Below, in pieces: positions 1-64,000 of a stretch of DNA of 64,000 bases. A model generated the notes under the pieces. The model saw only the letters and a program-made list of their open reading frames with translations. It did not search any database and was not told the origin of the DNA. This DNA comes from Bacteroidota bacterium. GTDB taxonomy: Bacteria; Bacteroidota; Ignavibacteria; Ignavibacteriales; Ignavibacteriaceae. The DNA lies in the NCBI GenBank assembly GCA_021824565.1, contig JAKAKL010000101.1, positions 1-64,000 on the forward strand. Reading direction: 5' to 3'. The translations under genes were made by a program, and so were the position numbers. Every line of letters starts with the position of its first letter. Position 1 is the first letter of the stretch.

Positions 1-34
1 CTTCTTTTTGACTCATTGTCAGTATTCCTTCCAT
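1..34 (-). CDS. Transposase N-terminus (ISNCY-like), cut by left edge
   Basis: A minus-strand ATG at 34 follows a clear AAGGAG ribosome binding site (positions 41-46 read on the minus strand). The eleven visible codons read MEGILTMSQKE and run off the left edge. The LTMSQKE start resembles what I recall of ISNCY-type helix-turn-helix transposases, which open with a short lead and a (T)MSQxE segment. The family call rests on these few residues and on the IS-like direct repeats just upstream (78-119), so it is tentative. An alternative in-frame ATG is at 15. Confidence 0.4.
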   Translation of the reverse strand, partial: MEGILTMSQKE

Positions 35-126
35 TGCGAGAACTCCTTTTTTCTGAGTTCTCTAATTTAATTTTTACTGACATTTCTACTGAGTCCAATC
101 TATGACATTTCTATGGAGTTATTACA
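1..126 (-). mobile_element. End of an insertion sequence with 17-bp direct repeats
   Basis: Two direct repeats, TGACATTTCTACTGAGT (78-94) and TGACATTTCTATGGAGT (103-119), match at 15 of 17 positions. They lie 25 bp apart, just upstream of the transposase start at 34. Repeated terminal motifs outside a transposase gene are typical transposase-binding sites at IS ends. The element boundary is probably close to 119-126, but the other end and any target duplication lie outside the window, so the exact edge is unknown. Confidence 0.45.
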
Positions 127-273
127 TGAAATATCATTTCATATATTTCTTCTTGCTTCACAATATTTATTTTCTTATTTATATCGGCAGCAAAAAGCAG
201 CAATGCTGAATCTTAAAATATTTTCTATTTAGAGCAAAGCCGCATCATCAAAATTGAGTGATACATTAATAAA

Positions 274-1515
274 ATGAATCTAAGCAGAGAAAACCTGGAA
301 TACTTAATCGCCGCGTTCGAGATAGTAGCGTCATCGCTCGACAGCAAGGAAGTTCTAAATAAAATAATGAACCAGGCTGCAAAGCTTACCGGCGCCGAAG
401 CGGCATCAATATTTATTGTAGATGAATCCGCGGGCAAGCTCGATCTAAAGGTAGCGACAAATCTTACTGAAGAGCAGGCTCAAAAGATATCAACGCCGAT
501 TGGAGAAGGACTTGTCGGTTATGTTGCAAAAACCGGAAAGCTTATCAATCTTTCCAACGCGCAGGACGACAGCCGCTTTTACAGAGCGATAGATAAGATA
601 ACCGGAGTTACAACCAAATCATGCTTAACTGTTCCGCTCATAGTTGAGAATAAAATTGTCGGCGCGACGCAGGTATTAAACAAAGCTGACGGGAAAGTTT
701 TTTCCAACGGGGATGAGCTTCTGCTTACTGAGTTTTCAAGGCTCGCAAGCGTTACTTTAAATACGTCATGGCTTCACGAGCAGATCGTTGAGAAAAAGAA
801 AATTGAAGCCGACCTCGAGATTGCGAGATCAATTCAGAATAAGCTGCTGCCTGATAAAGAGCTTGTTCATAACAAATTCAACTTCAACGGATTCTACAAG
901 CCGGCGCAAAACATAGGCGGCGATTATTTTGATTACTATCCCCTTTCGCTTAATGAAGTTTTCTTTACGGTCGGAGACGTAAGCGGAAAAGGCGCCCAGG
1001 CTTCGATACTAATGGCATCCGTTAAATCTTTTCTTGCCGCCTCGCTCGATACGAACAATGATTTTGCTGAACTGGTTTTCAAGCTGAATAATTTTTTCTT
1101 TCTCAACAGCCCGTACGATAAATTTATTACGATGTTCCTCGGCATATTAGATACGGAAACAGGCAGCATGACGTACATAAACGCCGGTCATGAGCCGCCG
1201 GTAATAATAAGAGATTCGAACAAAGTCGAAGAGCTCGTGTCAAATAATTTTATGCTTGGCGCGTTGGACAACTTGGAATTCAAAACTTCCGAAACTATAT
1301 TAAACGCAGGCGACATTTTATTTATTTACAGCGACGGCGTAACGGAAGCCAAGAGCAAGGACAAAAAATATTTCGGCGCGGCAAATTTAATCGGACATCT
1401 TCTTAGCTGCAAAAAAGAGAAAGAAGATTTTATTAAATTTATTCCCGAGAAGATAAACGCATTTACGAGGCACGCGGAGCAGTCGGATGATATAACATTT
1501 CTTGTTATAAAATAA
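274..1515 (+). CDS. GAF domain-containing SpoIIE-type PP2C phosphatase
   Basis: A 413-residue cytoplasmic signalling protein. An N-terminal GAF domain (about residues 15-165) is followed by a short coiled linker and a SpoIIE/RsbU-type PPM serine phosphatase domain (about 200-412). Metal-binding and core PPM motifs are visible: IGGDYFDYY near 214, GDVSGKG near 234, INAGHEPP, SDGVTE near 353 and QSDDIT near 405. Such phosphatases dephosphorylate STAS anti-sigma-factor antagonists. A STAS gene starts 27 bp downstream on the same strand, so a partner-switching pair is likely. The GAF domain presumably senses a small ligand that cannot be named. No serine kinase or sigma factor lies next to it. 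Confidence 0.9.
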   Translation: MNLSRENLEYLIAAFEIVASSLDSKEVLNKIMNQAAKLTGAEAASIFIVDESAGKLDLKVATNLTEEQAQKISTPIGEGLVGYVAKTGKLINLSNAQDDSRFYRAIDKITGVTTKSCLTVPLIVENKIVGATQVLNKADGKVFSNGDELLLTEFSRLASVTLNTSWLHEQIVEKKKIEADLEIARSIQNKLLPDKELVHNKFNFNGFYKPAQNIGGDYFDYYPLSLNEVFFTVGDVSGKGAQASILMASVKSFLAASLDTNNDFAELVFKLNNFFFLNSPYDKFITMFLGILDTETGSMTYINAGHEPPVIIRDSNKVEELVSNNFMLGALDNLEFKTSETILNAGDILFIYSDGVTEAKSKDKKYFGAANLIGHLLSCKKEKEDFIKFIPEKINAFTRHAEQSDDITFLVIK

Positions 1516-1542
1516 GTAACCATAATGAAAGAAATTTCTTAA

Positions 1543-1884
1543 ATGAATTTTAGCTTAAGCGATTTTAAGGGTGTGTGCATTGTTAAGATAAACACCGACA
1601 ATGCAAGCCAGGAAATTACGAAGGAGTTCAAGGACTTATTAACGAAGCTTATCGAGGAAAAGCATTATATAAAATTCTTGATCGACTATACGTCGGTTGA
1701 ATTTGTAGACAGCGCGTTCCTCGGCGCAATGGTGTACGCTTACAGAAATATTATGGTTAAGCAAGGCGGAATAAAAATCTGCGGATTGAACGAGACGCTG
1801 GTATTGAGATTCGAGATAACCAAGCTTAATAATTTGTTTGAAATATTTTCAAGACGGGAAGATGCGCTGCAAAGCTTCAATTAA
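1543..1884 (+). CDS. STAS domain anti-sigma factor antagonist
   Basis: 113 residues forming a single STAS domain of the SpoIIAA/RsbV type. The usual phosphorylatable serine lies in the segment FVDSAFLGAMV, after the strand FLIDYTSVE. Dephosphorylation by the adjacent GAF-SpoIIE phosphatase should let it bind an anti-sigma kinase. No kinase is found in the window. The ATG at 1543 lies 27 bp after the phosphatase stop, consistent with one transcript. The function is inferred from family and neighbour. Confidence 0.85.
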   Translation: MNFSLSDFKGVCIVKINTDNASQEITKEFKDLLTKLIEEKHYIKFLIDYTSVEFVDSAFLGAMVYAYRNIMVKQGGIKICGLNETLVLRFEITKLNNLFEIFSRREDALQSFN

Positions 1885-1967
1885 ATATTAGCGGTAGACA
1901 GAATGCGCTTCGATATATTTTTAATATGAATGTTTATTATAAAGATATAAATTAAAAGGGCGGCTTC

Positions 1968-3926
1968 ATGCATCAGTTTTCAATCATAAGAGATATAGTA
2001 ATAATATTATTGGTTTCGCTGCCGATAATATTCCTTCTTAAGAAAATTAATCTTCCGAGCATACTCGGCTTCCTTGCCGCAGGCGTTATCATTGGTCCAT
2101 TTGGTCTTCATCTCATTTCCAACGTTCAAAACATACAGGCAATGGCTGAGGTTGGAGTAATACTATTGCTATTTACAATCGGGCTTGAAGTGTCGTTCAA
2201 AAAATTAGTAAAGATGCGGCGGATGCTTTTTTATGCGGGCGGCTTGCAGATTGTAATTACCATTTTTATTACCGCGCTGATATTTTATTTCATAAAGTTC
2301 CCTTTAAAGCAGGCGGTCTTTTACGGGATGCTGGTAAGCTTATCGAGCACTGCGATAGTATTAAAACTATTTTCAGACAGGAACGAGCTGGATTCTCCGT
2401 TCGGAAGAATATCTATGGTAATTCTAATCTTCCAGGACCTTGCCATCGTTCCGATGTTAATACTTCTTCCCGTTTTAGGCGGATGCGCGGGCATTTCGAT
2501 AATGAGTTTTCTTCTGCAGTTGTCAATAGCCTTTGCAGCGGTAGCATTAATAATTTTATCGGCAAGATATTTAATGCCGAAAATATTATATCATCTCGCA
2601 AGGCTGCGCATAAGAGAAGCATTTACGGTCGGAGTAATTTTGCTTCTGCTTGGCACCGCTTATTTAACGAACTTATTAGGGCTTTCTTTTGCTATCGGAG
2701 CTTTCATCGCGGGATTAATTTTATCAGAGTCGGACTACAGCCACCAAGCGGCGGCAGACATTCTTCCGTTTAAGGACGCCTTCAACAGTATCTTCTTTGT
2801 TTCAATCGGATTATTGTTAAACATAAAATTTGTCTACGATTATTTTTTTCTGCTCCTCGCGCTGACTCTGGGAATTATAATACTGAAGTCGTCAATAATT
2901 TTTCTTTTAATACGATTGATGAAATATCCGTTGCGCATTGCAGTAATTGTTGGTTTCAGTCTTTCGCAGATAGGAGAATTTTCTTTCGTGCTTGCGCTAT
3001 CCGGGATGACATTTAATTTAATCGGCAGCGATTTTTATAACGCATTTCTCGCGTCGTCAATATTTACAATGCTGATAACTCCATTTTTAATAAAGCTGTC
3101 GCCGGTGCTTGGATATAATGCAGGCAAGATTTCAAAGGCAAAATCCGAAACGGAAAGCCAGTTAGAAAACCATGTAATCATTGTCGGCTTCGGCTTGAAC
3201 GGGAGAAATTTAGCTAAGGTATTAAAGGAAACGGGAATAAATTATATTGTAATTGAAATCAACCCGGAGACTGTGAAAGAAGAGAAGACCAAAGGTGAGA
3301 ATATAACTTTCGGAGATATAACACACGAGGAAATTCTTCAAAGCGCCAATGTAGAGAAAGCCTCGATAATTGTTTTCGCTATTTCTGACCCGCGCGCTTC
3401 TTCGTTAGGATTAAGACACGCGAAGAGATTTAATCCGGACATCTATTCGATAATACGCACGAGATATATTTCAGAGATAGAAGATTTAACTGCACTTGGC
3501 GCCGATGAAGTAATACCTGAGGAATTTGAAACTTCGCTTCAGATATTCAGCAAGGTGCTGGAGAAATATCACGTACCTTTGAACATAATAATGAAGCAGG
3601 TATCATTCCTCAGAAATTCTTCGTACAGTTTGATGAGGAAAGATATAAATGAATATAACTCGCTCGTAAACATCAACGAGCTTTTAGCCGCCGGATTGAC
3701 TGAGGCTTATTTTGTAGACGGGAATAATATTCATGTCGGCAAATCTATGAAGGAATTAAATCTTCGAGCGCTGACCGGAGTAACTATTATTGCGATAGTT
3801 CGAGGCGGAAAGACAATTACAAATCCGGGAAGCAATGAAAATATAATTGCAGGCGATACATTGGTTTTAACAGGCACACACAAAACCGTAGACGACGCAA
3901 TCGGGTTTTTAAACTCAACAGCTTAG
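1968..3926 (+). CDS. Monovalent cation:proton antiporter-2 (KefB/CPA2) with RCK domains
   Basis: 652 residues. The first 380 or so are a polytopic Na+/H+ exchanger domain with about 12-13 membrane segments, including the LSSTAIVLKL segment typical of CPA2 proteins. After this comes a cytoplasmic TrkA-N/RCK domain (Rossmann motif VIIVGFGLNGRNLA) and a C-terminal TrkA-C domain (about 575-650). The family exchanges K+ or Na+ for protons across the inner membrane under nucleotide control. The start is an ATG preceded by AAAAGGGCGG. It converges with hpnE, with 8 bp between the stop codons. KefB, KefC and YbaL cannot be separated from sequence alone. Confidence 0.9.
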   Translation: MHQFSIIRDIVIILLVSLPIIFLLKKINLPSILGFLAAGVIIGPFGLHLISNVQNIQAMAEVGVILLLFTIGLEVSFKKLVKMRRMLFYAGGLQIVITIFITALIFYFIKFPLKQAVFYGMLVSLSSTAIVLKLFSDRNELDSPFGRISMVILIFQDLAIVPMLILLPVLGGCAGISIMSFLLQLSIAFAAVALIILSARYLMPKILYHLARLRIREAFTVGVILLLLGTAYLTNLLGLSFAIGAFIAGLILSESDYSHQAAADILPFKDAFNSIFFVSIGLLLNIKFVYDYFFLLLALTLGIIILKSSIIFLLIRLMKYPLRIAVIVGFSLSQIGEFSFVLALSGMTFNLIGSDFYNAFLASSIFTMLITPFLIKLSPVLGYNAGKISKAKSETESQLENHVIIVGFGLNGRNLAKVLKETGINYIVIEINPETVKEEKTKGENITFGDITHEEILQSANVEKASIIVFAISDPRASSLGLRHAKRFNPDIYSIIRTRYISEIEDLTALGADEVIPEEFETSLQIFSKVLEKYHVPLNIIMKQVSFLRNSSYSLMRKDINEYNSLVNINELLAAGLTEAYFVDGNNIHVGKSMKELNLRALTGVTIIAIVRGGKTITNPGSNENIIAGDTLVLTGTHKTVDDAIGFLNSTA

Positions 3927-3934
3927 TCAATGGC

Positions 3935-5221
3935 TTATTTTTTATCGGCAGCAATAACTGCTTCAGCTGCTAATCTTCCGCTTAACACGGCGCTTTCAAT
4001 GGTAGAAGGCAAGCCGGTGTCGATCCAATCTCCGGCTAAAAAGAAATTAGAAATGTTAGTCTTAGTACACGGTCTGCTGTGCTGCGTTTCCTTGGAAGCG
4101 ACGAAGGTAGCTCTTTTTTCTTTGATGATCTTAAAGCTTTCCACCATTTCCCTCTTTATATTAGTATATTTTTCAAGCTCGCTTAATATTATAGATAAAA
4201 TATTTTCTTTTGATTCGTCTATATATTTATCTGCGTCGCTGATAACAATGGTAAGATGGGAGCCATGATTAAAGATCCAATGGACATGAGAATCAATTAG
4301 ACCGTAAAAAGTTTTGTCAAGAACATTCTCTTTCAGCCAAAGATGCACAGAGAGAATTGATGAATAGGCAAAATCTGTCTTGCTGAAATTCTCTTCCGGG
4401 AATATTTTCTTTAGCGCATACTGCGGCACCGAAGAAATAAGATAATCAAATTCAGTGATACTTTTCTTAGTAGTGATTACTTCACAAATCTTGTTATTAT
4501 TAATATTGACGGACTGAATGCCTTCCTGGAGGTTTATTATGCCGCAGTGGTCTTCGATAAATTTCTCAGCGTGGTTGCAGTACGTTTCCGTTAATCCGTA
4601 AGCAGGCAGAATAATCTTAGTAGAAAAATTTCCATTTAGAAACATTCTCTTAATTAGATTGACGAAGACTTTCGCCGATGCTTTTTCAATGTTTGTATTC
4701 ATCGCGCCGACAGCAATAATTTCCCAGAATGCTTTTCTTACTTGCATGCTTTGATTTTCCATTTCGAGCCATTCGTAAATGGAAAGGCTTTCTAATTTAT
4801 CGCCGCTGTAAAAAGGCAATCTTGAAAGAAGCAGCAGCAGCCGGATGCGTTCGTTAAAATTCAACGCTTTATAATTCAAAAGTCCGGCGACTAAATTCAA
4901 CGGGTAGAAAAGAGGAAAGGATTTTAATTTATACAGCTTTTGTTTTGGTGCGAGAAAATTTACAGACAATCTTTTTTGAATGTGTAAATTATCTTCGGCA
5001 TTAATTATTTTAAGGAATTTAAGAGTTTCTTTATAGCAGCCCATTAAAATGTGCTGTCCGTTGTCAATCACCGTACCGGTTGAAAGATCTTGAAATGAGT
5101 AAGCGCGCCCGCCCAATTTTGGAGATGATTCAAGGAGTTCAACTTTAAACCCTGCTTTAAGAAGATAGACCGCAGAAGTAAGCCCGGCAATTCCTCCGCC
5201 GATTACAAGGCATTTCTTCAT
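3935..5221 (-). CDS. hpnE: Hydroxysqualene dehydroxylase HpnE
   Basis: 428-residue FAD-dependent amine oxidase/desaturase-fold protein. The N-terminal dinucleotide-binding motif is GGGIAGLTSAVYL and a GQHILMGCY segment, characteristic of HpnE rather than CrtI, follows. A C-terminal FLAGDWIDTGLPSTIESA motif closes the FAD site. HpnE reduces hydroxysqualene to squalene as the third step after HpnC and HpnD. The ATG at 5221 shares one base with the hpnD TGA stop, so the genes are translationally coupled; a TTG one codon upstream is less likely. Squalene would feed hopanoid or carotenoid-like lipids, but no cyclase is in the window. Confidence 0.9.
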   Translation of the reverse strand: MKKCLVIGGGIAGLTSAVYLLKAGFKVELLESSPKLGGRAYSFQDLSTGTVIDNGQHILMGCYKETLKFLKIINAEDNLHIQKRLSVNFLAPKQKLYKLKSFPLFYPLNLVAGLLNYKALNFNERIRLLLLLSRLPFYSGDKLESLSIYEWLEMENQSMQVRKAFWEIIAVGAMNTNIEKASAKVFVNLIKRMFLNGNFSTKIILPAYGLTETYCNHAEKFIEDHCGIINLQEGIQSVNINNNKICEVITTKKSITEFDYLISSVPQYALKKIFPEENFSKTDFAYSSILSVHLWLKENVLDKTFYGLIDSHVHWIFNHGSHLTIVISDADKYIDESKENILSIILSELEKYTNIKREMVESFKIIKEKRATFVASKETQHSRPCTKTNISNFFLAGDWIDTGLPSTIESAVLSGRLAAEAVIAADKK

Positions 5222-6060
5222 CAATAAACTAAGCTATATTTTGCCCATACGCCTATCGCAATACCGACCTTTTCAAATTTTGAAACGCGGATATTTTTAT
5301 GATAAACATCGTAGTTGGCATTAACTATTTTTTCAAGCATCTTATGATAGATATGCTGCATCGCTCTTGCGGCGAACATAGAATATTTATCATCGAGGTT
5401 TAGGTCCTGAGTTGCACGGCTAAAATAATTGTCAGCGCGGTTTACTTCGTACCGCATCAACGATTTAAAACTTTCATTGTATGTTTGATTCAGAAGATCG
5501 CTTTCGGAATATTGGAACTTCATCAAATCTTCCTGCGGCAAATATATTCTTCCGTTCTCTGCATCTTTTTTTACATCACGCAGGATATTTGTCAATTGAA
5601 GCGCTATGCCGAGATCGACAGCAAAGTCTTTTGCCGACTTATGCTTGTACCCGAAAATTTCAATGCACATAAGTCCAACTGTAGAAGCGACTCTGTAGCA
5701 GTATAAACGCAGATCGTCGAAAGTTAAATATCTTTTATTTTGCAGATCCATTTCCATTCCCTTTAACAGCTCGAAGAACGGATCAAGAGGAATGTTAAAT
5801 TGATTTATTGTTTTGCCAAGCTTGTTTAATAATTGATAATCGGAATGCCCTTTGAAAGCTTTCTCTAATTCAATTCTCCATTTATGAAGCTTCTCGTATT
5901 TAAGATCATCGGGTTCATTTTCAATATCAACAATGTCGTCGGTCTTGCGGCAAAAAGCATAGACGGTATTCATTGCATCGCGTTTCTCATGCGGAAGCAA
6001 ATTAAAAGCGTAATAAAAACTGCTTTTGCTTTCCTTCGATATTTCTTTAGCCGAATCCAT
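5221..6060 (-). CDS. hpnD: Presqualene diphosphate synthase HpnD
   Basis: 279-residue trans-isoprenyl diphosphate synthase of the squalene/phytoene synthase family. Two Asp-rich metal-binding motifs are visible: the CRKTDDIVD region near residue 40 and QLTNILRDVKKDAENGRIYLP near 155-175. It condenses two farnesyl diphosphates to presqualene diphosphate. The gene begins one base after the hpnC stop and ends overlapping the hpnE start by one base, giving the order hpnC-hpnD-hpnE. Order and motif set favour HpnD over phytoene synthase CrtB. Confidence 0.88.
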   Translation of the reverse strand: MDSAKEISKESKSSFYYAFNLLPHEKRDAMNTVYAFCRKTDDIVDIENEPDDLKYEKLHKWRIELEKAFKGHSDYQLLNKLGKTINQFNIPLDPFFELLKGMEMDLQNKRYLTFDDLRLYCYRVASTVGLMCIEIFGYKHKSAKDFAVDLGIALQLTNILRDVKKDAENGRIYLPQEDLMKFQYSESDLLNQTYNESFKSLMRYEVNRADNYFSRATQDLNLDDKYSMFAARAMQHIYHKMLEKIVNANYDVYHKNIRVSKFEKVGIAIGVWAKYSLVY

Positions 6061-6061
6061 A

Positions 6062-6904
6062 TTAATAAAATATTGATTTAGTCAATAATATAAAAATATC
6101 TTTCTTCGTTATTAACGGGCGGTAATTTAATACATCGTAATCATTGCGGCGTATTTTATCCAATATTTTTTTACCGCCTAAAATCGTCCACTTAATTTCA
6201 AACTTTAACCGACCTCTTAAAAAAGCTAAAAGGTTTTTCCCATCTTCAAATAATTTTTCGGTGCTATCAATATTATACTTAACCAACTCCTTTAAATTAA
6301 AATTATTTTTCTTTAACTCAAATATATTTTCATTCACACCAAACTTTTCCATATCGCTTAGAGCAAAATAAATTCTGCCTTTTTGATAATCCGGCAAAGT
6401 ATCCTGCCAAAAATTTGTGAGCTGAAGCGCAGTGCAGACAGCATCGGAATATTTCATTGCTTCATCATCGCGTATTCCATAAAGTTCGAGTATAAGTCTA
6501 CCTACCGGATTGGCAGAGTTATTACAGTAATTCAGAAGTTCTTTAAAATTATTATATCTTTTTTTTATCACGTCCTGCTTAAATGCCTTAAGCAAATTAT
6601 AAAAATGCATCTGAGAAAGATTTTTTTCTATTATAGTTGAATAAAGAGCAAACTCAAGATTGTTTGAATAATTCCCTTTCAGCAGTTCGCTTAAGCGGAT
6701 TTCAAACTCATTCAACTTCTGCATCCTCTCTTCCGGCGTTAAGGTTCCTTCATCCGAAAAATCATCCGCAGTACGAGCAAACCAATATATTATAGCAACA
6801 TGTTTTCTTAATTCTTTTGGAATTAAAAAAGAAACTACTGGAAAATTTTCATAATGACTTCGAGTAAACTTTACGGCTTCGGCGTAAGCAAATTTTAAAT
6901 TCAT
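6062..6904 (-). CDS. hpnC: Hydroxysqualene synthase HpnC
   Basis: 280-residue squalene/phytoene synthase family protein. The first Asp motif is FARTADDFSDEG near residue 45 and the second is QLTNFWQDTLPDYQKGRIYF near 160-180. HpnC converts presqualene diphosphate to hydroxysqualene. It is the first gene of the hpnCDE operon, which is divergent from prfC. Similarity to its neighbour HpnD reflects the shared family, and the WQD in place of RD at the second motif is usual for HpnC. Confidence 0.87.
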   Translation of the reverse strand: MNLKFAYAEAVKFTRSHYENFPVVSFLIPKELRKHVAIIYWFARTADDFSDEGTLTPEERMQKLNEFEIRLSELLKGNYSNNLEFALYSTIIEKNLSQMHFYNLLKAFKQDVIKKRYNNFKELLNYCNNSANPVGRLILELYGIRDDEAMKYSDAVCTALQLTNFWQDTLPDYQKGRIYFALSDMEKFGVNENIFELKKNNFNLKELVKYNIDSTEKLFEDGKNLLAFLRGRLKFEIKWTILGGKKILDKIRRNDYDVLNYRPLITKKDIFILLTKSIFY

Positions 6905-7136
6905 GCTTATATTTTTCTACACTTTGTCAGCTAAATTCTATTAATCATGTCTTTGTTCTATGCGATTAAAATAGCTAAATTTGTGTCGGAAAAATAATTC
7001 AGTTTCTGCAAAAGTAAAAAATGTGTAATAATAATAACTTTATCAGCATTCAGACTCGCCGCCGCGGATCGCAATATTTCTATTAGCCGATCTGCAAATC
7101 TCTTTATATAAATTACCTTAAATAATAACGCGAAAA

Positions 7137-8747
7137 ATGATCAATCATAAAGAAATTAATAAAAGACGGACATTTGCAATTATTTCACATCCTGACGCCG
7201 GCAAAACGACTTTAACGGAAAAATTTCTGTTATACGGCGGGGCTGTTCATCTTGCCGGCTCCGTTACGGCAAGAAAAAACCAGCGGTCCTCGACATCTGA
7301 CTGGATGGAACTCGAGAGAAAAAGAGGAATTTCTATAAGTTCTACAGTTCTTCAGTTCGATTATAAAGGATATAAAATAAATTTACTCGATACACCCGGG
7401 CATGAAGATTTTTCGGAAGACACATACCGCGTTTTAACCGCCGTAGATGCGGTTGTCATGGTTATCGATGCCGCTAAAGGCATTGAAACTCAAACCAAAA
7501 AGCTTTTTGAAGTCTGCAGCAAAAGATCAATCCCGATTTTTACTTTCATTAATAAACTTGACCGCCCTACGCTTGACCCGATTGCTTTACTTGATGAGAT
7601 AGAACAAGTATTAAAGATTGGCGCTTACCCTATGAATTATCCGCTTGGCACCGGAATAGATTTTAAAGGCGTTTACAATAGGCTCGGGAAAGAGATTCAC
7701 ATGTTTGAAAGAACTACAGGCGGACAATTTATCGCGCCGGTTTCGGTGCTTGACGTTACCGATCCGGCAGTTAAAGAAAAATTAAGCCCGGAAAATTATG
7801 AACGATTAATAGAAGAACTCGAAATGCTCGACACGGCAGGCGAACAGTTTGACGCACAGGCAGTTGTTGATGGAACATTAACACCCGTATTCTTCGGCAG
7901 CGCAATGAATAATTTTGGAGTTCAACTTTTGCTTGACGGCTTTTTAGATTATGCAGTTCCTCCTGCTCCAAGAATGAGCACTTCGGGAATTGTAAAGCCG
8001 GACGACGAAGCTTTTTCCGGATTTGTTTTTAAGATTCAGGCGAACATGGATCCGAAGCATCGCGATAGAATTGCATTCCTGCGAGTATGCTCCGGTAAGT
8101 TTACTAGAGACATGCAGGCAATACATACTGCGTCCGGGAAAAAAATTCGCCTGTCAAATTCACAAAAACTTTTCGGACAGGAACGCGAAACATTAGATGA
8201 AGCTTACGCCGGCGATATTATTGGGTTCGTCGGAAATTCAAACTTTGGAATCGGCGATACAATAACGGAAGACCCGTCGATTGTATTTAAAGAAATTCCT
8301 AAGTTTGCGCCGGAGCATTTTGTATTCATGCAAAACCCTAACCCATCAAGTTACAAAAAGTTTAGAGACGGTCTTGATCAGCTTCTGCAGGAAGGCGTAA
8401 TCCAGGCTTTCTATTTGAAAAGCTCTTATCAAAAAATTCCGCTGCTCGGTGCAGTTGGACCGCTGCAGTTTGAAGTCGTGCAATACAGGCTTCAGGATGA
8501 GTACGGCGCAGAATCAAGACTCGAACAAACGAACTGGAAAGTGCTGAGATGGATTTCGCCTGCAATAGAATTGGAAGTTATCGAAAAACTTTCTCTTCCG
8601 GCAGGCGCCGCTCTTGCCTATGATTCAAACGAAAGATTAGTAATTCTACTAACCAGCGAATGGTCTTTAAATTATTTTATCGAGAAAAATCCTAAAATAG
8701 AATTGTCGGATATTCCATTTACTGAAGAAGATTTAATTTCACAATAG
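7137..8747 (+). CDS. prfC: Peptide chain release factor 3
   Basis: 536-residue translational GTPase, close to the usual RF3 length of about 530. Motifs seen are G1 SHPDAGKTT (residues 17-25), switch II DTPGHEDF and G4 NKLDR. After the G domain come the EF-Tu-like domain II and an RF3-specific C-terminal domain. RF3 removes RF1/RF2 from the ribosome after peptide release. It is monocistronic on the plus strand and divergent from hpnC across a 232-bp AT-rich gap, where no clear promoter could be assigned. Confidence 0.95.
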   Translation: MINHKEINKRRTFAIISHPDAGKTTLTEKFLLYGGAVHLAGSVTARKNQRSSTSDWMELERKRGISISSTVLQFDYKGYKINLLDTPGHEDFSEDTYRVLTAVDAVVMVIDAAKGIETQTKKLFEVCSKRSIPIFTFINKLDRPTLDPIALLDEIEQVLKIGAYPMNYPLGTGIDFKGVYNRLGKEIHMFERTTGGQFIAPVSVLDVTDPAVKEKLSPENYERLIEELEMLDTAGEQFDAQAVVDGTLTPVFFGSAMNNFGVQLLLDGFLDYAVPPAPRMSTSGIVKPDDEAFSGFVFKIQANMDPKHRDRIAFLRVCSGKFTRDMQAIHTASGKKIRLSNSQKLFGQERETLDEAYAGDIIGFVGNSNFGIGDTITEDPSIVFKEIPKFAPEHFVFMQNPNPSSYKKFRDGLDQLLQEGVIQAFYLKSSYQKIPLLGAVGPLQFEVVQYRLQDEYGAESRLEQTNWKVLRWISPAIELEVIEKLSLPAGAALAYDSNERLVILLTSEWSLNYFIEKNPKIELSDIPFTEEDLISQ

Positions 8748-9012
8748 TAAAATCTCCTCGAAATACTTGAAATAATAATTTTTCATTCAACATTTACCAC
8801 AAGAGTGCCGGTTTTACAAGAAAATTATTTATTTAATAAAATAAAATTTATTATTTCGATAAAACAGACTTCCGCTTAATCGAAAAACATTCTGTAAATC
8901 AATATTCACTCCGTAATTATCCTGGCATTAAAAGTGATAATTTTATCTTTTATAACATCACATGTTAAATAATTAAATTGATTTTTCATCATTACAAAAA
9001 TGGAAAATAATT

Positions 9013-11097
9013 ATGAAGAAATTATTACTGATTGCTCTCTTCCCTATCGCCTCAATTTTTGCCCAGAATTATCAGCTTGTTTGGTCGGATGAATTTAACG
9101 GAACATCTCTTAACAATTCATACTGGACGTTCGACCTTGGCAACAGCGGCTGGGGAAATAATGAACTGGAGAATTATACCAACAGTTCGAATAATATTTA
9201 TGTACAGAACGGCAACCTTTACATTACCGCAATAAAAGAAACTAACGGCACATACACTTCTGCGCGAATTAAAACACAAGGATTAAAATCATTCCAGTAC
9301 GGAAAAATCGAAGCGAGAATGAAATTACCTTTCGGTCAAGGCATGTGGCCCGCTTTCTGGATGCTCGGCAGCAACATTACTTCTGCCGGCTGGCCTTCAT
9401 GCGGTGAGATAGATATTATGGAAATGATTGGCGGGCAAGGAAGAGAAAATACGGTTCATGGCTCGGCACATTGGGGCAGCGATTACACAAATACTTATAC
9501 TCTAAGTTCCGGCACTTTAGCAGATACTTTCCATGTTTATGACGTAACCTGGACTCCAACGCAAATTGCATGGCATATAGATGGAATCCAGTACAGCGTT
9601 CTAAACATCACTCCGTCTGCGTTAAACGCATTTAAAAAACCTTTCTTCATAATTTTGAATCTTGCTGTAGGCGGCGCCTGGCCCGGCAACCCGGATGCTT
9701 CAACGGTATTTCCGCAGCAGCTTGTAGTTGATTACGTTAGAGTTTATCAAAATATTTCCGCGCCTCCGCAAATAAATTTAAGTTCGCCGTTAAATAATTC
9801 TACTTACTCGGCATTTTCAGATATTCCTATAAATACGAATGTTCAATACAGCGGAAAAATTTCTAAAGTTGAATTCTATCAAGGCTCACTTAAGATCGGA
9901 GAATCAAACATTAGCCCATATCAAATGACATGGCGAAATGTCAGCCCTGGCAACTATTCTATTTCCGCCGTAGCCACTACAGATTCAGGATATCAGGCAA
10001 CGACATCCGCTGCATCAGTGACTGTTGGAAACGGCGGTCAAGCGCCGTACTCCGGTAATCCGTCAAATGTACCGGGAACAATATACGCAGTTAATTACGA
10101 TCTTGGCGGACCAAACGTCGGATACTACAATACAACAACGACAAACACCGGCGGTCTTTATAGAACAGATGGAGTTGGAATTGAAGCTTGTTCTGATAAT
10201 GGAGGCGGATATGATGTCGGCTGGATAAATCCTACCGAGTGGCTTAATTACTCTGTTAACGTAAAAGATAGCGCTTTATATAATTTTAATTTTCGGGTGG
10301 CATCAGCAAACAGCGGCGGATCGTTCCATGTTGATGTTGACGGTCAGAATGTAACAGGCTCAATTTCGGTCCCTTCAACCGGAGGATGGCAAACATGGAC
10401 AACCGTAAGCGCTAATAATATTACTTTGACTAAAGGTCTTCATACGCTGAAAATTGTTTTTGACGCGGGAGGATTTAATTTATACAAAGCTGATGTCGTT
10501 GAACCCGGATTAACCGGCGCGTTACAAATTTTATATCCTACAGGAGGAGAAGTTTGGCAAGCCGGTTCAGTTCAAGAAATTAGATGGAACAGTTATTCAA
10601 TCTCTGATCTATTAATCGGACTTTCTACAAATGGGGGTTCAAGCTGGAGCACATTGATTTCAGACGCTCCGGCTGCTTACGGCTTCTATCGTTTCCAGGT
10701 GCCGAATTTATCTTCGCAGAATTGTCTTCTAAAAGTTTATGATAAATTTAATTTGTCAACGGTAGCTTCTATCGCTTCTCCTTTCACAATAGAAAACTCA
10801 ACCGGCATCAAAAGCTCACGCACAATAATTAAGGATTTTACCTTAAAACAAAATTATCCAAATCCATTTAATCCTTCTACGAACATCAGCTTTGCGGTAT
10901 CAAGAAGGATGCACGCATCGTTAAAAGTTTTCGACGTGCTCGGTGTTCAAGTTGCTGATTTATTTAACGGCATCGCCGAGCCGAACCGGAATTATGATTT
11001 GCAGTTTAATGCGTCAAACCTGAACAGCGGAGTTTACTTCTATCAGCTTAAGACCGATGAATCTCTCCAAACAAGAAAAATGGTTCTCCTTAAATAA
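9013..11097 (+). CDS. Secreted GH16 beta-glucanase (laminarinase-like) with CBM6 and T9SS domain
   Basis: 694 residues. A signal peptide (1-17, ending FAQ) precedes a GH16 domain (about 20-248). Its catalytic signature GEIDIME gives Glu132 as nucleophile, Asp134 as helper and Glu137 as acid/base. A bacterial Ig-like domain (250-340), a CBM6-type beta-sandwich (350-500), another Ig-like module (about 505-600) and a T9SS C-terminal domain follow; the last has QNYPNPFNPST and GVYFYQLKT. The modular plan fits an exported endo-beta-1,3- or 1,3-1,4-glucanase delivered by type IX secretion. Substrate is inferred from family; other GH16 specificities are possible. Confidence 0.92.
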   Translation: MKKLLLIALFPIASIFAQNYQLVWSDEFNGTSLNNSYWTFDLGNSGWGNNELENYTNSSNNIYVQNGNLYITAIKETNGTYTSARIKTQGLKSFQYGKIEARMKLPFGQGMWPAFWMLGSNITSAGWPSCGEIDIMEMIGGQGRENTVHGSAHWGSDYTNTYTLSSGTLADTFHVYDVTWTPTQIAWHIDGIQYSVLNITPSALNAFKKPFFIILNLAVGGAWPGNPDASTVFPQQLVVDYVRVYQNISAPPQINLSSPLNNSTYSAFSDIPINTNVQYSGKISKVEFYQGSLKIGESNISPYQMTWRNVSPGNYSISAVATTDSGYQATTSAASVTVGNGGQAPYSGNPSNVPGTIYAVNYDLGGPNVGYYNTTTTNTGGLYRTDGVGIEACSDNGGGYDVGWINPTEWLNYSVNVKDSALYNFNFRVASANSGGSFHVDVDGQNVTGSISVPSTGGWQTWTTVSANNITLTKGLHTLKIVFDAGGFNLYKADVVEPGLTGALQILYPTGGEVWQAGSVQEIRWNSYSISDLLIGLSTNGGSSWSTLISDAPAAYGFYRFQVPNLSSQNCLLKVYDKFNLSTVASIASPFTIENSTGIKSSRTIIKDFTLKQNYPNPFNPSTNISFAVSRRMHASLKVFDVLGVQVADLFNGIAEPNRNYDLQFNASNLNSGVYFYQLKTDESLQTRKMVLLK

Positions 11098-11098
11098 T

Positions 11099-12508
11099 CT
11101 ATTTACTTTTATTTAAAATCCAATTTGAAATCAACTCAAGAGCTTTCGGAGATATTGTCTCGGAAATCTTGCCGTACTCTGCAGGCAGTCCTGTATCGGC
11201 AGTTTGGAACAAATGATTCAGTCCATCCAGTTCAACAATTTTAAAATGCTTATTCCCTCCTTTGGTTAAGGCGTTCTTTATTGCCGCAAGATTTTCTTTA
11301 GGAGAAACCTGCACGTCCTTTGAACCATTCAATGCAAGCACAGGACATTTTAATTTTTCAAGCGCCGGCGCGGGATTATATCTTATAAAATATCTGTACC
11401 ACGGAGTTAATACAGGCTTCAATTGATTTTCAAAGTTTTCTACGCTGCCGATTTCACGTTTGTTTTCATCAGTTAAACTTTCATAGAATAGATTTGCTAT
11501 GTTGGTAATTTTTGTCCAATCTTTAGCGCTGTCTTTTTCTGTCTTCACGATATTGTAAACTATTTCATTCAGCTTCATAGTTTTTCTTAAAGCAGTTTCA
11601 CTCTCACCGGAAATTTTCCCGATGGAATATGCCTGCTTCAGCAAAAGCTGATCGCACGGAATTCCCGGCGCCGCCATAAGAACAACGAAAGAAATATTTT
11701 TAGATTCGTCAGCAACCATCGGCGCAATCATGCCGCCTTCGCTGTGCCCTATTAAACCAATTTCTTTAACATCTTTTCTCGTCTTCAAATAATTTACTGC
11801 GGCAAGCGCGTCGGTAGATAAATCTTTTGTATTTGCGGAAGCATAATTTCCTGTTGATTTTCCAACTCCTCTATCGTCATACCTAAGGACTGCAATTCCG
11901 TGTCTTGTTAAATAATCGGAAAGGACGAGGAAAGGCTTGTGCCCCATAATCTCTTCATCTCTATTATGAGGTCCCGAGCCAGGAATAAGTAATACTGTAA
12001 TAAACTTTTTTCCTTCCTTGGGATAAGTAAATGTACCAGCCAGTTCAATTCCGGCGCTGTCATTTTTAAATGATACTTCCTCCTCGTTATACGGATACGG
12101 CTTCTTCGGCTCTTGAGGTCGGTCGAGTTTTATTTCATGTTCTGTTTTTTTAATATTAAGAGGGATGCTCTTTCCCCCTTGAAACCATTTGCCGACGAAA
12201 GTTAAGTTGCTTGCATCATAAACTCCGGAGTAAGAGCCTTGAATAATCGGGAAATCAATATCCAATTTATTGCTTGAGAATGTTGTTTGTCCGCCGGGAA
12301 TATCGTTCGCGCCTTGATCAGGGCTGTCAAGTGTGGTTTTGTATCCGTCCGGTGTTTTAGTAATATGAAAGACTATTCTGAGTCCGACGAACTCAAGCGT
12401 GCCGAGCCATGTACCTTCTATATTCAGAGAATCGCTCTGCGCGAAAGATAAATTAGAAAGAACTAATAAAATTAATATGATGATAGAGAAACCATTTCTC
12501 GTTTTCAC
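11099..12508 (-). CDS. Exported alpha/beta hydrolase (serine esterase/peptidase-like)
   Basis: 469 residues starting at GTG (12508) with an upstream AGAGG. A signal peptide ends near FAQ (residue 24). An N-terminal beta-rich domain (about 28-130) precedes an alpha/beta hydrolase domain with oxyanion segment GSGPHNRDEE, nucleophile elbow GHSEGG, acid-loop GSKDVQVS and catalytic His in DGLNHLFQ. The architecture matches exported hydrolases often annotated as dienelactone hydrolase or alpha/beta fold peptidases. The substrate is unknown. It converges with the GH16 gene: the stop codons are one base apart. Confidence 0.85.
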   Translation of the reverse strand: MKTRNGFSIIILILLVLSNLSFAQSDSLNIEGTWLGTLEFVGLRIVFHITKTPDGYKTTLDSPDQGANDIPGGQTTFSSNKLDIDFPIIQGSYSGVYDASNLTFVGKWFQGGKSIPLNIKKTEHEIKLDRPQEPKKPYPYNEEEVSFKNDSAGIELAGTFTYPKEGKKFITVLLIPGSGPHNRDEEIMGHKPFLVLSDYLTRHGIAVLRYDDRGVGKSTGNYASANTKDLSTDALAAVNYLKTRKDVKEIGLIGHSEGGMIAPMVADESKNISFVVLMAAPGIPCDQLLLKQAYSIGKISGESETALRKTMKLNEIVYNIVKTEKDSAKDWTKITNIANLFYESLTDENKREIGSVENFENQLKPVLTPWYRYFIRYNPAPALEKLKCPVLALNGSKDVQVSPKENLAAIKNALTKGGNKHFKIVELDGLNHLFQTADTGLPAEYGKISETISPKALELISNWILNKSK

Positions 12509-12764
12509 TTTCAGCCTCTTATTAAATTAAAATAAAACTATAGCTAATATATTGCAGATAGAAAAGTAAACCAAGCTGTTTAATGATTTCAATAAAACCT
12601 GACGACATGTAAATTCAACTCTTATCTGTCTGCGTTTGATATTTTCTGTAATATTTTATAAAATAACAATCGAAGGAATTTATTTTTTTATAAGCGATTA
12701 CTATAAAATGTTTTTATTGATCCGAAATATTTTCCTGGGGCAAAATCTATTTCAACTAAAAGAT

Positions 12765-14414
12765 ATGATAAAGGAAATACTTTACTTCATTCTTTTATTT
12801 CAAATCATTATTGTTCAGCCTTCTAATGCGCAGCGAAAAGATAAGATTGCAAAGAGAAACATCTACTCAAATTCAAAAGCATTAGACGCAAATCAAATTC
12901 AAATGTACTTCAACAACAAAGGAGTACTTGATGATCAAAATGGATTTGCCGCATGTTATTGGAAACAGATCCCCGGTCACTCGATTATTGTTTATAATCA
13001 TGGTATCTGGATTGTAGGAAAAATAAATGACACTTTACATCTCGGTATTTCAGAATGGAACTCCAATTATTCTCCCGGGCCAATAATAAACGGTCAGGCT
13101 GCGATGAATACTAACCCTGCGGACTCACTTAAGTACAGAGTTTATAAAATTAATAAAGCTGATGACTCATCCAATCGTGATTATGCTGAGTGGCCTATTC
13201 AATGGGGTGCCCCTGCAACGTCCGGCGGCTTGCCGCTTGTCTTAGGAGATCAGACGCTATTTTCGGTATATAATTCAGCGGATACTTCTCAGATGCGCTG
13301 GTGGTTTAGTTCAACTCCATTCTTGCCGACAGATTTTGAAATACAGCAAACAGCTTTTGCAAGAAATGGCAATGTAAAAGACAACAAAGATATTTTTGCA
13401 AATACTGTTTTTCTTGAATGGACAATAATCAATAAAGGGAATAAACAAATTGACTCTGCTTATATAGGTTTTTGGACGGACATAGATTTTTTCAATGCTT
13501 GGGATAATCCAGCCGAAGTTGATACTGCTTTGCAGTTAGGCTATTGCTGGTATTATGATTCGACTTATTACGATTTTCGCCCCTACACACCTCCGGCTGT
13601 TGGATATGTCTTATTATATGGTCCAAAAGTTTATTCGCCTGTTAATACGGCAATCTTTAAAGGGAAACAACTTGCCAATTTTACTAATCTGTCGATGACT
13701 TCCTTTCATGCTATTAGAGACGATGCTGAACAGAATTCTTTGCAATGTAATGTTATAAGCTTAGATCAAGTTTGGAATGTCGCGAGAGGATTTGATTATG
13801 CCGGGAATATTATAATTGATTCTTCTACAAATAAGCCTACAAAATTTCCGTTCGCAGGTGACCCTATTACAAATACCGGATATGTTAATAACACTAATAC
13901 AGGCGGCGGTGCCGGATTTGTTTTCTTTTCCGGCCCATTTAATTTCACGCCTTCCGATACGCAGTGGATAATGGCAGCTTTAATTCCTGCGGAAGGCAAT
14001 AACCGTTTTGAAAGTATAAAATTGATGAGAGAGAAAGCGGCGATCCTTAGGTCTCTCCCTTACGATACTTTGGCATTCGGTAAAAATCCAATTGCATTAA
14101 ATTATATTGACTCTACAAATATAAATATAGATTCAAGTACAATCATACCTGTTTCTTTCAACCTTGCTCAAAATTATCCTAACCCTTTTAACGCCGGAAC
14201 GATAATCAAATATGATGTTATTATTAAATCTTATGTGAGTTTAATAGTTTACGATATACTCGGCAGAAAAATCAGTGAATTAGTAAAAGAAGAAAAGGAG
14301 CCTGGCAAATATTCCGTAAGTTTTGTCGGCGAAAATTTATCAAGCGGAATATATTTCTACCAGCTAAAGGCAGGCAATTATAACTCAACGAAGAAAATGA
14401 TTCTACTGAAATAA
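12765..14414 (+). CDS. T9SS-secreted protein of unknown function
   Basis: 549 residues from the ATG at 12765. This start gives a clean signal peptide (MIKEILYFILL... cut after SNAQ). An open frame continues upstream to a TTG at 12636, but that extension would put 43 residues before the signal sequence, so I reject it. The body is beta-rich without a recognised enzymatic motif. The C-terminal 80 residues are a T9SS sorting domain (QNYPNPFNAGT, GIYFYQLKAG, terminal KKMILLK). It is probably a surface or secreted protein of the Ignavibacteria type whose molecular role cannot be told. Confidence 0.8.
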   Translation: MIKEILYFILLFQIIIVQPSNAQRKDKIAKRNIYSNSKALDANQIQMYFNNKGVLDDQNGFAACYWKQIPGHSIIVYNHGIWIVGKINDTLHLGISEWNSNYSPGPIINGQAAMNTNPADSLKYRVYKINKADDSSNRDYAEWPIQWGAPATSGGLPLVLGDQTLFSVYNSADTSQMRWWFSSTPFLPTDFEIQQTAFARNGNVKDNKDIFANTVFLEWTIINKGNKQIDSAYIGFWTDIDFFNAWDNPAEVDTALQLGYCWYYDSTYYDFRPYTPPAVGYVLLYGPKVYSPVNTAIFKGKQLANFTNLSMTSFHAIRDDAEQNSLQCNVISLDQVWNVARGFDYAGNIIIDSSTNKPTKFPFAGDPITNTGYVNNTNTGGGAGFVFFSGPFNFTPSDTQWIMAALIPAEGNNRFESIKLMREKAAILRSLPYDTLAFGKNPIALNYIDSTNINIDSSTIIPVSFNLAQNYPNPFNAGTIIKYDVIIKSYVSLIVYDILGRKISELVKEEKEPGKYSVSFVGENLSSGIYFYQLKAGNYNSTKKMILLK

Positions 14415-14436
14415 TTCTTCACCTGGGTAAATATTC

Positions 14437-14456
14437 ATTTCCAAATTTTTGGAAAT
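14437..14456. terminator. Possible bidirectional hairpin between convergent genes
   Basis: ATTTCCAAA (14437-14445) and TTTGGAAAT (14448-14456) form a 9-bp perfect inverted repeat with a 2-nt centre. It lies between the stop of the T9SS protein (14414) and the stop of the small Cys protein (14460). The short loop and AT-rich stem make it a weak terminator candidate. Confidence 0.3.
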
Positions 14457-14459
14457 ATA

Positions 14460-14660
14460 TTAGATACTTGCCCGCTGATACTTCCTGAAATTATACTGTT
14501 CGGCAATCTTCTTTTTTTGCTCGCCGCTTAATGAAATAAAATATTTTTTCCAGCCGGGACAAAAGTTTATATGCCACCGCCAGAACCTTCCCGCAAACGA
14601 TGTGGGATTATTATCATGCTTTGCCCTCAACGGACAGTTTTCACAAGTATGCTCTGCCAT
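14460..14660 (-). CDS. Small cysteine-containing conserved-looking protein
   Basis: 66 residues from the ATG at 14660, chosen because GGAG lies at the right distance upstream; a TTG four codons earlier would put the GGAG inside the coding region. The protein begins MAEHTCENCPLRAKHD and contains a CxxC pair (Cys6, Cys9) and a third Cys34 in INFCPGWKKY. A basic C-terminus (FRKYQR) follows. No signal peptide is present. The Cys pattern could hold a metal or an Fe-S cluster, but nothing confirms this. I do not recognise the family with certainty. Confidence 0.65.
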   Translation of the reverse strand: MAEHTCENCPLRAKHDNNPTSFAGRFWRWHINFCPGWKKYFISLSGEQKKKIAEQYNFRKYQRASI

Positions 14661-14727
14661 AATTTTCTCCAATTATTTTAGAATAATTTATGAATCATTT
14701 TTTTTAAGCGTAGTTTTTATGTTATTC

Positions 14728-15354
14728 TTATATCCCGATTTTTAACAACGCTGTAACCGGGAAATACGATGGTCCATTAAAGCTGTACATCATTTTTCCA
14801 TCAAAGTCTAACTTTAAGCTTTTGTATAGTTCTATTTCCACACCAAGCCCGAGATTGAATTGCGCCAGGATATAATTTTTACCGGTGTCCTGGTATAAGT
14901 TTTCAAATCTATTTGGACTGCCTTCCATCCAATGTATTATTTCTACTCTACCCTGGTTGATCAATAATAATCCGGTTCCAATGTCAAAGTAAGATCTTAT
15001 CATTGATCCTCTTGAGTATATTTTTCCTCCGATGGAAAATTCATATACTGAGCTATTCTCTCCAGTCACGTCGAATCTGTATCCAACTACAGCAGGGACT
15101 GCAAACGTAACAAGACTTTCATCAAAATTATTTTTCTGATATGAAGTAGAAAAGAACAGTCCCGCATTTTCAGATAATTTATACTCGGAGGAAAAATTAA
15201 TTAGGTATCCGCCATTCCAGTACGGCAATTTTGTATTCTCCGGCAAGAAAGGCACGTAGCCGCCGCCTAAAGAAAAGCTGACCTTACTCTGCGCAGTTAT
15301 ATCCGGAACAAAAAACAATAACATAAATAATAATGATATTATTATATTTTTCAT
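14728..15354 (-). CDS. Predicted outer-membrane beta-barrel protein
   Basis: 208 residues. The signal peptide MKNIIISLLFMLLFFVPDITAQ is followed by alternating amphipathic strands rich in Tyr, Phe, Gly and Ser, of the kind seen in porin-family/OmpW-like small barrels. No catalytic motif is visible. The gene lies upstream (in transcription terms) of the small Cys protein, with 67 bp between them, and downstream of the methyltransferase. Its function is unknown beyond probable outer-membrane location. Confidence 0.7.
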   Translation of the reverse strand: MKNIIISLLFMLLFFVPDITAQSKVSFSLGGGYVPFLPENTKLPYWNGGYLINFSSEYKLSENAGLFFSTSYQKNNFDESLVTFAVPAVVGYRFDVTGENSSVYEFSIGGKIYSRGSMIRSYFDIGTGLLLINQGRVEIIHWMEGSPNRFENLYQDTGKNYILAQFNLGLGVEIELYKSLKLDFDGKMMYSFNGPSYFPVTALLKIGI

Positions 15355-15402
15355 TTTACTGCCTCCTTATTTTTACAACGCTTGCAATGCTCATTGTATT
15401 AA

Positions 15403-16164
15403 TTATTTTTCAGCAATCACCAGCATTTCAAAATCTTCAGTTGTCAACTTATTATCGCGGCTGAATGCGCCAAGTTTTACTCCATAAATATTTATACTTT
15501 TAAAATTAAGAGATTTTAAAAGCCAGCTAATTTCAGAAGGAACATAATACCGCTCGTTGCAATCCAACGTCTTTTTATTTCCAAGATCATCTTCGACACC
15601 AATAGTAATATAATTTCGGAAGGTCATTAAGTCGAATGAAGCATTTCCAATATTAGCTTTTTCATCTTCATTATTACTCTCAAGAAAATCTTTTACTGAA
15701 TGGAATAATGGGAACAGACCATTTAACGTAGTAAAAATAAATTTCCCATTTTCTCTTAAAGCTCTTGCAGCATTTTGAAGTATTTGATAATTCATTTCAT
15801 CGGTTTCCATCAACGGAAATGATCCTTCGCAAAGCATTATGATTAGATCAAATTCACCGGAAAAAGTTAATGCTCTTGCGTCCTGGACCTGGAAATCAAT
15901 ACTAAGTCCATCCCGTACTGCAATTTCCTTTGCTCTGGTGATTAAAGATGAAGATAGATCGATACCGGTTATATGATAGCCGCGCTTTGCTAATTCTCTT
16001 GAGTGCCGTCCCGTGCCGCATCCGATATCTAATATTTTTGTGTCTTTGTTGTAGTTGATTTCCTTTTCGATAAAGTCACACTCGCCGGTAGTCCCTTTAG
16101 TATAAACTTCATCGTCGTATTTCATCCCGTAATTCTCAAATAATTCTTCGTACCATTGTTTCAT
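15403..16164 (-). CDS. Class I SAM-dependent methyltransferase
   Basis: 253 residues. The SAM-binding motif I LDIGCGTGRHS is at about 45-55, with acidic motif II ITGIDLS and motif III VQDARAL following in the standard Rossmann order. The final third (GNKKTLDCNERYYVPSEISWLLKSLNF) fits the small-molecule methyltransferase_25/11 group. The substrate cannot be predicted. It is cytoplasmic, and sits among outer-membrane protein genes that offer no functional clue. Confidence 0.85.
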   Translation of the reverse strand: MKQWYEELFENYGMKYDDEVYTKGTTGECDFIEKEINYNKDTKILDIGCGTGRHSRELAKRGYHITGIDLSSSLITRAKEIAVRDGLSIDFQVQDARALTFSGEFDLIIMLCEGSFPLMETDEMNYQILQNAARALRENGKFIFTTLNGLFPLFHSVKDFLESNNEDEKANIGNASFDLMTFRNYITIGVEDDLGNKKTLDCNERYYVPSEISWLLKSLNFKSINIYGVKLGAFSRDNKLTTEDFEMLVIAEK

Positions 16165-16215
16165 AGTTTACAACTCCGCTTTAGAAGTGTATTGAATACA
16201 GTTTTTATTTTACCC

Positions 16216-16875
16216 CTACAAAAAAGCCGAAACTCCGATTCCGAATACAATTAAATCATTATTTTGGTTTTCAATACCTTCATAGCCGTTTGTTCTTATG
16301 TATTGAACTTTGAACAAAAGACTCCATTCGGGGTCTAAACAAATTTTTATTCCTCCGAAGAAACATGGGAATAAAAATCCGGCGTCTCGCCAGCCGGAAT
16401 CGCTGTAATTTGTTTGCGTTTGTCCAGATTTATTAAATTGTACAATCCATCGAGTCTCTGAAATACCAAGTTTTGTCCCGATAAAAAGATTCAGATCTTT
16501 ATTTACTTCATAGTTATATGCTGGGCCTAAAAGAATTCCTAATCTGTGCATTTGATTCTCTTCATAACCATTAATAAATACGACATCAGGGTTAAATACA
16601 ATTAATCCGGATTTGTCTATTTCCATAGTATAATTTATATCAAATACAACTTCTAAGCTGGGATTAATATAATAAGCAAGCTCCGGTTCAAATTGAAGTT
16701 GCTGAACCTTAAAATATGATGGAATATTATCATATTGCAAAGTGCTGTTTGAATAAGAATATAGAATGGTCCCTCCGATATCAAAATGCGATGACAGTTT
16801 GTTCTGAGCTAAAGAACTTATTGTTATTATGATTGATAGAATAAATATTTTAAAAAAGATTTTACTAAAATTCAT
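16216..16875 (-). CDS. Predicted outer-membrane beta-barrel protein, paralogue A
   Basis: 219 residues with a signal peptide ending SLAQ (about residue 23) and a beta-barrel pattern to the C-terminal GIGVSAFL. It shares long colinear motifs with the next upstream gene: YNYEVNKDLNLFIGTK here matches YNYKINKSIILVLGTK there, followed by TRWI, DSGWR, LFKVQYI and a QNNDLIVFG-like ending. The two are clear tandem duplicates. No known family was recognised. Confidence 0.72.
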   Translation of the reverse strand: MNFSKIFFKIFILSIIITISSLAQNKLSSHFDIGGTILYSYSNSTLQYDNIPSYFKVQQLQFEPELAYYINPSLEVVFDINYTMEIDKSGLIVFNPDVVFINGYEENQMHRLGILLGPAYNYEVNKDLNLFIGTKLGISETRWIVQFNKSGQTQTNYSDSGWRDAGFLFPCFFGGIKICLDPEWSLLFKVQYIRTNGYEGIENQNNDLIVFGIGVSAFL

Positions 16876-16910
16876 ATTCGAGATTTGATATTAATATTTA
16901 TTTTTAATTT

Positions 16911-17552
16911 TTAGTATAATAAAAATGAAAATCCAACTCCAAATGCAATTAGATCATTATCCTGGTTATCAAATCCTTGATAGTGTTTTGTTTTTATATA
17001 TTGAACTTTAAATAAAATATCCCACTTAGGATTTACATTGATCTTGACGCCGCTCCAGAAAGCCGGGAATGATAATTCAATCCGCCTCCAACCAGAGTCA
17101 TAATAAGTAGAAAAACCATCCGGCCAGTCATCTGACTCAATCCATCTTGTAATTGAAAGTCCTGCTTTTGTTCCAAGGACAAGTATTATCGATTTATTTA
17201 TTTTATAATTATATGCGGCACCCAAAAAAGCTCCAAGTCTATGAATCTGTAATTTATCTAAGACTGTTAAATCAATATTCGAGATCGGTGCGTTAGAACT
17301 GTAATAATTCAATCCATAGCTTAAGTCAAAGATTAATTCAATATTTGGATCTAAATAAAATCCAAATTCAGGTTCTAATTGAGTCTGCTCAATTCTATAG
17401 ACTCCGGAAACATTTGTATAGCTTAAAACTGTATGTGAATAGGAGTATAATATATTCCCACCAATTTCGCACATTGGGTTGTTATTTGTCTGAGCCTCAA
17501 CATTTGCAAAACAAATAATAAAACAAAATAAAAATTTATTAACAGTTTTCAT
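16911..17552 (-). CDS. Predicted outer-membrane beta-barrel protein, paralogue B
   Basis: 213 residues with a signal peptide ending VEAQ (about residue 21). The sequence is colinear with paralogue A over its full length, with the same DSGWR, LFKVQYIKT and NDLIAFGVGF landmarks, and has an aromatic C-terminal end (FSFLLY) usual for outer-membrane barrels. It is the first of the pair in transcription order, with 35 bp between the genes. Its function is unknown. Confidence 0.72.
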   Translation of the reverse strand: MKTVNKFLFCFIICFANVEAQTNNNPMCEIGGNILYSYSHTVLSYTNVSGVYRIEQTQLEPEFGFYLDPNIELIFDLSYGLNYYSSNAPISNIDLTVLDKLQIHRLGAFLGAAYNYKINKSIILVLGTKAGLSITRWIESDDWPDGFSTYYDSGWRRIELSFPAFWSGVKINVNPKWDILFKVQYIKTKHYQGFDNQDNDLIAFGVGFSFLLY

Positions 17553-17692
17553 AAATTTTCTTTGGATCTATTATGTACTCGCATCAAACTGTCATAGTTG
17601 AATCGATAAAAGCCGGAGAAGCGTTGCGGCAAGTTAAATAGTCTGCTTTTCATTGAAATCTTCTGACAGGCTTGAAACGCTTTACCATACTT

Positions 17693-18412
17693 TTAATATC
17701 TATGCAGAGTACTTGAATAATTGTAATACCAAAACATTCTATTCCCAATAAATTTAACCAATACATGATAGTACGAGGGTGTTGGTAAATCCAGATAAGG
17801 TTTATTATAAGTATATTGCGAATTATAACTAGAAGAGCCCAGTGAATAAACACCGTCCAAATATTTCATGTTGTATTTATATGTCGAAGAATCCTTATAA
17901 AAATAATATTCCTCAGTGGTTTGACCGTGCGAGGTATGCGGCTCTATATTCTGACTATAAACACAATAATAACCGTTTAATATCCAATCCCCTGTCAATT
18001 GATTAGAATTATCACTTTGGGGACTAAAAATGTTTACGGGCTTCATAATAAGATTATTTCGATCAATACTAACTTCGTAACTTATATATATCATTACCAT
18101 TCCTATTACTGATTGTGCATTAACTTCTACAAAAGAAAAATCATTTAAATATAAAATCTCATTATCAATTTTATAATTTCCTGTTCTCACAAACATTGCA
18201 TAATCTCTATAAGATGGATTAGTGTTGCCCTCACTATATATTGTATCAATAAATTTTCCGTTATTAAAGAACGTTATCGAATAATTATTATCGCCCTTCC
18301 ACTTCCCAATTATTTCACTACCGATTGGATTGGTTAAGTTATTTTGAGAACAACTTAGAAAAAGAAATGACAACAAAAATAAGATTATGGATTTTATAAT
18401 TATGTTTTTCAT
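17693..18412 (-). CDS. Lipoprotein of unknown function
   Basis: 239 residues from the ATG at 18412. An open frame continues 72 codons upstream, but the ATG at 18412 directly produces a lipoprotein signal: MKNIIIKSIILFLLSFLFLS followed by the lipobox Cys at about residue 21. The mature part carries WKGDNNYSITFFNNGKF and GDWILNGYY segments suggesting two lipocalin-like repeats of the kind seen in Bacteroidota lipoproteins. No other motif is visible. The upstream extension is judged non-coding. Confidence 0.6.
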   Translation of the reverse strand: MKNIIIKSIILFLLSFLFLSCSQNNLTNPIGSEIIGKWKGDNNYSITFFNNGKFIDTIYSEGNTNPSYRDYAMFVRTGNYKIDNEILYLNDFSFVEVNAQSVIGMVMIYISYEVSIDRNNLIMKPVNIFSPQSDNSNQLTGDWILNGYYCVYSQNIEPHTSHGQTTEEYYFYKDSSTYKYNMKYLDGVYSLGSSSYNSQYTYNKPYLDLPTPSYYHVLVKFIGNRMFWYYNYSSTLHRY

Positions 18413-18756
18413 TTTATCAACTTTTTCTGAAAAGTATAAAACAGCATTTAATGTAGCAAGATGCAAATAACAACGATGCATACATTTATATCTGCCTTCA
18501 TTTAAATCTTCTTTATAATCTTTACGAATTGTATTAATACTAGTGAGTTTATCTGCAGGTTTCTGCGAACTGATAATCCAGAGAAGATTTCCTTCTCTGT
18601 CATTCCTATTTCCCGTTGTATGTACCAAAAAGCTTTCCCTTAATAACTATCTTTTTGAAAGATCAAAGATTACTTCTTTTCCTAAAGATGACATCTTTAT
18701 ATCTTTAATTTAATTATTCCTTCCGCTTTATGCAAGAATAAAATAAAAAAATTATT
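18413..18756. other. Gene-poor region upstream of the lipoprotein
   Basis: The minus-strand frame of the lipoprotein stays open to about 18628, but this segment lacks a plausible start or known motif. The rest is AT-rich and I see no RNA gene. It may carry the lipoprotein promoter, which I could not assign. Confidence 0.4.
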
Positions 18757-18798
18757 ACACAGAGTTTCGCAGAGTGCACACAAAGTTTCACAGAGAGT
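18757..18798. repeat. Two tandem 21-bp units (ACACAGAGTTTC type)
   Basis: Copy 1 (18757-18777) starts ACACAGAGTTTCGCAG and copy 2 (18778-18798) starts ACACAAAGTTTCACAG; they match at 17 of 21 positions with no gap. On the minus strand they read LCETLCALCETLC. The period equals that of the large array 190 bp away, but the unit sequence is different. Confidence 0.6.
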
Positions 18799-18890
18799 TA
18801 AAACTCTATGCAACATGTTCTTCAATTTATAAAGCAAAATCAACTAGCATTTCTGCCGCAGTTCGGTAAGTATTCTTCTGTATGTGATAA

Positions 18891-19469
18891 ATGAACATGT
18901 ATTCTTTGAGGTTTATTGTTAATTACTTAAGTAGTGTTTTTCTTTCTAAGGATAAATTAATATGTCCATTAATCACATTTGAACTTTCGTTGATGTTTTC
19001 CACAAGTTCGTTGATGTCGGACAGCACTTCAAAGATGTTTTCCACAACTTCGAAGATGTTTTCCACGACTTCGAAGATGTTTTCCACGACTTCGTTGATG
19101 TTCGCCACGACTTCGAAGAAGTTTTCCACGAGTTCGAAGATGTTTTCCACGACTTCGAAGATGTTCGCCACGAGTTCGTTGATGTTTTCCACGACTTCGA
19201 AGATGTTTTCCACGACTTCGTTGATGTTTTCCACGACTTCGAAGATGTTTTCCACGACTTCGAAGATGTTCGCCACGACTTCGAAGATGTTTTCCACGAC
19301 TTCGAAGATGTTTTCCACGACTTCGTTGAAGTCAGACTGTGATTCAAAGTTACTTTATGCCGCCGCGCTGCATCCTGCTAAAAATATTTTAACAATAATT
19401 ATAAGAACTGTATGTAAAATAATTTTTAGAGAGTGCCGCCAAATCAAAAAGCGAACTGAAAGGAAGTAG
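18891..19469 (+). CDS. Doubtful ORF across the 21-bp array (plus strand)
   Basis: 192 codons from an ATG at 18891, with no ribosome binding site. The centre is a MFSTTSK heptad repeat created by the 21-bp array. It has the only ATG-started frame over the array. However, in this frame array variants change Met to Lys and Lys to Leu, whereas a minus-strand frame gives milder changes. It may be non-coding. Confidence 0.25.
   Translation: MNMYSLRFIVNYLSSVFLSKDKLICPLITFELSLMFSTSSLMSDSTSKMFSTTSKMFSTTSKMFSTTSLMFATTSKKFSTSSKMFSTTSKMFATSSLMFSTTSKMFSTTSLMFSTTSKMFSTTSKMFATTSKMFSTTSKMFSTTSLKSDCDSKLLYAAALHPAKNILTIIIRTVCKIIFRECRQIKKRTERK
18973..19347 (-). CDS. Possible heptad-repeat protein across the 21-bp array (minus strand)
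   Basis: 124 codons from a TTG at 19347, with no ribosome binding site. The array reads as SKSWKTS heptads. Unit variants in this frame give Ser to Thr, Lys to Arg, Lys to Asn and a silent Thr change, which is more conservative than in the other two frames I compared. The only long open frame in the second array at 52.0 kb is in the same register. A competing minus frame reads FEVVENI heptads. Translation is unproven. Confidence 0.3.
   Translation of the reverse strand: MNHSLTSTKSWKTSSKSWKTSSKSWRTSSKSWKTSSKSWKTSTKSWKTSSKSWKTSTNSWRTSSKSWKTSSNSWKTSSKSWRTSTKSWKTSSKSWKTSSKLWKTSLKCCPTSTNLWKTSTKVQM
18992..19327. repeat. Tandem array of sixteen 21-bp units
   Basis: Sixteen units of exactly 21 bp with no indels. 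Each typical unit starts GATGTTTTCC and ends GACTTCGAA or GACTTCGTT. Variants recur at a few positions: TT to CG at positions 7-8 (units starting 19097, 19160 and 19265), C to G at 15, and AA to TT at 20-21. The second unit (19013-19033) is divergent. A degenerate seventeenth unit follows at 19328-19348. The consensus has no stop codon in any of the six frames, so long ORFs over it are not by themselves evidence of coding. Confidence 0.95.
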
Positions 19470-19806
19470 TTAAATTAGAATGTATAGAAAAGATTATCCC
19501 TTTGTACCCATTTCTTTAAATTTCTTTAATACATAATGTAAGCTCATCAAGTTTTAACAACGGGTTTTATTTTTACTAAGGTTAAGAAAGCAGATAAGGT
19601 TTTTCGCACTATATCAAAAACATTCTGGAATTAAAAATGCGCAGATAAATCATATCAAAGCAACTTATTTTTCTTTCTGACCTTAGCAATAGTAGGTACC
19701 CGCCAGTATTTTACCCTATTATCTTATTTGGCTGTTACAAACACATTTCAACAATCATTCTTAGGTTGTCGCCTACGAAAAGATAGTCTGCGCAGTTGGT
19801 AAATTC
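19470..19806. other. Intergenic region without a recognised feature
   Basis: 337 bp between the repeat region and the 3' end of the multi-PAS kinase gene. It is AT-rich, with no open frame of note, no tRNA-like structure and no strong terminator hairpin that I can see. Confidence 0.5.
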
Positions 19807-22128
19807 TTATCTTAGAAATGTAACTATAAACTCGCTTCCAATTCCTTTGTCTGATTTAACTTCTATGGAAGCATTATTAAGCTCGCAGTATTTCTTAACG
19901 AGCGCCAGTCCAAGACCGTTTCCTTCGTATCCGCGCGAATAACCCTGCTCTTCCTGCGAGAACAATGAGAATAATTTCGGCTGATACTCCTTTGAGATTC
20001 CTATTCCGCTGTCCTTTACAATCACCTGCATATCTTTGTTGCCGGATTCGTTTACGATTATTTCCACTTTCCCTTCTCTCGTAAATTTAACGGCGTTATC
20101 TACAAGGTAAGTAAATATTTTCCTCATGCTGAACTCGTCTCCCTTTATGGTCGTATTTGAAGTATTAACATTCAGTTCAAGCATAATATTTTTATCATCT
20201 GCGCCGGACTTATATTCAAGATAAACATTTTCCAGAACATTCTTCGCAATATCAATAAACTTTGGTTTCACTTCATACGTGCCGGTTTGCAGCGCGGACA
20301 TTTCAAGTATGGCGTCGATGGTCATTATTATTCTTTTGCTCGCGAGATCAATCCTATCGAAGTACGAAACAGTTTCTTCATCTAACTTATTTTCAATTTC
20401 TTCTCTAAGCAGTTCGTTATAATTTAGAATAATATTTATCGGCGTTCTAATCTCATGCGACATTTGCGCGAGGAATTCCGATTTCAGCTTCTCAGCCTTC
20501 TCAGCCCTGTCTTTAGATACTCTTAGTTCAGTTTCAATTAATTTTCTCTGCGTTATATCTTCTCTTACCGCGAGCAAATATTTTATTTCGTCTTTATTGT
20601 TTTTCACAGGCGAGATTGAAACTGCTTCCCAGTAGAATGCGCCGCTTTTCTTTTTATTTAAAAGCTCGCCGCGCCACTGCTGACCGCTTTTTACAGTTTC
20701 CCAAAGATTCTTATAAAACTCTTTTGAATGAAAACCGGAACTAAACAACCGGGGGTACTTGCCGATCACTTCATTCGCTTCATATCCGGTAACTTCTGTA
20801 AATTTTCTGTTTACGTATTCGATCTTACCATTAATGTCGGTTATTAATATGGATGCCGGGCTCTGCTCAACAGCCTTTGAAAGTTTCAACAGGCTCTCTT
20901 CGTTAATTTTTCTTTCGGTAATATCGTCGAACGCAACGAGGAATGATTCTTCATTGCAGCAATTCATCGGAGTTACATTTGCGGACACAAAGAGCTTTGT
21001 TCCGTCTTTTCTATTAACTTCCACTTCAAAGTTTTTAACTGATCCGTGCTTCGCGATCTCTTCCATTAATCTAAAGTTATCAGCTATATCTGCATAAAGA
21101 TCAGCCATGTACAGGTTTTCCAGATCGTCTCTGTCGTAGCCGTATATTTTTAACGCCTGGTCATTTGCGGAAATAATTTTCCCGCCGGGAGAAACAATAC
21201 CGATGCCTATCGGAACAGTTTCAAACAGCGATCTATATTTTTCTTCGCTGTCAATCAAGCCTTTTTCAGCTTTGAACTTATCCGTAATATCTCTTAATAT
21301 TCCTTCGCGGTATAGAAATTTCCCGTCTTCGTCAAATACAAAATGTTCGTGGTCTTCTGTATAAATTATAGAGCCGTCTTTTTTGTAAAGCCTTAAAGTT
21401 TTTATTACGCCGCTTCGCGCAGATTTATTATTGATCTGGTTCGAGAAGTAGCTGACAATATTTTCTCTTTCCTTCGCGTCAACGTAAATCTTTTCCTTGA
21501 TGTTTACTTTCATCAGTTCTTCTTTAGAGCTGTAGCCAAGCAGTTCAACCATAGCCAAATTAACTTCGAGGAAATTTCCATTCGCATCGCTGCGGTAAAT
21601 ACCTTCAGGAATTCTTTCAAGAAAGTTTTTATATTTATCTTCGGATAACTTTAGCTGCTCTTCGGTTTTCTTCTGCGCGGTAATATCAACTGAAAAGACA
21701 ACAGCTTTAATAACTTTTCCTCTGTAATCATTTATCGGCAAAATTGAATTAAGGAAATATCGTCCTTCTCTAAAATCAACAAACGTTGTAGGCGTTCCGG
21801 ATGAAACCACTACTTTGGTTTTCTCGCGTCTATAATTAAATTGTTCGCTTGGAAGGAAATCAAAAGGATTTTGCCCGATCAGTTCATCGATTGGTCTATC
21901 AAGTCTTTGCGCCAGTGCATTGTTCCCGAGAAGCAGTCTGCATTTAACATCAATTAAAAAAGTGGGTCCCGGCAGCGCGTTTATAAAATTCAACAATGCG
22001 GATTCATTTTCATGCAGCGCTTTAATCGCATTGTAATATTGTTTCCGGATTATCTCCAGGTCTTTATTATCAGAAAAAAGCGATTCTCCTTCTTCGTCAA
22101 CGATCTTAGTCTTACTCTTAAATAACAT
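19807..22128 (-). CDS. Multi-PAS sensor histidine kinase
   Basis: 773 residues from the ATG at 22128, which has GGAG just upstream; a TTG five codons earlier is less likely. Four PAS domains with PAC segments occupy about 40-530. A HisKA dimerisation domain has H-box FLAQMSHEIRTP with phospho-acceptor His558. An HATPase_c domain follows (N box DNAVKFT, G1 DSGIGI, G2 GNGLGLALV). No membrane segment is present, so it is a cytoplasmic sensor, perhaps of redox, light or ligand through PAS. It lies 27 bp after a single-domain response regulator in the same direction, a likely partner. Confidence 0.92.
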   Translation of the reverse strand: MLFKSKTKIVDEEGESLFSDNKDLEIIRKQYYNAIKALHENESALLNFINALPGPTFLIDVKCRLLLGNNALAQRLDRPIDELIGQNPFDFLPSEQFNYRREKTKVVVSSGTPTTFVDFREGRYFLNSILPINDYRGKVIKAVVFSVDITAQKKTEEQLKLSEDKYKNFLERIPEGIYRSDANGNFLEVNLAMVELLGYSSKEELMKVNIKEKIYVDAKERENIVSYFSNQINNKSARSGVIKTLRLYKKDGSIIYTEDHEHFVFDEDGKFLYREGILRDITDKFKAEKGLIDSEEKYRSLFETVPIGIGIVSPGGKIISANDQALKIYGYDRDDLENLYMADLYADIADNFRLMEEIAKHGSVKNFEVEVNRKDGTKLFVSANVTPMNCCNEESFLVAFDDITERKINEESLLKLSKAVEQSPASILITDINGKIEYVNRKFTEVTGYEANEVIGKYPRLFSSGFHSKEFYKNLWETVKSGQQWRGELLNKKKSGAFYWEAVSISPVKNNKDEIKYLLAVREDITQRKLIETELRVSKDRAEKAEKLKSEFLAQMSHEIRTPINIILNYNELLREEIENKLDEETVSYFDRIDLASKRIIMTIDAILEMSALQTGTYEVKPKFIDIAKNVLENVYLEYKSGADDKNIMLELNVNTSNTTIKGDEFSMRKIFTYLVDNAVKFTREGKVEIIVNESGNKDMQVIVKDSGIGISKEYQPKLFSLFSQEEQGYSRGYEGNGLGLALVKKYCELNNASIEVKSDKGIGSEFIVTFLR

Positions 22129-22155
22129 AGTCTCCAAACACAAGCTTATAATTTT

Positions 22156-22539
22156 TTATCGAGCGCTTAGATTGATAATTGATTCAATCAGTTCATCAAA
22201 TTCATTGGACTTATCGTAAAAATAATCCGCTCCAAGTTTTAAACATTCTTTCTTAAATTCAGCGTGGTTCGTGAATATTATTACTTTCGTCTTACTATTC
22301 GTCGTCTTAATCGATTTAAGAATATCTGTGCCTAATCCTTCTTTTAATCTCACATCAACTATAGCCAGATCAACGTCAGCCTCGGAAATTATCTTCATCG
22401 CATCATGCGCATTATCGACAACGGCAGTAATGTTTATGCTGCCGATATTCAACAGCTCATTACACAACCATCTTGAAAAGAAGTAAGAATCTTCTACAAT
22501 TAAAACATTTAGTGTTTTGGATGAATTTTCTTCTAACAT
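22156..22539 (-). CDS. Single-domain response regulator (CheY-like)
   Basis: 127 residues, receiver domain only. The acidic pair is Glu16-Asp17 (LIVEDSYF), the phospho-acceptor is Asp62 in AIVDVRL, the conserved Thr is in IIFTNHA and the Lys is in FYDKSNEF. No output domain is attached, so it acts through protein contact or phosphotransfer. It is co-directional with and upstream of the multi-PAS kinase. Confidence 0.9.
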   Translation of the reverse strand: MLEENSSKTLNVLIVEDSYFFSRWLCNELLNIGSINITAVVDNAHDAMKIISEADVDLAIVDVRLKEGLGTDILKSIKTTNSKTKVIIFTNHAEFKKECLKLGADYFYDKSNEFDELIESIINLSAR

Positions 22540-22706
22540 TAGGCACCTGCAAGTAATTTATTCACGCTACAAACTTAATCGATAGGTTAAACGATTAACA
22601 TAGGGGAATCCCTTAATTACTCTTGCTTAATACCTGATTTTTATAGGAAATGTTTTGGAGGAATGAATATTTATTCAAATAAAAGAAATTGAATCAATAT
22701 GATTAA

Positions 22707-23345
22707 CTAATGCAGCGAAGTAATCCCCATTCGCACGGCGTATTTTGTTAATTCCGGCAGCGAATATAGATCAAGCTTAGCCATAATATTCTTTCTGTGG
22801 CTTTCTATTGTTTTAATACTAAGGTTAAGAGTCGATGCAATTACTTTTGTTGATTTGCCTTCTACAATAAGCTGCAGCACTTCTTTTTCCCTGTCGCTTA
22901 ATTCAGAAGAATCTTTGGAAGCACTTCCGACTAATTCGCTTATTACGGTGCTTGATATTTCCTTACTGATGTACACTTTCTTGTTTTGAACCGTGTATAT
23001 TGCGTCGATAAGCTCATCGAAAGCGCAATCCTTCAGCAAATATCCGGACGCTCCTGCTTTGAACATTCCTGTAATAAACTGTTTATCGGAATGCATAGAC
23101 AAAGCAACAATCTTAGTATTTTTTGACGCTTGAAGAATCTGCTTTGTGGCTTCCATGCCGTTAAGTTTCGGCATGCCGATATCCATGATGATAATATCCG
23201 GCAGCAATTCATTCGCAAGTTTTACAGTGTCCCTGCCGTTATCTGTTTCTCCTACGATTTCAAAATCAATTTCGTTTTCCAATAACCTCGCAAGACTTGT
23301 TCTAATGAGATTATGATCGTCGGCTAACAAAATTCTTATGCTCAT
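22707..23345 (-). CDS. NarL/FixJ-family response regulator
   Basis: 212 residues. The receiver domain has Asp9-Asp10, phospho-acceptor Asp55 (IIIMDIGMP) and KDCAFDELI. A C-terminal LuxR-type helix-turn-helix follows (LSDREKEVLQLIVEGKS through TIESHRKNIMAKL, about 147-205). It is a DNA-binding transcription regulator. The start ATG has GGAG 9 bases upstream, inside the end of the kinase gene; only 3 bp separate the kinase stop from this start, so the two form a two-component pair. Confidence 0.95.
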   Translation of the reverse strand: MSIRILLADDHNLIRTSLARLLENEIDFEIVGETDNGRDTVKLANELLPDIIIMDIGMPKLNGMEATKQILQASKNTKIVALSMHSDKQFITGMFKAGASGYLLKDCAFDELIDAIYTVQNKKVYISKEISSTVISELVGSASKDSSELSDREKEVLQLIVEGKSTKVIASTLNLSIKTIESHRKNIMAKLDLYSLPELTKYAVRMGITSLH

Positions 23346-23348
23346 TTC

Positions 23349-26192
23349 TCACTCCTTCTTTACAAAGCTGCCCTTCAAAGGTAGTAATAATTCTATTATT
23401 GTTCCTCCGCCCTCGGAAGAATTAATTAATATCTTTCCGTTAAGGTATTCAAGTCTCTCCCTTATGCTGAATAATCCAAAGCCGCCTTCTTCCGGATTCC
23501 TGTTTCTTAGTTTATCCGGGTTAAAGCCATGACCGTCGTCTTTCACTTCCGCATAAATATTTTTTTCATCCATTGAAAGTTTAACCGAAACCGTATTACA
23601 CTTTGAATGCTTAATACAATTATTCAGCAGCTCGTTTATAGATCTAAAAAGCAATATCCTTTCGTCGTTATCCAAAAACAGATCTCTAATTTCACTATCG
23701 AAAAAAGTTTTAATTTTATTACCGCTTTCCACCTGTTTCAGCAGCCACTCGACCGCTTCGGATAAACCAAGCTCGTACAGCACCGGAGGGCTAAGCTCGT
23801 AGGTAATCTTTCTCGAGTTCTGTATTGCGTCGTCTAAATATTTTCTTACTTCTTTCAGGCTTTCCTTTATCTGATCCGAAAGTATCTCCTTCTGAATTCC
23901 CGCAAGACTTATCTTCATCATCGCTAAAGACTGCGTAAGATGATCGTGCAGGTTGATCGATATTCTTCTTCTTTCTCTTTCTTCAGCAAGATTAAGCTCA
24001 GAAGTCAGCTTCTTCAAATTCTGCTGGTATCTTATTAGCTCCAGCTCAGAATGCTTTAGCTTTGTTATGTCTACAATAGTTTGGAAGAGATAAGTTTTTC
24101 CTTCGATATTCAGAAGCTGCCCTGAAAGAAGGCACGTAAGCGGCTCGCCGTTCTTTTTATATAAAGTTTTTTCAACGAGATTAAATTCTTCCTCTTTAAT
24201 AATTTTTTTCGTCATCTCCTCTCTTAATTCGGGAGTGGATATTCCAAGCTCAATTGACGTTTTGCCGATCATTTCATTTTTATTAAAGCCGAGTATATTC
24301 GCACCAACTTCATTGATGTCAATTATCAACCCGGTTTCCAAAATACTTATGACAATTATATTCGGACTCGTTTGAAATAATCTTCTGAACTTTTCTTCGC
24401 TCTCCTGGAGAGCATTTTCAAATTCTTTCCTCTCGGTTATATCATACACCGAAGTAAAGCGAACCTTCTTACCTCTGTATTCCACGTTTTTATATTTGAA
24501 CTCCGCAATCCTGCGCGCTCCTTCTGATGTTAGATATTCAACTTCCAGAGGATAATCTCTTTCCATTTTATTCATTTCCATCGCAACCGGGATCAGGTCT
24601 TCGGGAAATACAATCGGCAAAATGTTTTTCCCTATTAGTTCCTCTCTTTTATAACCGATCATATTAAACAGCCTATCGTTGCCGTCAAGCAGAATTCCGT
24701 TTTCATGTACAGCGATGCCTTCGACAGCTAAATCAGTGAAGGACTTATACCTTTGCTCGCTTTCTTTGAGAGCTTCTTCAATTTTTTTCCTTTCAGTAAT
24801 TTCTCTTACCGTACCGATTATTGAAATTATTTGTCCGCTTTCTTTTCTCCGAAATTCTTTTTCTCTTCCGGTAAACCATCTCCATTCACCGTTTCTATCT
24901 TTCATACGGTATTCAAATTCAAAAATGTATTCATGCTGCCAGTCTTTTATCTTCTCATAATATTTGTCAAACTGTAAAAGGTCGTCCGGGTGTATTATTT
25001 TATTGAAGAATTCTCTGTCATTTTTCAATTCATCTTTATCATAGCCCAACATTACACCGATATCTTTATTCACGTATATATTTTTGTTCTCTTCGACGTC
25101 CCAGATATAAATTATGTCGGGAGACTGTTCGGTAATTTGTCTAACGAAAAGTTGATTCTCTAAATTTTCTTTTTCAAATTGTTTGCGTTTTGTAATATCG
25201 CGGTGGATTGCCAGTATCAACTTCTGACCGTCATACTCCAGCGTCTTTGCGTTTACTTCAACCGGAATATTTCTTCCTTTGCTGTTTACGAGAATTGTTT
25301 CAAAAACGTATTCATTATTCTTAGTAATAAAATCGATTCGTTCTTTGACTTTAGATTTATTTTCGGGCGAGTTAAAATCCAAAATATTTTGCTTTATAAA
25401 TTCTTCCTTTGACAGTCCCATTATTTTGCAGGCTGCCGAGTTCACGTCAATAATGCCGCCGTTAAAATCCATAAGCAAAATCGGATCGGCTGCTAATTCA
25501 AACAAAGCTCTGAGCTTCTGCTCCGACAGCTGTAATGAAGTCTCGGCAATTTTCCGTTCGGTTATGTCGCGAACAATCGCCTGTAAAAACATTTTACCGG
25601 AAAGCTCAATTCTTGCCAGTGATACTTCCGCTTCAAATATTTGTCCATCATATCTTGAATGCCGCCAATCAAACCGCTGCGGTACTCCCGCATAGGCTTT
25701 ATCTATTTTATCAGCGGCTTTAATCTGAGAACTAATTCCATCCGGCTGCATCTCCGGCGAAAATCTTATCGGTGTTTGACCAATTATATTATTTTTGGGA
25801 CATCCGAGTATCTCGGCAGCCTTCGAGTTGCAGTCAACAAATTTTCTTTCTTCCATTATGAAGATTGCATCGTTTGCTCCTTCAAATAAAATTTGATAAC
25901 GCTCGCGTGATTCTTTTAGTTCCTCTTTACTTTTATTTACATTCCTAAACAACATTTTCTCCGGTAAAATTCTTATTAGCAAAGTTGTAATTATTATTGT
26001 TACTAAAATTACGGAAATAATTTCCAGCGGCAGAAATAATATATATGTTTGGAATAATAATCTGCAAACCATCAGCAGAGCTAAGCTGCTTAAGACTGGA
26101 AAGAGATAAAATATAATAGCAAGTTGATTTTCTTCTTCGTTTCTAAACCTGGCGGGGATAAATAATTTATTGAAGTAGTTTTTATTCTTCAC
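23349..26192 (-). CDS. Membrane multi-PAS histidine kinase of the NarX/HisKA_3 type
   Basis: 947 residues from a GTG at 26192 preceded by GAGAGGT. Two N-terminal membrane helices (about 24-85) are followed by five PAS/PAC units (about 90-720). A HisKA_3 domain (ERERRRISINLHDHLTQ, phospho-acceptor His749) and an HATPase_c domain (NELLNNCIKHS, DDGHGF, GGFGLFSIRERLE) complete it. HisKA_3 kinases pair with NarL-family regulators, and the next gene is exactly that. The signal sensed is unknown. Confidence 0.93.
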   Translation of the reverse strand: MKNKNYFNKLFIPARFRNEEENQLAIIFYLFPVLSSLALLMVCRLLFQTYILFLPLEIISVILVTIIITTLLIRILPEKMLFRNVNKSKEELKESRERYQILFEGANDAIFIMEERKFVDCNSKAAEILGCPKNNIIGQTPIRFSPEMQPDGISSQIKAADKIDKAYAGVPQRFDWRHSRYDGQIFEAEVSLARIELSGKMFLQAIVRDITERKIAETSLQLSEQKLRALFELAADPILLMDFNGGIIDVNSAACKIMGLSKEEFIKQNILDFNSPENKSKVKERIDFITKNNEYVFETILVNSKGRNIPVEVNAKTLEYDGQKLILAIHRDITKRKQFEKENLENQLFVRQITEQSPDIIYIWDVEENKNIYVNKDIGVMLGYDKDELKNDREFFNKIIHPDDLLQFDKYYEKIKDWQHEYIFEFEYRMKDRNGEWRWFTGREKEFRRKESGQIISIIGTVREITERKKIEEALKESEQRYKSFTDLAVEGIAVHENGILLDGNDRLFNMIGYKREELIGKNILPIVFPEDLIPVAMEMNKMERDYPLEVEYLTSEGARRIAEFKYKNVEYRGKKVRFTSVYDITERKEFENALQESEEKFRRLFQTSPNIIVISILETGLIIDINEVGANILGFNKNEMIGKTSIELGISTPELREEMTKKIIKEEEFNLVEKTLYKKNGEPLTCLLSGQLLNIEGKTYLFQTIVDITKLKHSELELIRYQQNLKKLTSELNLAEERERRRISINLHDHLTQSLAMMKISLAGIQKEILSDQIKESLKEVRKYLDDAIQNSRKITYELSPPVLYELGLSEAVEWLLKQVESGNKIKTFFDSEIRDLFLDNDERILLFRSINELLNNCIKHSKCNTVSVKLSMDEKNIYAEVKDDGHGFNPDKLRNRNPEEGGFGLFSIRERLEYLNGKILINSSEGGGTIIELLLPLKGSFVKKE

Positions 26193-26276
26193 GCTGACCT
26201 CTCTGAAGAAGTAACATAATAGCTCTTAAATTATCTGTGCATAATATTACGCCAAGAAAGTTTAAAAACAAAAAGA

Positions 26277-26315
26277 ATAAAAAGTAAAAGATCAGAATTA
26301 TTTTGTTAATTCTGA
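26277..26315 (-). terminator. Rho-independent terminator after the DUF4249 gene
   Basis: Minus-strand hairpin with perfect 9-bp arms TCAGAATTA and TAATTCTGA (26292-26300 and 26307-26315) and a 6-nt loop. Downstream it reads TCTTTTACTTTTTATTC. It lies 31 bp after the lipoprotein stop at 26346. Confidence 0.6.
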
Positions 26316-26345
26316 CCATAATACAAAGCGTGCTATAAATGAAAC

Positions 26346-27257
26346 TTATTTTACAATCGCAAATCTAACCGTATCCGTTACCGAAGAACCAAACACACCA
26401 ATTCCATCACCCTGGAAAGTTTCAATAGGCTCGTGGAAGTTCCCGTTAACTTCTTGAACATTCGGCGCAGTCAATAAATAGTCCTTCATGTTTTCATCGC
26501 ATGCATAAGCTACAACAGTATATGAACTGTAAAACCATGTACTCCTGCTTGTGACTGAATATGACTGCTCTGCGCTTGAATAAGAGTCAACGTTGTTTAC
26601 ATTGCCGTAGCGAAACTTGTATTGGTTAAGATTATTGGCAACATCCGATGCGCTCAGCTTTTTTCTTTCACCGTTGTTATTATAAATAAAATTATTCGGA
26701 CTTGCCGAATCCGGAACGAAGGAGAATGAATAAAATACTGTGCCCGGTGAAGTCTGAAAATTAATCGTTATCGAATCCCCGTAGCTAAAATTTCCTAGAT
26801 TTTTATTTATGACCGAGAAGCCTTTCAGCGGAGTTAATGTTGTAGAGGTAGTATGAAGCTGAACGCCATCTATCGTTGCATATACTTCGAGCGTATACGA
26901 CTTTCCATAGCCGATCATAATCTGATTGTTAAAATATGTTTGCGTCAGCGGATCAAATGACAATGCTGTCCCATTTATTGAAGCGTTTACATTGTTGCCT
27001 GATGGAGTAAGATAAAGATCGCTCTGGCTAATAGAATTACCAAGAGGGAAATTCCTCATAAGTTTTATATCGGAAACAGGCTGTCCCGGATACAAAAAAC
27101 CTTCAACAGTAATTTTAGGATCATAAGACGAACTATTTAAATTAACTCCAGGTTTGCCGCAACCAAAAATCATAATCATCAGCATAAAAGCAAATAATAT
27201 TTTTAATGTATTCATCTTTAGGTTTTCTAATTTCATATCATCTGATTTACTAGTCAT
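26346..27257 (-). CDS. DUF4249 lipoprotein, partner of TonB receptor
   Basis: 303 residues. The start ATG at 27257 has a perfect GGAGGAATT leader, although it puts 14 residues before the usual signal core. The lipobox IFGC places the lipid Cys at 33. The PKITVEGFLYPGQPVSDIKL segment and beta-rich body fit the DUF4249 family, which is nearly always encoded beside a carboxypeptidase-regulatory-type TonB receptor. It starts 9 bp after that receptor's stop. It likely sits on the outer membrane and helps substrate capture, by analogy with SusD; the substrate is unknown. Confidence 0.82.
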   Translation of the reverse strand: MTSKSDDMKLENLKMNTLKILFAFMLMIMIFGCGKPGVNLNSSSYDPKITVEGFLYPGQPVSDIKLMRNFPLGNSISQSDLYLTPSGNNVNASINGTALSFDPLTQTYFNNQIMIGYGKSYTLEVYATIDGVQLHTTSTTLTPLKGFSVINKNLGNFSYGDSITINFQTSPGTVFYSFSFVPDSASPNNFIYNNNGERKKLSASDVANNLNQYKFRYGNVNNVDSYSSAEQSYSVTSRSTWFYSSYTVVAYACDENMKDYLLTAPNVQEVNGNFHEPIETFQGDGIGVFGSSVTDTVRFAIVK

Positions 27258-27266
27258 AATTCCTCC

Positions 27267-29636
27267 TTAAAATTTTACAGTTACGCCGAGGCTCGGCAAA
27301 AATGGAAGCTGGTTTACAGTACTTACACTTTGCACTATCGCTCCGTTTTGCTCATTACTTGTATAATTAATAAACCAAACGTTTTTTCTATTGCCTATAT
27401 TAAACACCTGGAAATACGGTGCAATCGACCATGTACCGAAATTCTTTTTCCATGTAATGCTGAGATCAAGCCTTATGTATGCCGGCAGCCTGTAGCTGTC
27501 AATATTACCGGGATATAATTTATATGAAGGTAGTTTTTGACCTGTTGCGTTATAGTTGTCCCATGCAGGAAGCGTGTTGACAAAATATGTCGACGATGGC
27601 AGAGTTATTGGCTGCCCGGATGTGTATATAAAATTTAGTCCGAGTATCCAGCTTGATGAAGATTCTTCCGGTTGTTCATTCCATCTCCCGCTGAAAATGC
27701 TGTTGACATTTCCATTCAGCACAAAATTTATTACTGATGTTCTTTCCTGCTGCGGTACGAATGATTTGCCCTGGTTTACACCGTCAAATATATCTTTAGC
27801 TCCTGATAAAGTATAACCTATCCAGCCTGTCACAGCTCCTACGTCCTTTCTCAGAAGCAGCTCCAAGCCATAAGCTTTCTCATTGCCTCTTATAAAAACA
27901 TCTTTTGAAGACGTGTATACGGGAGTATTGCCATCATAATAGGACGGCGAAATATCTGCGCCAACATTATAATTATAGATGTAAATGTTCTTATAATTTT
28001 TGTAATAAACTTCAGTTTCAAAATCAAATATATTTCCGATTTGCTGTTCGTATCCAAGAATAAACTGGGACACTTGAGAATCGTAAATGTTTTTATCAGT
28101 TGGCGCCCAAATATCCGGCGCAAATGGTCTTTCCACAGCAGTCATATATTGATGATAAATTCCCGCAGCAAATTTTATACTGCTGTTCAAAGTAAGTTTA
28201 TATTTTACAGACAACCGCGGATCAAGATGCATATAGGTTGTGTCAGAAAGAAATTGTTCAAATCTAAATCCCCCTTGAATCTGCCACAAAGGATCGGGCT
28301 GCCACTCAGCATTTATGTAAGCGCTCGTCTCATGCGTATTACCTGAAATATCTACTACCCCAGAACTGCTGCTGTTATTATATGAAAGATCAACTTTTTT
28401 ATATTCGGCGCCGGCATCCAAAGTTAATTCATTCGAGTAATAATAAGTCAAAGCTTCTTTGGCAGTATAATCATTTAGCGGATTTGATTCAGATATACTT
28501 GCCGACTCCCGCATATTGAATGCCGATGAGAAACCACTGTAGGTAAGATATGTGCTTGAAAAAAGTTTATCACTGAAAAGGTGTTTCCAATTTAAAGACC
28601 CTAGAGTATTACCCCAATTTATATATATCGATGGGCTTTGCGGATTACTTTGGTCTGTCGTAAAATTTAAATTATCGCCGCTCTTAAAATAGCTTAGAGT
28701 AAGATTGTCTTTATCGCCAAGCTGCAGAAAAGCTTTTACATTTCCATCATAAAAATAATACGGTGGAATAAGTGTGTCCCATTTAGCAATTGTTTGATCA
28801 ATAAAAGTTCTTCTTATTGAACCTGAAATAGAGCCTAGTGAACCAAGAGGAATCTGCAGAGTTAGATTAGCAGCAATGAGGCTTAAGTCGAAAACGCCCT
28901 GCATATTATTCCTATTTCCTTCGTCGTCAATAACATCAATTACTGAAGAAAGCCTGTCATCGTACTGAGGTCCAAATCCTCCTTTGTATACTTCGACTTT
29001 CTTTATTGCGTCGGTATTGAAAGTAGAAAAAATTCCGAACGCATGTTCCGGGTCGTATATTTCCGCGCCGTCGATTAAATAAAGATTCTGATCCGGCGTG
29101 CCGCCTCTTACATAAACTGCCGACGAGAAATCTGAAAGCGCAGTTATGCCCGGCATACTTTGCAAAGCCCGCAGCAAATCGGGCACAACAACTTTTGGAA
29201 TTGCGTTTACCTGTTGCTGTGTCATATTCAAGCTGGATACCTGGCGTTCAAACGCCCTCTCGGAAACGTTTATCGAATCTCCTAGTACTAATATCTCGCC
29301 TGCTTTGTACGCCGACTGCGTCAAGTAAAATTTCAACAGCCCGGAGGATTTCTCCCCAATCGTAATTATATTTTTATATGAATCGTAACCGACATAGCTT
29401 ACATTTATTGTGTACTTTCCCGGCGGAATATTTGTTATTACAAAATATCCGCTGTTATTTGAGTAAGCTCCTGTTTTAATTCCTTTGCCAAACAGTGAAA
29501 TGCTCGCACCGATCAACGTCTCGCCTGTCTTTTTATCATAAGTAAACCCGCTTATAGTAAAGCTTGAATTTGTCTGTGCATAAGCAGTAGACATCAACAT
29601 CGCTGCGAATAGAATAGCTGCAAAATTTTTTATCAT
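27267..29636 (-). CDS. TonB-dependent receptor with carboxypeptidase-regulatory-like domain
   Basis: 789 residues. A signal peptide ends YAQ (about residue 21). A CarboxypepD_reg-like beta-sandwich (about 25-110) is followed by a plug domain with VVVPDLLRALQSMPGI and YVRGGTPDQNLYLIDGAEIYDP, and a 22-strand barrel to the C-terminal GVTVKF. It moves an unknown ligand across the outer membrane using TonB energy. No TonB box could be assigned. It forms a two-gene operon with the DUF4249 lipoprotein. Confidence 0.92.
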   Translation of the reverse strand: MIKNFAAILFAAMLMSTAYAQTNSSFTISGFTYDKKTGETLIGASISLFGKGIKTGAYSNNSGYFVITNIPPGKYTINVSYVGYDSYKNIITIGEKSSGLLKFYLTQSAYKAGEILVLGDSINVSERAFERQVSSLNMTQQQVNAIPKVVVPDLLRALQSMPGITALSDFSSAVYVRGGTPDQNLYLIDGAEIYDPEHAFGIFSTFNTDAIKKVEVYKGGFGPQYDDRLSSVIDVIDDEGNRNNMQGVFDLSLIAANLTLQIPLGSLGSISGSIRRTFIDQTIAKWDTLIPPYYFYDGNVKAFLQLGDKDNLTLSYFKSGDNLNFTTDQSNPQSPSIYINWGNTLGSLNWKHLFSDKLFSSTYLTYSGFSSAFNMRESASISESNPLNDYTAKEALTYYYSNELTLDAGAEYKKVDLSYNNSSSSGVVDISGNTHETSAYINAEWQPDPLWQIQGGFRFEQFLSDTTYMHLDPRLSVKYKLTLNSSIKFAAGIYHQYMTAVERPFAPDIWAPTDKNIYDSQVSQFILGYEQQIGNIFDFETEVYYKNYKNIYIYNYNVGADISPSYYDGNTPVYTSSKDVFIRGNEKAYGLELLLRKDVGAVTGWIGYTLSGAKDIFDGVNQGKSFVPQQERTSVINFVLNGNVNSIFSGRWNEQPEESSSSWILGLNFIYTSGQPITLPSSTYFVNTLPAWDNYNATGQKLPSYKLYPGNIDSYRLPAYIRLDLSITWKKNFGTWSIAPYFQVFNIGNRKNVWFINYTSNEQNGAIVQSVSTVNQLPFLPSLGVTVKF

Positions 29637-29974
29637 AGAAGTAAGTCAACCCTAACAAATTTTAAATTGTCCGGCGAAAATAAATTGAATATCAATGTGA
29701 AATAATGTAATAAATTATGCTTACGACAATCACAACACTGATTTACTTGAATAGATTTTATCAGAAGTATATAAATAAATTTCGCTATGTTTTTCATTAT
29801 CAAAAAGTTCCGAACAAATGGAAATAATATAAAGCATTAAATTTAATTTTGTCTGAGCTTGTTATTATATATTAGCTGCGGTTTGACAACAGACGATATG
29901 AACAAGTTTAATTACTCTATGCGGTAATTTTACGATGAGAAAAATATTTATTTAGCTATAACTAAGTTTGTTGT
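29637..29974. other. Gap with an orphan promoter-like motif
   Basis: 338 AT-rich bp without an ORF. It should hold the promoter of the TonB receptor operon, which was not identified. A plus-strand TTTGACA (29882-29888), 16-bp spacer and AGTTTAA (29905-29911) is present, though it points into the 3' end of the VOC gene. No RNA gene is seen. Confidence 0.4.
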
Positions 29975-30910
29975 TTAATGAACAATAGGGATTGATCTTT
30001 GTATCAATTGGATTGGAAATCCCCACGGGTCTCTCATTACTAATACATCGTCTCCTGAAGCAGAACTTGAAATATCATTAACGAGCTTAGCTCCGGATTT
30101 TAATAATTTTTCTTTTGCAGATAGAATATTGTTTACTTCAAATGCAAGATGAATGGAAACTGGATTTATTTTATCATAGTCTATAACCGGAAATTCTTTT
30201 TTCTGATATATCTCCAGCATCATGTTTTTACCTGAATCAGATACGAAAGTTCCGTAATCCGGCAGACCTCCCTGCCGCAATACTAACATCCCAAAATTAT
30301 CCGAATACCATTTTGCTTTCGCGCGTGAATTAATTGTGTTCGTAGCAAAATGCTCCGGGCGAATATTAATAAATTTCAACATAGGATTAACGCGTTCAAC
30401 AAGCTGCAGCGGCATTCCCCAAGGATCACGCATCATCAAAACCTGATCGCCCGACGGCAGCTTTGAAATATCTTCCATTACTTTTGCACCTCTAGAACTC
30501 AATTTAGATTTAAATATATTTATGCTGTCAACCATAAACGCAAAATGGTACGACATATAATTTATTTTATGGAAATCGATCTTTGGGAATTTATCTTTCT
30601 TGTAAAATTCAATCACAAAATGGTTCCCTTTATCAGATATAAAAGTTACAAACGGCGGCTTTTTATCTTCGCGGATAATTTTCATTCCTAAATTCTGTAC
30701 ATACCAGTTAGCCACACTAGTTGGATCAGAAACATTTAATCCTAAATGTTCAATTCGCGCCGGCAACAAATTATCATGTGAGAATTTTATATCCGATTTA
30801 GTCTGAGCATAAATAATATTTAAACACACGGAAACGATCAACAATATTTTGAGCGGAGTTAAAATATTTAATTGATAATTTCTGTAATTAAACTTTGATA
30901 TTTCCATCAT
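29975..30910 (-). CDS. Exported two-domain VOC/glyoxalase-like protein
   Basis: 311 residues. An N-terminal hydrophobic segment ending IIYAQTK (about 20-38) suggests export. Two tandem VOC domains follow (about 50-172 and 180-305). Each shows the family's metal-ligand pattern: His in RIEHLGL or RPEHFAT, Glu in VIEFY or MLEIY, His in SYHFAF or SIHLAF, and an acidic or Gln position at PLQLVER or PIQLIQR. Its start overlaps the RND pump stop (ATGATG), so it is the last gene of the efflux operon. VOC proteins include glyoxalase, dioxygenases and antibiotic-binding proteins; which applies here is unknown. Confidence 0.8.
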   Translation of the reverse strand: MMEISKFNYRNYQLNILTPLKILLIVSVCLNIIYAQTKSDIKFSHDNLLPARIEHLGLNVSDPTSVANWYVQNLGMKIIREDKKPPFVTFISDKGNHFVIEFYKKDKFPKIDFHKINYMSYHFAFMVDSINIFKSKLSSRGAKVMEDISKLPSGDQVLMMRDPWGMPLQLVERVNPMLKFINIRPEHFATNTINSRAKAKWYSDNFGMLVLRQGGLPDYGTFVSDSGKNMMLEIYQKKEFPVIDYDKINPVSIHLAFEVNNILSAKEKLLKSGAKLVNDISSSASGDDVLVMRDPWGFPIQLIQRSIPIVH

Positions 30911-33900
30911 GAAGAAGTTTCACCGGAAACATTTTCTGCTTCACGCGTAATTTTTTTATGGGATACAAATTTCGTAATAGTTACAAAAAGGACTGGGACA
31001 ATAAAAATTGCAAGCAAAGTTGCGGCTAGCATACCACCCAGTACGGTCCAACCTATGGTTGATCTTGCTTGAGCACCTGCACCAGTCGCAAACGCCAGCG
31101 GAGAGACGCCGAAGATAAATGCCATTGAGGTCATAAGGATCGGGCGTAAACGAAGCTTTACAGCATCAATTGTAGCTTCAAGCAGCGGTATTCCGCGGTC
31201 AACACGATCTTTCGCAAACTCAACGATAAGAATTGCATTCTTTGCCGCAAGTCCGATTAAAGCAACAAGACCGATTTGCGCGTAAACATTGTCGCTTAAT
31301 CTAGGAATAAAAGTAAGTGTTAGAATTGCGCCAAAAGCACCTATCGGAACTGCAAATAAAATTGCGAACGGCACCGACCAGCTTTCATATAATGCAGAAA
31401 GAAATAAGAATACAAATAAGATCGACAAACCGAAAATTGCGAACGTGCTGTTGCCTGCATTTATTTCCTCTTTACTTAAGCCTGAAAATTCATAACCGTA
31501 TCCTGAAGGCAGCACTTGAGCTGCGACTTCTTTCAGAGCCTCAATAGCCTGCCCGCTGCTATAGCCCGGAGCCGCACTGCCGTCAATTTCAGTTGCGCGA
31601 AACATATTGAAATGCGAAATCAAAGGAGCGCTTTCAGTTACTTTGTAAGTAATAAGTGTGCTTAAAGGAACCATTCCGCCGGTTGCATTTCTTACATAAT
31701 ATTTTGATAAATCTTGAATCGAAGACCGGTAGCTTGTGTCTGCCTGTGCAACAACGTGGAAGTTTCTTCCGTAAATTGAAAAATCATTTATATAGCTGCT
31801 GCCTAACAAAGTTTGTATCGTATTAAAAACGTCGGCAACAGAAACACCAAGCTTAGCACATTTTTCTCTGTCGACATTTATATCATATCCGGGTGTGCTT
31901 GCAGTAAAGAATGAAAACACGTGGCTTAATTCGGGGCGTTTGTTTGCCGCAATTACAAATGAATGTACAACATTAGCAAACTGTTGAATGTTATCTGTAC
32001 TTTCATGCTGCTCAAGCTCAAACGAAAAGCCGCCTGTCTGTCCTAAGCCCGGTATTGCAGGCGGAGATATGACGAATACATTCGCACTTCTAATTGAAGC
32101 AAATTTTCTTTGCAGCGTTGTTATGATCGAACTTAGTTGAAGATCTTTTGATGTACGCTGATCCCATGGCTTTAACTGGACGAATATTGTTCCGCTGTTG
32201 GATTTGGTAGCAAAGTTTACAACGTTTAATCCGCTGATAGCCGCAAAGTGAGCCACACCGGGTGTTTTTTCCAAGATTGTCATCATTCTTTTTAATATGT
32301 CTATCGTTCTTGTTGACGAAGCGGCTTCGGGCAATTCAAAAGTTACATATAATCTTCCATCGTCTTCAGTTGGAATAAATCCCGTAGGTTTATGTTCAAA
32401 AAGAAAAACTGTCCCAGCATAAACCATAATCAAAATGATGAGGAAATATGGTGTTATCTTAATGCACTTTTTAACGCCTTCCGAATAAGAATTCGTCGTG
32501 CGTTTAAACCAGTTGTTAAACAAAAAGAAAAATTTATTTATTCCTTTTGGTTCATCGCTGAAGGAAGTTGGCTTCAAGATTAGAGAGCACAATGCAGGCG
32601 TCAACGATAATGCAACAAAAGCCGAGATCAACACAGATACAGCAATGGTGATTGCAAATTGCTGATATAATTTTCCAACTATGCCAGGAATGAATCCAAC
32701 CGGAATGAATACAGCAGCAAGAATTAATGCGATAGCTACTACCGGTCCGGAAATATCACTCATTGCACGCTTTGTTGCTTCTTTAGGCGAGAGCTTTTCA
32801 TTATCGATATAATGCTGCACAGCCTCAACAACAATGATTGCGTCGTCTACCACTATTCCTATGGCAAGTACAAAGCCAAACATTGTTAAGGTATTAATTG
32901 TGAAGCCGAGAGGAATAAAAAATCCGAATGTTCCGATTATAGAAACAGGAATTGCGAGAATGGGAATAAGTGTTGCGCGCCAGTTTTGTAAAAATAAAAA
33001 CACGACTAACACGACAAGCCCTAAAGCTTCTAATAATGTAAGAACAACTTCGTTGATAGAAGTATCAACAACGGAAACGGCTTCGAACGGGACATTGTAT
33101 GCAACATCTTTGGGAAAAGATTTTTGCAATACAGCCATTTCATTATAAACGCCTTTTGCTACTGCTAAAGCATTGCTACCGGGAGCCTGGAAGACTAAAA
33201 GAAATGATGAGCGTTCTCCATCTACATAAGAATTGTTTGAATAGCTCGCTTTGCCGAGCTGAACATCAGCAACATCCTTCAAGTGTACTTCAGATCCATC
33301 TTGCTGGTTAACCCGGATAATTATATCGCCAAATTGCTTTACTGAATTTAATCGACTATTAGTAAAAACAGTATACTCAAAAGCTTGATTATTGCTTTGT
33401 GGAGGTGCGCCGACTGTACCAGCAGCAACTTCAAGGTTTTGCGCTTCAAGAGCATTTGTAACATCATTTGTCGTTAGACCAAGCTGAGCCAGTTTATCAG
33501 GTTTAAGCCAGATGCGCATACTAAAGTCGTCTGCCCGAACAAAAATATCACCAACTCCAGGAACGCGTAAGAGAGCATCGCGGATAAAAATATTTGTATA
33601 GTTGTCAAGAAATCTTATGTCATGAGTTTTATTTGGTGAAAAAACTGCGACGATCATTAAAATGCTTGAGGTACGCTTTCTTGTTATTATACCTAAACGT
33701 TTTACTAAGTCAGGCAACTGCGGAGTTGCAATGCCAACGCGGTTCTGTATATCAAGAGCTGCAATATCCGGGTTTGTTCCGACATTCAAGACAACATTTA
33801 TAGAAGACTGACCGCTGTTCGTGCTGTTGCTCGTCATGTACTCCATGCCTGGAGTACCGTTGACCTGAGTCTCTATTGGAGTAGTTACAGTTTGTTCCAC

Positions 33901-34071
33901 AGTAGTCGCATCAGCTCCAGTGAATGCGCCTGAGATTTGAACAGTAGGCGGTGTAATATCCGGGTACTGGCTGATCGGTAAATTAAAAATTGCAAGCAAA
34001 CCGATTAGAACAATCACAATCGATATTACAATTGCAGTAACCGGGCGTTTAATGAATAAATTGGAAATCAT
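30907..34071 (-). CDS. RND efflux pump permease (HAE1/AcrB type)
   Basis: 1054 residues, standard for HAE1-family pumps. It begins ISNLFIKRPVTAIVIS and has the conserved first periplasmic segment PISQYPDITPP, the paired acidic residues GIVVDDAIIVVEAV in TM4, and LIGLAAKNAILIVEFA in the second half. It is the inner-membrane proton-driven component of a tripartite pump exporting drugs or other amphiphiles. It begins 19 bp after the membrane-fusion gene. Substrate range cannot be read from sequence. Confidence 0.95.
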   Translation of the reverse strand: MISNLFIKRPVTAIVISIVIVLIGLLAIFNLPISQYPDITPPTVQISGAFTGADATTVEQTVTTPIETQVNGTPGMEYMTSNSTNSGQSSINVVLNVGTNPDIAALDIQNRVGIATPQLPDLVKRLGIITRKRTSSILMIVAVFSPNKTHDIRFLDNYTNIFIRDALLRVPGVGDIFVRADDFSMRIWLKPDKLAQLGLTTNDVTNALEAQNLEVAAGTVGAPPQSNNQAFEYTVFTNSRLNSVKQFGDIIIRVNQQDGSEVHLKDVADVQLGKASYSNNSYVDGERSSFLLVFQAPGSNALAVAKGVYNEMAVLQKSFPKDVAYNVPFEAVSVVDTSINEVVLTLLEALGLVVLVVFLFLQNWRATLIPILAIPVSIIGTFGFFIPLGFTINTLTMFGFVLAIGIVVDDAIIVVEAVQHYIDNEKLSPKEATKRAMSDISGPVVAIALILAAVFIPVGFIPGIVGKLYQQFAITIAVSVLISAFVALSLTPALCSLILKPTSFSDEPKGINKFFFLFNNWFKRTTNSYSEGVKKCIKITPYFLIILIMVYAGTVFLFEHKPTGFIPTEDDGRLYVTFELPEAASSTRTIDILKRMMTILEKTPGVAHFAAISGLNVVNFATKSNSGTIFVQLKPWDQRTSKDLQLSSIITTLQRKFASIRSANVFVISPPAIPGLGQTGGFSFELEQHESTDNIQQFANVVHSFVIAANKRPELSHVFSFFTASTPGYDINVDREKCAKLGVSVADVFNTIQTLLGSSYINDFSIYGRNFHVVAQADTSYRSSIQDLSKYYVRNATGGMVPLSTLITYKVTESAPLISHFNMFRATEIDGSAAPGYSSGQAIEALKEVAAQVLPSGYGYEFSGLSKEEINAGNSTFAIFGLSILFVFLFLSALYESWSVPFAILFAVPIGAFGAILTLTFIPRLSDNVYAQIGLVALIGLAAKNAILIVEFAKDRVDRGIPLLEATIDAVKLRLRPILMTSMAFIFGVSPLAFATGAGAQARSTIGWTVLGGMLAATLLAIFIVPVLFVTITKFVSHKKITREAENVSGETSS

Positions 34072-34090
34072 TTCTTATCCTGTTCAAGAA

Positions 34091-35221
34091 TTATTTACCG
34101 TTTGCTGTGTGCATTCCAGTTTTTGTTTCTGCCGGAGCTACTATAATGGGAGAATTATCTCTTAACTTCTGCATTCCTTGAGTAACAATTTCTTCACCGG
34201 CATTCAGACCGCTTTGTACAATAACCATATCGTTTATTGTTCTACCTAGGACAACATTACGCTGCGAAACTTTATTGCCTACTATTACAAAAACAAAATA
34301 TTCACCCATTTGTTCAGACACAGCCTTATATGGAATAACTATGCTGCTCCTAGCGCTGCTATTTAAAACTCTAACATTACAAGTAAGTCCGGGTCTTAAT
34401 AAATCTTTATTATTAGGAAAGACAAGTCTTGCTGTTATTGTCCCGGTAAGTGGATCAACTGCGCGATCAAGCAGGATTAAATGTCCCGGATAAGGATAAA
34501 CGGACTGATCAGGCAGAACAATAGTAAACGTAGAATCCTTTGGATTATTTTTCTTATTCAGCAATTCTGTAAAACGTCCGATTTCTTTTTCATCAACAGA
34601 AAAATCAACAGCCATAGGATTATCGGATGAAAGAGTGTTCATCAAAGTTTGACCCGCGGTTACCGCAGATCCCAATTTAACTTGTGATATTCCTATCGTT
34701 CCACTAAACGGTGCTGTAATAATTGAATTGCGTAAGTTGGTTTCAACTGCATTAAGATTGCTTTCGGCAGCTTTTAAATCTTCTAATGCATGTTCAAGAG
34801 TCTGCGTAGCAATTGCATTGCTTTTCGCCAATTCATTGTACCGATCATAATCCTGTTTAGCTTTATTAAGATTTGCCTTTGCCACATTATATGCCGCTTG
34901 ATACTGCTGTTGATCGATTATATAAAGCTTCATACCTTTTGTTACGTGCTGTCCGTCCTCAAAATAAATATTAGTCAGATAACCGGAAACTTCTGGACGA
35001 ATTTCAATTTGATTTAACGCTACAACTGTAGCCGGATAATTAGAGTAATAAGATGCTTTTTCCGATTTAACAGTGTATGCCGTAACTTGTGTTGGAGGAA
35101 ATTTTGGTATGCCGCCTTTATTACCGCCGCAAGACGCTAACATGGCTGCAAATAATATAGAAAAACTTACTAAAACTATTTTGTTCTTCATTTGCATTAG
35201 ATTTTTTGTTGTAATATCCAT
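34091..35221 (-). CDS. RND efflux membrane-fusion (AcrA-type) lipoprotein
   Basis: 376 residues. A signal with lipobox LASC (lipid Cys near residue 31) anchors it to the inner membrane. A barrel-sandwich/lipoyl domain (EIRPEVSGYLTNIYFEDGQHVTKG), an alpha hairpin (about 105-165), a beta-barrel and a membrane-proximal domain follow in AcrA order. It connects the AcrB-type permease with the TolC-type channel. Downstream ATGs at residues 9 and 11 are possible alternative starts. Confidence 0.93.
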   Translation of the reverse strand: MDITTKNLMQMKNKIVLVSFSILFAAMLASCGGNKGGIPKFPPTQVTAYTVKSEKASYYSNYPATVVALNQIEIRPEVSGYLTNIYFEDGQHVTKGMKLYIIDQQQYQAAYNVAKANLNKAKQDYDRYNELAKSNAIATQTLEHALEDLKAAESNLNAVETNLRNSIITAPFSGTIGISQVKLGSAVTAGQTLMNTLSSDNPMAVDFSVDEKEIGRFTELLNKKNNPKDSTFTIVLPDQSVYPYPGHLILLDRAVDPLTGTITARLVFPNNKDLLRPGLTCNVRVLNSSARSSIVIPYKAVSEQMGEYFVFVIVGNKVSQRNVVLGRTINDMVIVQSGLNAGEEIVTQGMQKLRDNSPIIVAPAETKTGMHTANGK

Positions 35222-35261
35222 TAAACTACTTTTCGATTTTTAAATCATATTTTTATATAAA

Positions 35262-36581
35262 TTATTGTATCGTACCCAGCGCTTTTTCCAAATCAATTTT
35301 ACTTGTTAGAACCTGGTATAGCGCATTTAGATAATTAACTTGAGTAGATCTTAAATTTGTTTCAGCATTAATAACGTCTAAATAAGTTTTTATACCGGAT
35401 TTATATTGAAGTTCGATTATGGTATAAACATCATTAGCAAGCTTAAGATTATCTTTCTGAATATTGTAATTGTTGAGGTTACTTTTATAATTCGCTAACG
35501 CTTGCGTGTACTCGGTATTAATAGAGCTTTTTAATGCTGAGAAATCATAATCAAAAAGTTTTAGCTCAAGCTCTGCTTGATCAATTTGCTGGAATCTTTT
35601 CCCTCCTTGAAATATCGGGAAAGACAATTGCAGCCCGATATATGAGTTCGGAAAATCTTGATTATACAATTTAGAGAATTGATCATTTTGAAAATTTAAA
35701 TTATACTCTCCAAAAGCAGTCAGAGACGGAAGGAAACTCCAAACGTAATAATTAAGATTAGCCTTTTGTAATCGTCTATCGGTTTCTAATAATTTGTACT
35801 CGATTCTATTTTGATAATTAAGACTCAAAGTGGTATCAATACGAATATTATTTTCCATCTTCGACATATCATAATTTAGATGAATAGAGTCATTAGGCGG
35901 ATAGCCCATTTGTTCTTTTAAATTTGCGTAACTTGTTTTTAGCAACTCTTCATCCTGTCTTTTTTCAGCATTGCCGTTGTTGAGAGCTATTGTGGCCTGC
36001 ATATAATCGGTTTTGTCTACAACCCCGCTTTTGTATTGAGCATAAGTATCTTTCAAGCTAGTTTCCAGGCGGGTTATATCTTGAGTAATCAAATCAATTT
36101 GATTCTTTGTCAGCAAGACTTCATAATAAGCTTTACTTACGTTTACAATAACATTTATTTTTTCGCTTGTTGTTTGTTGAGCCGCCTGTTCACGAACATC
36201 ATGCGCGGTAGTACTCGCCAATAACACGTCTCGATCAAAGATTGTCTGGCTCAAAGAAAATTGTCCGCTTGATGTATTTATTACACCTATATGCACAGCA
36301 TTTCCCTGGAATATAGAAGTTGGCAGCTTGTAGTTATGCTGAATATTAAAATTAAAGTTTAGCTGAGGAAACCAATCGGCTAATTTTGTTTTAATAGTTT
36401 GCTCAGCAATCTTTTCATTTATTTGAGATTGTTTAAGAAGGGGCTGATGCGACAAAGCATATTGGATACAGTTTTCTAGGGTTCCATCACGCAGCAGTGA
36501 ATCTGTTTTAACATCCTGTTGTGAAAAAATTAGCGGTGCTGTTATTAAAAAAACCGAAAACAAAAAAAATATTCTACTCAT
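35262..36581 (-). CDS. TolC-family outer-membrane efflux channel
   Basis: 439 residues. A signal peptide ends IFSQ (about residue 20) and two OEP repeats follow (about 35-235 and 255-435) with long amphipathic helices; the second ends SGIKTYLDVINAETNLRSTQ, typical of TolC-like proteins. It forms the outer-membrane exit duct for the adjacent RND pump. It is the first gene of the operon, with 40 bp before the AcrA-type gene. A palindrome lies 53 bp upstream of its start. Confidence 0.92.
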   Translation of the reverse strand: MSRIFFLFSVFLITAPLIFSQQDVKTDSLLRDGTLENCIQYALSHQPLLKQSQINEKIAEQTIKTKLADWFPQLNFNFNIQHNYKLPTSIFQGNAVHIGVINTSSGQFSLSQTIFDRDVLLASTTAHDVREQAAQQTTSEKINVIVNVSKAYYEVLLTKNQIDLITQDITRLETSLKDTYAQYKSGVVDKTDYMQATIALNNGNAEKRQDEELLKTSYANLKEQMGYPPNDSIHLNYDMSKMENNIRIDTTLSLNYQNRIEYKLLETDRRLQKANLNYYVWSFLPSLTAFGEYNLNFQNDQFSKLYNQDFPNSYIGLQLSFPIFQGGKRFQQIDQAELELKLFDYDFSALKSSINTEYTQALANYKSNLNNYNIQKDNLKLANDVYTIIELQYKSGIKTYLDVINAETNLRSTQVNYLNALYQVLTSKIDLEKALGTIQ

Positions 36582-36633
36582 AAAAAAAATTTTATCCGGA
36601 CAGTTAAGAGCCTTTTTTAAATTGAAGTATTAA

Positions 36634-36648
36634 CGTAATATTATTACG
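36634..36648. promoter_or_regulatory. Candidate operator palindrome upstream of the RND operon
   Basis: CGTAATATTATTACG is a perfect inverted repeat with 7-bp arms around a single central base. It is placed 53 bp before the TolC-family gene start, where a repressor site for the efflux operon would be expected. No regulator gene lies beside the operon. Confidence 0.35.
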
Positions 36649-36750
36649 ATTTAGATTATTTGATATAAATCATCATACAAAATACAGGTAGTTTAACTAA
36701 CAACCTGCACGAATAATAACAAGAGTGGTAAAAAATAGACATGTACTTTG

Positions 36751-36834
36751 TGCGGAAGACGGGACTTGAACCCGTACGCCAGTTAAGGCACTACCCCCTC
36801 AAAGTAGCGTGTATACCAATTTCACCACTTCCGC
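36751..36834 (-). tRNA. tRNA-Leu(GAG)
   Basis: An 84-nt class II tRNA. The acceptor arms GCGGAAG and CTTCCGC pair fully, with discriminator A. The anticodon stem CTACT/GGTAG encloses the loop TTGAGGG, giving anticodon GAG. A long variable arm follows, and the T-loop is GGTTCAAGTCC. CCA is not encoded. Confidence 0.95.
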
Positions 36835-36921
36835 AAAAATTGTGTCGAAAAATAAGTTTGTTGTTCGAAATAATCAAACAAAAAATGAGCATTGCACACA
36901 AAATTTTTAGACAAAGTGAGA

Positions 36922-37401
36922 TTAATTCATTGGTCCATGCATTCTCTGCCTGTAAAATAGGACATTACGGATTTCATCTTTAAACTTTTTTTCAAAGACA
37001 AGCAGTTTGGCTATTTGAGTTTGAGTTAATATGTCATTGAGAGAATTTATAAAATTACGTCTATTTTTTTGAAGTTGACTTTCCATATCAAAATAATCTT
37101 TAATCATTTTCTTAACTTCAGGATTTTTATCATCGTTGCTATTTGTGACAGCCTGATCCATCTTATCTACTAAGTTATTTATGTTTTCAATTATATTATG
37201 CTGATCATCTTTAAACTTATCCCATCTTGCGAAAAACCTAAGAGTAGTTTCCTCATTCATTTTTAACGATTCTATCAGCTTAATTTTTTCAAGCTCTTCA
37301 ATTTTTTTCATCGCATTGGTATCTCTAAATTTCCGCGGCTGAGCATATAAACCAAAAGAAAGAGTCAACATAAGTATTATAATTGATGCAACATTTTTCA
37401 T
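36922..37401 (-). CDS. Periplasmic Spy/CnrX-like helical protein
   Basis: 159 residues. A signal peptide ends LYAQ (residue 21), then an all-helical, highly charged body in which LTQTQIAKLLVFEKKFKDEI near the C-terminus resembles the LTxxQ motif of Spy/CpxP/CnrX-type periplasmic proteins. It is the last gene of the sigma factor, anti-sigma factor, periplasmic protein operon, with 3 bp after the anti-sigma gene. It could be the sensor or chaperone that controls the anti-sigma factor, as CnrX does; this is inference. Confidence 0.65.
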   Translation of the reverse strand: MKNVASIIILMLTLSFGLYAQPRKFRDTNAMKKIEELEKIKLIESLKMNEETTLRFFARWDKFKDDQHNIIENINNLVDKMDQAVTNSNDDKNPEVKKMIKDYFDMESQLQKNRRNFINSLNDILTQTQIAKLLVFEKKFKDEIRNVLFYRQRMHGPMN

Positions 37402-37404
37402 TTT

Positions 37405-38025
37405 TTACCTTTCAAAAAATCTTCGGCTTAAAATTTCTTTATAAATATTATCCGCTTCCTTATCATTGATATTATGCAGCATGGTTGACAAATCGGAATT
37501 TTGATCCGGCGATAAATAGCTTAGATCGCTTGGAGTAAGATTAAGTTCCTTTGTCATTACTGAATTCATCAATGAATCAAAACTCGCTTCTTCGTCTTTA
37601 GTAACATATCCGATATTGAATTGATCTGATGCGGGGTCAAGCAAGCTCGACATTTCGCTGCTGCTTGTATCTTTTACAACAATGTTATTTTTTTGAATAA
37701 TAACATTTCTACCTGTCCTCGAAATTGAAATTACAAATAACAAAGCAACTGCAAGAATTGATGCAAAACCAAAAGTCAGTTTAGGAAACAAAACAAATTT
37801 TCGCAAGACCTCTCTGCGCGATCTAAATTTAGGAATAGTGCTGGCAAAATAAGATTCGTCTAATTCAATACTTTTTAATTGATTAATATCTTGCATTAGT
37901 TTCTTGAAGCCGCTCAATTTTTTTTGCAGTTCAATCGAATTCTTCATTTCATTCTCAAAGTCGATTCTTTCAGAAGGGCTCATCTGATTATCAATATATT
38001 TTACCACTTCATCATTCGTTTTCAT
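37405..38025 (-). CDS. Membrane-bound anti-sigma factor
   Basis: 206 residues. The N-terminal cytoplasmic region (1-80) has the VVKYIDNQMSPSERIDFENEM pattern common to anti-sigma domains but lacks the zinc HxxxCxxC motif. One membrane helix (about 92-110, LTFGFASILAVALLFVISI) and a periplasmic Ser/Asp-rich part follow. It overlaps the end of the ECF sigma gene by 14 bp, the usual arrangement for a cognate pair. Confidence 0.78.
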   Translation of the reverse strand: MKTNDEVVKYIDNQMSPSERIDFENEMKNSIELQKKLSGFKKLMQDINQLKSIELDESYFASTIPKFRSRREVLRKFVLFPKLTFGFASILAVALLFVISISRTGRNVIIQKNNIVVKDTSSSEMSSLLDPASDQFNIGYVTKDEEASFDSLMNSVMTKELNLTPSDLSYLSPDQNSDLSTMLHNINDKEADNIYKEILSRRFFER

Positions 38026-38569
38026 AATTTTTCACAAGCTCCATAATTTTTTTCATTGCATGAAAATAATTAGCTTTTAATCCCCCGACAGATTTTCCGG
38101 TGATTTCGGAAATTTCCTCGTAACTCATCTCATCAAAATTCCGCATAATAAAAACTTCGCGCTGCCGCACCGGAACTTTTTGCAACGCTTTTTCAAGTTT
38201 ATTTAATTTTTCTTTCATCTCAATATCATTGATTACATCGTCTCTGCTTCTAACAATCTTTGTCTCGCTGTCTTCAAGAGAGAAAATTTGCTTCAAGTTT
38301 CTTTTCTTTAAATAGTTGATACATCTTGTTGAAGTAATTTTATAAATCCAAGTATAAAGAGAAGATTTAAATTGAAAGCTCTTCAATTTATTATAAAGAA
38401 CAATAAGCACTTCTTGAACAACCTCATCGGCATCCAAGTGGTTCCCAGTCATTCTTCTTGCATGCCAGTATATTTTTTGCTGATACTTTAAAACTATTTT
38501 ATTAAATGCAGCTTCATCTCCTGCATTAAACTTATTTACAAGCTCGAAATCAATATTATTATCAGCCAT
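38012..38569 (-). CDS. ECF RNA polymerase sigma factor
   Basis: 185 residues. Region 2 (about 20-88, with DADEVVQEVLIVLYNKL and YTWIYKITSTRCINYLKKR) and region 4 (about 125-178, VPVRQREVFIMRNFDEMSYEEI and a helix-turn-helix) are present, with region 3 absent as in ECF sigma factors. It directs polymerase to a small stress regulon. It heads an operon with the anti-sigma and Spy/CnrX-like genes, and is divergent from a second Spy-like gene across a mirror-symmetric intergenic region, suggesting self-regulation. Confidence 0.92.
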   Translation of the reverse strand: MADNNIDFELVNKFNAGDEAAFNKIVLKYQQKIYWHARRMTGNHLDADEVVQEVLIVLYNKLKSFQFKSSLYTWIYKITSTRCINYLKKRNLKQIFSLEDSETKIVRSRDDVINDIEMKEKLNKLEKALQKVPVRQREVFIMRNFDEMSYEEISEITGKSVGGLKANYFHAMKKIMELVKNYENE

Positions 38570-38585
38570 TCAGTTCTACTTTGCA

Positions 38586-38659
38586 ATTTTGACAAGAAAC
38601 AGGCTTTAAGGGTTTAACTTTTATAATTTAAACCAAAAATAATATGATGATGTCAAAAT
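38586..38659. promoter_or_regulatory. Mirror-image divergent promoter region
   Basis: Two nested inverted repeats share one exact centre between 38622 and 38623. The outer pair is ATTTTGACA (38586-38594) and TGTCAAAAT (38651-38659). The inner pair is GGTTTAA (38611-38617) and TTAAACC (38628-38634). Read in either direction this gives TTTTGACA, a 16-bp spacer, then GGTTTAA, spacing typical of -35 and -10 elements. One copy points to the Spy-like gene, the other to the sigma gene. A dimeric regulator's site is an alternative. Confidence 0.55.
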
Positions 38660-38689
38660 GGCAAAACTTAATTAGAAAGGAAATAAAAA

Positions 38690-39190
38690 ATGAAAAAAAT
38701 ATCGGTAATTGCAGTTGTTATGTTAGCGTTATCAATATTCTTCACAAGTGCTTCATTTGCTCAACCTATGGGCAGAAATAGTAAGATGAATATTAAACGT
38801 GGTCCGGGAATGCAGCGAGGAATGGGATTTCAAATGTTGTTGGAAAAGCTCAAACTAACGCAGGGACAAAAAGATAAAATCGCTGATTTGCGAATATCTT
38901 TCCAAAAGAATATGATTGATCTGAGAGCAGATCTCGCCAAGGATAAACTTGCGGTAAAAGAGCTAAGACTAAAAGACAATATAAACCGTAGCGATGTTTT
39001 AGACGCTGTTGGGAAAATTAATAAAGATCGTGATGCAATCGCGTTGGCTACTGCTAACCATATGCTTGATGTTTACGGAGTTTTAACTCCAGAGCAGCAG
39101 AAAATAGCAAAGGATGCGGCTTTCAATTTCTGGGGAAAGATGCATAGAATGAAAGATGGCGCTCCCGGAAGATGTATGATGATGAAATAA
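38690..39190 (+). CDS. Spy/CpxP/ZraP-like periplasmic protein
   Basis: 166 residues. A signal peptide ends SFAQ (about residue 25). Two LTxxQ motifs (LTQGQ near 57 and LTPEQQ near 137) flank a helical hairpin, as in Spy and CpxP. Both ends of the mature chain are rich in Met (PMGRNSKM, GMQRGMGFQM; C-terminal GRCMMMK with one Cys), which suggests metal binding. It has a good AGAAAGGA leader, is divergent from the sigma operon, and ends at a clear terminator. It may be a periplasmic chaperone or metal buffer of the envelope stress response. Confidence 0.85.
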   Translation: MKKISVIAVVMLALSIFFTSASFAQPMGRNSKMNIKRGPGMQRGMGFQMLLEKLKLTQGQKDKIADLRISFQKNMIDLRADLAKDKLAVKELRLKDNINRSDVLDAVGKINKDRDAIALATANHMLDVYGVLTPEQQKIAKDAAFNFWGKMHRMKDGAPGRCMMMK

Positions 39191-39196
39191 AAATAC

Positions 39197-39221
39197 GCCG
39201 GGTTTATCCCGGCTTTTTTTT
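39197..39221 (+). terminator. Rho-independent terminator after the Spy-like gene
   Basis: GCCGGG (39197-39202), loop TTTAT, CCCGGC (39208-39213), then eight T. It lies 6 bp after the stop codon. It also separates the Spy-like gene from the convergent SDR gene. Confidence 0.93.
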
Positions 39222-39233
39222 AACTCCACTAAC

Positions 39234-39950
39234 CTATAAATCGCCTTCAATCGGTCTGATCAAGATTTCTTCCATTACGAGTTTTTCTTTTTGCTCAAAA
39301 GCCCAGTAAATTATTTTGGCAATCTCTTTGGTGTTGAGCATTCTATCAGAATTTTCTTCTATAATTTTTGAAGACCACATTTGTGTGTTAGTTGCGCCGG
39401 GAGAAATATTTATAACTTTAATATTATATTTTCGCACTTCTTCTCTTAATGAATTTGTAAATCCGAGCAATCCCATTTTAGAAGCGCTGTATGCCGCGCT
39501 ATGTGTAAAAACTTTTTTAGTAACCACTGAAAGAATGTTGATAATCGTACCGCCTTTGTTTTCGATCATAGAAGGCAGAATAGATTTAATCGCATAAATT
39601 GAACCGAGTAAATTTGTAACAATTATTTTTTCGATCTCTTCTAATGAACTCTGCTCAACAGTTTTAAAAGAAGTAACTCCGGCATTATTTATAAGGCAGT
39701 CAATTTTAGTCCTTGAAAGTATTTTATCTGAAATTTCTTTAACTTCTGCAAGAGATGTAATATCAAGCGTGTGAATATTTACATTTAACTTTTCAACTAA
39801 CAATTCGTCGTTAATTTTTTGTAACTCGTCTTTTCTTCTTGAAGATACAAACACATTAACTCCCCTTCTTGCAAACTCCAAAGCTGCTGATTTTCCTATC
39901 CCAGAACTTGCACCAGTAATCCAAACACTTTTTTCGAGCCTGCTGCTCAT
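39234..39950 (-). CDS. Short-chain dehydrogenase/reductase, candidate sepiapterin reductase
   Basis: 238 residues, classical SDR. The NAD(P) motif is TGASSGIG (about 13-20), with an arginine pair in SSRRKDE suggesting NADP, NNAG near 90 and catalytic Ser and YSASK near 153-157. Its start overlaps the folE stop (ATGA). With GTP cyclohydrolase I and a pyruvoyl-tetrahydropterin synthase upstream in the same operon, it is a good candidate for the last enzyme of tetrahydrobiopterin synthesis. The SDR fold alone does not prove the substrate. Confidence 0.85.
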
Positions 39951-40513
39951 AGACTTTTCGTAGCTATGAGATTCAAAAATTCAGTTCTAGTTCTAGCATC
40001 TTCCTTAAACACTCCATGAACAGCGCTTGCAGTAGCCGAAGAATTTTGCTTCTCAACTCCACGCATCATCATACACATGTGGTTTGCTTCGGATACCACG
40101 GCAACTCCTTTGGGTTCGATATATTTATTTATTGTATCCGCGATTTGCTGCGTCATTCTTTCCTGCACCTGTAATCTTCTCGCAAATACTTCGACAATTC
40201 TTGGAATTTTGCTCAGTCCAATAATTTTACCGTTCGGGATATATGCGATATGAACCTTTCCAAAAAAAGGCAGCATGTGGTGCTCGCATAAACTGTAAAA
40301 GTCTATATCTTTTACAAGAACCATCTCATCGTACTTTTCACTAAAGACGGCGCCATTCAAAACTTTTTCAATTTCCTTGTCATAACCCGATGTAAGAAAT
40401 TCATATGCTCTGGCAACCCGCTTCGGAGTGCTTAGTAAGCCTTCCCGATGAGGGTCCTCTCCAATTTCTAATAATAATTCTTTAATCAGTTTTTGAATTT
40501 TTTCTTGATTCAA
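39947..40513 (-). CDS. folE: GTP cyclohydrolase I
   Basis: 188 residues. The zinc and active-site motifs are [18 protein letters not shown] and [13 protein letters not shown], with the [11 protein letters not shown] helix, all as in FolE. It converts GTP to 7,8-dihydroneopterin triphosphate. The start is TTG at 40513, supported by AGGAG 7 bases upstream; it overlaps the PTPS stop by 4 bases. The setting points to biopterin rather than only folate. Confidence 0.95.
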
Positions 40514-40923
40514 ATCGTTTCTCCTTTGTATTCAAAATAATTATTTTCTGTTTCACAGAGCTTAACCGAGTATAATTTGCCTTTCGGGATTCTATTAACG
40601 AGTTGGTTCCAGATCCCGATAGTGATATTTTCTGCAGTCGGAATTTTATTTCTTAAAAACTCTGTTTCAATGTTTAAATTCTTATGGTCCACATGACTTA
40701 TTACATGTTCCTCAATAATATCTCTGAGAATTTTTAAATCAATTAAATATCCTGTAGCCGGATCGATGTCACCGGCAACAACAACTTCCAGTACATAGTT
40801 ATGACCGTGCCAGTTTGGATTGCTGCACTTACCGAAAATTTTATAATTTTCTTCTTCGCTAAGCACAGGATTATATAACCGGTGCGCGGCATTAAAAGTT
40901 GCACGCCTGGTCGCATAAATCAT
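40510..40923 (-). CDS. ptpS: 6-pyruvoyl-tetrahydropterin synthase
   Basis: 137 residues. Zinc ligands are His14, His39 and His41, and the catalytic Cys33 sits in [14 protein letters not shown]. This is nearly the eukaryotic PTPS motif, with [15 protein letters not shown] and [13 protein letters not shown] following as in animal PTPS. The related enzyme QueD shares the fold. The match to PTPS landmarks, plus folE and an SDR in the operon and phenylalanine hydroxylase nearby, favours tetrahydrobiopterin synthesis over queuosine. The start has GGAG 9 bases upstream. Confidence 0.88.
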
Positions 40924-40938
40924 TTTGTCTCCATTTTT

Positions 40939-41394
40939 TTATTGCAAAGCTTCAAACACTTCATTATGATGATCAGTTACTTTTACTTTGTTAAATATTT
41001 TTTTGATTGTACCTTCCTCATCAATAACAAAAGTAGTTCGTTCAACCCCTAAATATTTTCTGCCATACATGCTTTTTTCTTTCCACACTCCGTATTTTTC
41101 GAGTACACTCTTGTCTTCGTCGCTTAGAAGAGTAAATGGCAGATTAAACTTCTTAATAAATTTTTTATGCGAAGCAGGAGAGTCCGGGCTGACTCCTAGT
41201 ATTACCGCATCAATGTTTTTAAAATTCGGGAAGCTGTCTCTAAAATTACATGCTTCTGTTGTACAGCCGGGTGTATCATCTTTCGGATAAAAATATAAAA
41301 CAACTTTTTTACCAAGAAAATCACTTAACGAAATAATATTTTCGTCTTGATCCATTAATTTAAATTTCGGCGCTTTTTTTCCAACTTCCGTCAT
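40939..41394 (-). CDS. bcp: Bcp-type thioredoxin-dependent peroxiredoxin
   Basis: 151 residues from the ATG at 41394, chosen for GGAG 6 bases upstream; an ATG at 41409 is also possible and would start 2 bp after the rhodanese stop. Peroxidatic Cys in PGCTTEACNFRD, resolving Cys five residues later, and GVSPDSPASHKKF are hallmarks of Bcp. It reduces peroxides with thioredoxin. It lies in a tight run of minus-strand genes with a rhodanese and another peroxiredoxin upstream and PTPS 15 bp downstream. Confidence 0.92.
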   Translation of the reverse strand: MTEVGKKAPKFKLMDQDENIISLSDFLGKKVVLYFYPKDDTPGCTTEACNFRDSFPNFKNIDAVILGVSPDSPASHKKFIKKFNLPFTLLSDEDKSVLEKYGVWKEKSMYGRKYLGVERTTFVIDEEGTIKKIFNKVKVTDHHNEVFEALQ

Positions 41395-41411
41395 CTTGCT
41401 CTCCATCATTT

Positions 41412-41732
41412 TTAATATTGTGGTATCGAACTATCTAATTCTTCCGACCAAGCATTGATTCCGCCGCGTAAATTTATTACATCAGAAAATCCATTTTGCA
41501 TTAGGAAAGTACCTACGGCAAAACTTCGATTTCCATGATGACAATATAGAACAATTTTTTCCTCTGGGCTTAAGTTTTTTATGTGTGTATGAAAATTACT
41601 TAATGGCATCAACTCGGAGTTTTCTATTCTTGCAAGTTTATACTCCCATTCTTCCCTGACATCAATCAGTCTAATATTTTTTTCATCATCCAGTATTTTT
41701 TTTACAGCGGCAGGAGACAAACTTTTCAGCAT
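41412..41732 (-). CDS. Single-domain rhodanese
   Basis: 106 residues. IRLIDVREEWEY opens the fold and the catalytic loop VLYCHHGNRSF puts the active Cys at 64. The loop CHHGNRS, as in other small rhodaneses, suggests sulfur transfer or a persulfide reductase role. It is cytoplasmic, with no signal. It lies 8 bp after one peroxiredoxin gene and just before another, so a link to thiol or sulfide stress is plausible. Confidence 0.9.
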   Translation of the reverse strand: MLKSLSPAAVKKILDDEKNIRLIDVREEWEYKLARIENSELMPLSNFHTHIKNLSPEEKIVLYCHHGNRSFAVGTFLMQNGFSDVINLRGGINAWSEELDSSIPQY

Positions 41733-41740
41733 TTATGTTA

Positions 41741-42211
41741 TTACTCCAGAGCCTTTTCAATAGAATCATAATTAGGCTGTTCACCGGGCGTGGAACAAAC
41801 TTCAGCATATTTAATTTTACCATCTTTCCCGATTACAAAAGCCGACCGCTTCGAAACTCCTTTGTAATCTAGTTTCCCAGGCGCAAAAATTTCATAAAGG
41901 GAATCATATTTTGCAGAAACTTCTTTGTTAAAGTCGCTAAGCAAAGGGAAATCATAATTATTTTTTTCCGCCCATATCTTTAATGCAAAATGGCTGTCAA
42001 CGCTTATACCCAGTATTTGTGCATTTAGTTTTTCATAGTCGTGCATTTCGTCTCTCATTCTGCACATCTCAGCAGTGCATACCGATGACCCGGCTAACGG
42101 GAAAAAAAGCAGAACTACATTTTTACCTTTAAACTCACTTAAAGAAACATCATTTGCATTTTGATCTTTAAGTCTAAAGTCCGGCGCCTTGTCTCCTATT
42201 TTTATAGACAT
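41741..42211 (-). CDS. Peroxiredoxin of the AhpE/redoxin type
   Basis: 156 residues, thioredoxin fold. APDFRLKDQ at the start and the active site PLAGSSVCTAEMCRMRDEM place the peroxidatic Cys after SSV, with another Cys five residues later. GISVDSHFALKIWAEK follows as in AhpE/Bcp-like proteins. It is a paralogue of the Bcp gene two genes downstream but has SSVC instead of PGCT. It reduces peroxides; the electron donor is unknown. It is probably the first gene of the operon that continues to the SDR. Confidence 0.9.
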   Translation of the reverse strand: MSIKIGDKAPDFRLKDQNANDVSLSEFKGKNVVLLFFPLAGSSVCTAEMCRMRDEMHDYEKLNAQILGISVDSHFALKIWAEKNNYDFPLLSDFNKEVSAKYDSLYEIFAPGKLDYKGVSKRSAFVIGKDGKIKYAEVCSTPGEQPNYDSIEKALE

Positions 42212-42361
42212 AATAATTTCCTTATTCTAAAAAATTATTGTTTAATTTATTATTTAGCTTCAAGCAAATTTACATTCAGATATTTTATCAACATGTTATC
42301 TGTTTAACAAATTTTATCTAAGCGCAAAATTTCAATAACTCAAGTTAATCTAAAATTTTTA

Positions 42362-43180
42362 TTAAAGAAGTCCCCGGCTTTTTGTCCATTCCATAAAGCC
42401 CTTCTCCAGTTGGACAAAAGATTCAATTGCAAAAAGAACAGGCTGCAAATGCCAAACATCATATTGCTGAACAACAATTCTTTCCGGGTCAAAATCTAAA
42501 ACTTCAACATCCTTTGAGAGAGCATGCTGAACTTCTCCTAACGATGAAATTATTCCGGCTCCATATATTCTCATTCCTTCAGTTTTTTTTATCAAGCCGA
42601 ACTCTACCGTAAACCAGTGAAACGTTTCAAGATATTTTCTATCAATGCCCTTCGCATGAAACGCTGCTTCGCCGAACATTTGATAGAACGATGCAAAATT
42701 AATATCTGTCAATAGCGGCATGTGCCCGAACATATCGTGAAAGCAGTCAGGAGCCGGAGTATAATCCAATTCGTCTTTACCCCTAATATAATCTGTTGAG
42801 GGAAAAACTTTTCTTTTCAACAAGGCAAAAAAATCATCAACGTCAATTAACCCCGGCACGCGAGCAACCTTCCATCCGGTTGCCTGGTAAAAAGCGCGGC
42901 TTAAATCGCTCAATGCCGGAATTCTCTCCGGAGTAAAATTTAATTTTCTTGTCCCGGAAATATATTCGTCACAAACCTTGCCGGGAAGAAACTCCATCTG
43001 ACGATCATAAAGAAATTTCCATATCTCATGATCCGACTGCGGATAGTCAGGATATTTTATTTCTTCTCCTACAGGAACCAGACCGCTTAACTTTTGCGGT
43101 ATGCACCGCGGATCGACTCCATTAGCTGCTGCTGCTTCGTATGCAGATGAAATTTGCTTTTCATCTTTTGGACTTTTCAT
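42362..43180 (-). CDS. phhA: Phenylalanine-4-hydroxylase
   Basis: 272 residues, the usual length of bacterial monomeric phenylalanine hydroxylase. The iron ligands are His148 and His153 (FHDMFGHMPLL) and Glu193 (FTVEFGLIKK). It lacks the regulatory ACT domain of animal enzymes. It oxidises phenylalanine to tyrosine using tetrahydropterin and O2. A pterin synthesis operon begins 150 bp downstream. No pterin-carbinolamine dehydratase is in the window. The start has GGAG 9 bases upstream. Confidence 0.95.
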   Translation of the reverse strand: MKSPKDEKQISSAYEAAAANGVDPRCIPQKLSGLVPVGEEIKYPDYPQSDHEIWKFLYDRQMEFLPGKVCDEYISGTRKLNFTPERIPALSDLSRAFYQATGWKVARVPGLIDVDDFFALLKRKVFPSTDYIRGKDELDYTPAPDCFHDMFGHMPLLTDINFASFYQMFGEAAFHAKGIDRKYLETFHWFTVEFGLIKKTEGMRIYGAGIISSLGEVQHALSKDVEVLDFDPERIVVQQYDVWHLQPVLFAIESFVQLEKGFMEWTKSRGLL

Positions 43181-43323
43181 TTCTATCTCCTAAGAATCAG
43201 ATTTTTTGCTTTTGGCTTTTAACCTGAAAAACTTTTATTGTTTATTTAACTTAAATAGATAGCTTATGAATTTCAATAAGCCTTTATTTTATGTGCGTAA
43301 GATAACGACTCGGACGGAAGCGG

Positions 43324-44340
43324 TTAAAAAATATTTACTTCTTCTTCTAATTCAATTTTGAACTTTTTGAAAACAGATTCTTTTATTTGTAATGATAAAT
43401 CCCGTATTTCATTGCCCGAAGCGGTTCCGAAATTTACAAGAACCAGCGGCTGATCTTTATGAACCCCCGCATCGCCAAACCTTTGTCCTTTCCAGCCGCA
43501 TTTCTCTATTAACCATGCTGCGGAAATTTTATGATAACCGTTCGGCAATTTATACCCCTTGAAGTCTTGATATAAATTTTTAATATCTAAATAAAGTGAT
43601 TCGCTTATTTCAGGGTTCTTAAAAAAACTTCCCGCGTTACCAATTTCAGTCGGATTTGGAAGTTTAGTTTCTCTAATCATCCTAATTACTTTGCTTACTT
43701 CTTTTATTGAAGGCTCTTTTATATTTAGTTTGTCCAGCTCTTCATTAACCGCGGCATAGGTAAGATTTACCTTAGGCTTCTTAGATAAACAAACAGCAAC
43801 CGCAGTAATAACAAATTTCCCTTTCAACTCTCTTTTGAAAATGCTGTCACGGTAACCGAAGTTACATTCGTCCTTAATAATTTTTTTTAAAGCAAGGTTC
43901 TCAATAAAAATTCCTTTGACATAATAAAGCGTATCTTTTAATTCTTGTCCATAAGCACCTATATTTTGAATCGGTGCTGCGCCGGTTGTTCCGGGAATAA
44001 GAGAAAGGTTTTCAATTCCGCCATACTTTTTTTCCACACAATATTGCACTAAGTCGTCCCACCTGACTCCAGCACCTGCTTCTATAATGATTTTATTGTC
44101 GTCTTCTTCGATTACATTTATATAACTAATTGAATTTTTTATAACTAAGCCGTCAAAATTTCTGGTGAACAGAATGTTGCTTCCTCCTCCAATAATTAAT
44201 AACGGAATTTCCTTTATTCTTCTCTCACTTAGCATATTTTTTATATCCTCTTCTGAGAACACTTCTGCAAAATACTTGGCAGACACGTCAATGTGGAAAG
44301 TGTTTTCGTTCTTCAGAGAATAATTTGTTTCTAATTTCAT
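43324..44340 (-). CDS. murB: UDP-N-acetylenolpyruvoylglucosamine reductase
   Basis: 338 residues, type I (E. coli-like) MurB. FAD-binding motifs include LLIGGGSNILF, IPGTTGAAPIQNIGAYG, FGYRDSIFK and the catalytic Ser/Glu region AGSFFKNP. It makes UDP-MurNAc for peptidoglycan using NADPH. It is divergent from the NUDIX gene and not in a mur cluster. Confidence 0.95.
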   Translation of the reverse strand: MKLETNYSLKNENTFHIDVSAKYFAEVFSEEDIKNMLSERRIKEIPLLIIGGGSNILFTRNFDGLVIKNSISYINVIEEDDNKIIIEAGAGVRWDDLVQYCVEKKYGGIENLSLIPGTTGAAPIQNIGAYGQELKDTLYYVKGIFIENLALKKIIKDECNFGYRDSIFKRELKGKFVITAVAVCLSKKPKVNLTYAAVNEELDKLNIKEPSIKEVSKVIRMIRETKLPNPTEIGNAGSFFKNPEISESLYLDIKNLYQDFKGYKLPNGYHKISAAWLIEKCGWKGQRFGDAGVHKDQPLVLVNFGTASGNEIRDLSLQIKESVFKKFKIELEEEVNIF

Positions 44341-44486
44341 AAATTACGCTTGTAATTTTCTATAAAATATTTTTTATTTTGCACTATAAGATAAATAAAA
44401 GAAAATTTAATTTTTTATTTCATAAATTTAATCAGTGCAGAGCACCAGAATATCTAAGCCGATTACGCCTTATAGAAAGAAAAATA

Positions 44487-44897
44487 TTGAAACTCGAATT
44501 TAACTTCAATCAATCTTCCGTAATTCCTTACCGCAGACAAAATGGTGAAATTGAAATTTTATTAATCACGTCAATAAAGAAAAAAAAATGGATTATACCA
44601 AAAGGTTACGTTGAATTTAATCTTTCCGCTTTTGAGTCTGCAAAAAAGGAAGCTATGGAGGAAGCCGGAGTACTCGGGACAAACGAAACTATAGAGCTAG
44701 GCGCTTACGAAAGCCATAAACAAATGGGTAATAGACATATAAAAGTTTTTGCCATGGAAGTAACAAAAATCTTAGACGATTATCCGGATAAGCCGGTAAG
44801 AAAGCGCAAATGGGTCAAGGCGCAAGAAGCAGCGCAAATAATCGACATCCCTGAGGTTTCTTCAATGCTTCTTTCGTTGATCAATAAAATAAAATAA
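44487..44897 (+). CDS. NUDIX hydrolase
   Basis: The NUDIX box is GYVEFNLSAFE through KKEAMEEAGV, with Lys in place of the usual Arg of REUxEE. It resembles the diphosphoinositol polyphosphate/diadenosine polyphosphate hydrolase type (WIIPKGYVE, VRKRKWV). There is no ATG before the domain: the chosen TTG at 44487 gives MKLEFNFNQSSVIPYR and 136 residues, while a TTG at 44379 would add 36 low-complexity residues. Its TAA is directly followed by the recX stop on the other strand, with no base between. Confidence 0.82.
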   Translation: MKLEFNFNQSSVIPYRRQNGEIEILLITSIKKKKWIIPKGYVEFNLSAFESAKKEAMEEAGVLGTNETIELGAYESHKQMGNRHIKVFAMEVTKILDDYPDKPVRKRKWVKAQEAAQIIDIPEVSSMLLSLINKIK

Positions 44898-45530
44898 TCA
44901 CTTTTCTTTTTCTAAAACAGATGAAATGATTTCATTTACTAGATCATATTCAAATCCGCGCTGATATAAAAAAGAAAAAAGTTTCTGTCTTATTTCTCCC
45001 GCGTCATCCGTTTTAGATTTTAATATTCTTAATTTTTTGTTCGCAATTGCCAAAACATTTTCGATTTCGCTGTTGCGTGAATATCTTTCGTCTATCACCT
45101 CGGAAATGATTATGTTGCTTACACCTTTCTTAATCAACTCTGCTTTGATTTTTTTTGGACTCCATTTTTTTCTCGAAGACATTTCTTCAAGAAACTGAAG
45201 CGCGAATTGTTTATCGTCTATATAATTATTTTCTTTTAGCTCTCCAAGTACAATGTTGATTAAATCGGCGTTATATCCTCTTTGCTTCAGTTTTATGCCG
45301 ATTTCGTGCTCAGAATGCCGGCGTCTTGACAAATACGTAAAAGCTTTCTGCTTAATAAAATATTTTTGATTCTCACGTACTAAAAATTCAAAACGGCTTT
45401 CAGAAATTTCAGAGTCTTTCTTTAAGCCGTTCTTAAGAAGCGTTTCGTAGGATAGAAAAAGTTTTTCATTATTATCAAGAAGAACCGCAACATTTCTACT
45501 GTCTTTCTTCTCAATCCCAACAATCTTCAT
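44898..45530 (-). CDS. recX: Regulatory protein RecX
   Basis: 210 residues with the three tandem three-helix RecX repeats: YLSRRRHSEHEIGIKLKQRGY, YIDDKQFALQFLEEMSSRKKWSPKKI and a C-terminal LFSFLYQRGFEYDLVNEII. RecX modulates RecA filaments. It begins 12 bp after recA, the classical arrangement, and ends flush against the convergent NUDIX gene. Confidence 0.93.
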   Translation of the reverse strand: MKIVGIEKKDSRNVAVLLDNNEKLFLSYETLLKNGLKKDSEISESRFEFLVRENQKYFIKQKAFTYLSRRRHSEHEIGIKLKQRGYNADLINIVLGELKENNYIDDKQFALQFLEEMSSRKKWSPKKIKAELIKKGVSNIIISEVIDERYSRNSEIENVLAIANKKLRILKSKTDDAGEIRQKLFSFLYQRGFEYDLVNEIISSVLEKEK

Positions 45531-45542
45531 ATTTAATAAAGT

Positions 45543-46595
45543 TTATTTAGCAGATTTTTTTTCTTTAACCGCAACAGTTTTTTCTTCGGGCTTTTCTTCT
45601 TTAACAATGCCTAATTTTGATTTAACTTCTTTTTCAACCTTGGCGTATAAAGCAGGGGCTTCTATAAGCTTCTGCCTGAATTGCTCCCTTCCCTGGAATC
45701 TTTCTTCTTCAAAAGTAAACCACGCTCCGCTCTTCTTTATTATTCCAAGATTAGTTGCAAGATCTAAAAGATCGCCGGTCTTGCTGATGCCTTCGTTATA
45801 AAGAATATCAAATTCTACTTCTTTGAACGGAGGCGCGACTTTGCTCTTTACAATTTTAACTTTTGTACGGCTGCCTACAACATCATTTCCTTCTTTAATT
45901 GCCGCAATTCTTCTAATGTCCAATCTTACCGATGCATAAAATTTTAAAGCATTGCCGCCGGTTGTTGTTTCGGGATTTCCAAACATAACGCCAATTTTAC
46001 TTCTCAATTGATTAATAAATATCACCGAAGTTTTTGATTTAGAAATAGCGCCGGTTAATTTTCTTAAAGCTTGAGACATAAGCCTTGCTTGAACAGCCAT
46101 AGTTGCGTCGCCCATCTCTCCTTCAATTTCAGAACGCGGTACGAGCGCTGCCACCGAGTCTATAACAATTATATCAAGAGCATTGCTCCTAACAAGTGTA
46201 TCTGTAATTTCAAGAGCCTGCTCGCCGAAGTCTGGCTGCGACAACAATAAATTGGTAGTATCAACACCCAGCCTTTTCGCATAGTTCACATCAAGCGCAT
46301 GCTCAGCATCGATAAACGCTGCTAACCCGCCTGTTTTCTGGGCTTCAGCGATTATGTGTAAGCAAAGAGTAGTTTTCCCGCTTGACTCCGGTCCGTATAT
46401 TTCAGTAACCCTTCCTCTCGGTACACCGCCAATACCAAGCGCATAATCAAGTGATATGGAACCTGTTGGTATTGATTCTACATCATTAATTACGCCGTCT
46501 CCAAGCTTCATTATAGAGCCTTTGCCGTATGTCTTTTCTATTGTTGAAATTGCATCTTCAATAATTTTAAGCTTCTGTTCTTTTTCAGTGCTCAT
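45543..46595 (-). CDS. recA: Recombinase RecA
   Basis: 350 residues from the ATG at 46595, preceded by GGGAG at 6 bases; an ATG five codons upstream overlaps thpR and is less likely. The Walker A motif GPESSGKT is at 68-75, and the L2 region [22 protein letters not shown] is intact. The tail is rich in Glu and Lys. It catalyses strand exchange and LexA cleavage. No LexA box was recognised in this operon. Confidence 0.97.
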
Positions 46596-46606
46596 AAACG
46601 CTCCCT

Positions 46607-47155
46607 TCATCCTAATAAATAATTTTTAATTGTTGTATAATCTGAACCGTTTGCCAAAAGTCTGCTTTCTATCAAGGCAGCTTCATATATTTCAAAGCTT
46701 ATTTTCGGAAGGAAATAGCTTGTAAACCTGTTAACAAAATATGCTCCTTCGTTTCCTTTCATCCTTTTCAAAGTAAGATGAGGAATAAACCTTTTTTTAT
46801 CTGCGGGTATAGAAAATTTTTCAAGCCGAGTATTAACTTTTTCAGCAAGCTCATATATCTTTTTATCGCTGTGAATGCCGATATGAAGCGACTTCGGCTG
46901 GTCGCCGACATAGAAAAAACCAAACTTGCCCAATTGACAAAGCATGCCTTCATATTCTTCTATGAATGTTAGTTCATCGGCAATCTGTTGAACCATTTCA
47001 GTTCTTACTTCGCCAATAAATTTTAAAGTTAAGTGAACTTTTTCAAAATCTTCCCACCGGTATTTTTCAAAATCCGGGAAAGCTTTATTCCGGTGATACA
47101 TAATTTCCTCGATTACATTGTCCGGAATTTTTAGAGCAACAAATAGTCTATTCAT
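46607..47155 (-). CDS. thpR: RNA 2',3'-cyclic phosphodiesterase
   Basis: 182 residues of the 2H phosphoesterase superfamily. The two catalytic motifs are HLTLKFIG (His near 43) and HLTLKRMK (His near 125). It opens RNA 2',3'-cyclic phosphates (formerly called LigT or 2'-5' RNA ligase). It overlaps the cinA end by 8 bp and lies before recA, as in many bacterial genomes. Confidence 0.92.
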
Positions 47156-48404
47156 CGTATGATATTCCTAATAAATAACGTCTAACCATTTCGAGGGCAG
47201 CCTGCGCGGCCCTTTGTTTATTTCTTAATCTGTCTTCCCCAAAATTAAATTTTTTTGCCGTGCAAACTTTATCATCGCAAATTCCTATATAAACAAGACC
47301 AATTGGCTTATTTACTCCTGCGCCGGTTGGTCCCATAATTCCTGTAACAGATAATCCTATATCGGTACCACTAATTGCTCTAATACCTTCAGCCATTTGT
47401 CTTGCAACTTCAAGACTGACAGCGCCGTTATCTGCTATAGTATCTTCATCTACTTTTAAAAATTCTACTTTTGAACCGTTGCTGTATGAAACCACGCCTC
47501 TTTCGTAATAGGCGCTGCTTCCGCTTATGTTCGTAAGAAGATTTGAAATATATCCGCCGGTGCATGACTCAGCAACCGCAATTGTCAAGCCTCTCTCAGT
47601 TAATAAGCGAGCAATAACTTCTTCAAGCAATTCATCTTTATTTGAAAAAATATATCTTCCTGCCAGGCTTCTAATTTTTTGTACAATTTCCGTCAGCTTA
47701 TTATTAGCAAGTTCTTCGGTTGACTCTTGTATGGTTATTCTAAGTTTCACACCAAACTGGCTTGGCAGAAAAGCAAGCTTTGCTCCGTTTAATAGTTCGT
47801 CAAGATTACCAAGTTTCTCAAACAATACAGATTCTCCTATTCCTGTTGTTTGCAACGTTTGCATTTTAATTGAGTAATCTAAATTTACTAATTTTTCTTG
47901 CAAAGTGGGAACCACAAATGATTCCATCATTTGATGCATCTCAAATGGAACTCCCGGCATTGCAACAAAAATCTTGTTGTCCTTTTCTATCCACATTCCC
48001 GGCGCTGTGCCAAGGCTGTTTTTTATAACTGCAGCAATTTTAGGAACAAGCGCCTGATCTTCATTTACCTTTGATAATTGCCTGCCTCTTTTTTTTAGAA
48101 AACTTTTTACATCTTCCAGAACTTCTTTGCTTTTTACTAACTCAGTATGAAAGAATTTCACAATGCAAGTTCTCGTAACGTCATCGTGAGTTGGACCCAA
48201 GCCGCCGGTAACTATCACTAAATCATTTTCAGCAAGACATGATTTAAATTCTTTTAAAATCTCTTCTTCGTTATCACCGACTACTGAAGATTTTCTTACG
48301 TTAATCTGAATCTTAGTTAGCTCTTCTCCGATAAAAGCAGCATTTGAATTTATGGTTTGCCCGATTAGAATCTCATCACCAATAGTAATTATATGAGCAT
48401 TCAT
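47148..48404 (-). CDS. cinA: CinA family nicotinamide-nucleotide amidohydrolase
   Basis: 418 residues with both CinA domains: an N-terminal MoCF-like COG1058 domain (ITIGDEILIGQTINSN, VTGGLGPTHDDVT, MPGVPFEM) and a C-terminal PncC amidohydrolase domain (VAESCTGGYISNLLTNI, SVTGIMGPTG). It recycles pyridine nucleotides and hydrolyses ADP-ribose. It is co-transcribed with thpR and recA. Confidence 0.95.
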   Translation of the reverse strand: MNAHIITIGDEILIGQTINSNAAFIGEELTKIQINVRKSSVVGDNEEEILKEFKSCLAENDLVIVTGGLGPTHDDVTRTCIVKFFHTELVKSKEVLEDVKSFLKKRGRQLSKVNEDQALVPKIAAVIKNSLGTAPGMWIEKDNKIFVAMPGVPFEMHQMMESFVVPTLQEKLVNLDYSIKMQTLQTTGIGESVLFEKLGNLDELLNGAKLAFLPSQFGVKLRITIQESTEELANNKLTEIVQKIRSLAGRYIFSNKDELLEEVIARLLTERGLTIAVAESCTGGYISNLLTNISGSSAYYERGVVSYSNGSKVEFLKVDEDTIADNGAVSLEVARQMAEGIRAISGTDIGLSVTGIMGPTGAGVNKPIGLVYIGICDDKVCTAKKFNFGEDRLRNKQRAAQAALEMVRRYLLGISYDE

Positions 48405-48427
48405 TTCCTTCTCAATTTATTGAAAAC

Positions 48428-48886
48428 TTATATCCGCGCTATTGCAAATAAAATTATATGGACAAATATGGCGGAATAAAATCCTGCAATTATGTCGTCC
48501 ATCATAATTCCCAGTCCGCCGTTTAATTTTTCTGCCTGTCTTGCCGGCGGCGGTTTAATAATATCGAATGCACGCCAGATAGCAAATACAAATATTGAAA
48601 TATACAGTTTCTTCGGAAGAAGAAGCAATGAAATCCACATGCCGACAACTTCATCTATTGTGCATTCAGCCGGATCTTTTCCGTAAACTTTTTCAAATTT
48701 ATTACCAACATATACGCCGTATAGACCGAATAAAACTATCGATAGAATTAAAACAACAGGATTTTCAAACCCTGGTATATAATATATAATTAGTCCCGCC
48801 GCGCTTCCAAACGTTCCAGAAGCAAAAGGAATATATCCGGTATAAAAACCAGAACCTAAAAATTTTTCAAGAAAATTAATTTTCAC
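48428..48886 (-). CDS. pgpA: Phosphatidylglycerophosphatase A
   Basis: 152 residues, membrane protein with about four helices. Motifs YGKDPAECTIDEVVGMW, AFWRAFDIIKPPPA-like (here AIWRAFDIIKPPPA) and GLGIMMDDIIAG are those of PgpA. It dephosphorylates phosphatidylglycerophosphate, the product of PgsA. The start is GTG and overlaps the pgsA end by 11 bp. Confidence 0.93.
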   Translation of the reverse strand: MKINFLEKFLGSGFYTGYIPFASGTFGSAAGLIIYYIPGFENPVVLILSIVLFGLYGVYVGNKFEKVYGKDPAECTIDEVVGMWISLLLLPKKLYISIFVFAIWRAFDIIKPPPARQAEKLNGGLGIMMDDIIAGFYSAIFVHIILFAIARI

Positions 48887-49472
48887 CGGTAAAAAGATTT
48901 ATAATTAATCGCCTGTTACCATAAAGATAAGTAATACCCGAATGAAAAGTTATTATAGTAATAGCGAGCATTCCAAAGTAAATCAAATTGTAATTAAATA
49001 ACAAAGAAAATAGTTTTTCGTTGCTTGAATAAATTTGCACGGTATTTTGCCCCACATAAATAATCAGCAAATAATAAAGGAAAGTCATTTGAAAAAATGT
49101 TTTCCATTTGGCGTAATAACTTGTTGGAAAGCCTTTACCTTTATAATCTGCGTAAGCTCTCAAGCCAGTAATGCTGAAATCTCTCGCAAGAATAATAATG
49201 ACCATCCACAGCGGTATAATTTTTAAGATAACAAACCCGATAAATGCTGCGGAAGTTAAAATCTTATCTGCAAGCGGATCCCAGAATTTTCCCCATGAGG
49301 TAATATAATTAAATTTTCTCGCCAGCCAGCCGTCGTACCAATCGGTTAAAGCAGCAATAATAAAAATCAAAAGCGATATCTGCTTAAGAAGAGGGCTTAC
49401 CGATAAAAATAAAAATAGAAATACCGGAGTAAGTATTATTCTTAAGACAGTTAACTGATTTGGTAAAACCAT
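48876..49472 (-). CDS. pgsA: CDP-diacylglycerol-glycerol-3-phosphate 3-phosphatidyltransferase
   Basis: 198 residues with about five membrane helices. The CDP-alcohol phosphotransferase signature is intact: DWYDGWLAR, then G and the two Asp residues of GKFWDPLADK. It makes phosphatidylglycerophosphate. Together with the overlapping pgpA it covers two consecutive steps of phosphatidylglycerol synthesis. Confidence 0.94.
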   Translation of the reverse strand: MVLPNQLTVLRIILTPVFLFLFLSVSPLLKQISLLIFIIAALTDWYDGWLARKFNYITSWGKFWDPLADKILTSAAFIGFVILKIIPLWMVIIILARDFSITGLRAYADYKGKGFPTSYYAKWKTFFQMTFLYYLLIIYVGQNTVQIYSSNEKLFSLLFNYNLIYFGMLAITIITFHSGITYLYGNRRLIINLFTGEN

Positions 49473-49485
49473 TTTGTTCCATCAA

Positions 49486-49782
49486 CTATAAATTTTCAGA
49501 AAGACTTTTGAGAAACGGAAATTCATAAATACCGGTATTGTGTCCATCCTTCCATGAAATTGAAATAGCATAGCTACCGACTTTATTTATGCTGTAAATA
49601 CTAATTTGATCTTCACCAAATATCGGAATAAAACTCTTGCTTTGTGTCTCTCTTAAAGCAGCACAAGTTGCACATGGACAAAATCTTCTAAGCTTTTTAA
49701 TTCCTATTAAAGATTCGCTGCCGTCATCCCATTTAATATAAAGTGATTGTTTTTCCTTTATACTAATTTTTACCGGAATCAT
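49486..49782 (-). CDS. DUF971 domain protein
   Basis: 98 residues, a single DUF971 domain (the fold found at the N-terminus of gamma-butyrobetaine hydroxylase). Landmarks are YIKWDDGSES, LRRFCPCATCAA with a CxCxxC cluster, and ISWKDGHNTGIYEF. The Cys cluster suggests metal binding or a role near Fe-S assembly, but the function is unproven. It shares one base with the purC stop (TAATG). Confidence 0.88.
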   Translation of the reverse strand: MIPVKISIKEKQSLYIKWDDGSESLIGIKKLRRFCPCATCAALRETQSKSFIPIFGEDQISIYSINKVGSYAISISWKDGHNTGIYEFPFLKSLSENL

Positions 49783-50678
49783 TAAGATATCTTCTTACCT
49801 GTAATCAGAAACAACGCTTCAAAATATTTTTCGGCAGTCTTATTGATTATGTCCTCCGGCAAAACCGGCGGCGGCGGCTGCTTATTAAAATTTATTGATA
49901 AAAGATAATCTCTTACAAATTGCTTATCATAACTTTGTTGAGCCCGCCCTTTCCGGTAAGTGCTCAACGGCCAAAACCGCGACGAATCTGGTGTTAGAAC
50001 TTCGTCTACTAAAATAACATCATTATTATAAATTCCAAATTCCATTTTTGTATCGGCAATGATGATTCCTTTTGTCAAAGCGTACTCAGCAGCTTTTTTA
50101 TAAATTTCAATCGCGGCTGATTTAATCTTACTAAAAATTTCTTTGCCGGCAATCTTTTCCGCTTCCTCGGCGGGAATGTTTTCATCGTGTATGCCTACTT
50201 CAGCTTTTGTCGACGGAGTAAATATCGGCTCCGGAAGCTTTTCAGATTCAAGCAAGTTTGAGGGCAATGTAATTCCCGAAACTTTCCCTGTCTTTGTATA
50301 ATCATTCCAGCCTGAACCTGATATATACCCGCGAACTATGCATTCTATAGGCAGAACTTTGGCTTTCTTAACCAGCATCGATCTGCCTTCCAGATCGTTT
50401 TTGTAAGCCGCACATTCCGGTGGGAATTCGTTAACGTCTGTTGCAACTATATGGTTTTGAATAATGCTTTTCGTAAAATTAAACCAGAATTCCGAAATCT
50501 GTGTAAGTACTTTACCCTTCATCGGAATCCCTTGAGCCATTATTACATCAAACGCCGAAAGTCTGTCTGTGGAGACAATTAAAAAATATTCTCCGACGTC
50601 GTAAATATCCCTAACTTTTCCTTGCTTTACTAATTTAAGATCGGGGAAATTTGTTTGAAGTATGATTTTACTGTCCAT
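49782..50678 (-). CDS. purC: SAICAR synthetase
   Basis: 298 residues, the longer PurC type. Motifs include [55 protein letters not shown] and [11 protein letters not shown]. It joins aspartate to CAIR in purine synthesis. It is first in the operon running purC, DUF971, pgsA, pgpA, cinA, thpR, recA, recX. Confidence 0.95.
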
Positions 50679-50804
50679 AATTCTCTAATGTTTTCTTGTA
50701 AATATAAATCTGTCGTTTACTTAATACAACAATTTGCAATAAAATTAAATTTCTCAAAAAATTTTTCGACTATAAAATAGAGCATATTAGGAAAGGCTAA
50801 GACA

Positions 50805-50942
50805 ATGATTTTAATATTATTTTTGTATGGAATTATATCGATTATTTCTCTTGCTATTTTGTTCCATTTTATGAAAACAGCTCCCAGCGGCTGGGAAGAC
50901 GAAAACGGATTTCATAAGGGACTGCCGCATCATAGTCACTAA
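50805..50942 (+). CDS. 45-residue single-span membrane protein
   Basis: An ATG at 50805 with AGGAAAGG upstream opens 45 codons. The first 22 residues are one hydrophobic helix (MILILFLYGIISIISLAIL), then a short cytoplasmic or periplasmic tail with APSGWEDENGF and a His-rich end (PHHSH). The good leader and the sharp hydrophobic/polar split suggest a real gene. No family was recognised. It is convergent with the STAS gene. Confidence 0.55.
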   Translation: MILILFLYGIISIISLAILFHFMKTAPSGWEDENGFHKGLPHHSH

Positions 50943-51005
50943 AATTAAGCTGAGCGGTCAATTCCCTATTCTTTTCTATTGAGACAAAATCAGCCGTCAA
51001 TTTTT

Positions 51006-51413
51006 TTATAAGAACTTCGGCGCCATCGTACTGCTGTTGAAGCCGTTTTCATTTCGTACTCTTATTTTCAACCTTCCTTTAAATGTTTGCAAAGCGCTTT
51101 CTACATTATCGTCGAAATCAAGAATTCTAACCGAGTTCAAATTCTGAAATGCAAAGTCCAAACCAACCATAGGCTTTACGACCCGAAGCTTTCCTCCTCT
51201 CAAAGAGATTGTCCTTAAAAGATGAAGCAAGTTACTTAAAAAAGCCGCATCGATATAATCGCAGTAAGAGAGGTCTACCACGTAATTATTAATATTTTGA
51301 GATAGATAATAATTTAGAAATTCATTGAAAGAGGAAGCTTCAAAAAAAGTAGCTCTCTTTACGTTGACAGATACAACTCCGAAATTATCTATTTCCTGGA
51401 ATCTAAAATCCAT
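51006..51413 (-). CDS. Stand-alone STAS domain protein
   Basis: 135 residues with a STAS fold (VVDLSYCDYIDAAFLSNLLHLLR). The usual phosphorylated Ser is replaced by Ala in IDAAFLS unless Ser at the end of that loop is used. A 20-residue C-terminal extension is unconserved-looking. It may be an antagonist not controlled by the usual serine, or a structural signalling module. No kinase or phosphatase is adjacent; the SpoIIE phosphatase is 50 kb away. Confidence 0.75.
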   Translation of the reverse strand: MDFRFQEIDNFGVVSVNVKRATFFEASSFNEFLNYYLSQNINNYVVDLSYCDYIDAAFLSNLLHLLRTISLRGGKLRVVKPMVGLDFAFQNLNSVRILDFDDNVESALQTFKGRLKIRVRNENGFNSSTMAPKFL

Positions 51414-51601
51414 TGATAATTAAAAAAACTAAAAATAAAATTTATATGTGTTACTGCGTATTATGCCGGATAATTACAAGCAAAAAAAAATTTCGGTTGT
51501 AATTTAAAAGGTTAAGAGATAAATGCAAATAAAAACATATTAAATTATTCGTTAATTTATATGGACGGTAAACAGGACAAAATTTGCCGATTAGCCGCTT
51601 T

Positions 51602-51637
51602 AAAACAAAAAGTGCGAATACTCGGTTATATTCGCAC
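51602..51637 (-). terminator. Terminator downstream of tRNA-Phe
   Basis: On the minus strand, 9-bp arms GTGCGAATA and TATTCGCAC (51629-51637 and 51612-51620) with an 8-nt loop are followed by TTTTTGTTTT. The hairpin begins 7 nt after the tRNA 3' end. Confidence 0.92.
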
Positions 51638-51644
51638 ACTGAAG

Positions 51645-51717
51645 TGGGCAGAGAGGGAATCGAACCCCCGACACAAGGATTTTCAGTCCTTTGCTCTACC
51701 GACTGAGCTATCTGCCC
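51645..51717 (-). tRNA. tRNA-Phe(GAA)
   Basis: 73 nt. Acceptor arms GGGCAGA and TCTGCCC pair fully with discriminator A. D arm GCTCAGTCGGTAGAGC, anticodon loop CTGAAAA (anticodon GAA) on an AAGGA/TCCTT stem, and T arm GGGGGTTCGATTCCCTC. CCA is not encoded. Confidence 0.96.
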
Positions 51718-51941
51718 TTAAAAATTGAGAGACCAAAAATATGGATTTTTCATCTAATCTCAAAAATTATTGGTAAAATATTTTTTATCATGCTAATAAT
51801 TTTTCCGTCTCTGTAGTCTATTTTCTCCGTGAATATTTTCCCGAATCATCTATGAATATTTTTTTTCTTTCTTAAAATTTTTTCGGTTGAAAAAATAATT
51901 TTATCTTCTTTTACTGCCATTCACCCATCTGGAACATACAA

Positions 51942-51967
51942 ATTGAATATCTCTTTGCGTATTCAAT
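51942..51967. other. Hairpin before the second repeat array
   Basis: ATTGAATA (51942-51949) and TATTCAAT (51960-51967) form 8-bp perfect arms with a 10-nt loop, followed by TTTTCC. It could end a plus-strand transcript or structure the upstream end of the repeat locus. No gene is nearby on the plus strand. Confidence 0.3.
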
Positions 51968-52003
51968 TTTTCCGACTCTTAATCTAAATTAAAATGAAAA
52001 ACG

Positions 52004-52212
52004 TTTCGTCTTTCCGATAGATCATTTGAAACAGACGGAAACTTGTTTGCTCATTCCAGAAAACAAGTGTCATTGAATATGAACCATTTAATACACCGGG
52101 TAAGTCGTTTGAAATATTTGGAAATCCATTTGAAGTTGCTGGAAAATCATTTGATCAGCCTCGAATACCATTTCTTCTTACATATAACGCATTTAGTGTC
52201 AAAAAATGACGA
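52004..52212 (+). repeat. Degenerate 21-bp repeat array, related to the 19-kb array
   Basis: About ten diverged units, most beginning TTT: 52004, 52025, 52046, 52087, 52108, 52129, 52150, 52171 and 52192. Spacing is 21 bp except for a 22/19-bp wobble at 52046-52086. The best unit starts TTTGAAGTTGCTGGAAAA (52129) and matches the 19-kb unit read on its minus strand (TTCGAAGTCGTGGAAAAC) at 13 of 21 positions. The frame open from 51998 to 52288 lacks an ATG. It lies in the 496-bp gap between tRNA-Phe and argF, which otherwise holds nothing I recognise. Confidence 0.65.
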
Positions 52213-52213
52213 T

Positions 52214-53146
52214 TTACATCACCAATGCCATAATTGCTTTTTGAACATGCAGCCTGTTTTCCGCCTCATCAAAGATTACAGAATTTGAAGAATCGGCAAC
52301 TTCATTAACCACTTCATCTCCGCGGTGAGCCGGAAGGCAGTGCATAAAAAGATAATCGCTCTTTGCATGCTTGATTAGATTTTCATTTACCTGGTAAGGC
52401 TTAAATATTTTTTTCCTCTTCGATGACTCGCTCTCCTGTCCCATGCTCGCCCAAACATCGGTATAAACAACGTCGGCATCCTTAACCGCTTTTATTGGAT
52501 CTACTAATATTTCAATTTTACTTCCGGTTGATTTTGCAGTTTCCATAGTTTCGTGTACAATTTGCTCGTTGGGATGGAACCCAACCGGCGAGGCTACGGA
52601 AATATCCATACCAACTTTAGCGCATCCGTGAAGCAGGCTGTGCGCCATATTGTTTCCATCGCCTACAAACGCAAGCTTCAAACCCTTTAAAGTTTTTTTC
52701 TTTTCAAGGATCGTAAACAGATCTGCTAACACCTGGCATGGATGCATAAGGTCGGTAAGCCCATTAATAATCGGGATGCTGGCGCTCTTAGCAAGATCGA
52801 TTACGTCTTGATGATCAAAAGTTCTTATCATTATTCCATCAAGGAACCTGGAAAGCACTTTAGCCGTATCGGCAATATTCTCGCTCTTCTTAAGCTGAAG
52901 GTCATTCTGATTGAAGAACATTCCAATCCCGCCGAGCTGATAAATACCAACTTCAAAAGAAATTCTCGTACGCGTCGAAGGCTTGGAGAATATCATTCCG
53001 AGAGTCTTGCCTTCAAGCATGCGATGAGGAATTCCTTTCTTTAATTTTGATTTTAAAGTCGCACTAAGCTCAAATATTTGTCCGAACTCTTCTTCCGCTA
53101 AATCGTTTAACGAAATTAAGCTTTTCCCTTTCCATTTTGAATTCAT
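52214..53146 (-). CDS. argF: Ornithine carbamoyltransferase
   Basis: 310 residues. The carbamoyl-phosphate motif STRTR (57-61), HPCQVLADL, and the ornithine motif FMHCLPAHRG are intact; the HCLP loop favours ornithine over acetylornithine or aspartate. It makes citrulline. No other arg genes are adjacent. The degenerate repeat array ends directly at its 3' end. Confidence 0.95.
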   Translation of the reverse strand: MNSKWKGKSLISLNDLAEEEFGQIFELSATLKSKLKKGIPHRMLEGKTLGMIFSKPSTRTRISFEVGIYQLGGIGMFFNQNDLQLKKSENIADTAKVLSRFLDGIMIRTFDHQDVIDLAKSASIPIINGLTDLMHPCQVLADLFTILEKKKTLKGLKLAFVGDGNNMAHSLLHGCAKVGMDISVASPVGFHPNEQIVHETMETAKSTGSKIEILVDPIKAVKDADVVYTDVWASMGQESESSKRKKIFKPYQVNENLIKHAKSDYLFMHCLPAHRGDEVVNEVADSSNSVIFDEAENRLHVQKAIMALVM

Positions 53147-53171
53147 TTTTACCTTTGTAAAGTTTAGTTGG

Positions 53172-53200
53172 AAAAATTGCCCTGCTCAATTTGCAGGGCA
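53172..53200 (-). terminator. Rho-independent terminator after the cPGS-like gene
   Basis: On the minus strand, TGCCCTGC and GCAGGGCA (8-bp perfect arms, 53178-53200) with a 7-nt loop, then ATTTTTCC. It is 23 bp after the stop at 53223 and just upstream of argF, so the two genes are probably separate units. Confidence 0.85.
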
Positions 53201-53222
53201 TTAAAAAATTTGTGAGCGAAAA

Positions 53223-54542
53223 TTAAATAAATCCTTTATCTTTTAAAATATTCTTTATAGTTAAAGAACCAATTTCCTGCAATTCATATTTAACGCGGAC
53301 ATGAGGCTTATTGATCTTAAGAATTCTGCCAAGATCAATAGGCGTTCCGATTACAACAGTATCGCAGTCAGTTCGGTTGATAGTCTCTTCAAGATCTTTT
53401 ATTTGAACTTCGCTGTAGCCCATAGCCGGCAGCAGCCTGCCGATCTTCGGATATTTTTTATAAGTATCGGAAATTGAATTAACAGTGTACGGACGCGGAT
53501 CAATAATTTCGGCAGCGCCGTTATTCTTAGCGGCAATCATACCGGCTCCGTATTCCATTTCGCCGTGTGTAAGCGTTGGACCGTCTTCGACAACGAGTAC
53601 TCTCTTCCCTTTTATCAAAGAAACATTATCAACGGTCAAAGGAGAGTTGGCTTCAATAATTTGCGCTTTAGGATTTACAGACCGGATATTATCGGTAACT
53701 AATTTAATATTCTCTTTGCTTGCAGAATCCATTTTATTAATTATCGCAAAGTCTGCAAGACGCAATGAAGTATTGCCCGGATAATAAATCATTTCATGTC
53801 CGGGTCTATGCGGATCAACAACGGTGAAAGTAAGATCGGACTTGTAGAATGAGGTATCGTTATTGCCGCCGTCCCATATAATTATGTCTGCTTCTTTTTC
53901 AGCTTCCGCCAGAATAGCGGCATAATCAACGCCAGCATATATAACGCTTCCCATAACGATATGAGGCTCGTACTCTTCCATTTCCTCGATGGTACAATTA
54001 TATTTTTTCAGATCGTCGATAGAACCATAGCGCTGAACTTTTTGTTTAACGAGATCGCCGTAAGGCATTGGATGCCGGATTGAAACAACTTTTTTGCCGG
54101 CTTCTCTAAGCACCTGAACAACTTTGCGGGAAGTCTGGGATTTGCCGCATCCGGTTCTTACCGCGAGGATAGAAATAACAGGTTTATTGCTTTTAATCAT
54201 AGTATCATCGGCGCCGAGAAGCTTGAATGAAACACCGGCGGCGTTTACAATCGAAGCTTTGGTCATAACATAATTAAAAGTAACGTCTGAATAAGAAAAG
54301 ACAACTTCTTGAACGTTAAGTTGTTTGATTAAATCCGTAAGGTATTTTTCTTCATAAATTTTAATACCGTTTGGATAAAGCTTTCCCGCAAGCTCGGGCG
54401 GATAAATTCTGCCGTCGATGTTGGGAATTTGGGTTGCTGTAAAAGCGACAACATTGTACTCTTCGTTATCGCGGAAGAAAACGTTGAAATTGTGGAAGTC
54501 GCGACCTGCGGCTCCCATGATCAAGATATTTTTGGTCTTCAT
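53223..54542 (-). CDS. Cyclic 2,3-diphosphoglycerate synthetase-like P-loop GTPase
   Basis: 439 residues. An N-terminal Rossmann segment (NILIMGAAGRDFHNFN) precedes a P-loop VRTGCGKSQTSRK (about 128-140), followed by IIWDGGNNDTSFY and IINKMDSA, which provide the base-binding element. This order matches the COG2403 family, which includes archaeal cyclic 2,3-diphosphoglycerate synthetase. In a mesophilic-type bacterial setting the product may differ. It is transcribed toward argF, but a terminator intervenes. Confidence 0.78.
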   Translation of the reverse strand: MKTKNILIMGAAGRDFHNFNVFFRDNEEYNVVAFTATQIPNIDGRIYPPELAGKLYPNGIKIYEEKYLTDLIKQLNVQEVVFSYSDVTFNYVMTKASIVNAAGVSFKLLGADDTMIKSNKPVISILAVRTGCGKSQTSRKVVQVLREAGKKVVSIRHPMPYGDLVKQKVQRYGSIDDLKKYNCTIEEMEEYEPHIVMGSVIYAGVDYAAILAEAEKEADIIIWDGGNNDTSFYKSDLTFTVVDPHRPGHEMIYYPGNTSLRLADFAIINKMDSASKENIKLVTDNIRSVNPKAQIIEANSPLTVDNVSLIKGKRVLVVEDGPTLTHGEMEYGAGMIAAKNNGAAEIIDPRPYTVNSISDTYKKYPKIGRLLPAMGYSEVQIKDLEETINRTDCDTVVIGTPIDLGRILKINKPHVRVKYELQEIGSLTIKNILKDKGFI

Positions 54543-54583
54543 GAGATCCCCGATCTATTGTTTAGAAATATTTTATTTAATAA

Positions 54584-54610
54584 AAGATGTTCAATTTTGT
54601 CAAACATCTT
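54584..54610 (-). terminator. Weak hairpin between glmS and the cPGS-like gene
   Basis: AAGATGTT (54584-54591) and AACATCTT (54603-54610) pair over 8 bp with an 11-nt loop. On the minus strand it is followed by TTATTAAA, a poor T tract, 70 bp after the glmS stop. It may be a weak terminator or leader structure of the downstream gene. Confidence 0.25.
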
Positions 54611-54679
54611 CCGAACAAAAATATAAAATAAACTTGATAAAATCCTTCAAAAAAGAAAATTGAATAAAGACCGGTATTA

Positions 54680-56512
54680 CTATTCAACCGTTACGCTTTT
54701 AGCAAGATTTCTCGGCTGATCAACGTTCAATCCTTTCTTAACGGCAATATGATAAGCCAGAAGCTGAAGCGGAATTACCGTAAGCAAAGGCATAAGCATT
54801 CTAATCGTATCGGGAATTTTAATAGTATAATCGACAAGCTTGTCGATGTCATTGTCCTTTTCGCTTGCAACGGCAATTATTCTTCCGCCGCGCGCTCTTA
54901 CTTCCTGGATGTTGCTTATAATTTTTTCATAGGTAGAATCCTTCGGAGCAATGAACACAACAGGCATTTTTTCATCTATCAATGCGATAGGGCCATGCTT
55001 CATTTCAGCCGCAGGATACCCTTCAGCGTGGATGTAAGATATTTCTTTCAGCTTCAATGCGCCTTCAAGAGCAACAGGAAAGTTATATCCGCGACCGAGA
55101 TACAAAAAATTTTTAGCGTCTTTAAAAGCATTTGCGATCTTCTCAATTTCATAATTTAGCTTTAATATTTCGGAAATCTTGTCAGGAATTAAAGACAACT
55201 CGCCGGCAATCGTCTTGCCGTCAACGAGGCTCATGTTTTTCTTACGGGCAATTAATAGAGTGATCAATGAAAGCACGACAAGCTGCGAAGTAAATGCTTT
55301 CGTAGAAGCAACGCCGATCTCCGGACCGGCATGAGTATAAACACCAGCATTGCTTTCACGCGCAATGGAACTGCCGACAACATTGCAAATACCGAGACCA
55401 AGAGCGCCTCTGATTTTAGATTCTCTTAAAGCTGCGAGAGTATCGGCGGTTTCCCCGCTTTGCGAAATAAAAAATATCGTATCGCCTTTTTCGATAATAG
55501 GATTTCTATACCTGAACTCCGAAGCATATTCAACTTCCGTAGGAATTCTTGTGAATTGTTCAAGCATATATTTCCCGACTAGTCCTGCATGCCAAGAAGT
55601 ACCGCATGCTGAAATAAGAATTCTTTTTGAGCCAGCGAGCGCATCGGCAACGCTTTCAAGTCCGCCAAGTTTTGAAGTGCCTTCATCAAATAAAATTCTT
55701 CCGCGCATCGAGTTGCGAATTGATTCCGGCTGTTCCATAATTTCTTTAAGCATGAAATGAGGGAATCCGCCTTTATCAATTTCATCGAGGCTCATTGTTA
55801 TTTCGTGAACTTCTTTTTCAACTTCTTTATCAAGTATAGTCTTCGCGGTAAAATGGTCTTTATAGACCTGGATAATGTCACCGTCTTCAAGGTAAACAAT
55901 TTGTTTTGTATGAGCTAAAATTGCGGATACATCGGAGGCGACAAAGTTTTCATTTTCACCGATGCCGAGAACAAGCGGCGAGCCTTTACGAGCGGCAATA
56001 ATTTTATCGGGTTCATTTTCATAAATTACAGCAATGCCGTAAGTGCCTTCAACCTCGCCAAGCGCAAGCTGAACTGATTTGAAAAGAGAATTGCCTTTCT
56101 TTATAAAGCTGTCGATTAAATGAGGAAGGACTTCCGAATCAGTTTGGGTTATGAATTCATAACCGAGTTTCTGCAATCCTTTTTTTATTGTCTGGTAATT
56201 TTCAATTATGCCGTTATGAATTACGTATAAATTCTTTTCAGCATTAAAGTGAGGGTGAGCATTTAATTCATTCGGCGCGCCGTGAGTAGCCCAGCGCGTA
56301 TGACCGATACCGAGCCTCGCAGAAAGGTTCAAGTTTTCAATTTTATTTTCAAGAAGAGAGACCTTGCCTTTATTTTTGACTACCGTGCTGTCATGATCAA
56401 AAATTACAGAGATGCCCGCCGAATCATATCCACGGTATTCAAGGCGCTTTAATCCATTTATTAAAATGGGTACACAATTTCGTTCACCGATATAACCAAC
56501 TATACCGCACAT
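54680..56512 (-). CDS. glmS: Glutamine-fructose-6-phosphate aminotransferase
   Basis: 610 residues, normal length. The N-terminal glutaminase starts MCGIVGYIGER, with Cys2 as nucleophile after Met removal. Two SIS domains follow (ISACGTSWHAGLVGKY and FLYLGRGYNFPVALEGALKLKE) and the chain ends DQPRNLAKSVTVE. It makes glucosamine-6-phosphate for peptidoglycan and lipopolysaccharide. The 74-bp upstream gap is too short for a glmS ribozyme. Confidence 0.97.
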   Translation of the reverse strand: MCGIVGYIGERNCVPILINGLKRLEYRGYDSAGISVIFDHDSTVVKNKGKVSLLENKIENLNLSARLGIGHTRWATHGAPNELNAHPHFNAEKNLYVIHNGIIENYQTIKKGLQKLGYEFITQTDSEVLPHLIDSFIKKGNSLFKSVQLALGEVEGTYGIAVIYENEPDKIIAARKGSPLVLGIGENENFVASDVSAILAHTKQIVYLEDGDIIQVYKDHFTAKTILDKEVEKEVHEITMSLDEIDKGGFPHFMLKEIMEQPESIRNSMRGRILFDEGTSKLGGLESVADALAGSKRILISACGTSWHAGLVGKYMLEQFTRIPTEVEYASEFRYRNPIIEKGDTIFFISQSGETADTLAALRESKIRGALGLGICNVVGSSIARESNAGVYTHAGPEIGVASTKAFTSQLVVLSLITLLIARKKNMSLVDGKTIAGELSLIPDKISEILKLNYEIEKIANAFKDAKNFLYLGRGYNFPVALEGALKLKEISYIHAEGYPAAEMKHGPIALIDEKMPVVFIAPKDSTYEKIISNIQEVRARGGRIIAVASEKDNDIDKLVDYTIKIPDTIRMLMPLLTVIPLQLLAYHIAVKKGLNVDQPRNLAKSVTVE

Positions 56513-56586
56513 TCTGGCTCCAATTTTATTTTTAAATCCAAAGCAAAAGTATTTTTAATTTTCGACAATTTAAAGTCAAATGAAGG

Positions 56587-59500
56587 TTATAATACTTTTG
56601 CCATCTTTTGAATAACAGTTTTTGTAACACCGTTATTTCTGATTATAAATTTATAAAAATAAACTCCATTAGCAAGCTGGTCGCCGTCTTGATCACGTCC
56701 ATCCCAGAAAATTCTATTAAACCCTATTTGAAGCTCACCCGGAGGCACTGATATTGATTTGATTAAACGTCCGGCTACGGTAAAAATTTTAATTGTGAAT
56801 TCATCCGGTACTTTGTCGCCGGTTAGTTGGAAAGTAAAGCTTGTATTTTGCGAGAACGGGTCTGGATAATTAAAAACATTCTGAATATCATTTTTGTTAG
56901 AAACATAAAATTCCAGGACGTGCGCGACCGAATCGGAAAAATTACCGGACGCATCTTGAGCCAAATAAGTTATTGAGTGTTTCCCGTCCGGAAGAGACGG
57001 CTTCCAAGTGACTACTGCTTGCGAATTAGGATACGGAGTAAAAGAAAAGATCGCGCCGGCTGAATCAAAATTAATTGTATTTTCATCTAGAGCGACTAAA
57101 AAATCAGATTTGCTCAGCGGAAGAGCTCCGTTATCTTTTAAAGTAATTTTAATCTCGGGCTTGGAAGAAATAATATCGCCGCTTAGGATTTCTTTTCCAT
57201 CGAATGTAATTTTTAATGAAGGCTTTGATGAGTCGCGAATGACATAAATATTTTTATCGGCAGAATTATTGAAAGAATACATGTCCGCCACTTGTGGACT
57301 AATATTTGCGATGATGTTATTGCTTAATGAAATGCCTGTAGTTGACAGTGTTGTATCTATTTCAACAGTACTGTCTGCAGGAACGGCAATTGTGTTAGTA
57401 TAAAAGATCGATGAAATGGAATTAAGAGACAGTCTGACAGCAGCAGCGTCCGACTTTTCCAAACCGTAATTATGAATTTTAACTTTTACGCTGATCGGCA
57501 AGCCCTGCAAAACAGAATCGGGCGATGCAATAATATCGTCGTTAGTTATTGAAACGTCAGGAAGCGTATTATAATCAAGCGAAATGGATTTTAAAGTTAA
57601 CGGCGATGATTTAGTAAAAGAAGAATCCCAGAAATTAAAATTCAGTTTTAAGAGTCTATATTTATTCGGATCAATTGAGGAAAGATTATTTGCAGAGTTC
57701 AAATTAATCTTAAGGGTATCCCACTGGTTTGTAAAAGTATTCTTCCCAAATAAAATATAATTGTACGATGTCTGAGTTTGACTGTTTGAAAGAGCAAAGC
57801 CAAGTGAATTCCATTTCTTTGCCGGACCGATTTCATTTGTAATAACGTAGCCGGAAGCATCCAGATATTTTCCTTTGAACTTTGAAATCTTCTGCGAAGC
57901 ATAATCGCCGTTAAAAACTGAAGCATAAACGAAATTATTTACCGGATCATAACACCAGGAATAATATCCCTGGAAAGGCTGATAAGTTATCCACTCCTCC
58001 TCAAAGAAGCCGTCGCTTAATCTTATTCTCCTCATCGAGCCGTCGCTGAAATTTTCGTATGGATAAACATAATTATCAGCAACAAAGAAGCCGGCGAAGC
58101 CGTCATAGCTTGTACCAGATAGCTGCATGTCGTGTTTTGCTAAGCTCCAGCCATTACTCGGATCGAAGGTTCTTAAAATATAATGACTATTGCCGAGACT
58201 GTCCTTCACGGTAATATTATAAACGTAATTGCTGTCGGCGGTAAGATAAAAAAATCCGCTTTGCACTTTTGCATTGCCGGAGTTTAACATTCCATTTTTT
58301 AGATTAATGCGTGTTGTATCTCCAGAGACAGGATCAACGCGAAGCAAAGAATATGGATCACCGGTAGCGGCATAAATAAAGCCGTCACGGAAATAGAACA
58401 TAGAATTTTTTATCGGTTCAAAAAATTTGGGAACAGCGCCGTAGAATTGTCCTTTTACCGTACCGTTTTGTCCGGTGCCGATTTTATAAATTCTGGAAGA
58501 TCCGCTGTTGTTATAATTTTTAGCATAGTACCAAATGCTGCCGTAATAAATATATGAGCCGTCAGTAGTAATTGCAGTCATGCTTGTGGAGTCTAAAACA
58601 TTTGATGAAGACTTAATATCTTCAATAAAAGAATTGTTGGAAGGTTTTGGCGGAAGATAATTTGTGTTCAGTGTATAGCCGGAATCTACAAAATTCATGT
58701 TGTAAGATTGATAAGAAAAAAACTCTTTCCCGGAATAAAAATAGCCGTTCTGCTTTAGATTAATTAGACTACAAGCACGCGGCGTACTCCAGGAACTTGA
58801 ATCATTGCCATTAAAAATTCTTGAGCGCCAGAAATAAATTCCTTTCTGCAGTACCGGCGATCTCCAGTCTACAAGTCCTTCAGCAGGAGTTAAAGGGCCT
58901 GAGCTAACCGGAGAATTGAAGTTCATATTTGTGTCGATCTGAATTAAATATTTCAGCGGATTTGAGATATAGTAACCTAAGTCAGCAATCCTAAAATCGA
59001 TATAATTATTTTGAGTTGTAAATCCATCCACCGGATAAATAATATTAGGATTATTCAGATTATAAACTGCAAAAGTTGTCGAAGCCGAATTATCGGAGAG
59101 ATCAATTTCAGGAATTGAATTTGTCAAGTTTACGCTGGCTGTCAAAGTATAAACGCCGGCTTTCTGAGGTATCCAGATAAAACAAACTGAGTCCTCAATT
59201 CCAAAGCTGCTTAATCTTTTTTGTGTTAATTGATATGAAGTATCTGAAGATAGAACTGCTAATTGTACCGTTACGGTATCGTTAGGAAACGCAACTCCCA
59301 AATTATGAATATTTATTTTTACATTTAAAGTATCACCTACGACAGAATTTTCTTTACCCAATGAAATGTCAGAAGAAGAGATTTGAAAGTCAGGCTTATC
59401 GGGCACAGCTAATTTGAAAACAGGATCGCCGAGATACGTCAGCAGCGCAATCTGGCTTGTATTGTATCCAACAGCAGGCAAATTATTTTTTGCAAACTGA

Positions 59501-62313
59501 AAAACTTTTCCCGAAATAAAATTTCTCTGATTAAAAATTTGATCGAATATAAAATTATCAATATAAGTTCCAATGCTCCAATAAGTAAGACCGACATTAC
59601 CAAAAAATCCTATACTTCCCTTTCCGGCAACTTTATTAAACTGTTCGCCGAAGACGTCCTGGTCGTCAAAATGAGCAGTGTAACAAGTAACGCTTAATAT
59701 AAGAGGAAGTCTTCCTGCGTTATTCAACAAATAAATATCATCATTCAAGAAGGTTAAATCCCATTGATAGCCGCCTCCATGTCCATAATAATTAACTAAA
59801 ACAGCGCCGTTGTTTATTGCGTTTCGTATTTCAGGTCCGCCGCCCTGATACTGCATAAAATCCGGCTCATCGGGATATCGCATTATTTTAGTTGAGTGAA
59901 TTCCATTTGGAGTTAAGTATGAACTCTCTAATTGAACGCTCGCTGTATTCAATCCGAAAGTCTGTTCATCTTCTAAGCTTAAGCCTGAAGAAACAAGTAA
60001 TACATTTTGCTTCCATGCTTTTGAATTATCCTGGGGATAATTAATTAATTTATCAACGAGAACATCGCCTTCCGCAGCAGTTTCACATGACAATCTTCCG
60101 ATTGCTAGATCAGGGTGAATGCCGTCGCCGGATACTGCGGCAATTATGTTATCGCTTACGCCTTCACCATAGGTATAAGTATAATACGGAATGGAAGGAA
60201 CAAAACTCGGACGGCTTGTAGTAAGCACATGTCGATAGTCGTGGCTCATATCGCCAAGCAAAACCACATACGAAGGCGACGGTTTCTGCCAGTTATCAAA
60301 TGCGTATTTTACAAAGTCATGTAGTGAATTAGGATCAAGAAGACCGTTTGAAAATTCATTATAAATCTGATTCACATAAACTATTTTTATCCGCGGATCG
60401 GCAATTTTTGAATCGGGAAAATTGTTTTGTCTAAAGCTTGCCAATTTTTCCGCCACGGATTTAAAATCAGGATGCGTGATAATAATATAGTCAGCGCCAT
60501 TTGAAACATTCCTTAAGTCTGATTTGACACTTTGAACAATAGAGTCAGGCGAAAGGAAATAATCGTAGCCGGCACAGAAATAATCTCTTGCTGACGTAAC
60601 TGAATCTACAAACATTATTGAATTATAGGAATCATTTGGTCGGAAAGCATTCGTAATAACTTCACCAGTCTGAGGGATAAATATTTTAAGAGAATCCCTC
60701 ATCCACCGCCAGACCCAATATTCAATTTTTCCATTTACATTAGGCGGACTTGAAAATTCAAAATGATTTGTATCAGCCCTGTTATCTTTCCAGTAATCAA
60801 TATCAAACCAGTCAACAGCAATCTCATCGCTGTTTGTTAAAGGACAAGCGTCTCCGGTTACTTTAACCTGCAGCGTATTTCCGGTAGGATAAATATGAAT
60901 GCTGTCGCCGCTGACAGCAATTGTTTTTTCAAAGGTAGCAGTCTGCTGACCATCCCACATAATTGAGCCAAGATACTGATCGGTCAAATAAATATAAGCG
61001 CGATGATCATAGGAACAGCCTGTATTATTTGTTAATCCTTGCAGTTGGACTCTAATAGCAACATGAATGGAATCAGGGTCCATTTCTTTTAATGCGTCGA
61101 AGCTTGCAGAAAAGCTGTGCAAAGGACTTAGATTATTTCCAGATGCATTATCCCAGAACCAAAAATCTCGTTTATCATCGCCGGCGTAACCTAAGTTTTC
61201 AAATAAAGAATCTTTTTCAAAATGCAGCTTTTCGTAACTGGTCTGGTAAGTATAATCCCATTTGCGTGGAAAGCCGTCTTTTACATTATATCTAAGTCCG
61301 CTTGAATCTGCTTCCGCGGAAAAAAAATAGACATTGGCGTTATTGTAAATATTTATTTCGGCATAAGGAGTTGCTTTTGGAGGATAGCCGACAAACTCAA
61401 AGTAGTCTCCGGCGTCGAAAATTCCGTCGCTGTTAGAATCATTAATTAGTATTGGTACTTGTTGTCCTTCATTAATTAATTCAAGTTTATTAAGTGCAAC
61501 GTTATTTATATTCATCCCAGCGGCAGTAAGCTGCTCATAACTAATTCTGTATACCCCTTTTTTATTCAGATAAATCTTATAATAATTTTTATTTGGATTA
61601 AACCAGTAGCTTTGCGTCGAAGTAAGGCTCGCAGTTTTCGTCTTTATTTCGCCCGTCCAGGCATTAGCTTCTTTTTTATTAATTACGAAATCATTAATGA
61701 ACTCTGTTGTTTTCGGATCAACTATTTTTTGAACCGCGACACCGGTTTTATTTGCGGCGATTCCAAAATCAACTTCGACAATAATTCTTTTATTATATAC
61801 AAGCTCTCTCGATACCGGATTAAATTGAAACGGCGAAGCATTTAGAATAATTATATGCGAATAACGGTAAGTATAATCATCTACTATTTGGGCAGCATTT
61901 GCCGGGTAAAAAGAATTCTTTCCATAAATATTTTTATTAAAATCATTAATATTTATCTGCTTTACAGGCGAATCATCTTTGGGTAGAGGCAGCACAAATT
62001 TATTTTGGTAAATAGTTTTTTCTGTGGTAAGTATTTTCACTGCCGGCGTTGAGTTTAAAGGAACTCCTATATTAATATAAAATGAAGGCAGCCAGGGTTC
62101 GCCTTCTTTAGCCATAGGGAAATCTTTCCCTTGCACATATTGAAATACTTTTCCATTTATAAGTGTGTCGACCACTTTATAGCCGGAGATGAAATCAAAT
62201 TCTATTTTCACATGATCGTTTGTTGATTCAACCAAGTGATATTGCTGCGAATACGCTGCGCTAGAAATAACGAATGAAAAAAAAATTATAAAAAGTTTTA
62301 ATCTGATCAACAT
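56587..62313 (-). CDS. Gingipain-type C25 cysteine peptidase with T9SS domain (PorU/PorU2-like)
   Basis: 1908 residues. A signal peptide ends YSQ (about residue 22). A C25 propeptide-like region is followed by a Peptidase_C25 domain (about 608-960) with catalytic His845 (YYGHGGG) and Cys877 (SVTCYTAHF). After it come CARDB-like Ig domains (about 975-1065 and 1590-1680), a large beta-propeller-like middle region, and a C-terminal FlgD-like/T9SS module (NYPDPFSQNTS, GVYFYKF). PorU is the T9SS sortase that cleaves C-terminal domains of cargo, but classical PorU is near 1150 residues. The extra length and own sorting domain fit a PorU2-type paralogue or a secreted protease. Confidence 0.85.
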   Translation of the reverse strand: MLIRLKLFIIFFSFVISSAAYSQQYHLVESTNDHVKIEFDFISGYKVVDTLINGKVFQYVQGKDFPMAKEGEPWLPSFYINIGVPLNSTPAVKILTTEKTIYQNKFVLPLPKDDSPVKQININDFNKNIYGKNSFYPANAAQIVDDYTYRYSHIIILNASPFQFNPVSRELVYNKRIIVEVDFGIAANKTGVAVQKIVDPKTTEFINDFVINKKEANAWTGEIKTKTASLTSTQSYWFNPNKNYYKIYLNKKGVYRISYEQLTAAGMNINNVALNKLELINEGQQVPILINDSNSDGIFDAGDYFEFVGYPPKATPYAEINIYNNANVYFFSAEADSSGLRYNVKDGFPRKWDYTYQTSYEKLHFEKDSLFENLGYAGDDKRDFWFWDNASGNNLSPLHSFSASFDALKEMDPDSIHVAIRVQLQGLTNNTGCSYDHRAYIYLTDQYLGSIMWDGQQTATFEKTIAVSGDSIHIYPTGNTLQVKVTGDACPLTNSDEIAVDWFDIDYWKDNRADTNHFEFSSPPNVNGKIEYWVWRWMRDSLKIFIPQTGEVITNAFRPNDSYNSIMFVDSVTSARDYFCAGYDYFLSPDSIVQSVKSDLRNVSNGADYIIITHPDFKSVAEKLASFRQNNFPDSKIADPRIKIVYVNQIYNEFSNGLLDPNSLHDFVKYAFDNWQKPSPSYVVLLGDMSHDYRHVLTTSRPSFVPSIPYYTYTYGEGVSDNIIAAVSGDGIHPDLAIGRLSCETAAEGDVLVDKLINYPQDNSKAWKQNVLLVSSGLSLEDEQTFGLNTASVQLESSYLTPNGIHSTKIMRYPDEPDFMQYQGGGPEIRNAINNGAVLVNYYGHGGGYQWDLTFLNDDIYLLNNAGRLPLILSVTCYTAHFDDQDVFGEQFNKVAGKGSIGFFGNVGLTYWSIGTYIDNFIFDQIFNQRNFISGKVFQFAKNNLPAVGYNTSQIALLTYLGDPVFKLAVPDKPDFQISSSDISLGKENSVVGDTLNVKINIHNLGVAFPNDTVTVQLAVLSSDTSYQLTQKRLSSFGIEDSVCFIWIPQKAGVYTLTASVNLTNSIPEIDLSDNSASTTFAVYNLNNPNIIYPVDGFTTQNNYIDFRIADLGYYISNPLKYLIQIDTNMNFNSPVSSGPLTPAEGLVDWRSPVLQKGIYFWRSRIFNGNDSSSWSTPRACSLINLKQNGYFYSGKEFFSYQSYNMNFVDSGYTLNTNYLPPKPSNNSFIEDIKSSSNVLDSTSMTAITTDGSYIYYGSIWYYAKNYNNSGSSRIYKIGTGQNGTVKGQFYGAVPKFFEPIKNSMFYFRDGFIYAATGDPYSLLRVDPVSGDTTRINLKNGMLNSGNAKVQSGFFYLTADSNYVYNITVKDSLGNSHYILRTFDPSNGWSLAKHDMQLSGTSYDGFAGFFVADNYVYPYENFSDGSMRRIRLSDGFFEEEWITYQPFQGYYSWCYDPVNNFVYASVFNGDYASQKISKFKGKYLDASGYVITNEIGPAKKWNSLGFALSNSQTQTSYNYILFGKNTFTNQWDTLKINLNSANNLSSIDPNKYRLLKLNFNFWDSSFTKSSPLTLKSISLDYNTLPDVSITNDDIIASPDSVLQGLPISVKVKIHNYGLEKSDAAAVRLSLNSISSIFYTNTIAVPADSTVEIDTTLSTTGISLSNNIIANISPQVADMYSFNNSADKNIYVIRDSSKPSLKITFDGKEILSGDIISSKPEIKITLKDNGALPLSKSDFLVALDENTINFDSAGAIFSFTPYPNSQAVVTWKPSLPDGKHSITYLAQDASGNFSDSVAHVLEFYVSNKNDIQNVFNYPDPFSQNTSFTFQLTGDKVPDEFTIKIFTVAGRLIKSISVPPGELQIGFNRIFWDGRDQDGDQLANGVYFYKFIIRNNGVTKTVIQKMAKVL

Positions 62314-62436
62314 GACTTTTTATTTATAAAATTTTTGATATTTCCCAATTTCGCCTCTCATTTCACGATAACATTTTTCATTGCGTTAATAACTTGAAAG
62401 AATACTTGATGGTAAAAAACATCGAGCAGATAAAAT

Positions 62437-64000
62437 TCAGACTGTTTTGTTCTTTAATAATAATTGTCTGTTCTCTAAATCTGATGCAAATTCTAAATTG
62501 ATTTTAGCCGGATTATACACCGGCACATAAAATTTGAAAAGACTTGTCCATTGTTCTTTAGTAGCAAAGGCATTCATACGGCTGAACGCTTCAACCATAT
62601 CGCGGACATTTTCTTCGTTGTAGTTGGAAAATATTTTTGATTTAAAGATTTTTTGATGGTTAGTTTTAATAACTCCTTCTTCGGCGGTCAATATTTCTTC
62701 AAATAATTTTTCACCTTCTCTGATGCCGGTATACTCTATTTTGATATCTTCATCCGGAATAAGATTATTAAGTTTAATAAGGTCGCGGACAAGATCGACA
62801 ATCCTAACAGGCTCTCCCATATCTAAAATAAAAACATCGCCGTTCTGTCCGGCAGCAGAAGCTTGCAGTACTAATGACACTGCTTCAGGAATCGTCATAA
62901 AATATCTTTTCATTTCCGGGTGAGTAATAGTAATAGGTCCGCCGTTTTTTAACTGGTCAATGAAAATCGGCAGCGCACTACCACGGCTTCCGATTACGTT
63001 ACCGAATCTAACAGCTAAGTATTTCGATGATGAATCTGCGCACATTCCTGTAACAATATATTCAGCCACTCTTTTTGAAGCGCCCATAATGCTGGTGGGA
63101 TTAACCGCTTTGTCTGTTGAGATCAAGACAAAATTTTCGACGCCGAAATTTCTTGCAGTTTCAACAAGATTATAAGTGCCGAGAATGTTTACCCGGACCG
63201 CTTCTTCTGGAAATTTTTCAATAACGGGCACATGTTTATATGCGGCAGCATGGAATATTATTTCAGGATCAAATTCTTCAAAAACTTTCTCAAGCTTCGG
63301 CAAATCTGAAATATCACATAAGTACATTTTAATTTTATTTTTATTAAAGCTGCGGCCAAGTTGAATTTCAAGGTCAGCAAGATCGCTTTCATTGATATCA
63401 AGCATTGCAATTTTACGCGGCTCATAAAAAGATATTTGACGCACTATTTCAGAGCCTATTGATCCTGCCGCACCGGTAACAAGGACTCTCTTATTTTTTA
63501 TTGAGCTTCCGATAACCTGAGTATTAATCGAGACAGCCTGTCTTCCAATTAAATCGCTTACATCGATGTCTCTGATGTCTTTGATGCTGACTTTAACAGA
63601 GTTTGAAATATCATTTATAGTTGAGATAACTTTTACATCATCAACGCTGTTTTCTTTAGCGACATTTAAAATTTTACGGTGAAATTTTCTATCAGCGGAA
63701 AGGATGGAAATCAGTATTGAATTTATTCGCTGCTCTTTAATAATCTTTGTCAAATCATTAGTCGTCCCGAGAACCCTAATGCCTTGAAGCATTAAATTTT
63801 GTTTTAGAGGGTCATCATCGACAAACCCAATAATAAAAAACCTGCGTTCTTTACTGCGCAAAATGTCTCTAACAATTTGTTCACCGCTGTTGCCGGCTCC
63901 TATAATAAGAGTTCTTTTCAAGTCCGAGTTGTTATATCTAGGACGCATTACTTCCAGATACATTCTTTTAGAAATTTTAAAGCCCGAGGAAAATATAAAA
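62437..64000 (-). CDS. FlaA1/CapD-type sugar-nucleotide 4,6-dehydratase, 5' end beyond window
   Basis: The frame stays open from the stop at 62437 past the apparent ATG at 63963 to the right edge, reading FSSGFKISKRMYLEV. This matches the linker after the N-terminal membrane helices of the FlaA1/WbpM family, so the true start is outside. Two Rossmann motifs are visible: LIIGAGNSGEQIV and the catalytic-domain TGAAGSIGSEI. ISTDKAVNPTSIMGASKR marks the extended-SDR active site. It probably modifies UDP-GlcNAc or a similar sugar for surface polysaccharide, in the inner membrane. Confidence 0.9.
   Translation of the reverse strand, partial: FIFSSGFKISKRMYLEVMRPRYNNSDLKRTLIIGAGNSGEQIVRDILRSKERRFFIIGFVDDDPLKQNLMLQGIRVLGTTNDLTKIIKEQRINSILISILSADRKFHRKILNVAKENSVDDVKVISTINDISNSVKVSIKDIRDIDVSDLIGRQAVSINTQVIGSSIKNKRVLVTGAAGSIGSEIVRQISFYEPRKIAMLDINESDLADLEIQLGRSFNKNKIKMYLCDISDLPKLEKVFEEFDPEIIFHAAAYKHVPVIEKFPEEAVRVNILGTYNLVETARNFGVENFVLISTDKAVNPTSIMGASKRVAEYIVTGMCADSSSKYLAVRFGNVIGSRGSALPIFIDQLKNGGPITITHPEMKRYFMTIPEAVSLVLQASAAGQNGDVFILDMGEPVRIVDLVRDLIKLNNLIPDEDIKIEYTGIREGEKLFEEILTAEEGVIKTNHQKIFKSKIFSNYNEENVRDMVEAFSRMNAFATKEQWTSLFKFYVPVYNPAKINLEFASDLENRQLLLKNKTV

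Follow-up and report, generated by a model that had tools for sequence, protein, structure and literature searches.

The 64,000-nucleotide stretch of DNA analysed here (the window) lies on contig C68 of a 4.59-Mb genome in 148 contigs, and it contains at 18986-19342 an array of contiguous 21-bp units that runs without indels over 17 steps, with the consensus TTCGAAGATGTTTTCCACGAC on the plus strand. Fifteen of the 17 steps, counted from 18986, agree with this consensus in at least 17 of 21 positions; the diverged ones are the second (13/21) and the last (9/21). The minus strand is taken as the sense strand of the array because its leader and the sister cassettes described below read on this strand. 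With a TRF score of 481, against a maximum of 63 in ten simulated 64-kb sequences (first-order Markov), the array is not a product of chance, and the exact 21-bp run without indels reported in an earlier note on this DNA is borne out. The recurring paired variants described there are equally real: at unit positions 5-6, AA changes jointly to TT in 6 of the 17 units, and CG occupies positions 13-14 in 3 units. These paired variants are also found in other arrays of the same genome, a distribution that fits the shuffling of units by recombination proposed at the time. A CRISPR array is rejected, as the units adjoin one another and unique spacers are absent between them. The unit of the window also occurs on contigs C43, C10 and C89, with a degenerate copy on C56; an exact 31-mer of it gave no match in the genome contigs searched.

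Read on the minus strand, the array is preceded by a 5' leader (19326-19473) that is 87% identical over 150 bp to the flank of the C43 array and 79% identical over 197 bp to that of C10, the match to C10 extending further out. Within this leader, a pattern search located the box CAGTTCGCTTTTTGATTTGG (19439-19458, minus strand). Its 22-base form (TT followed by CAGTTCGCTTTTTGATTTGG) has 4 sites in the 4.59-Mb genome at up to three mismatches, all of them beside arrays and pointing into them, and the box is also present ahead of the orthologous arrays in genomes G004 and G012. A candidate promoter-like element, TTG-N18-TATTTT, was recognized by eye at 19416-19442 on the minus strand; the spacing is N20 in C43, C10, C15 and G008.

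Directly past the array, still on the minus strand, a tail (18910-18985) matches the corresponding stretch of C43 with 70% identity over 76 bp. It leads to the interval 18761-18909 (minus), where the sister loci carry a gene of the PQLLE superfamily; no gene is found here, nor was a PQLLE remnant detected by HMM between 17601 and 18990. Further on, a post-gene border (18504-18760, minus) is 86% identical over 257 bp to C43, where the match starts 78 bp past the stop codon of the PQLLE gene, and 83% identical over 255 bp to the DNA that comes after the C15 gene; in the 1.98 Mb compared, about 0.88 Mb of which comes from this genome, no match was found beyond these two contigs.

Sequence flanking the array is thus common to C68, C43 and C10 on both sides, and the window has leader, array and post-gene border in common with a gene-bearing cassette, the downstream PQLLE gene being absent. 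Since neither gene nor HMM remnant is present, we call the locus a gene-less copy and not a full member. The C43 and C15 loci encode proteins only 14% identical and have unlike arrays, but their 3' flanks are 97% identical, including approximately the last 12 codons, and they have the leader box in common. Because the borders match those of C43 and C15 without the gene, and because the flanks of these two loci are alike despite distant proteins, the best reading of the window locus is probably that of a gene-less copy of a cassette recombining between conserved borders, borders that the earlier reading of the array had missed. An empty-site comparison through the neighbouring kinase returned best non-self matches about 50% identical, which are likely paralogues.

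Two further features were noticed in these flanks. The post-gene border carries a perfect inverted repeat, GATGACATCATT-CGGA-AATGATGTCATC, at about 507-534 of C43 and 950-977 of C15 (locus L043), and a changed version of it in the window. Moreover, compared with C43, the 3' flank of L043 contains an insertion of about 300 bp (approximately 1064-1370) with inverted-repeat ends and a duplicated AGACTAAAGTCT, seen by eye, that resembles a small non-autonomous mobile element.

Period-21 arrays in the genome and its relatives

Arrays of this period are frequent in the genome. TRF analysis of 881,984 bases of the 4.59 Mb, a non-random sample in which C43, C10, C89, C56 and C15 had been chosen for the window array or its flank and C20, C132, C5 and C47 after weak array matches, returned 70 array clusters; 37 of them score at least 100, and in 28 of these 37 the period is a multiple of 21. 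Without the five contigs chosen for the window array or its flank, the proportion is 23 of 31 strong clusters. The units of these arrays are mostly unrelated in sequence, although a few families recur. After merging, 16 of 27 arrays overlap no predicted gene; the remaining 11, the window array included, overlap ORFs (from a simple gene caller) that lie largely inside the array. Regarding relatives, 14 of 19 clusters scoring at least 80 share the period, several of the stretches having been chosen for their arrays, and 80 kb of G067 contained no arrays. The control from another organism is small: 50 kb of Escherichia coli gave one TRF row, of period 12.

Other repeats accompany this class. Arrays with 7-bp units, perhaps a separate or a precursor class, are present at C20:275393-275479, G019:C19:33772-33842 and G020:C1:65707-65844. 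A 228-bp tandem array, whose period is not a multiple of 21, extends over about 950 bp between predicted genes at C5:12264-13212, and a dispersed repeat of about 250 bp, with copies approximately 64-82% alike, is found in the right flank of C10, in C5, at C43:4078-4261, in C20 and several times in G004:C7 and G001:C25.

PQLLE genes and other array-linked proteins

On C43, a gene for a 241-residue protein begins 91 bp past the array, and its orthologue also follows an array in three genomes of the same genus (G012, G008 and G004). The gene that follows the C15 array encodes a member of NCBIfam NF052641, 'PQLLE family protein' (108.4 bits for a curated cut-off of 80), and the C41 protein likewise exceeds this cut-off. 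The C43 protein, at 22.5 bits, falls below it and is assigned to the superfamily because it is tied to members only via intermediates (phmmer single linkage).

PQLLE loci were collected by protein family alone, regardless of repeats. The family search found candidates in 19 out of 97 genomes (two of these false) and, within the phylum, in 7 out of 296; the present genome is counted in both figures. A peptide-pattern scan of named genomes returned 13 loci, 7 of which had already been found. The locus set comprised 33 of the 41 rows of the first family listing, L148, 10 new loci from the second listing and the 13 from the pattern scan, leaving out two G012 fragments, G044:C188, G012:C68, G019:C12, G005:C78, G001:C3 and G012:C95, which has an array, yet is uncounted. 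Removal of the false matches L166 and L167 and of the duplicates L188, L190-L194 and L196 resulted in 48 non-redundant loci, among which the broken or partial genes L156, L161 and L169 were kept and the near-identical L151 and L152, from two genomes, are counted twice.

An array whose period is a multiple of 21 (TRF score of at least 50) lies within 1 kb upstream of 34 of these 48 loci and downstream of 3, two of the downstream matches having periods of 147 and 273 and the third being a two-copy 21-bp repeat. The asymmetry holds for loci with at least 600 bp on both sides (29/39 upstream, 3/39 downstream) and at a score of at least 100 (25/48 and 2/48), and upstream-only loci outnumber downstream-only ones 33 to 2 (p=3.7e-8). 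Arrays of other periods are found upstream of 11 and downstream of 7 of the 48 loci. As background, period-21k arrays lie upstream of 40 and downstream of 39 of 691 genes (30 and 33 at a score of at least 100), a figure drawn from the sampled genome alone, whereas the 48 loci come from many. Nine of the 34 upstream arrays are weak only (score below 80, often two to four copies), and 14 loci have no such array within 1 kb upstream, among them three with less than 300 bp of upstream DNA and L186, whose array ends 1.13 kb away. The association extends to another class of the phylum, in which one of two PQLLE loci has arrays (G181), and in G117 three different 21-bp arrays stand in a row ahead of one gene. 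We consider it highly probable that array and PQLLE gene form a cassette. Conversely, the array does not need the gene, since only 2 of the 27 sampled arrays of this genome (C43 and C15), or 3 with the remote family described below, adjoin one.

This remote family, represented by C20:68744, is related to PQLLE with an hhalign E value of 1.8e-5 (probability 78%), and 4 of its 7 loci are preceded by 42-bp arrays. The predicted models of C20:68744 and of the C43 protein (mean pLDDT 77.5 and 89.1) have a similar order of helices. A third family (C20:322743) was set aside as support, an array being present at 1 of its 4 loci. Searching PDB and viral folds with the PQLLE model gave no match at E<=0.001, the top PDB entry being the Smc5/6 arm (E=0.024), and a second fold comparison gave Z scores up to 9.8 to helical bundles, a range common for helical models; positive support for DNA binding was not found in the model. 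A basic tail, as a possible means of binding, was rejected, as lysine-rich tails occur in a minority of these proteins only and their net charges run from -13 to +14. Six array-linked proteins have no Pfam match above cut-off, viral contigs contain no relative of alignment A2, and three other array-linked proteins, taken as single sequences, showed no significant similarity to A1 in direct profile comparison. Other architectures include C5:135102-135713, where a helical domain with a PQLL-like motif precedes a fibronectin-III-like domain (below the Pfam cut-off), and the G117 loci L181 and L185, whose longer proteins have an extra C-terminal part.

Candidate roles of the array

Twenty-one base pairs make two turns of B-DNA, and no smaller whole number of bases does so; in a 21-bp repeat, all units therefore present the same face. 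Consistent with a role at this level, the period outlasts the sequence. Array units are 0.95 identical at 98% protein identity and 0.71 at 77%; for seven protein pairs 63-76% identical they are 0.48-0.57 identical, against a null of mean 0.45 and 95th percentile 0.53, so that some homologous pairs are above chance (0.57 at 68-76% protein identity), and four pairs at 43-57% protein identity reach 0.62-0.67. These values indicate that unit sequence erodes fast without always being erased, whereas place and period last, and the residual similarity above chance leaves room for sequence-specific binding.

Helix-phase signals in base composition are modest, and their p values are uncorrected for the many harmonics compared. 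Two disjoint array sets both show a depleted W/S harmonic at 10.5 bp (p=0.011 and p=0.022; 0.0016 when pooled), an effect that would prevent the array DNA from curving. The PQLLE set alone has raised R/Y (p=0.017) and A-T (p=0.0002) harmonics at 10.5 bp, and the non-PQLLE set has an A-T harmonic at 21 bp instead (p=0.0004); with disjoint sets, the R/Y signal first seen at 10.5 bp lost significance outside the PQLLE set (p=0.15). At 5.25 bp, a strong W/S harmonic of the PQLLE set has no counterpart in the other. Dyad symmetry of the unit is not convincing (z of 1.87 in one array set and 0.33 in the arrays upstream of PQLLE genes).

Taken together, the harmonics, the constant period and the upstream place favour a docking array acting at the level of DNA. 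We therefore propose, with a probability of about 0.4 for architecture and mechanism combined, that the array is a non-coding part of the cassette and serves as docking DNA, the last of three options in the earlier note, a protein-binding DNA array, which survives as a role predicted from sequence. The complete cassette probably consists, in this order, of the leader, the 21-bp array, a gene for a small all-helical protein of the PQLLE superfamily and the conserved post-gene border. The array would act as double-stranded DNA on which the PQLLE product, or a nucleoid protein, might dock unit after unit, and the resulting cooperative nucleoprotein tract could control or mark the cassette. That a protein binds the array, which protein this may be and with what effect, we infer from sequence features. 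A more specific and so far speculative version, unlikely to hold in full, is that the cassette pairs helical protein and DNA array by geometry: the two-turn period would be required and the letters largely free, the protein or a partner would assemble along one face, and recombination between the borders could remove the gene and leave solo arrays.

A serious rival to docking, although we deem it somewhat improbable, is a function-free satellite riding on recombining cassettes, in which arrays would be grown and homogenized by slippage and unequal exchange, take their period from the duplication machinery and gather near recombination-prone PQLLE cassettes. The many orphan arrays, the turnover of unit sequence, the recombined cassettes and the existence of 7-bp arrays all agree with such an origin, as do the diverged edges and homogeneous centres that arrays present by eye. 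It is however hard to obtain the excess of upstream-only loci from a region-wide mutational bias, and the multiple-of-21 rule spans unlike sequences and several genera.

A role as leader RNA is possible but unlikely. The array would then be a long transcribed 5' UTR of the PQLLE gene, setting its expression via an RNA-binding protein, copy number or translation. Arrays indeed sit 5' of the gene, four of them have a promoter-like leader directed towards the repeats, and their sense strand is A-rich (A-T excess of 0.113, against 0.046 in other upstream DNA). Nevertheless, a strict 21-bp period is unneeded for a role in RNA, many arrays have no PQLLE gene, and RNA structure is not in excess on either strand: across 34 arrays, folding relative to unit-shuffled controls gave a mean z of 0.07+-0.19 for the sense and 0.17 for the antisense strand. 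A structured RNA array, which the earlier note had listed as an option, is rejected on this equality of folding energies.

The reading favoured at that time, a translated heptad forming a phase-variable or coiled-coil protein, now appears very unlikely. A 21-bp unit suits a heptad, and the array might encode a seven-residue repeat peptide (minus-strand FEVVENI or SKSWKTS), perhaps a coiled coil. The claim that the array is open in all six frames proved wrong: over 18992-19327 four of six frames are free of stops, one plus frame having 4 stops and one minus frame 1. At C10, the FEVVENI frame is open through to a plausible C-terminus (136 aa), and similarity at the protein level extends to G004 (E=1.1e-5). 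A crude hexamer score, for which long ORFs served as the training set, is coding-like for the window array in a plus frame (0.58) and in a minus frame (0.51), but gets little weight because it is so on both strands. Against translation, an in-frame TAA (19355-19357, minus strand) stands just ahead of the window array in the FEVVENI frame, and the 3-bp harmonic is not raised in array composition. Although open frames exist, unit variation has no codon phase, neither in the window array alone (p=0.997), nor over 43 arrays (codon-position entropy; Fisher p=0.89), C132:138883 being the single exception (p=0.011), nor in the 31 non-redundant arrays that precede PQLLE genes (p~1). Among 30 PQLLE-upstream arrays, the antisense strand has an open frame as often as the sense strand (22 against 19), and 11 have no stop-free frame at all on the sense strand. 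Several arrays of this genome have no open frame whatsoever, and their period is the same apart from an occasional shift of 1 bp, which makes it unsafe to deduce translation, as had been done, from the absence of indels. Without codon phase and with several arrays closed, a heptad-repeat protein gene is not supported. If the array is indeed non-coding docking DNA, annotation of these genomes is at risk of taking period-21 arrays for coding heptad proteins.

Known repeat systems and significance

Docking DNA brings to mind iteron and centromere arrays, whose helically phased direct repeats measure about 17-22 bp, and the window array has this kind of repeat (21-bp units, no indels). Iterons of plasmid origins have directly repeated units, each about two helical turns long, ahead of a single gene; in the PQLLE cassette, however, the neighbouring protein is not recognized as an initiator, unit sequence changes while the period stays, and copies per genome are many. 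Plasmid centromere arrays such as parC and tubC likewise place helically phased repeats beside a small gene as a suggested binding platform, but no partner NTPase was noticed by eye next to the cassette, whose protein is modelled as all-helical. That the arrays are relics of iteron-type origins or of centromeres for plasmid partition, and PQLLE their unrecognized binder, is extremely unlikely: in spite of the resemblance, no initiator or ParA-like neighbour was noticed by eye in the first 110 residues of predicted neighbours, six array-linked proteins have no Pfam match above cut-off, arrays have up to 24 units, and copies in one genome are many.

The TAACTGA heptamer repeats known from Beggiatoaceae, Cyanobacteria and Bacteroidetes resemble the present arrays in being direct repeats of intergenic DNA ahead of genes, partly in Bacteroidetes and with a suggested regulatory role. 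They differ by a fixed 7-bp unit, by downstream genes whose functions follow no pattern, and by a location often close to start codons (PMC4679880). Regarding PQLLE itself, NCBIfam NF052641 only names the protein, and the upstream array is an observation of the present analysis. In the literature searched, which excludes most subscription journals and all bioRxiv preprints, we found no account of period-21 arrays for this group and, by full text, no paper naming PQLLE, which is weak evidence of absence.

If the docking reading is true, a cassette present in several classes of one phylum would carry an array whose period is better preserved than its sequence, which sets it apart from iterons, CRISPR and ordinary VNTRs. 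The reading would provide a first handle on the PQLLE family and would raise the question of whether a protein can read helical phase rather than sequence.
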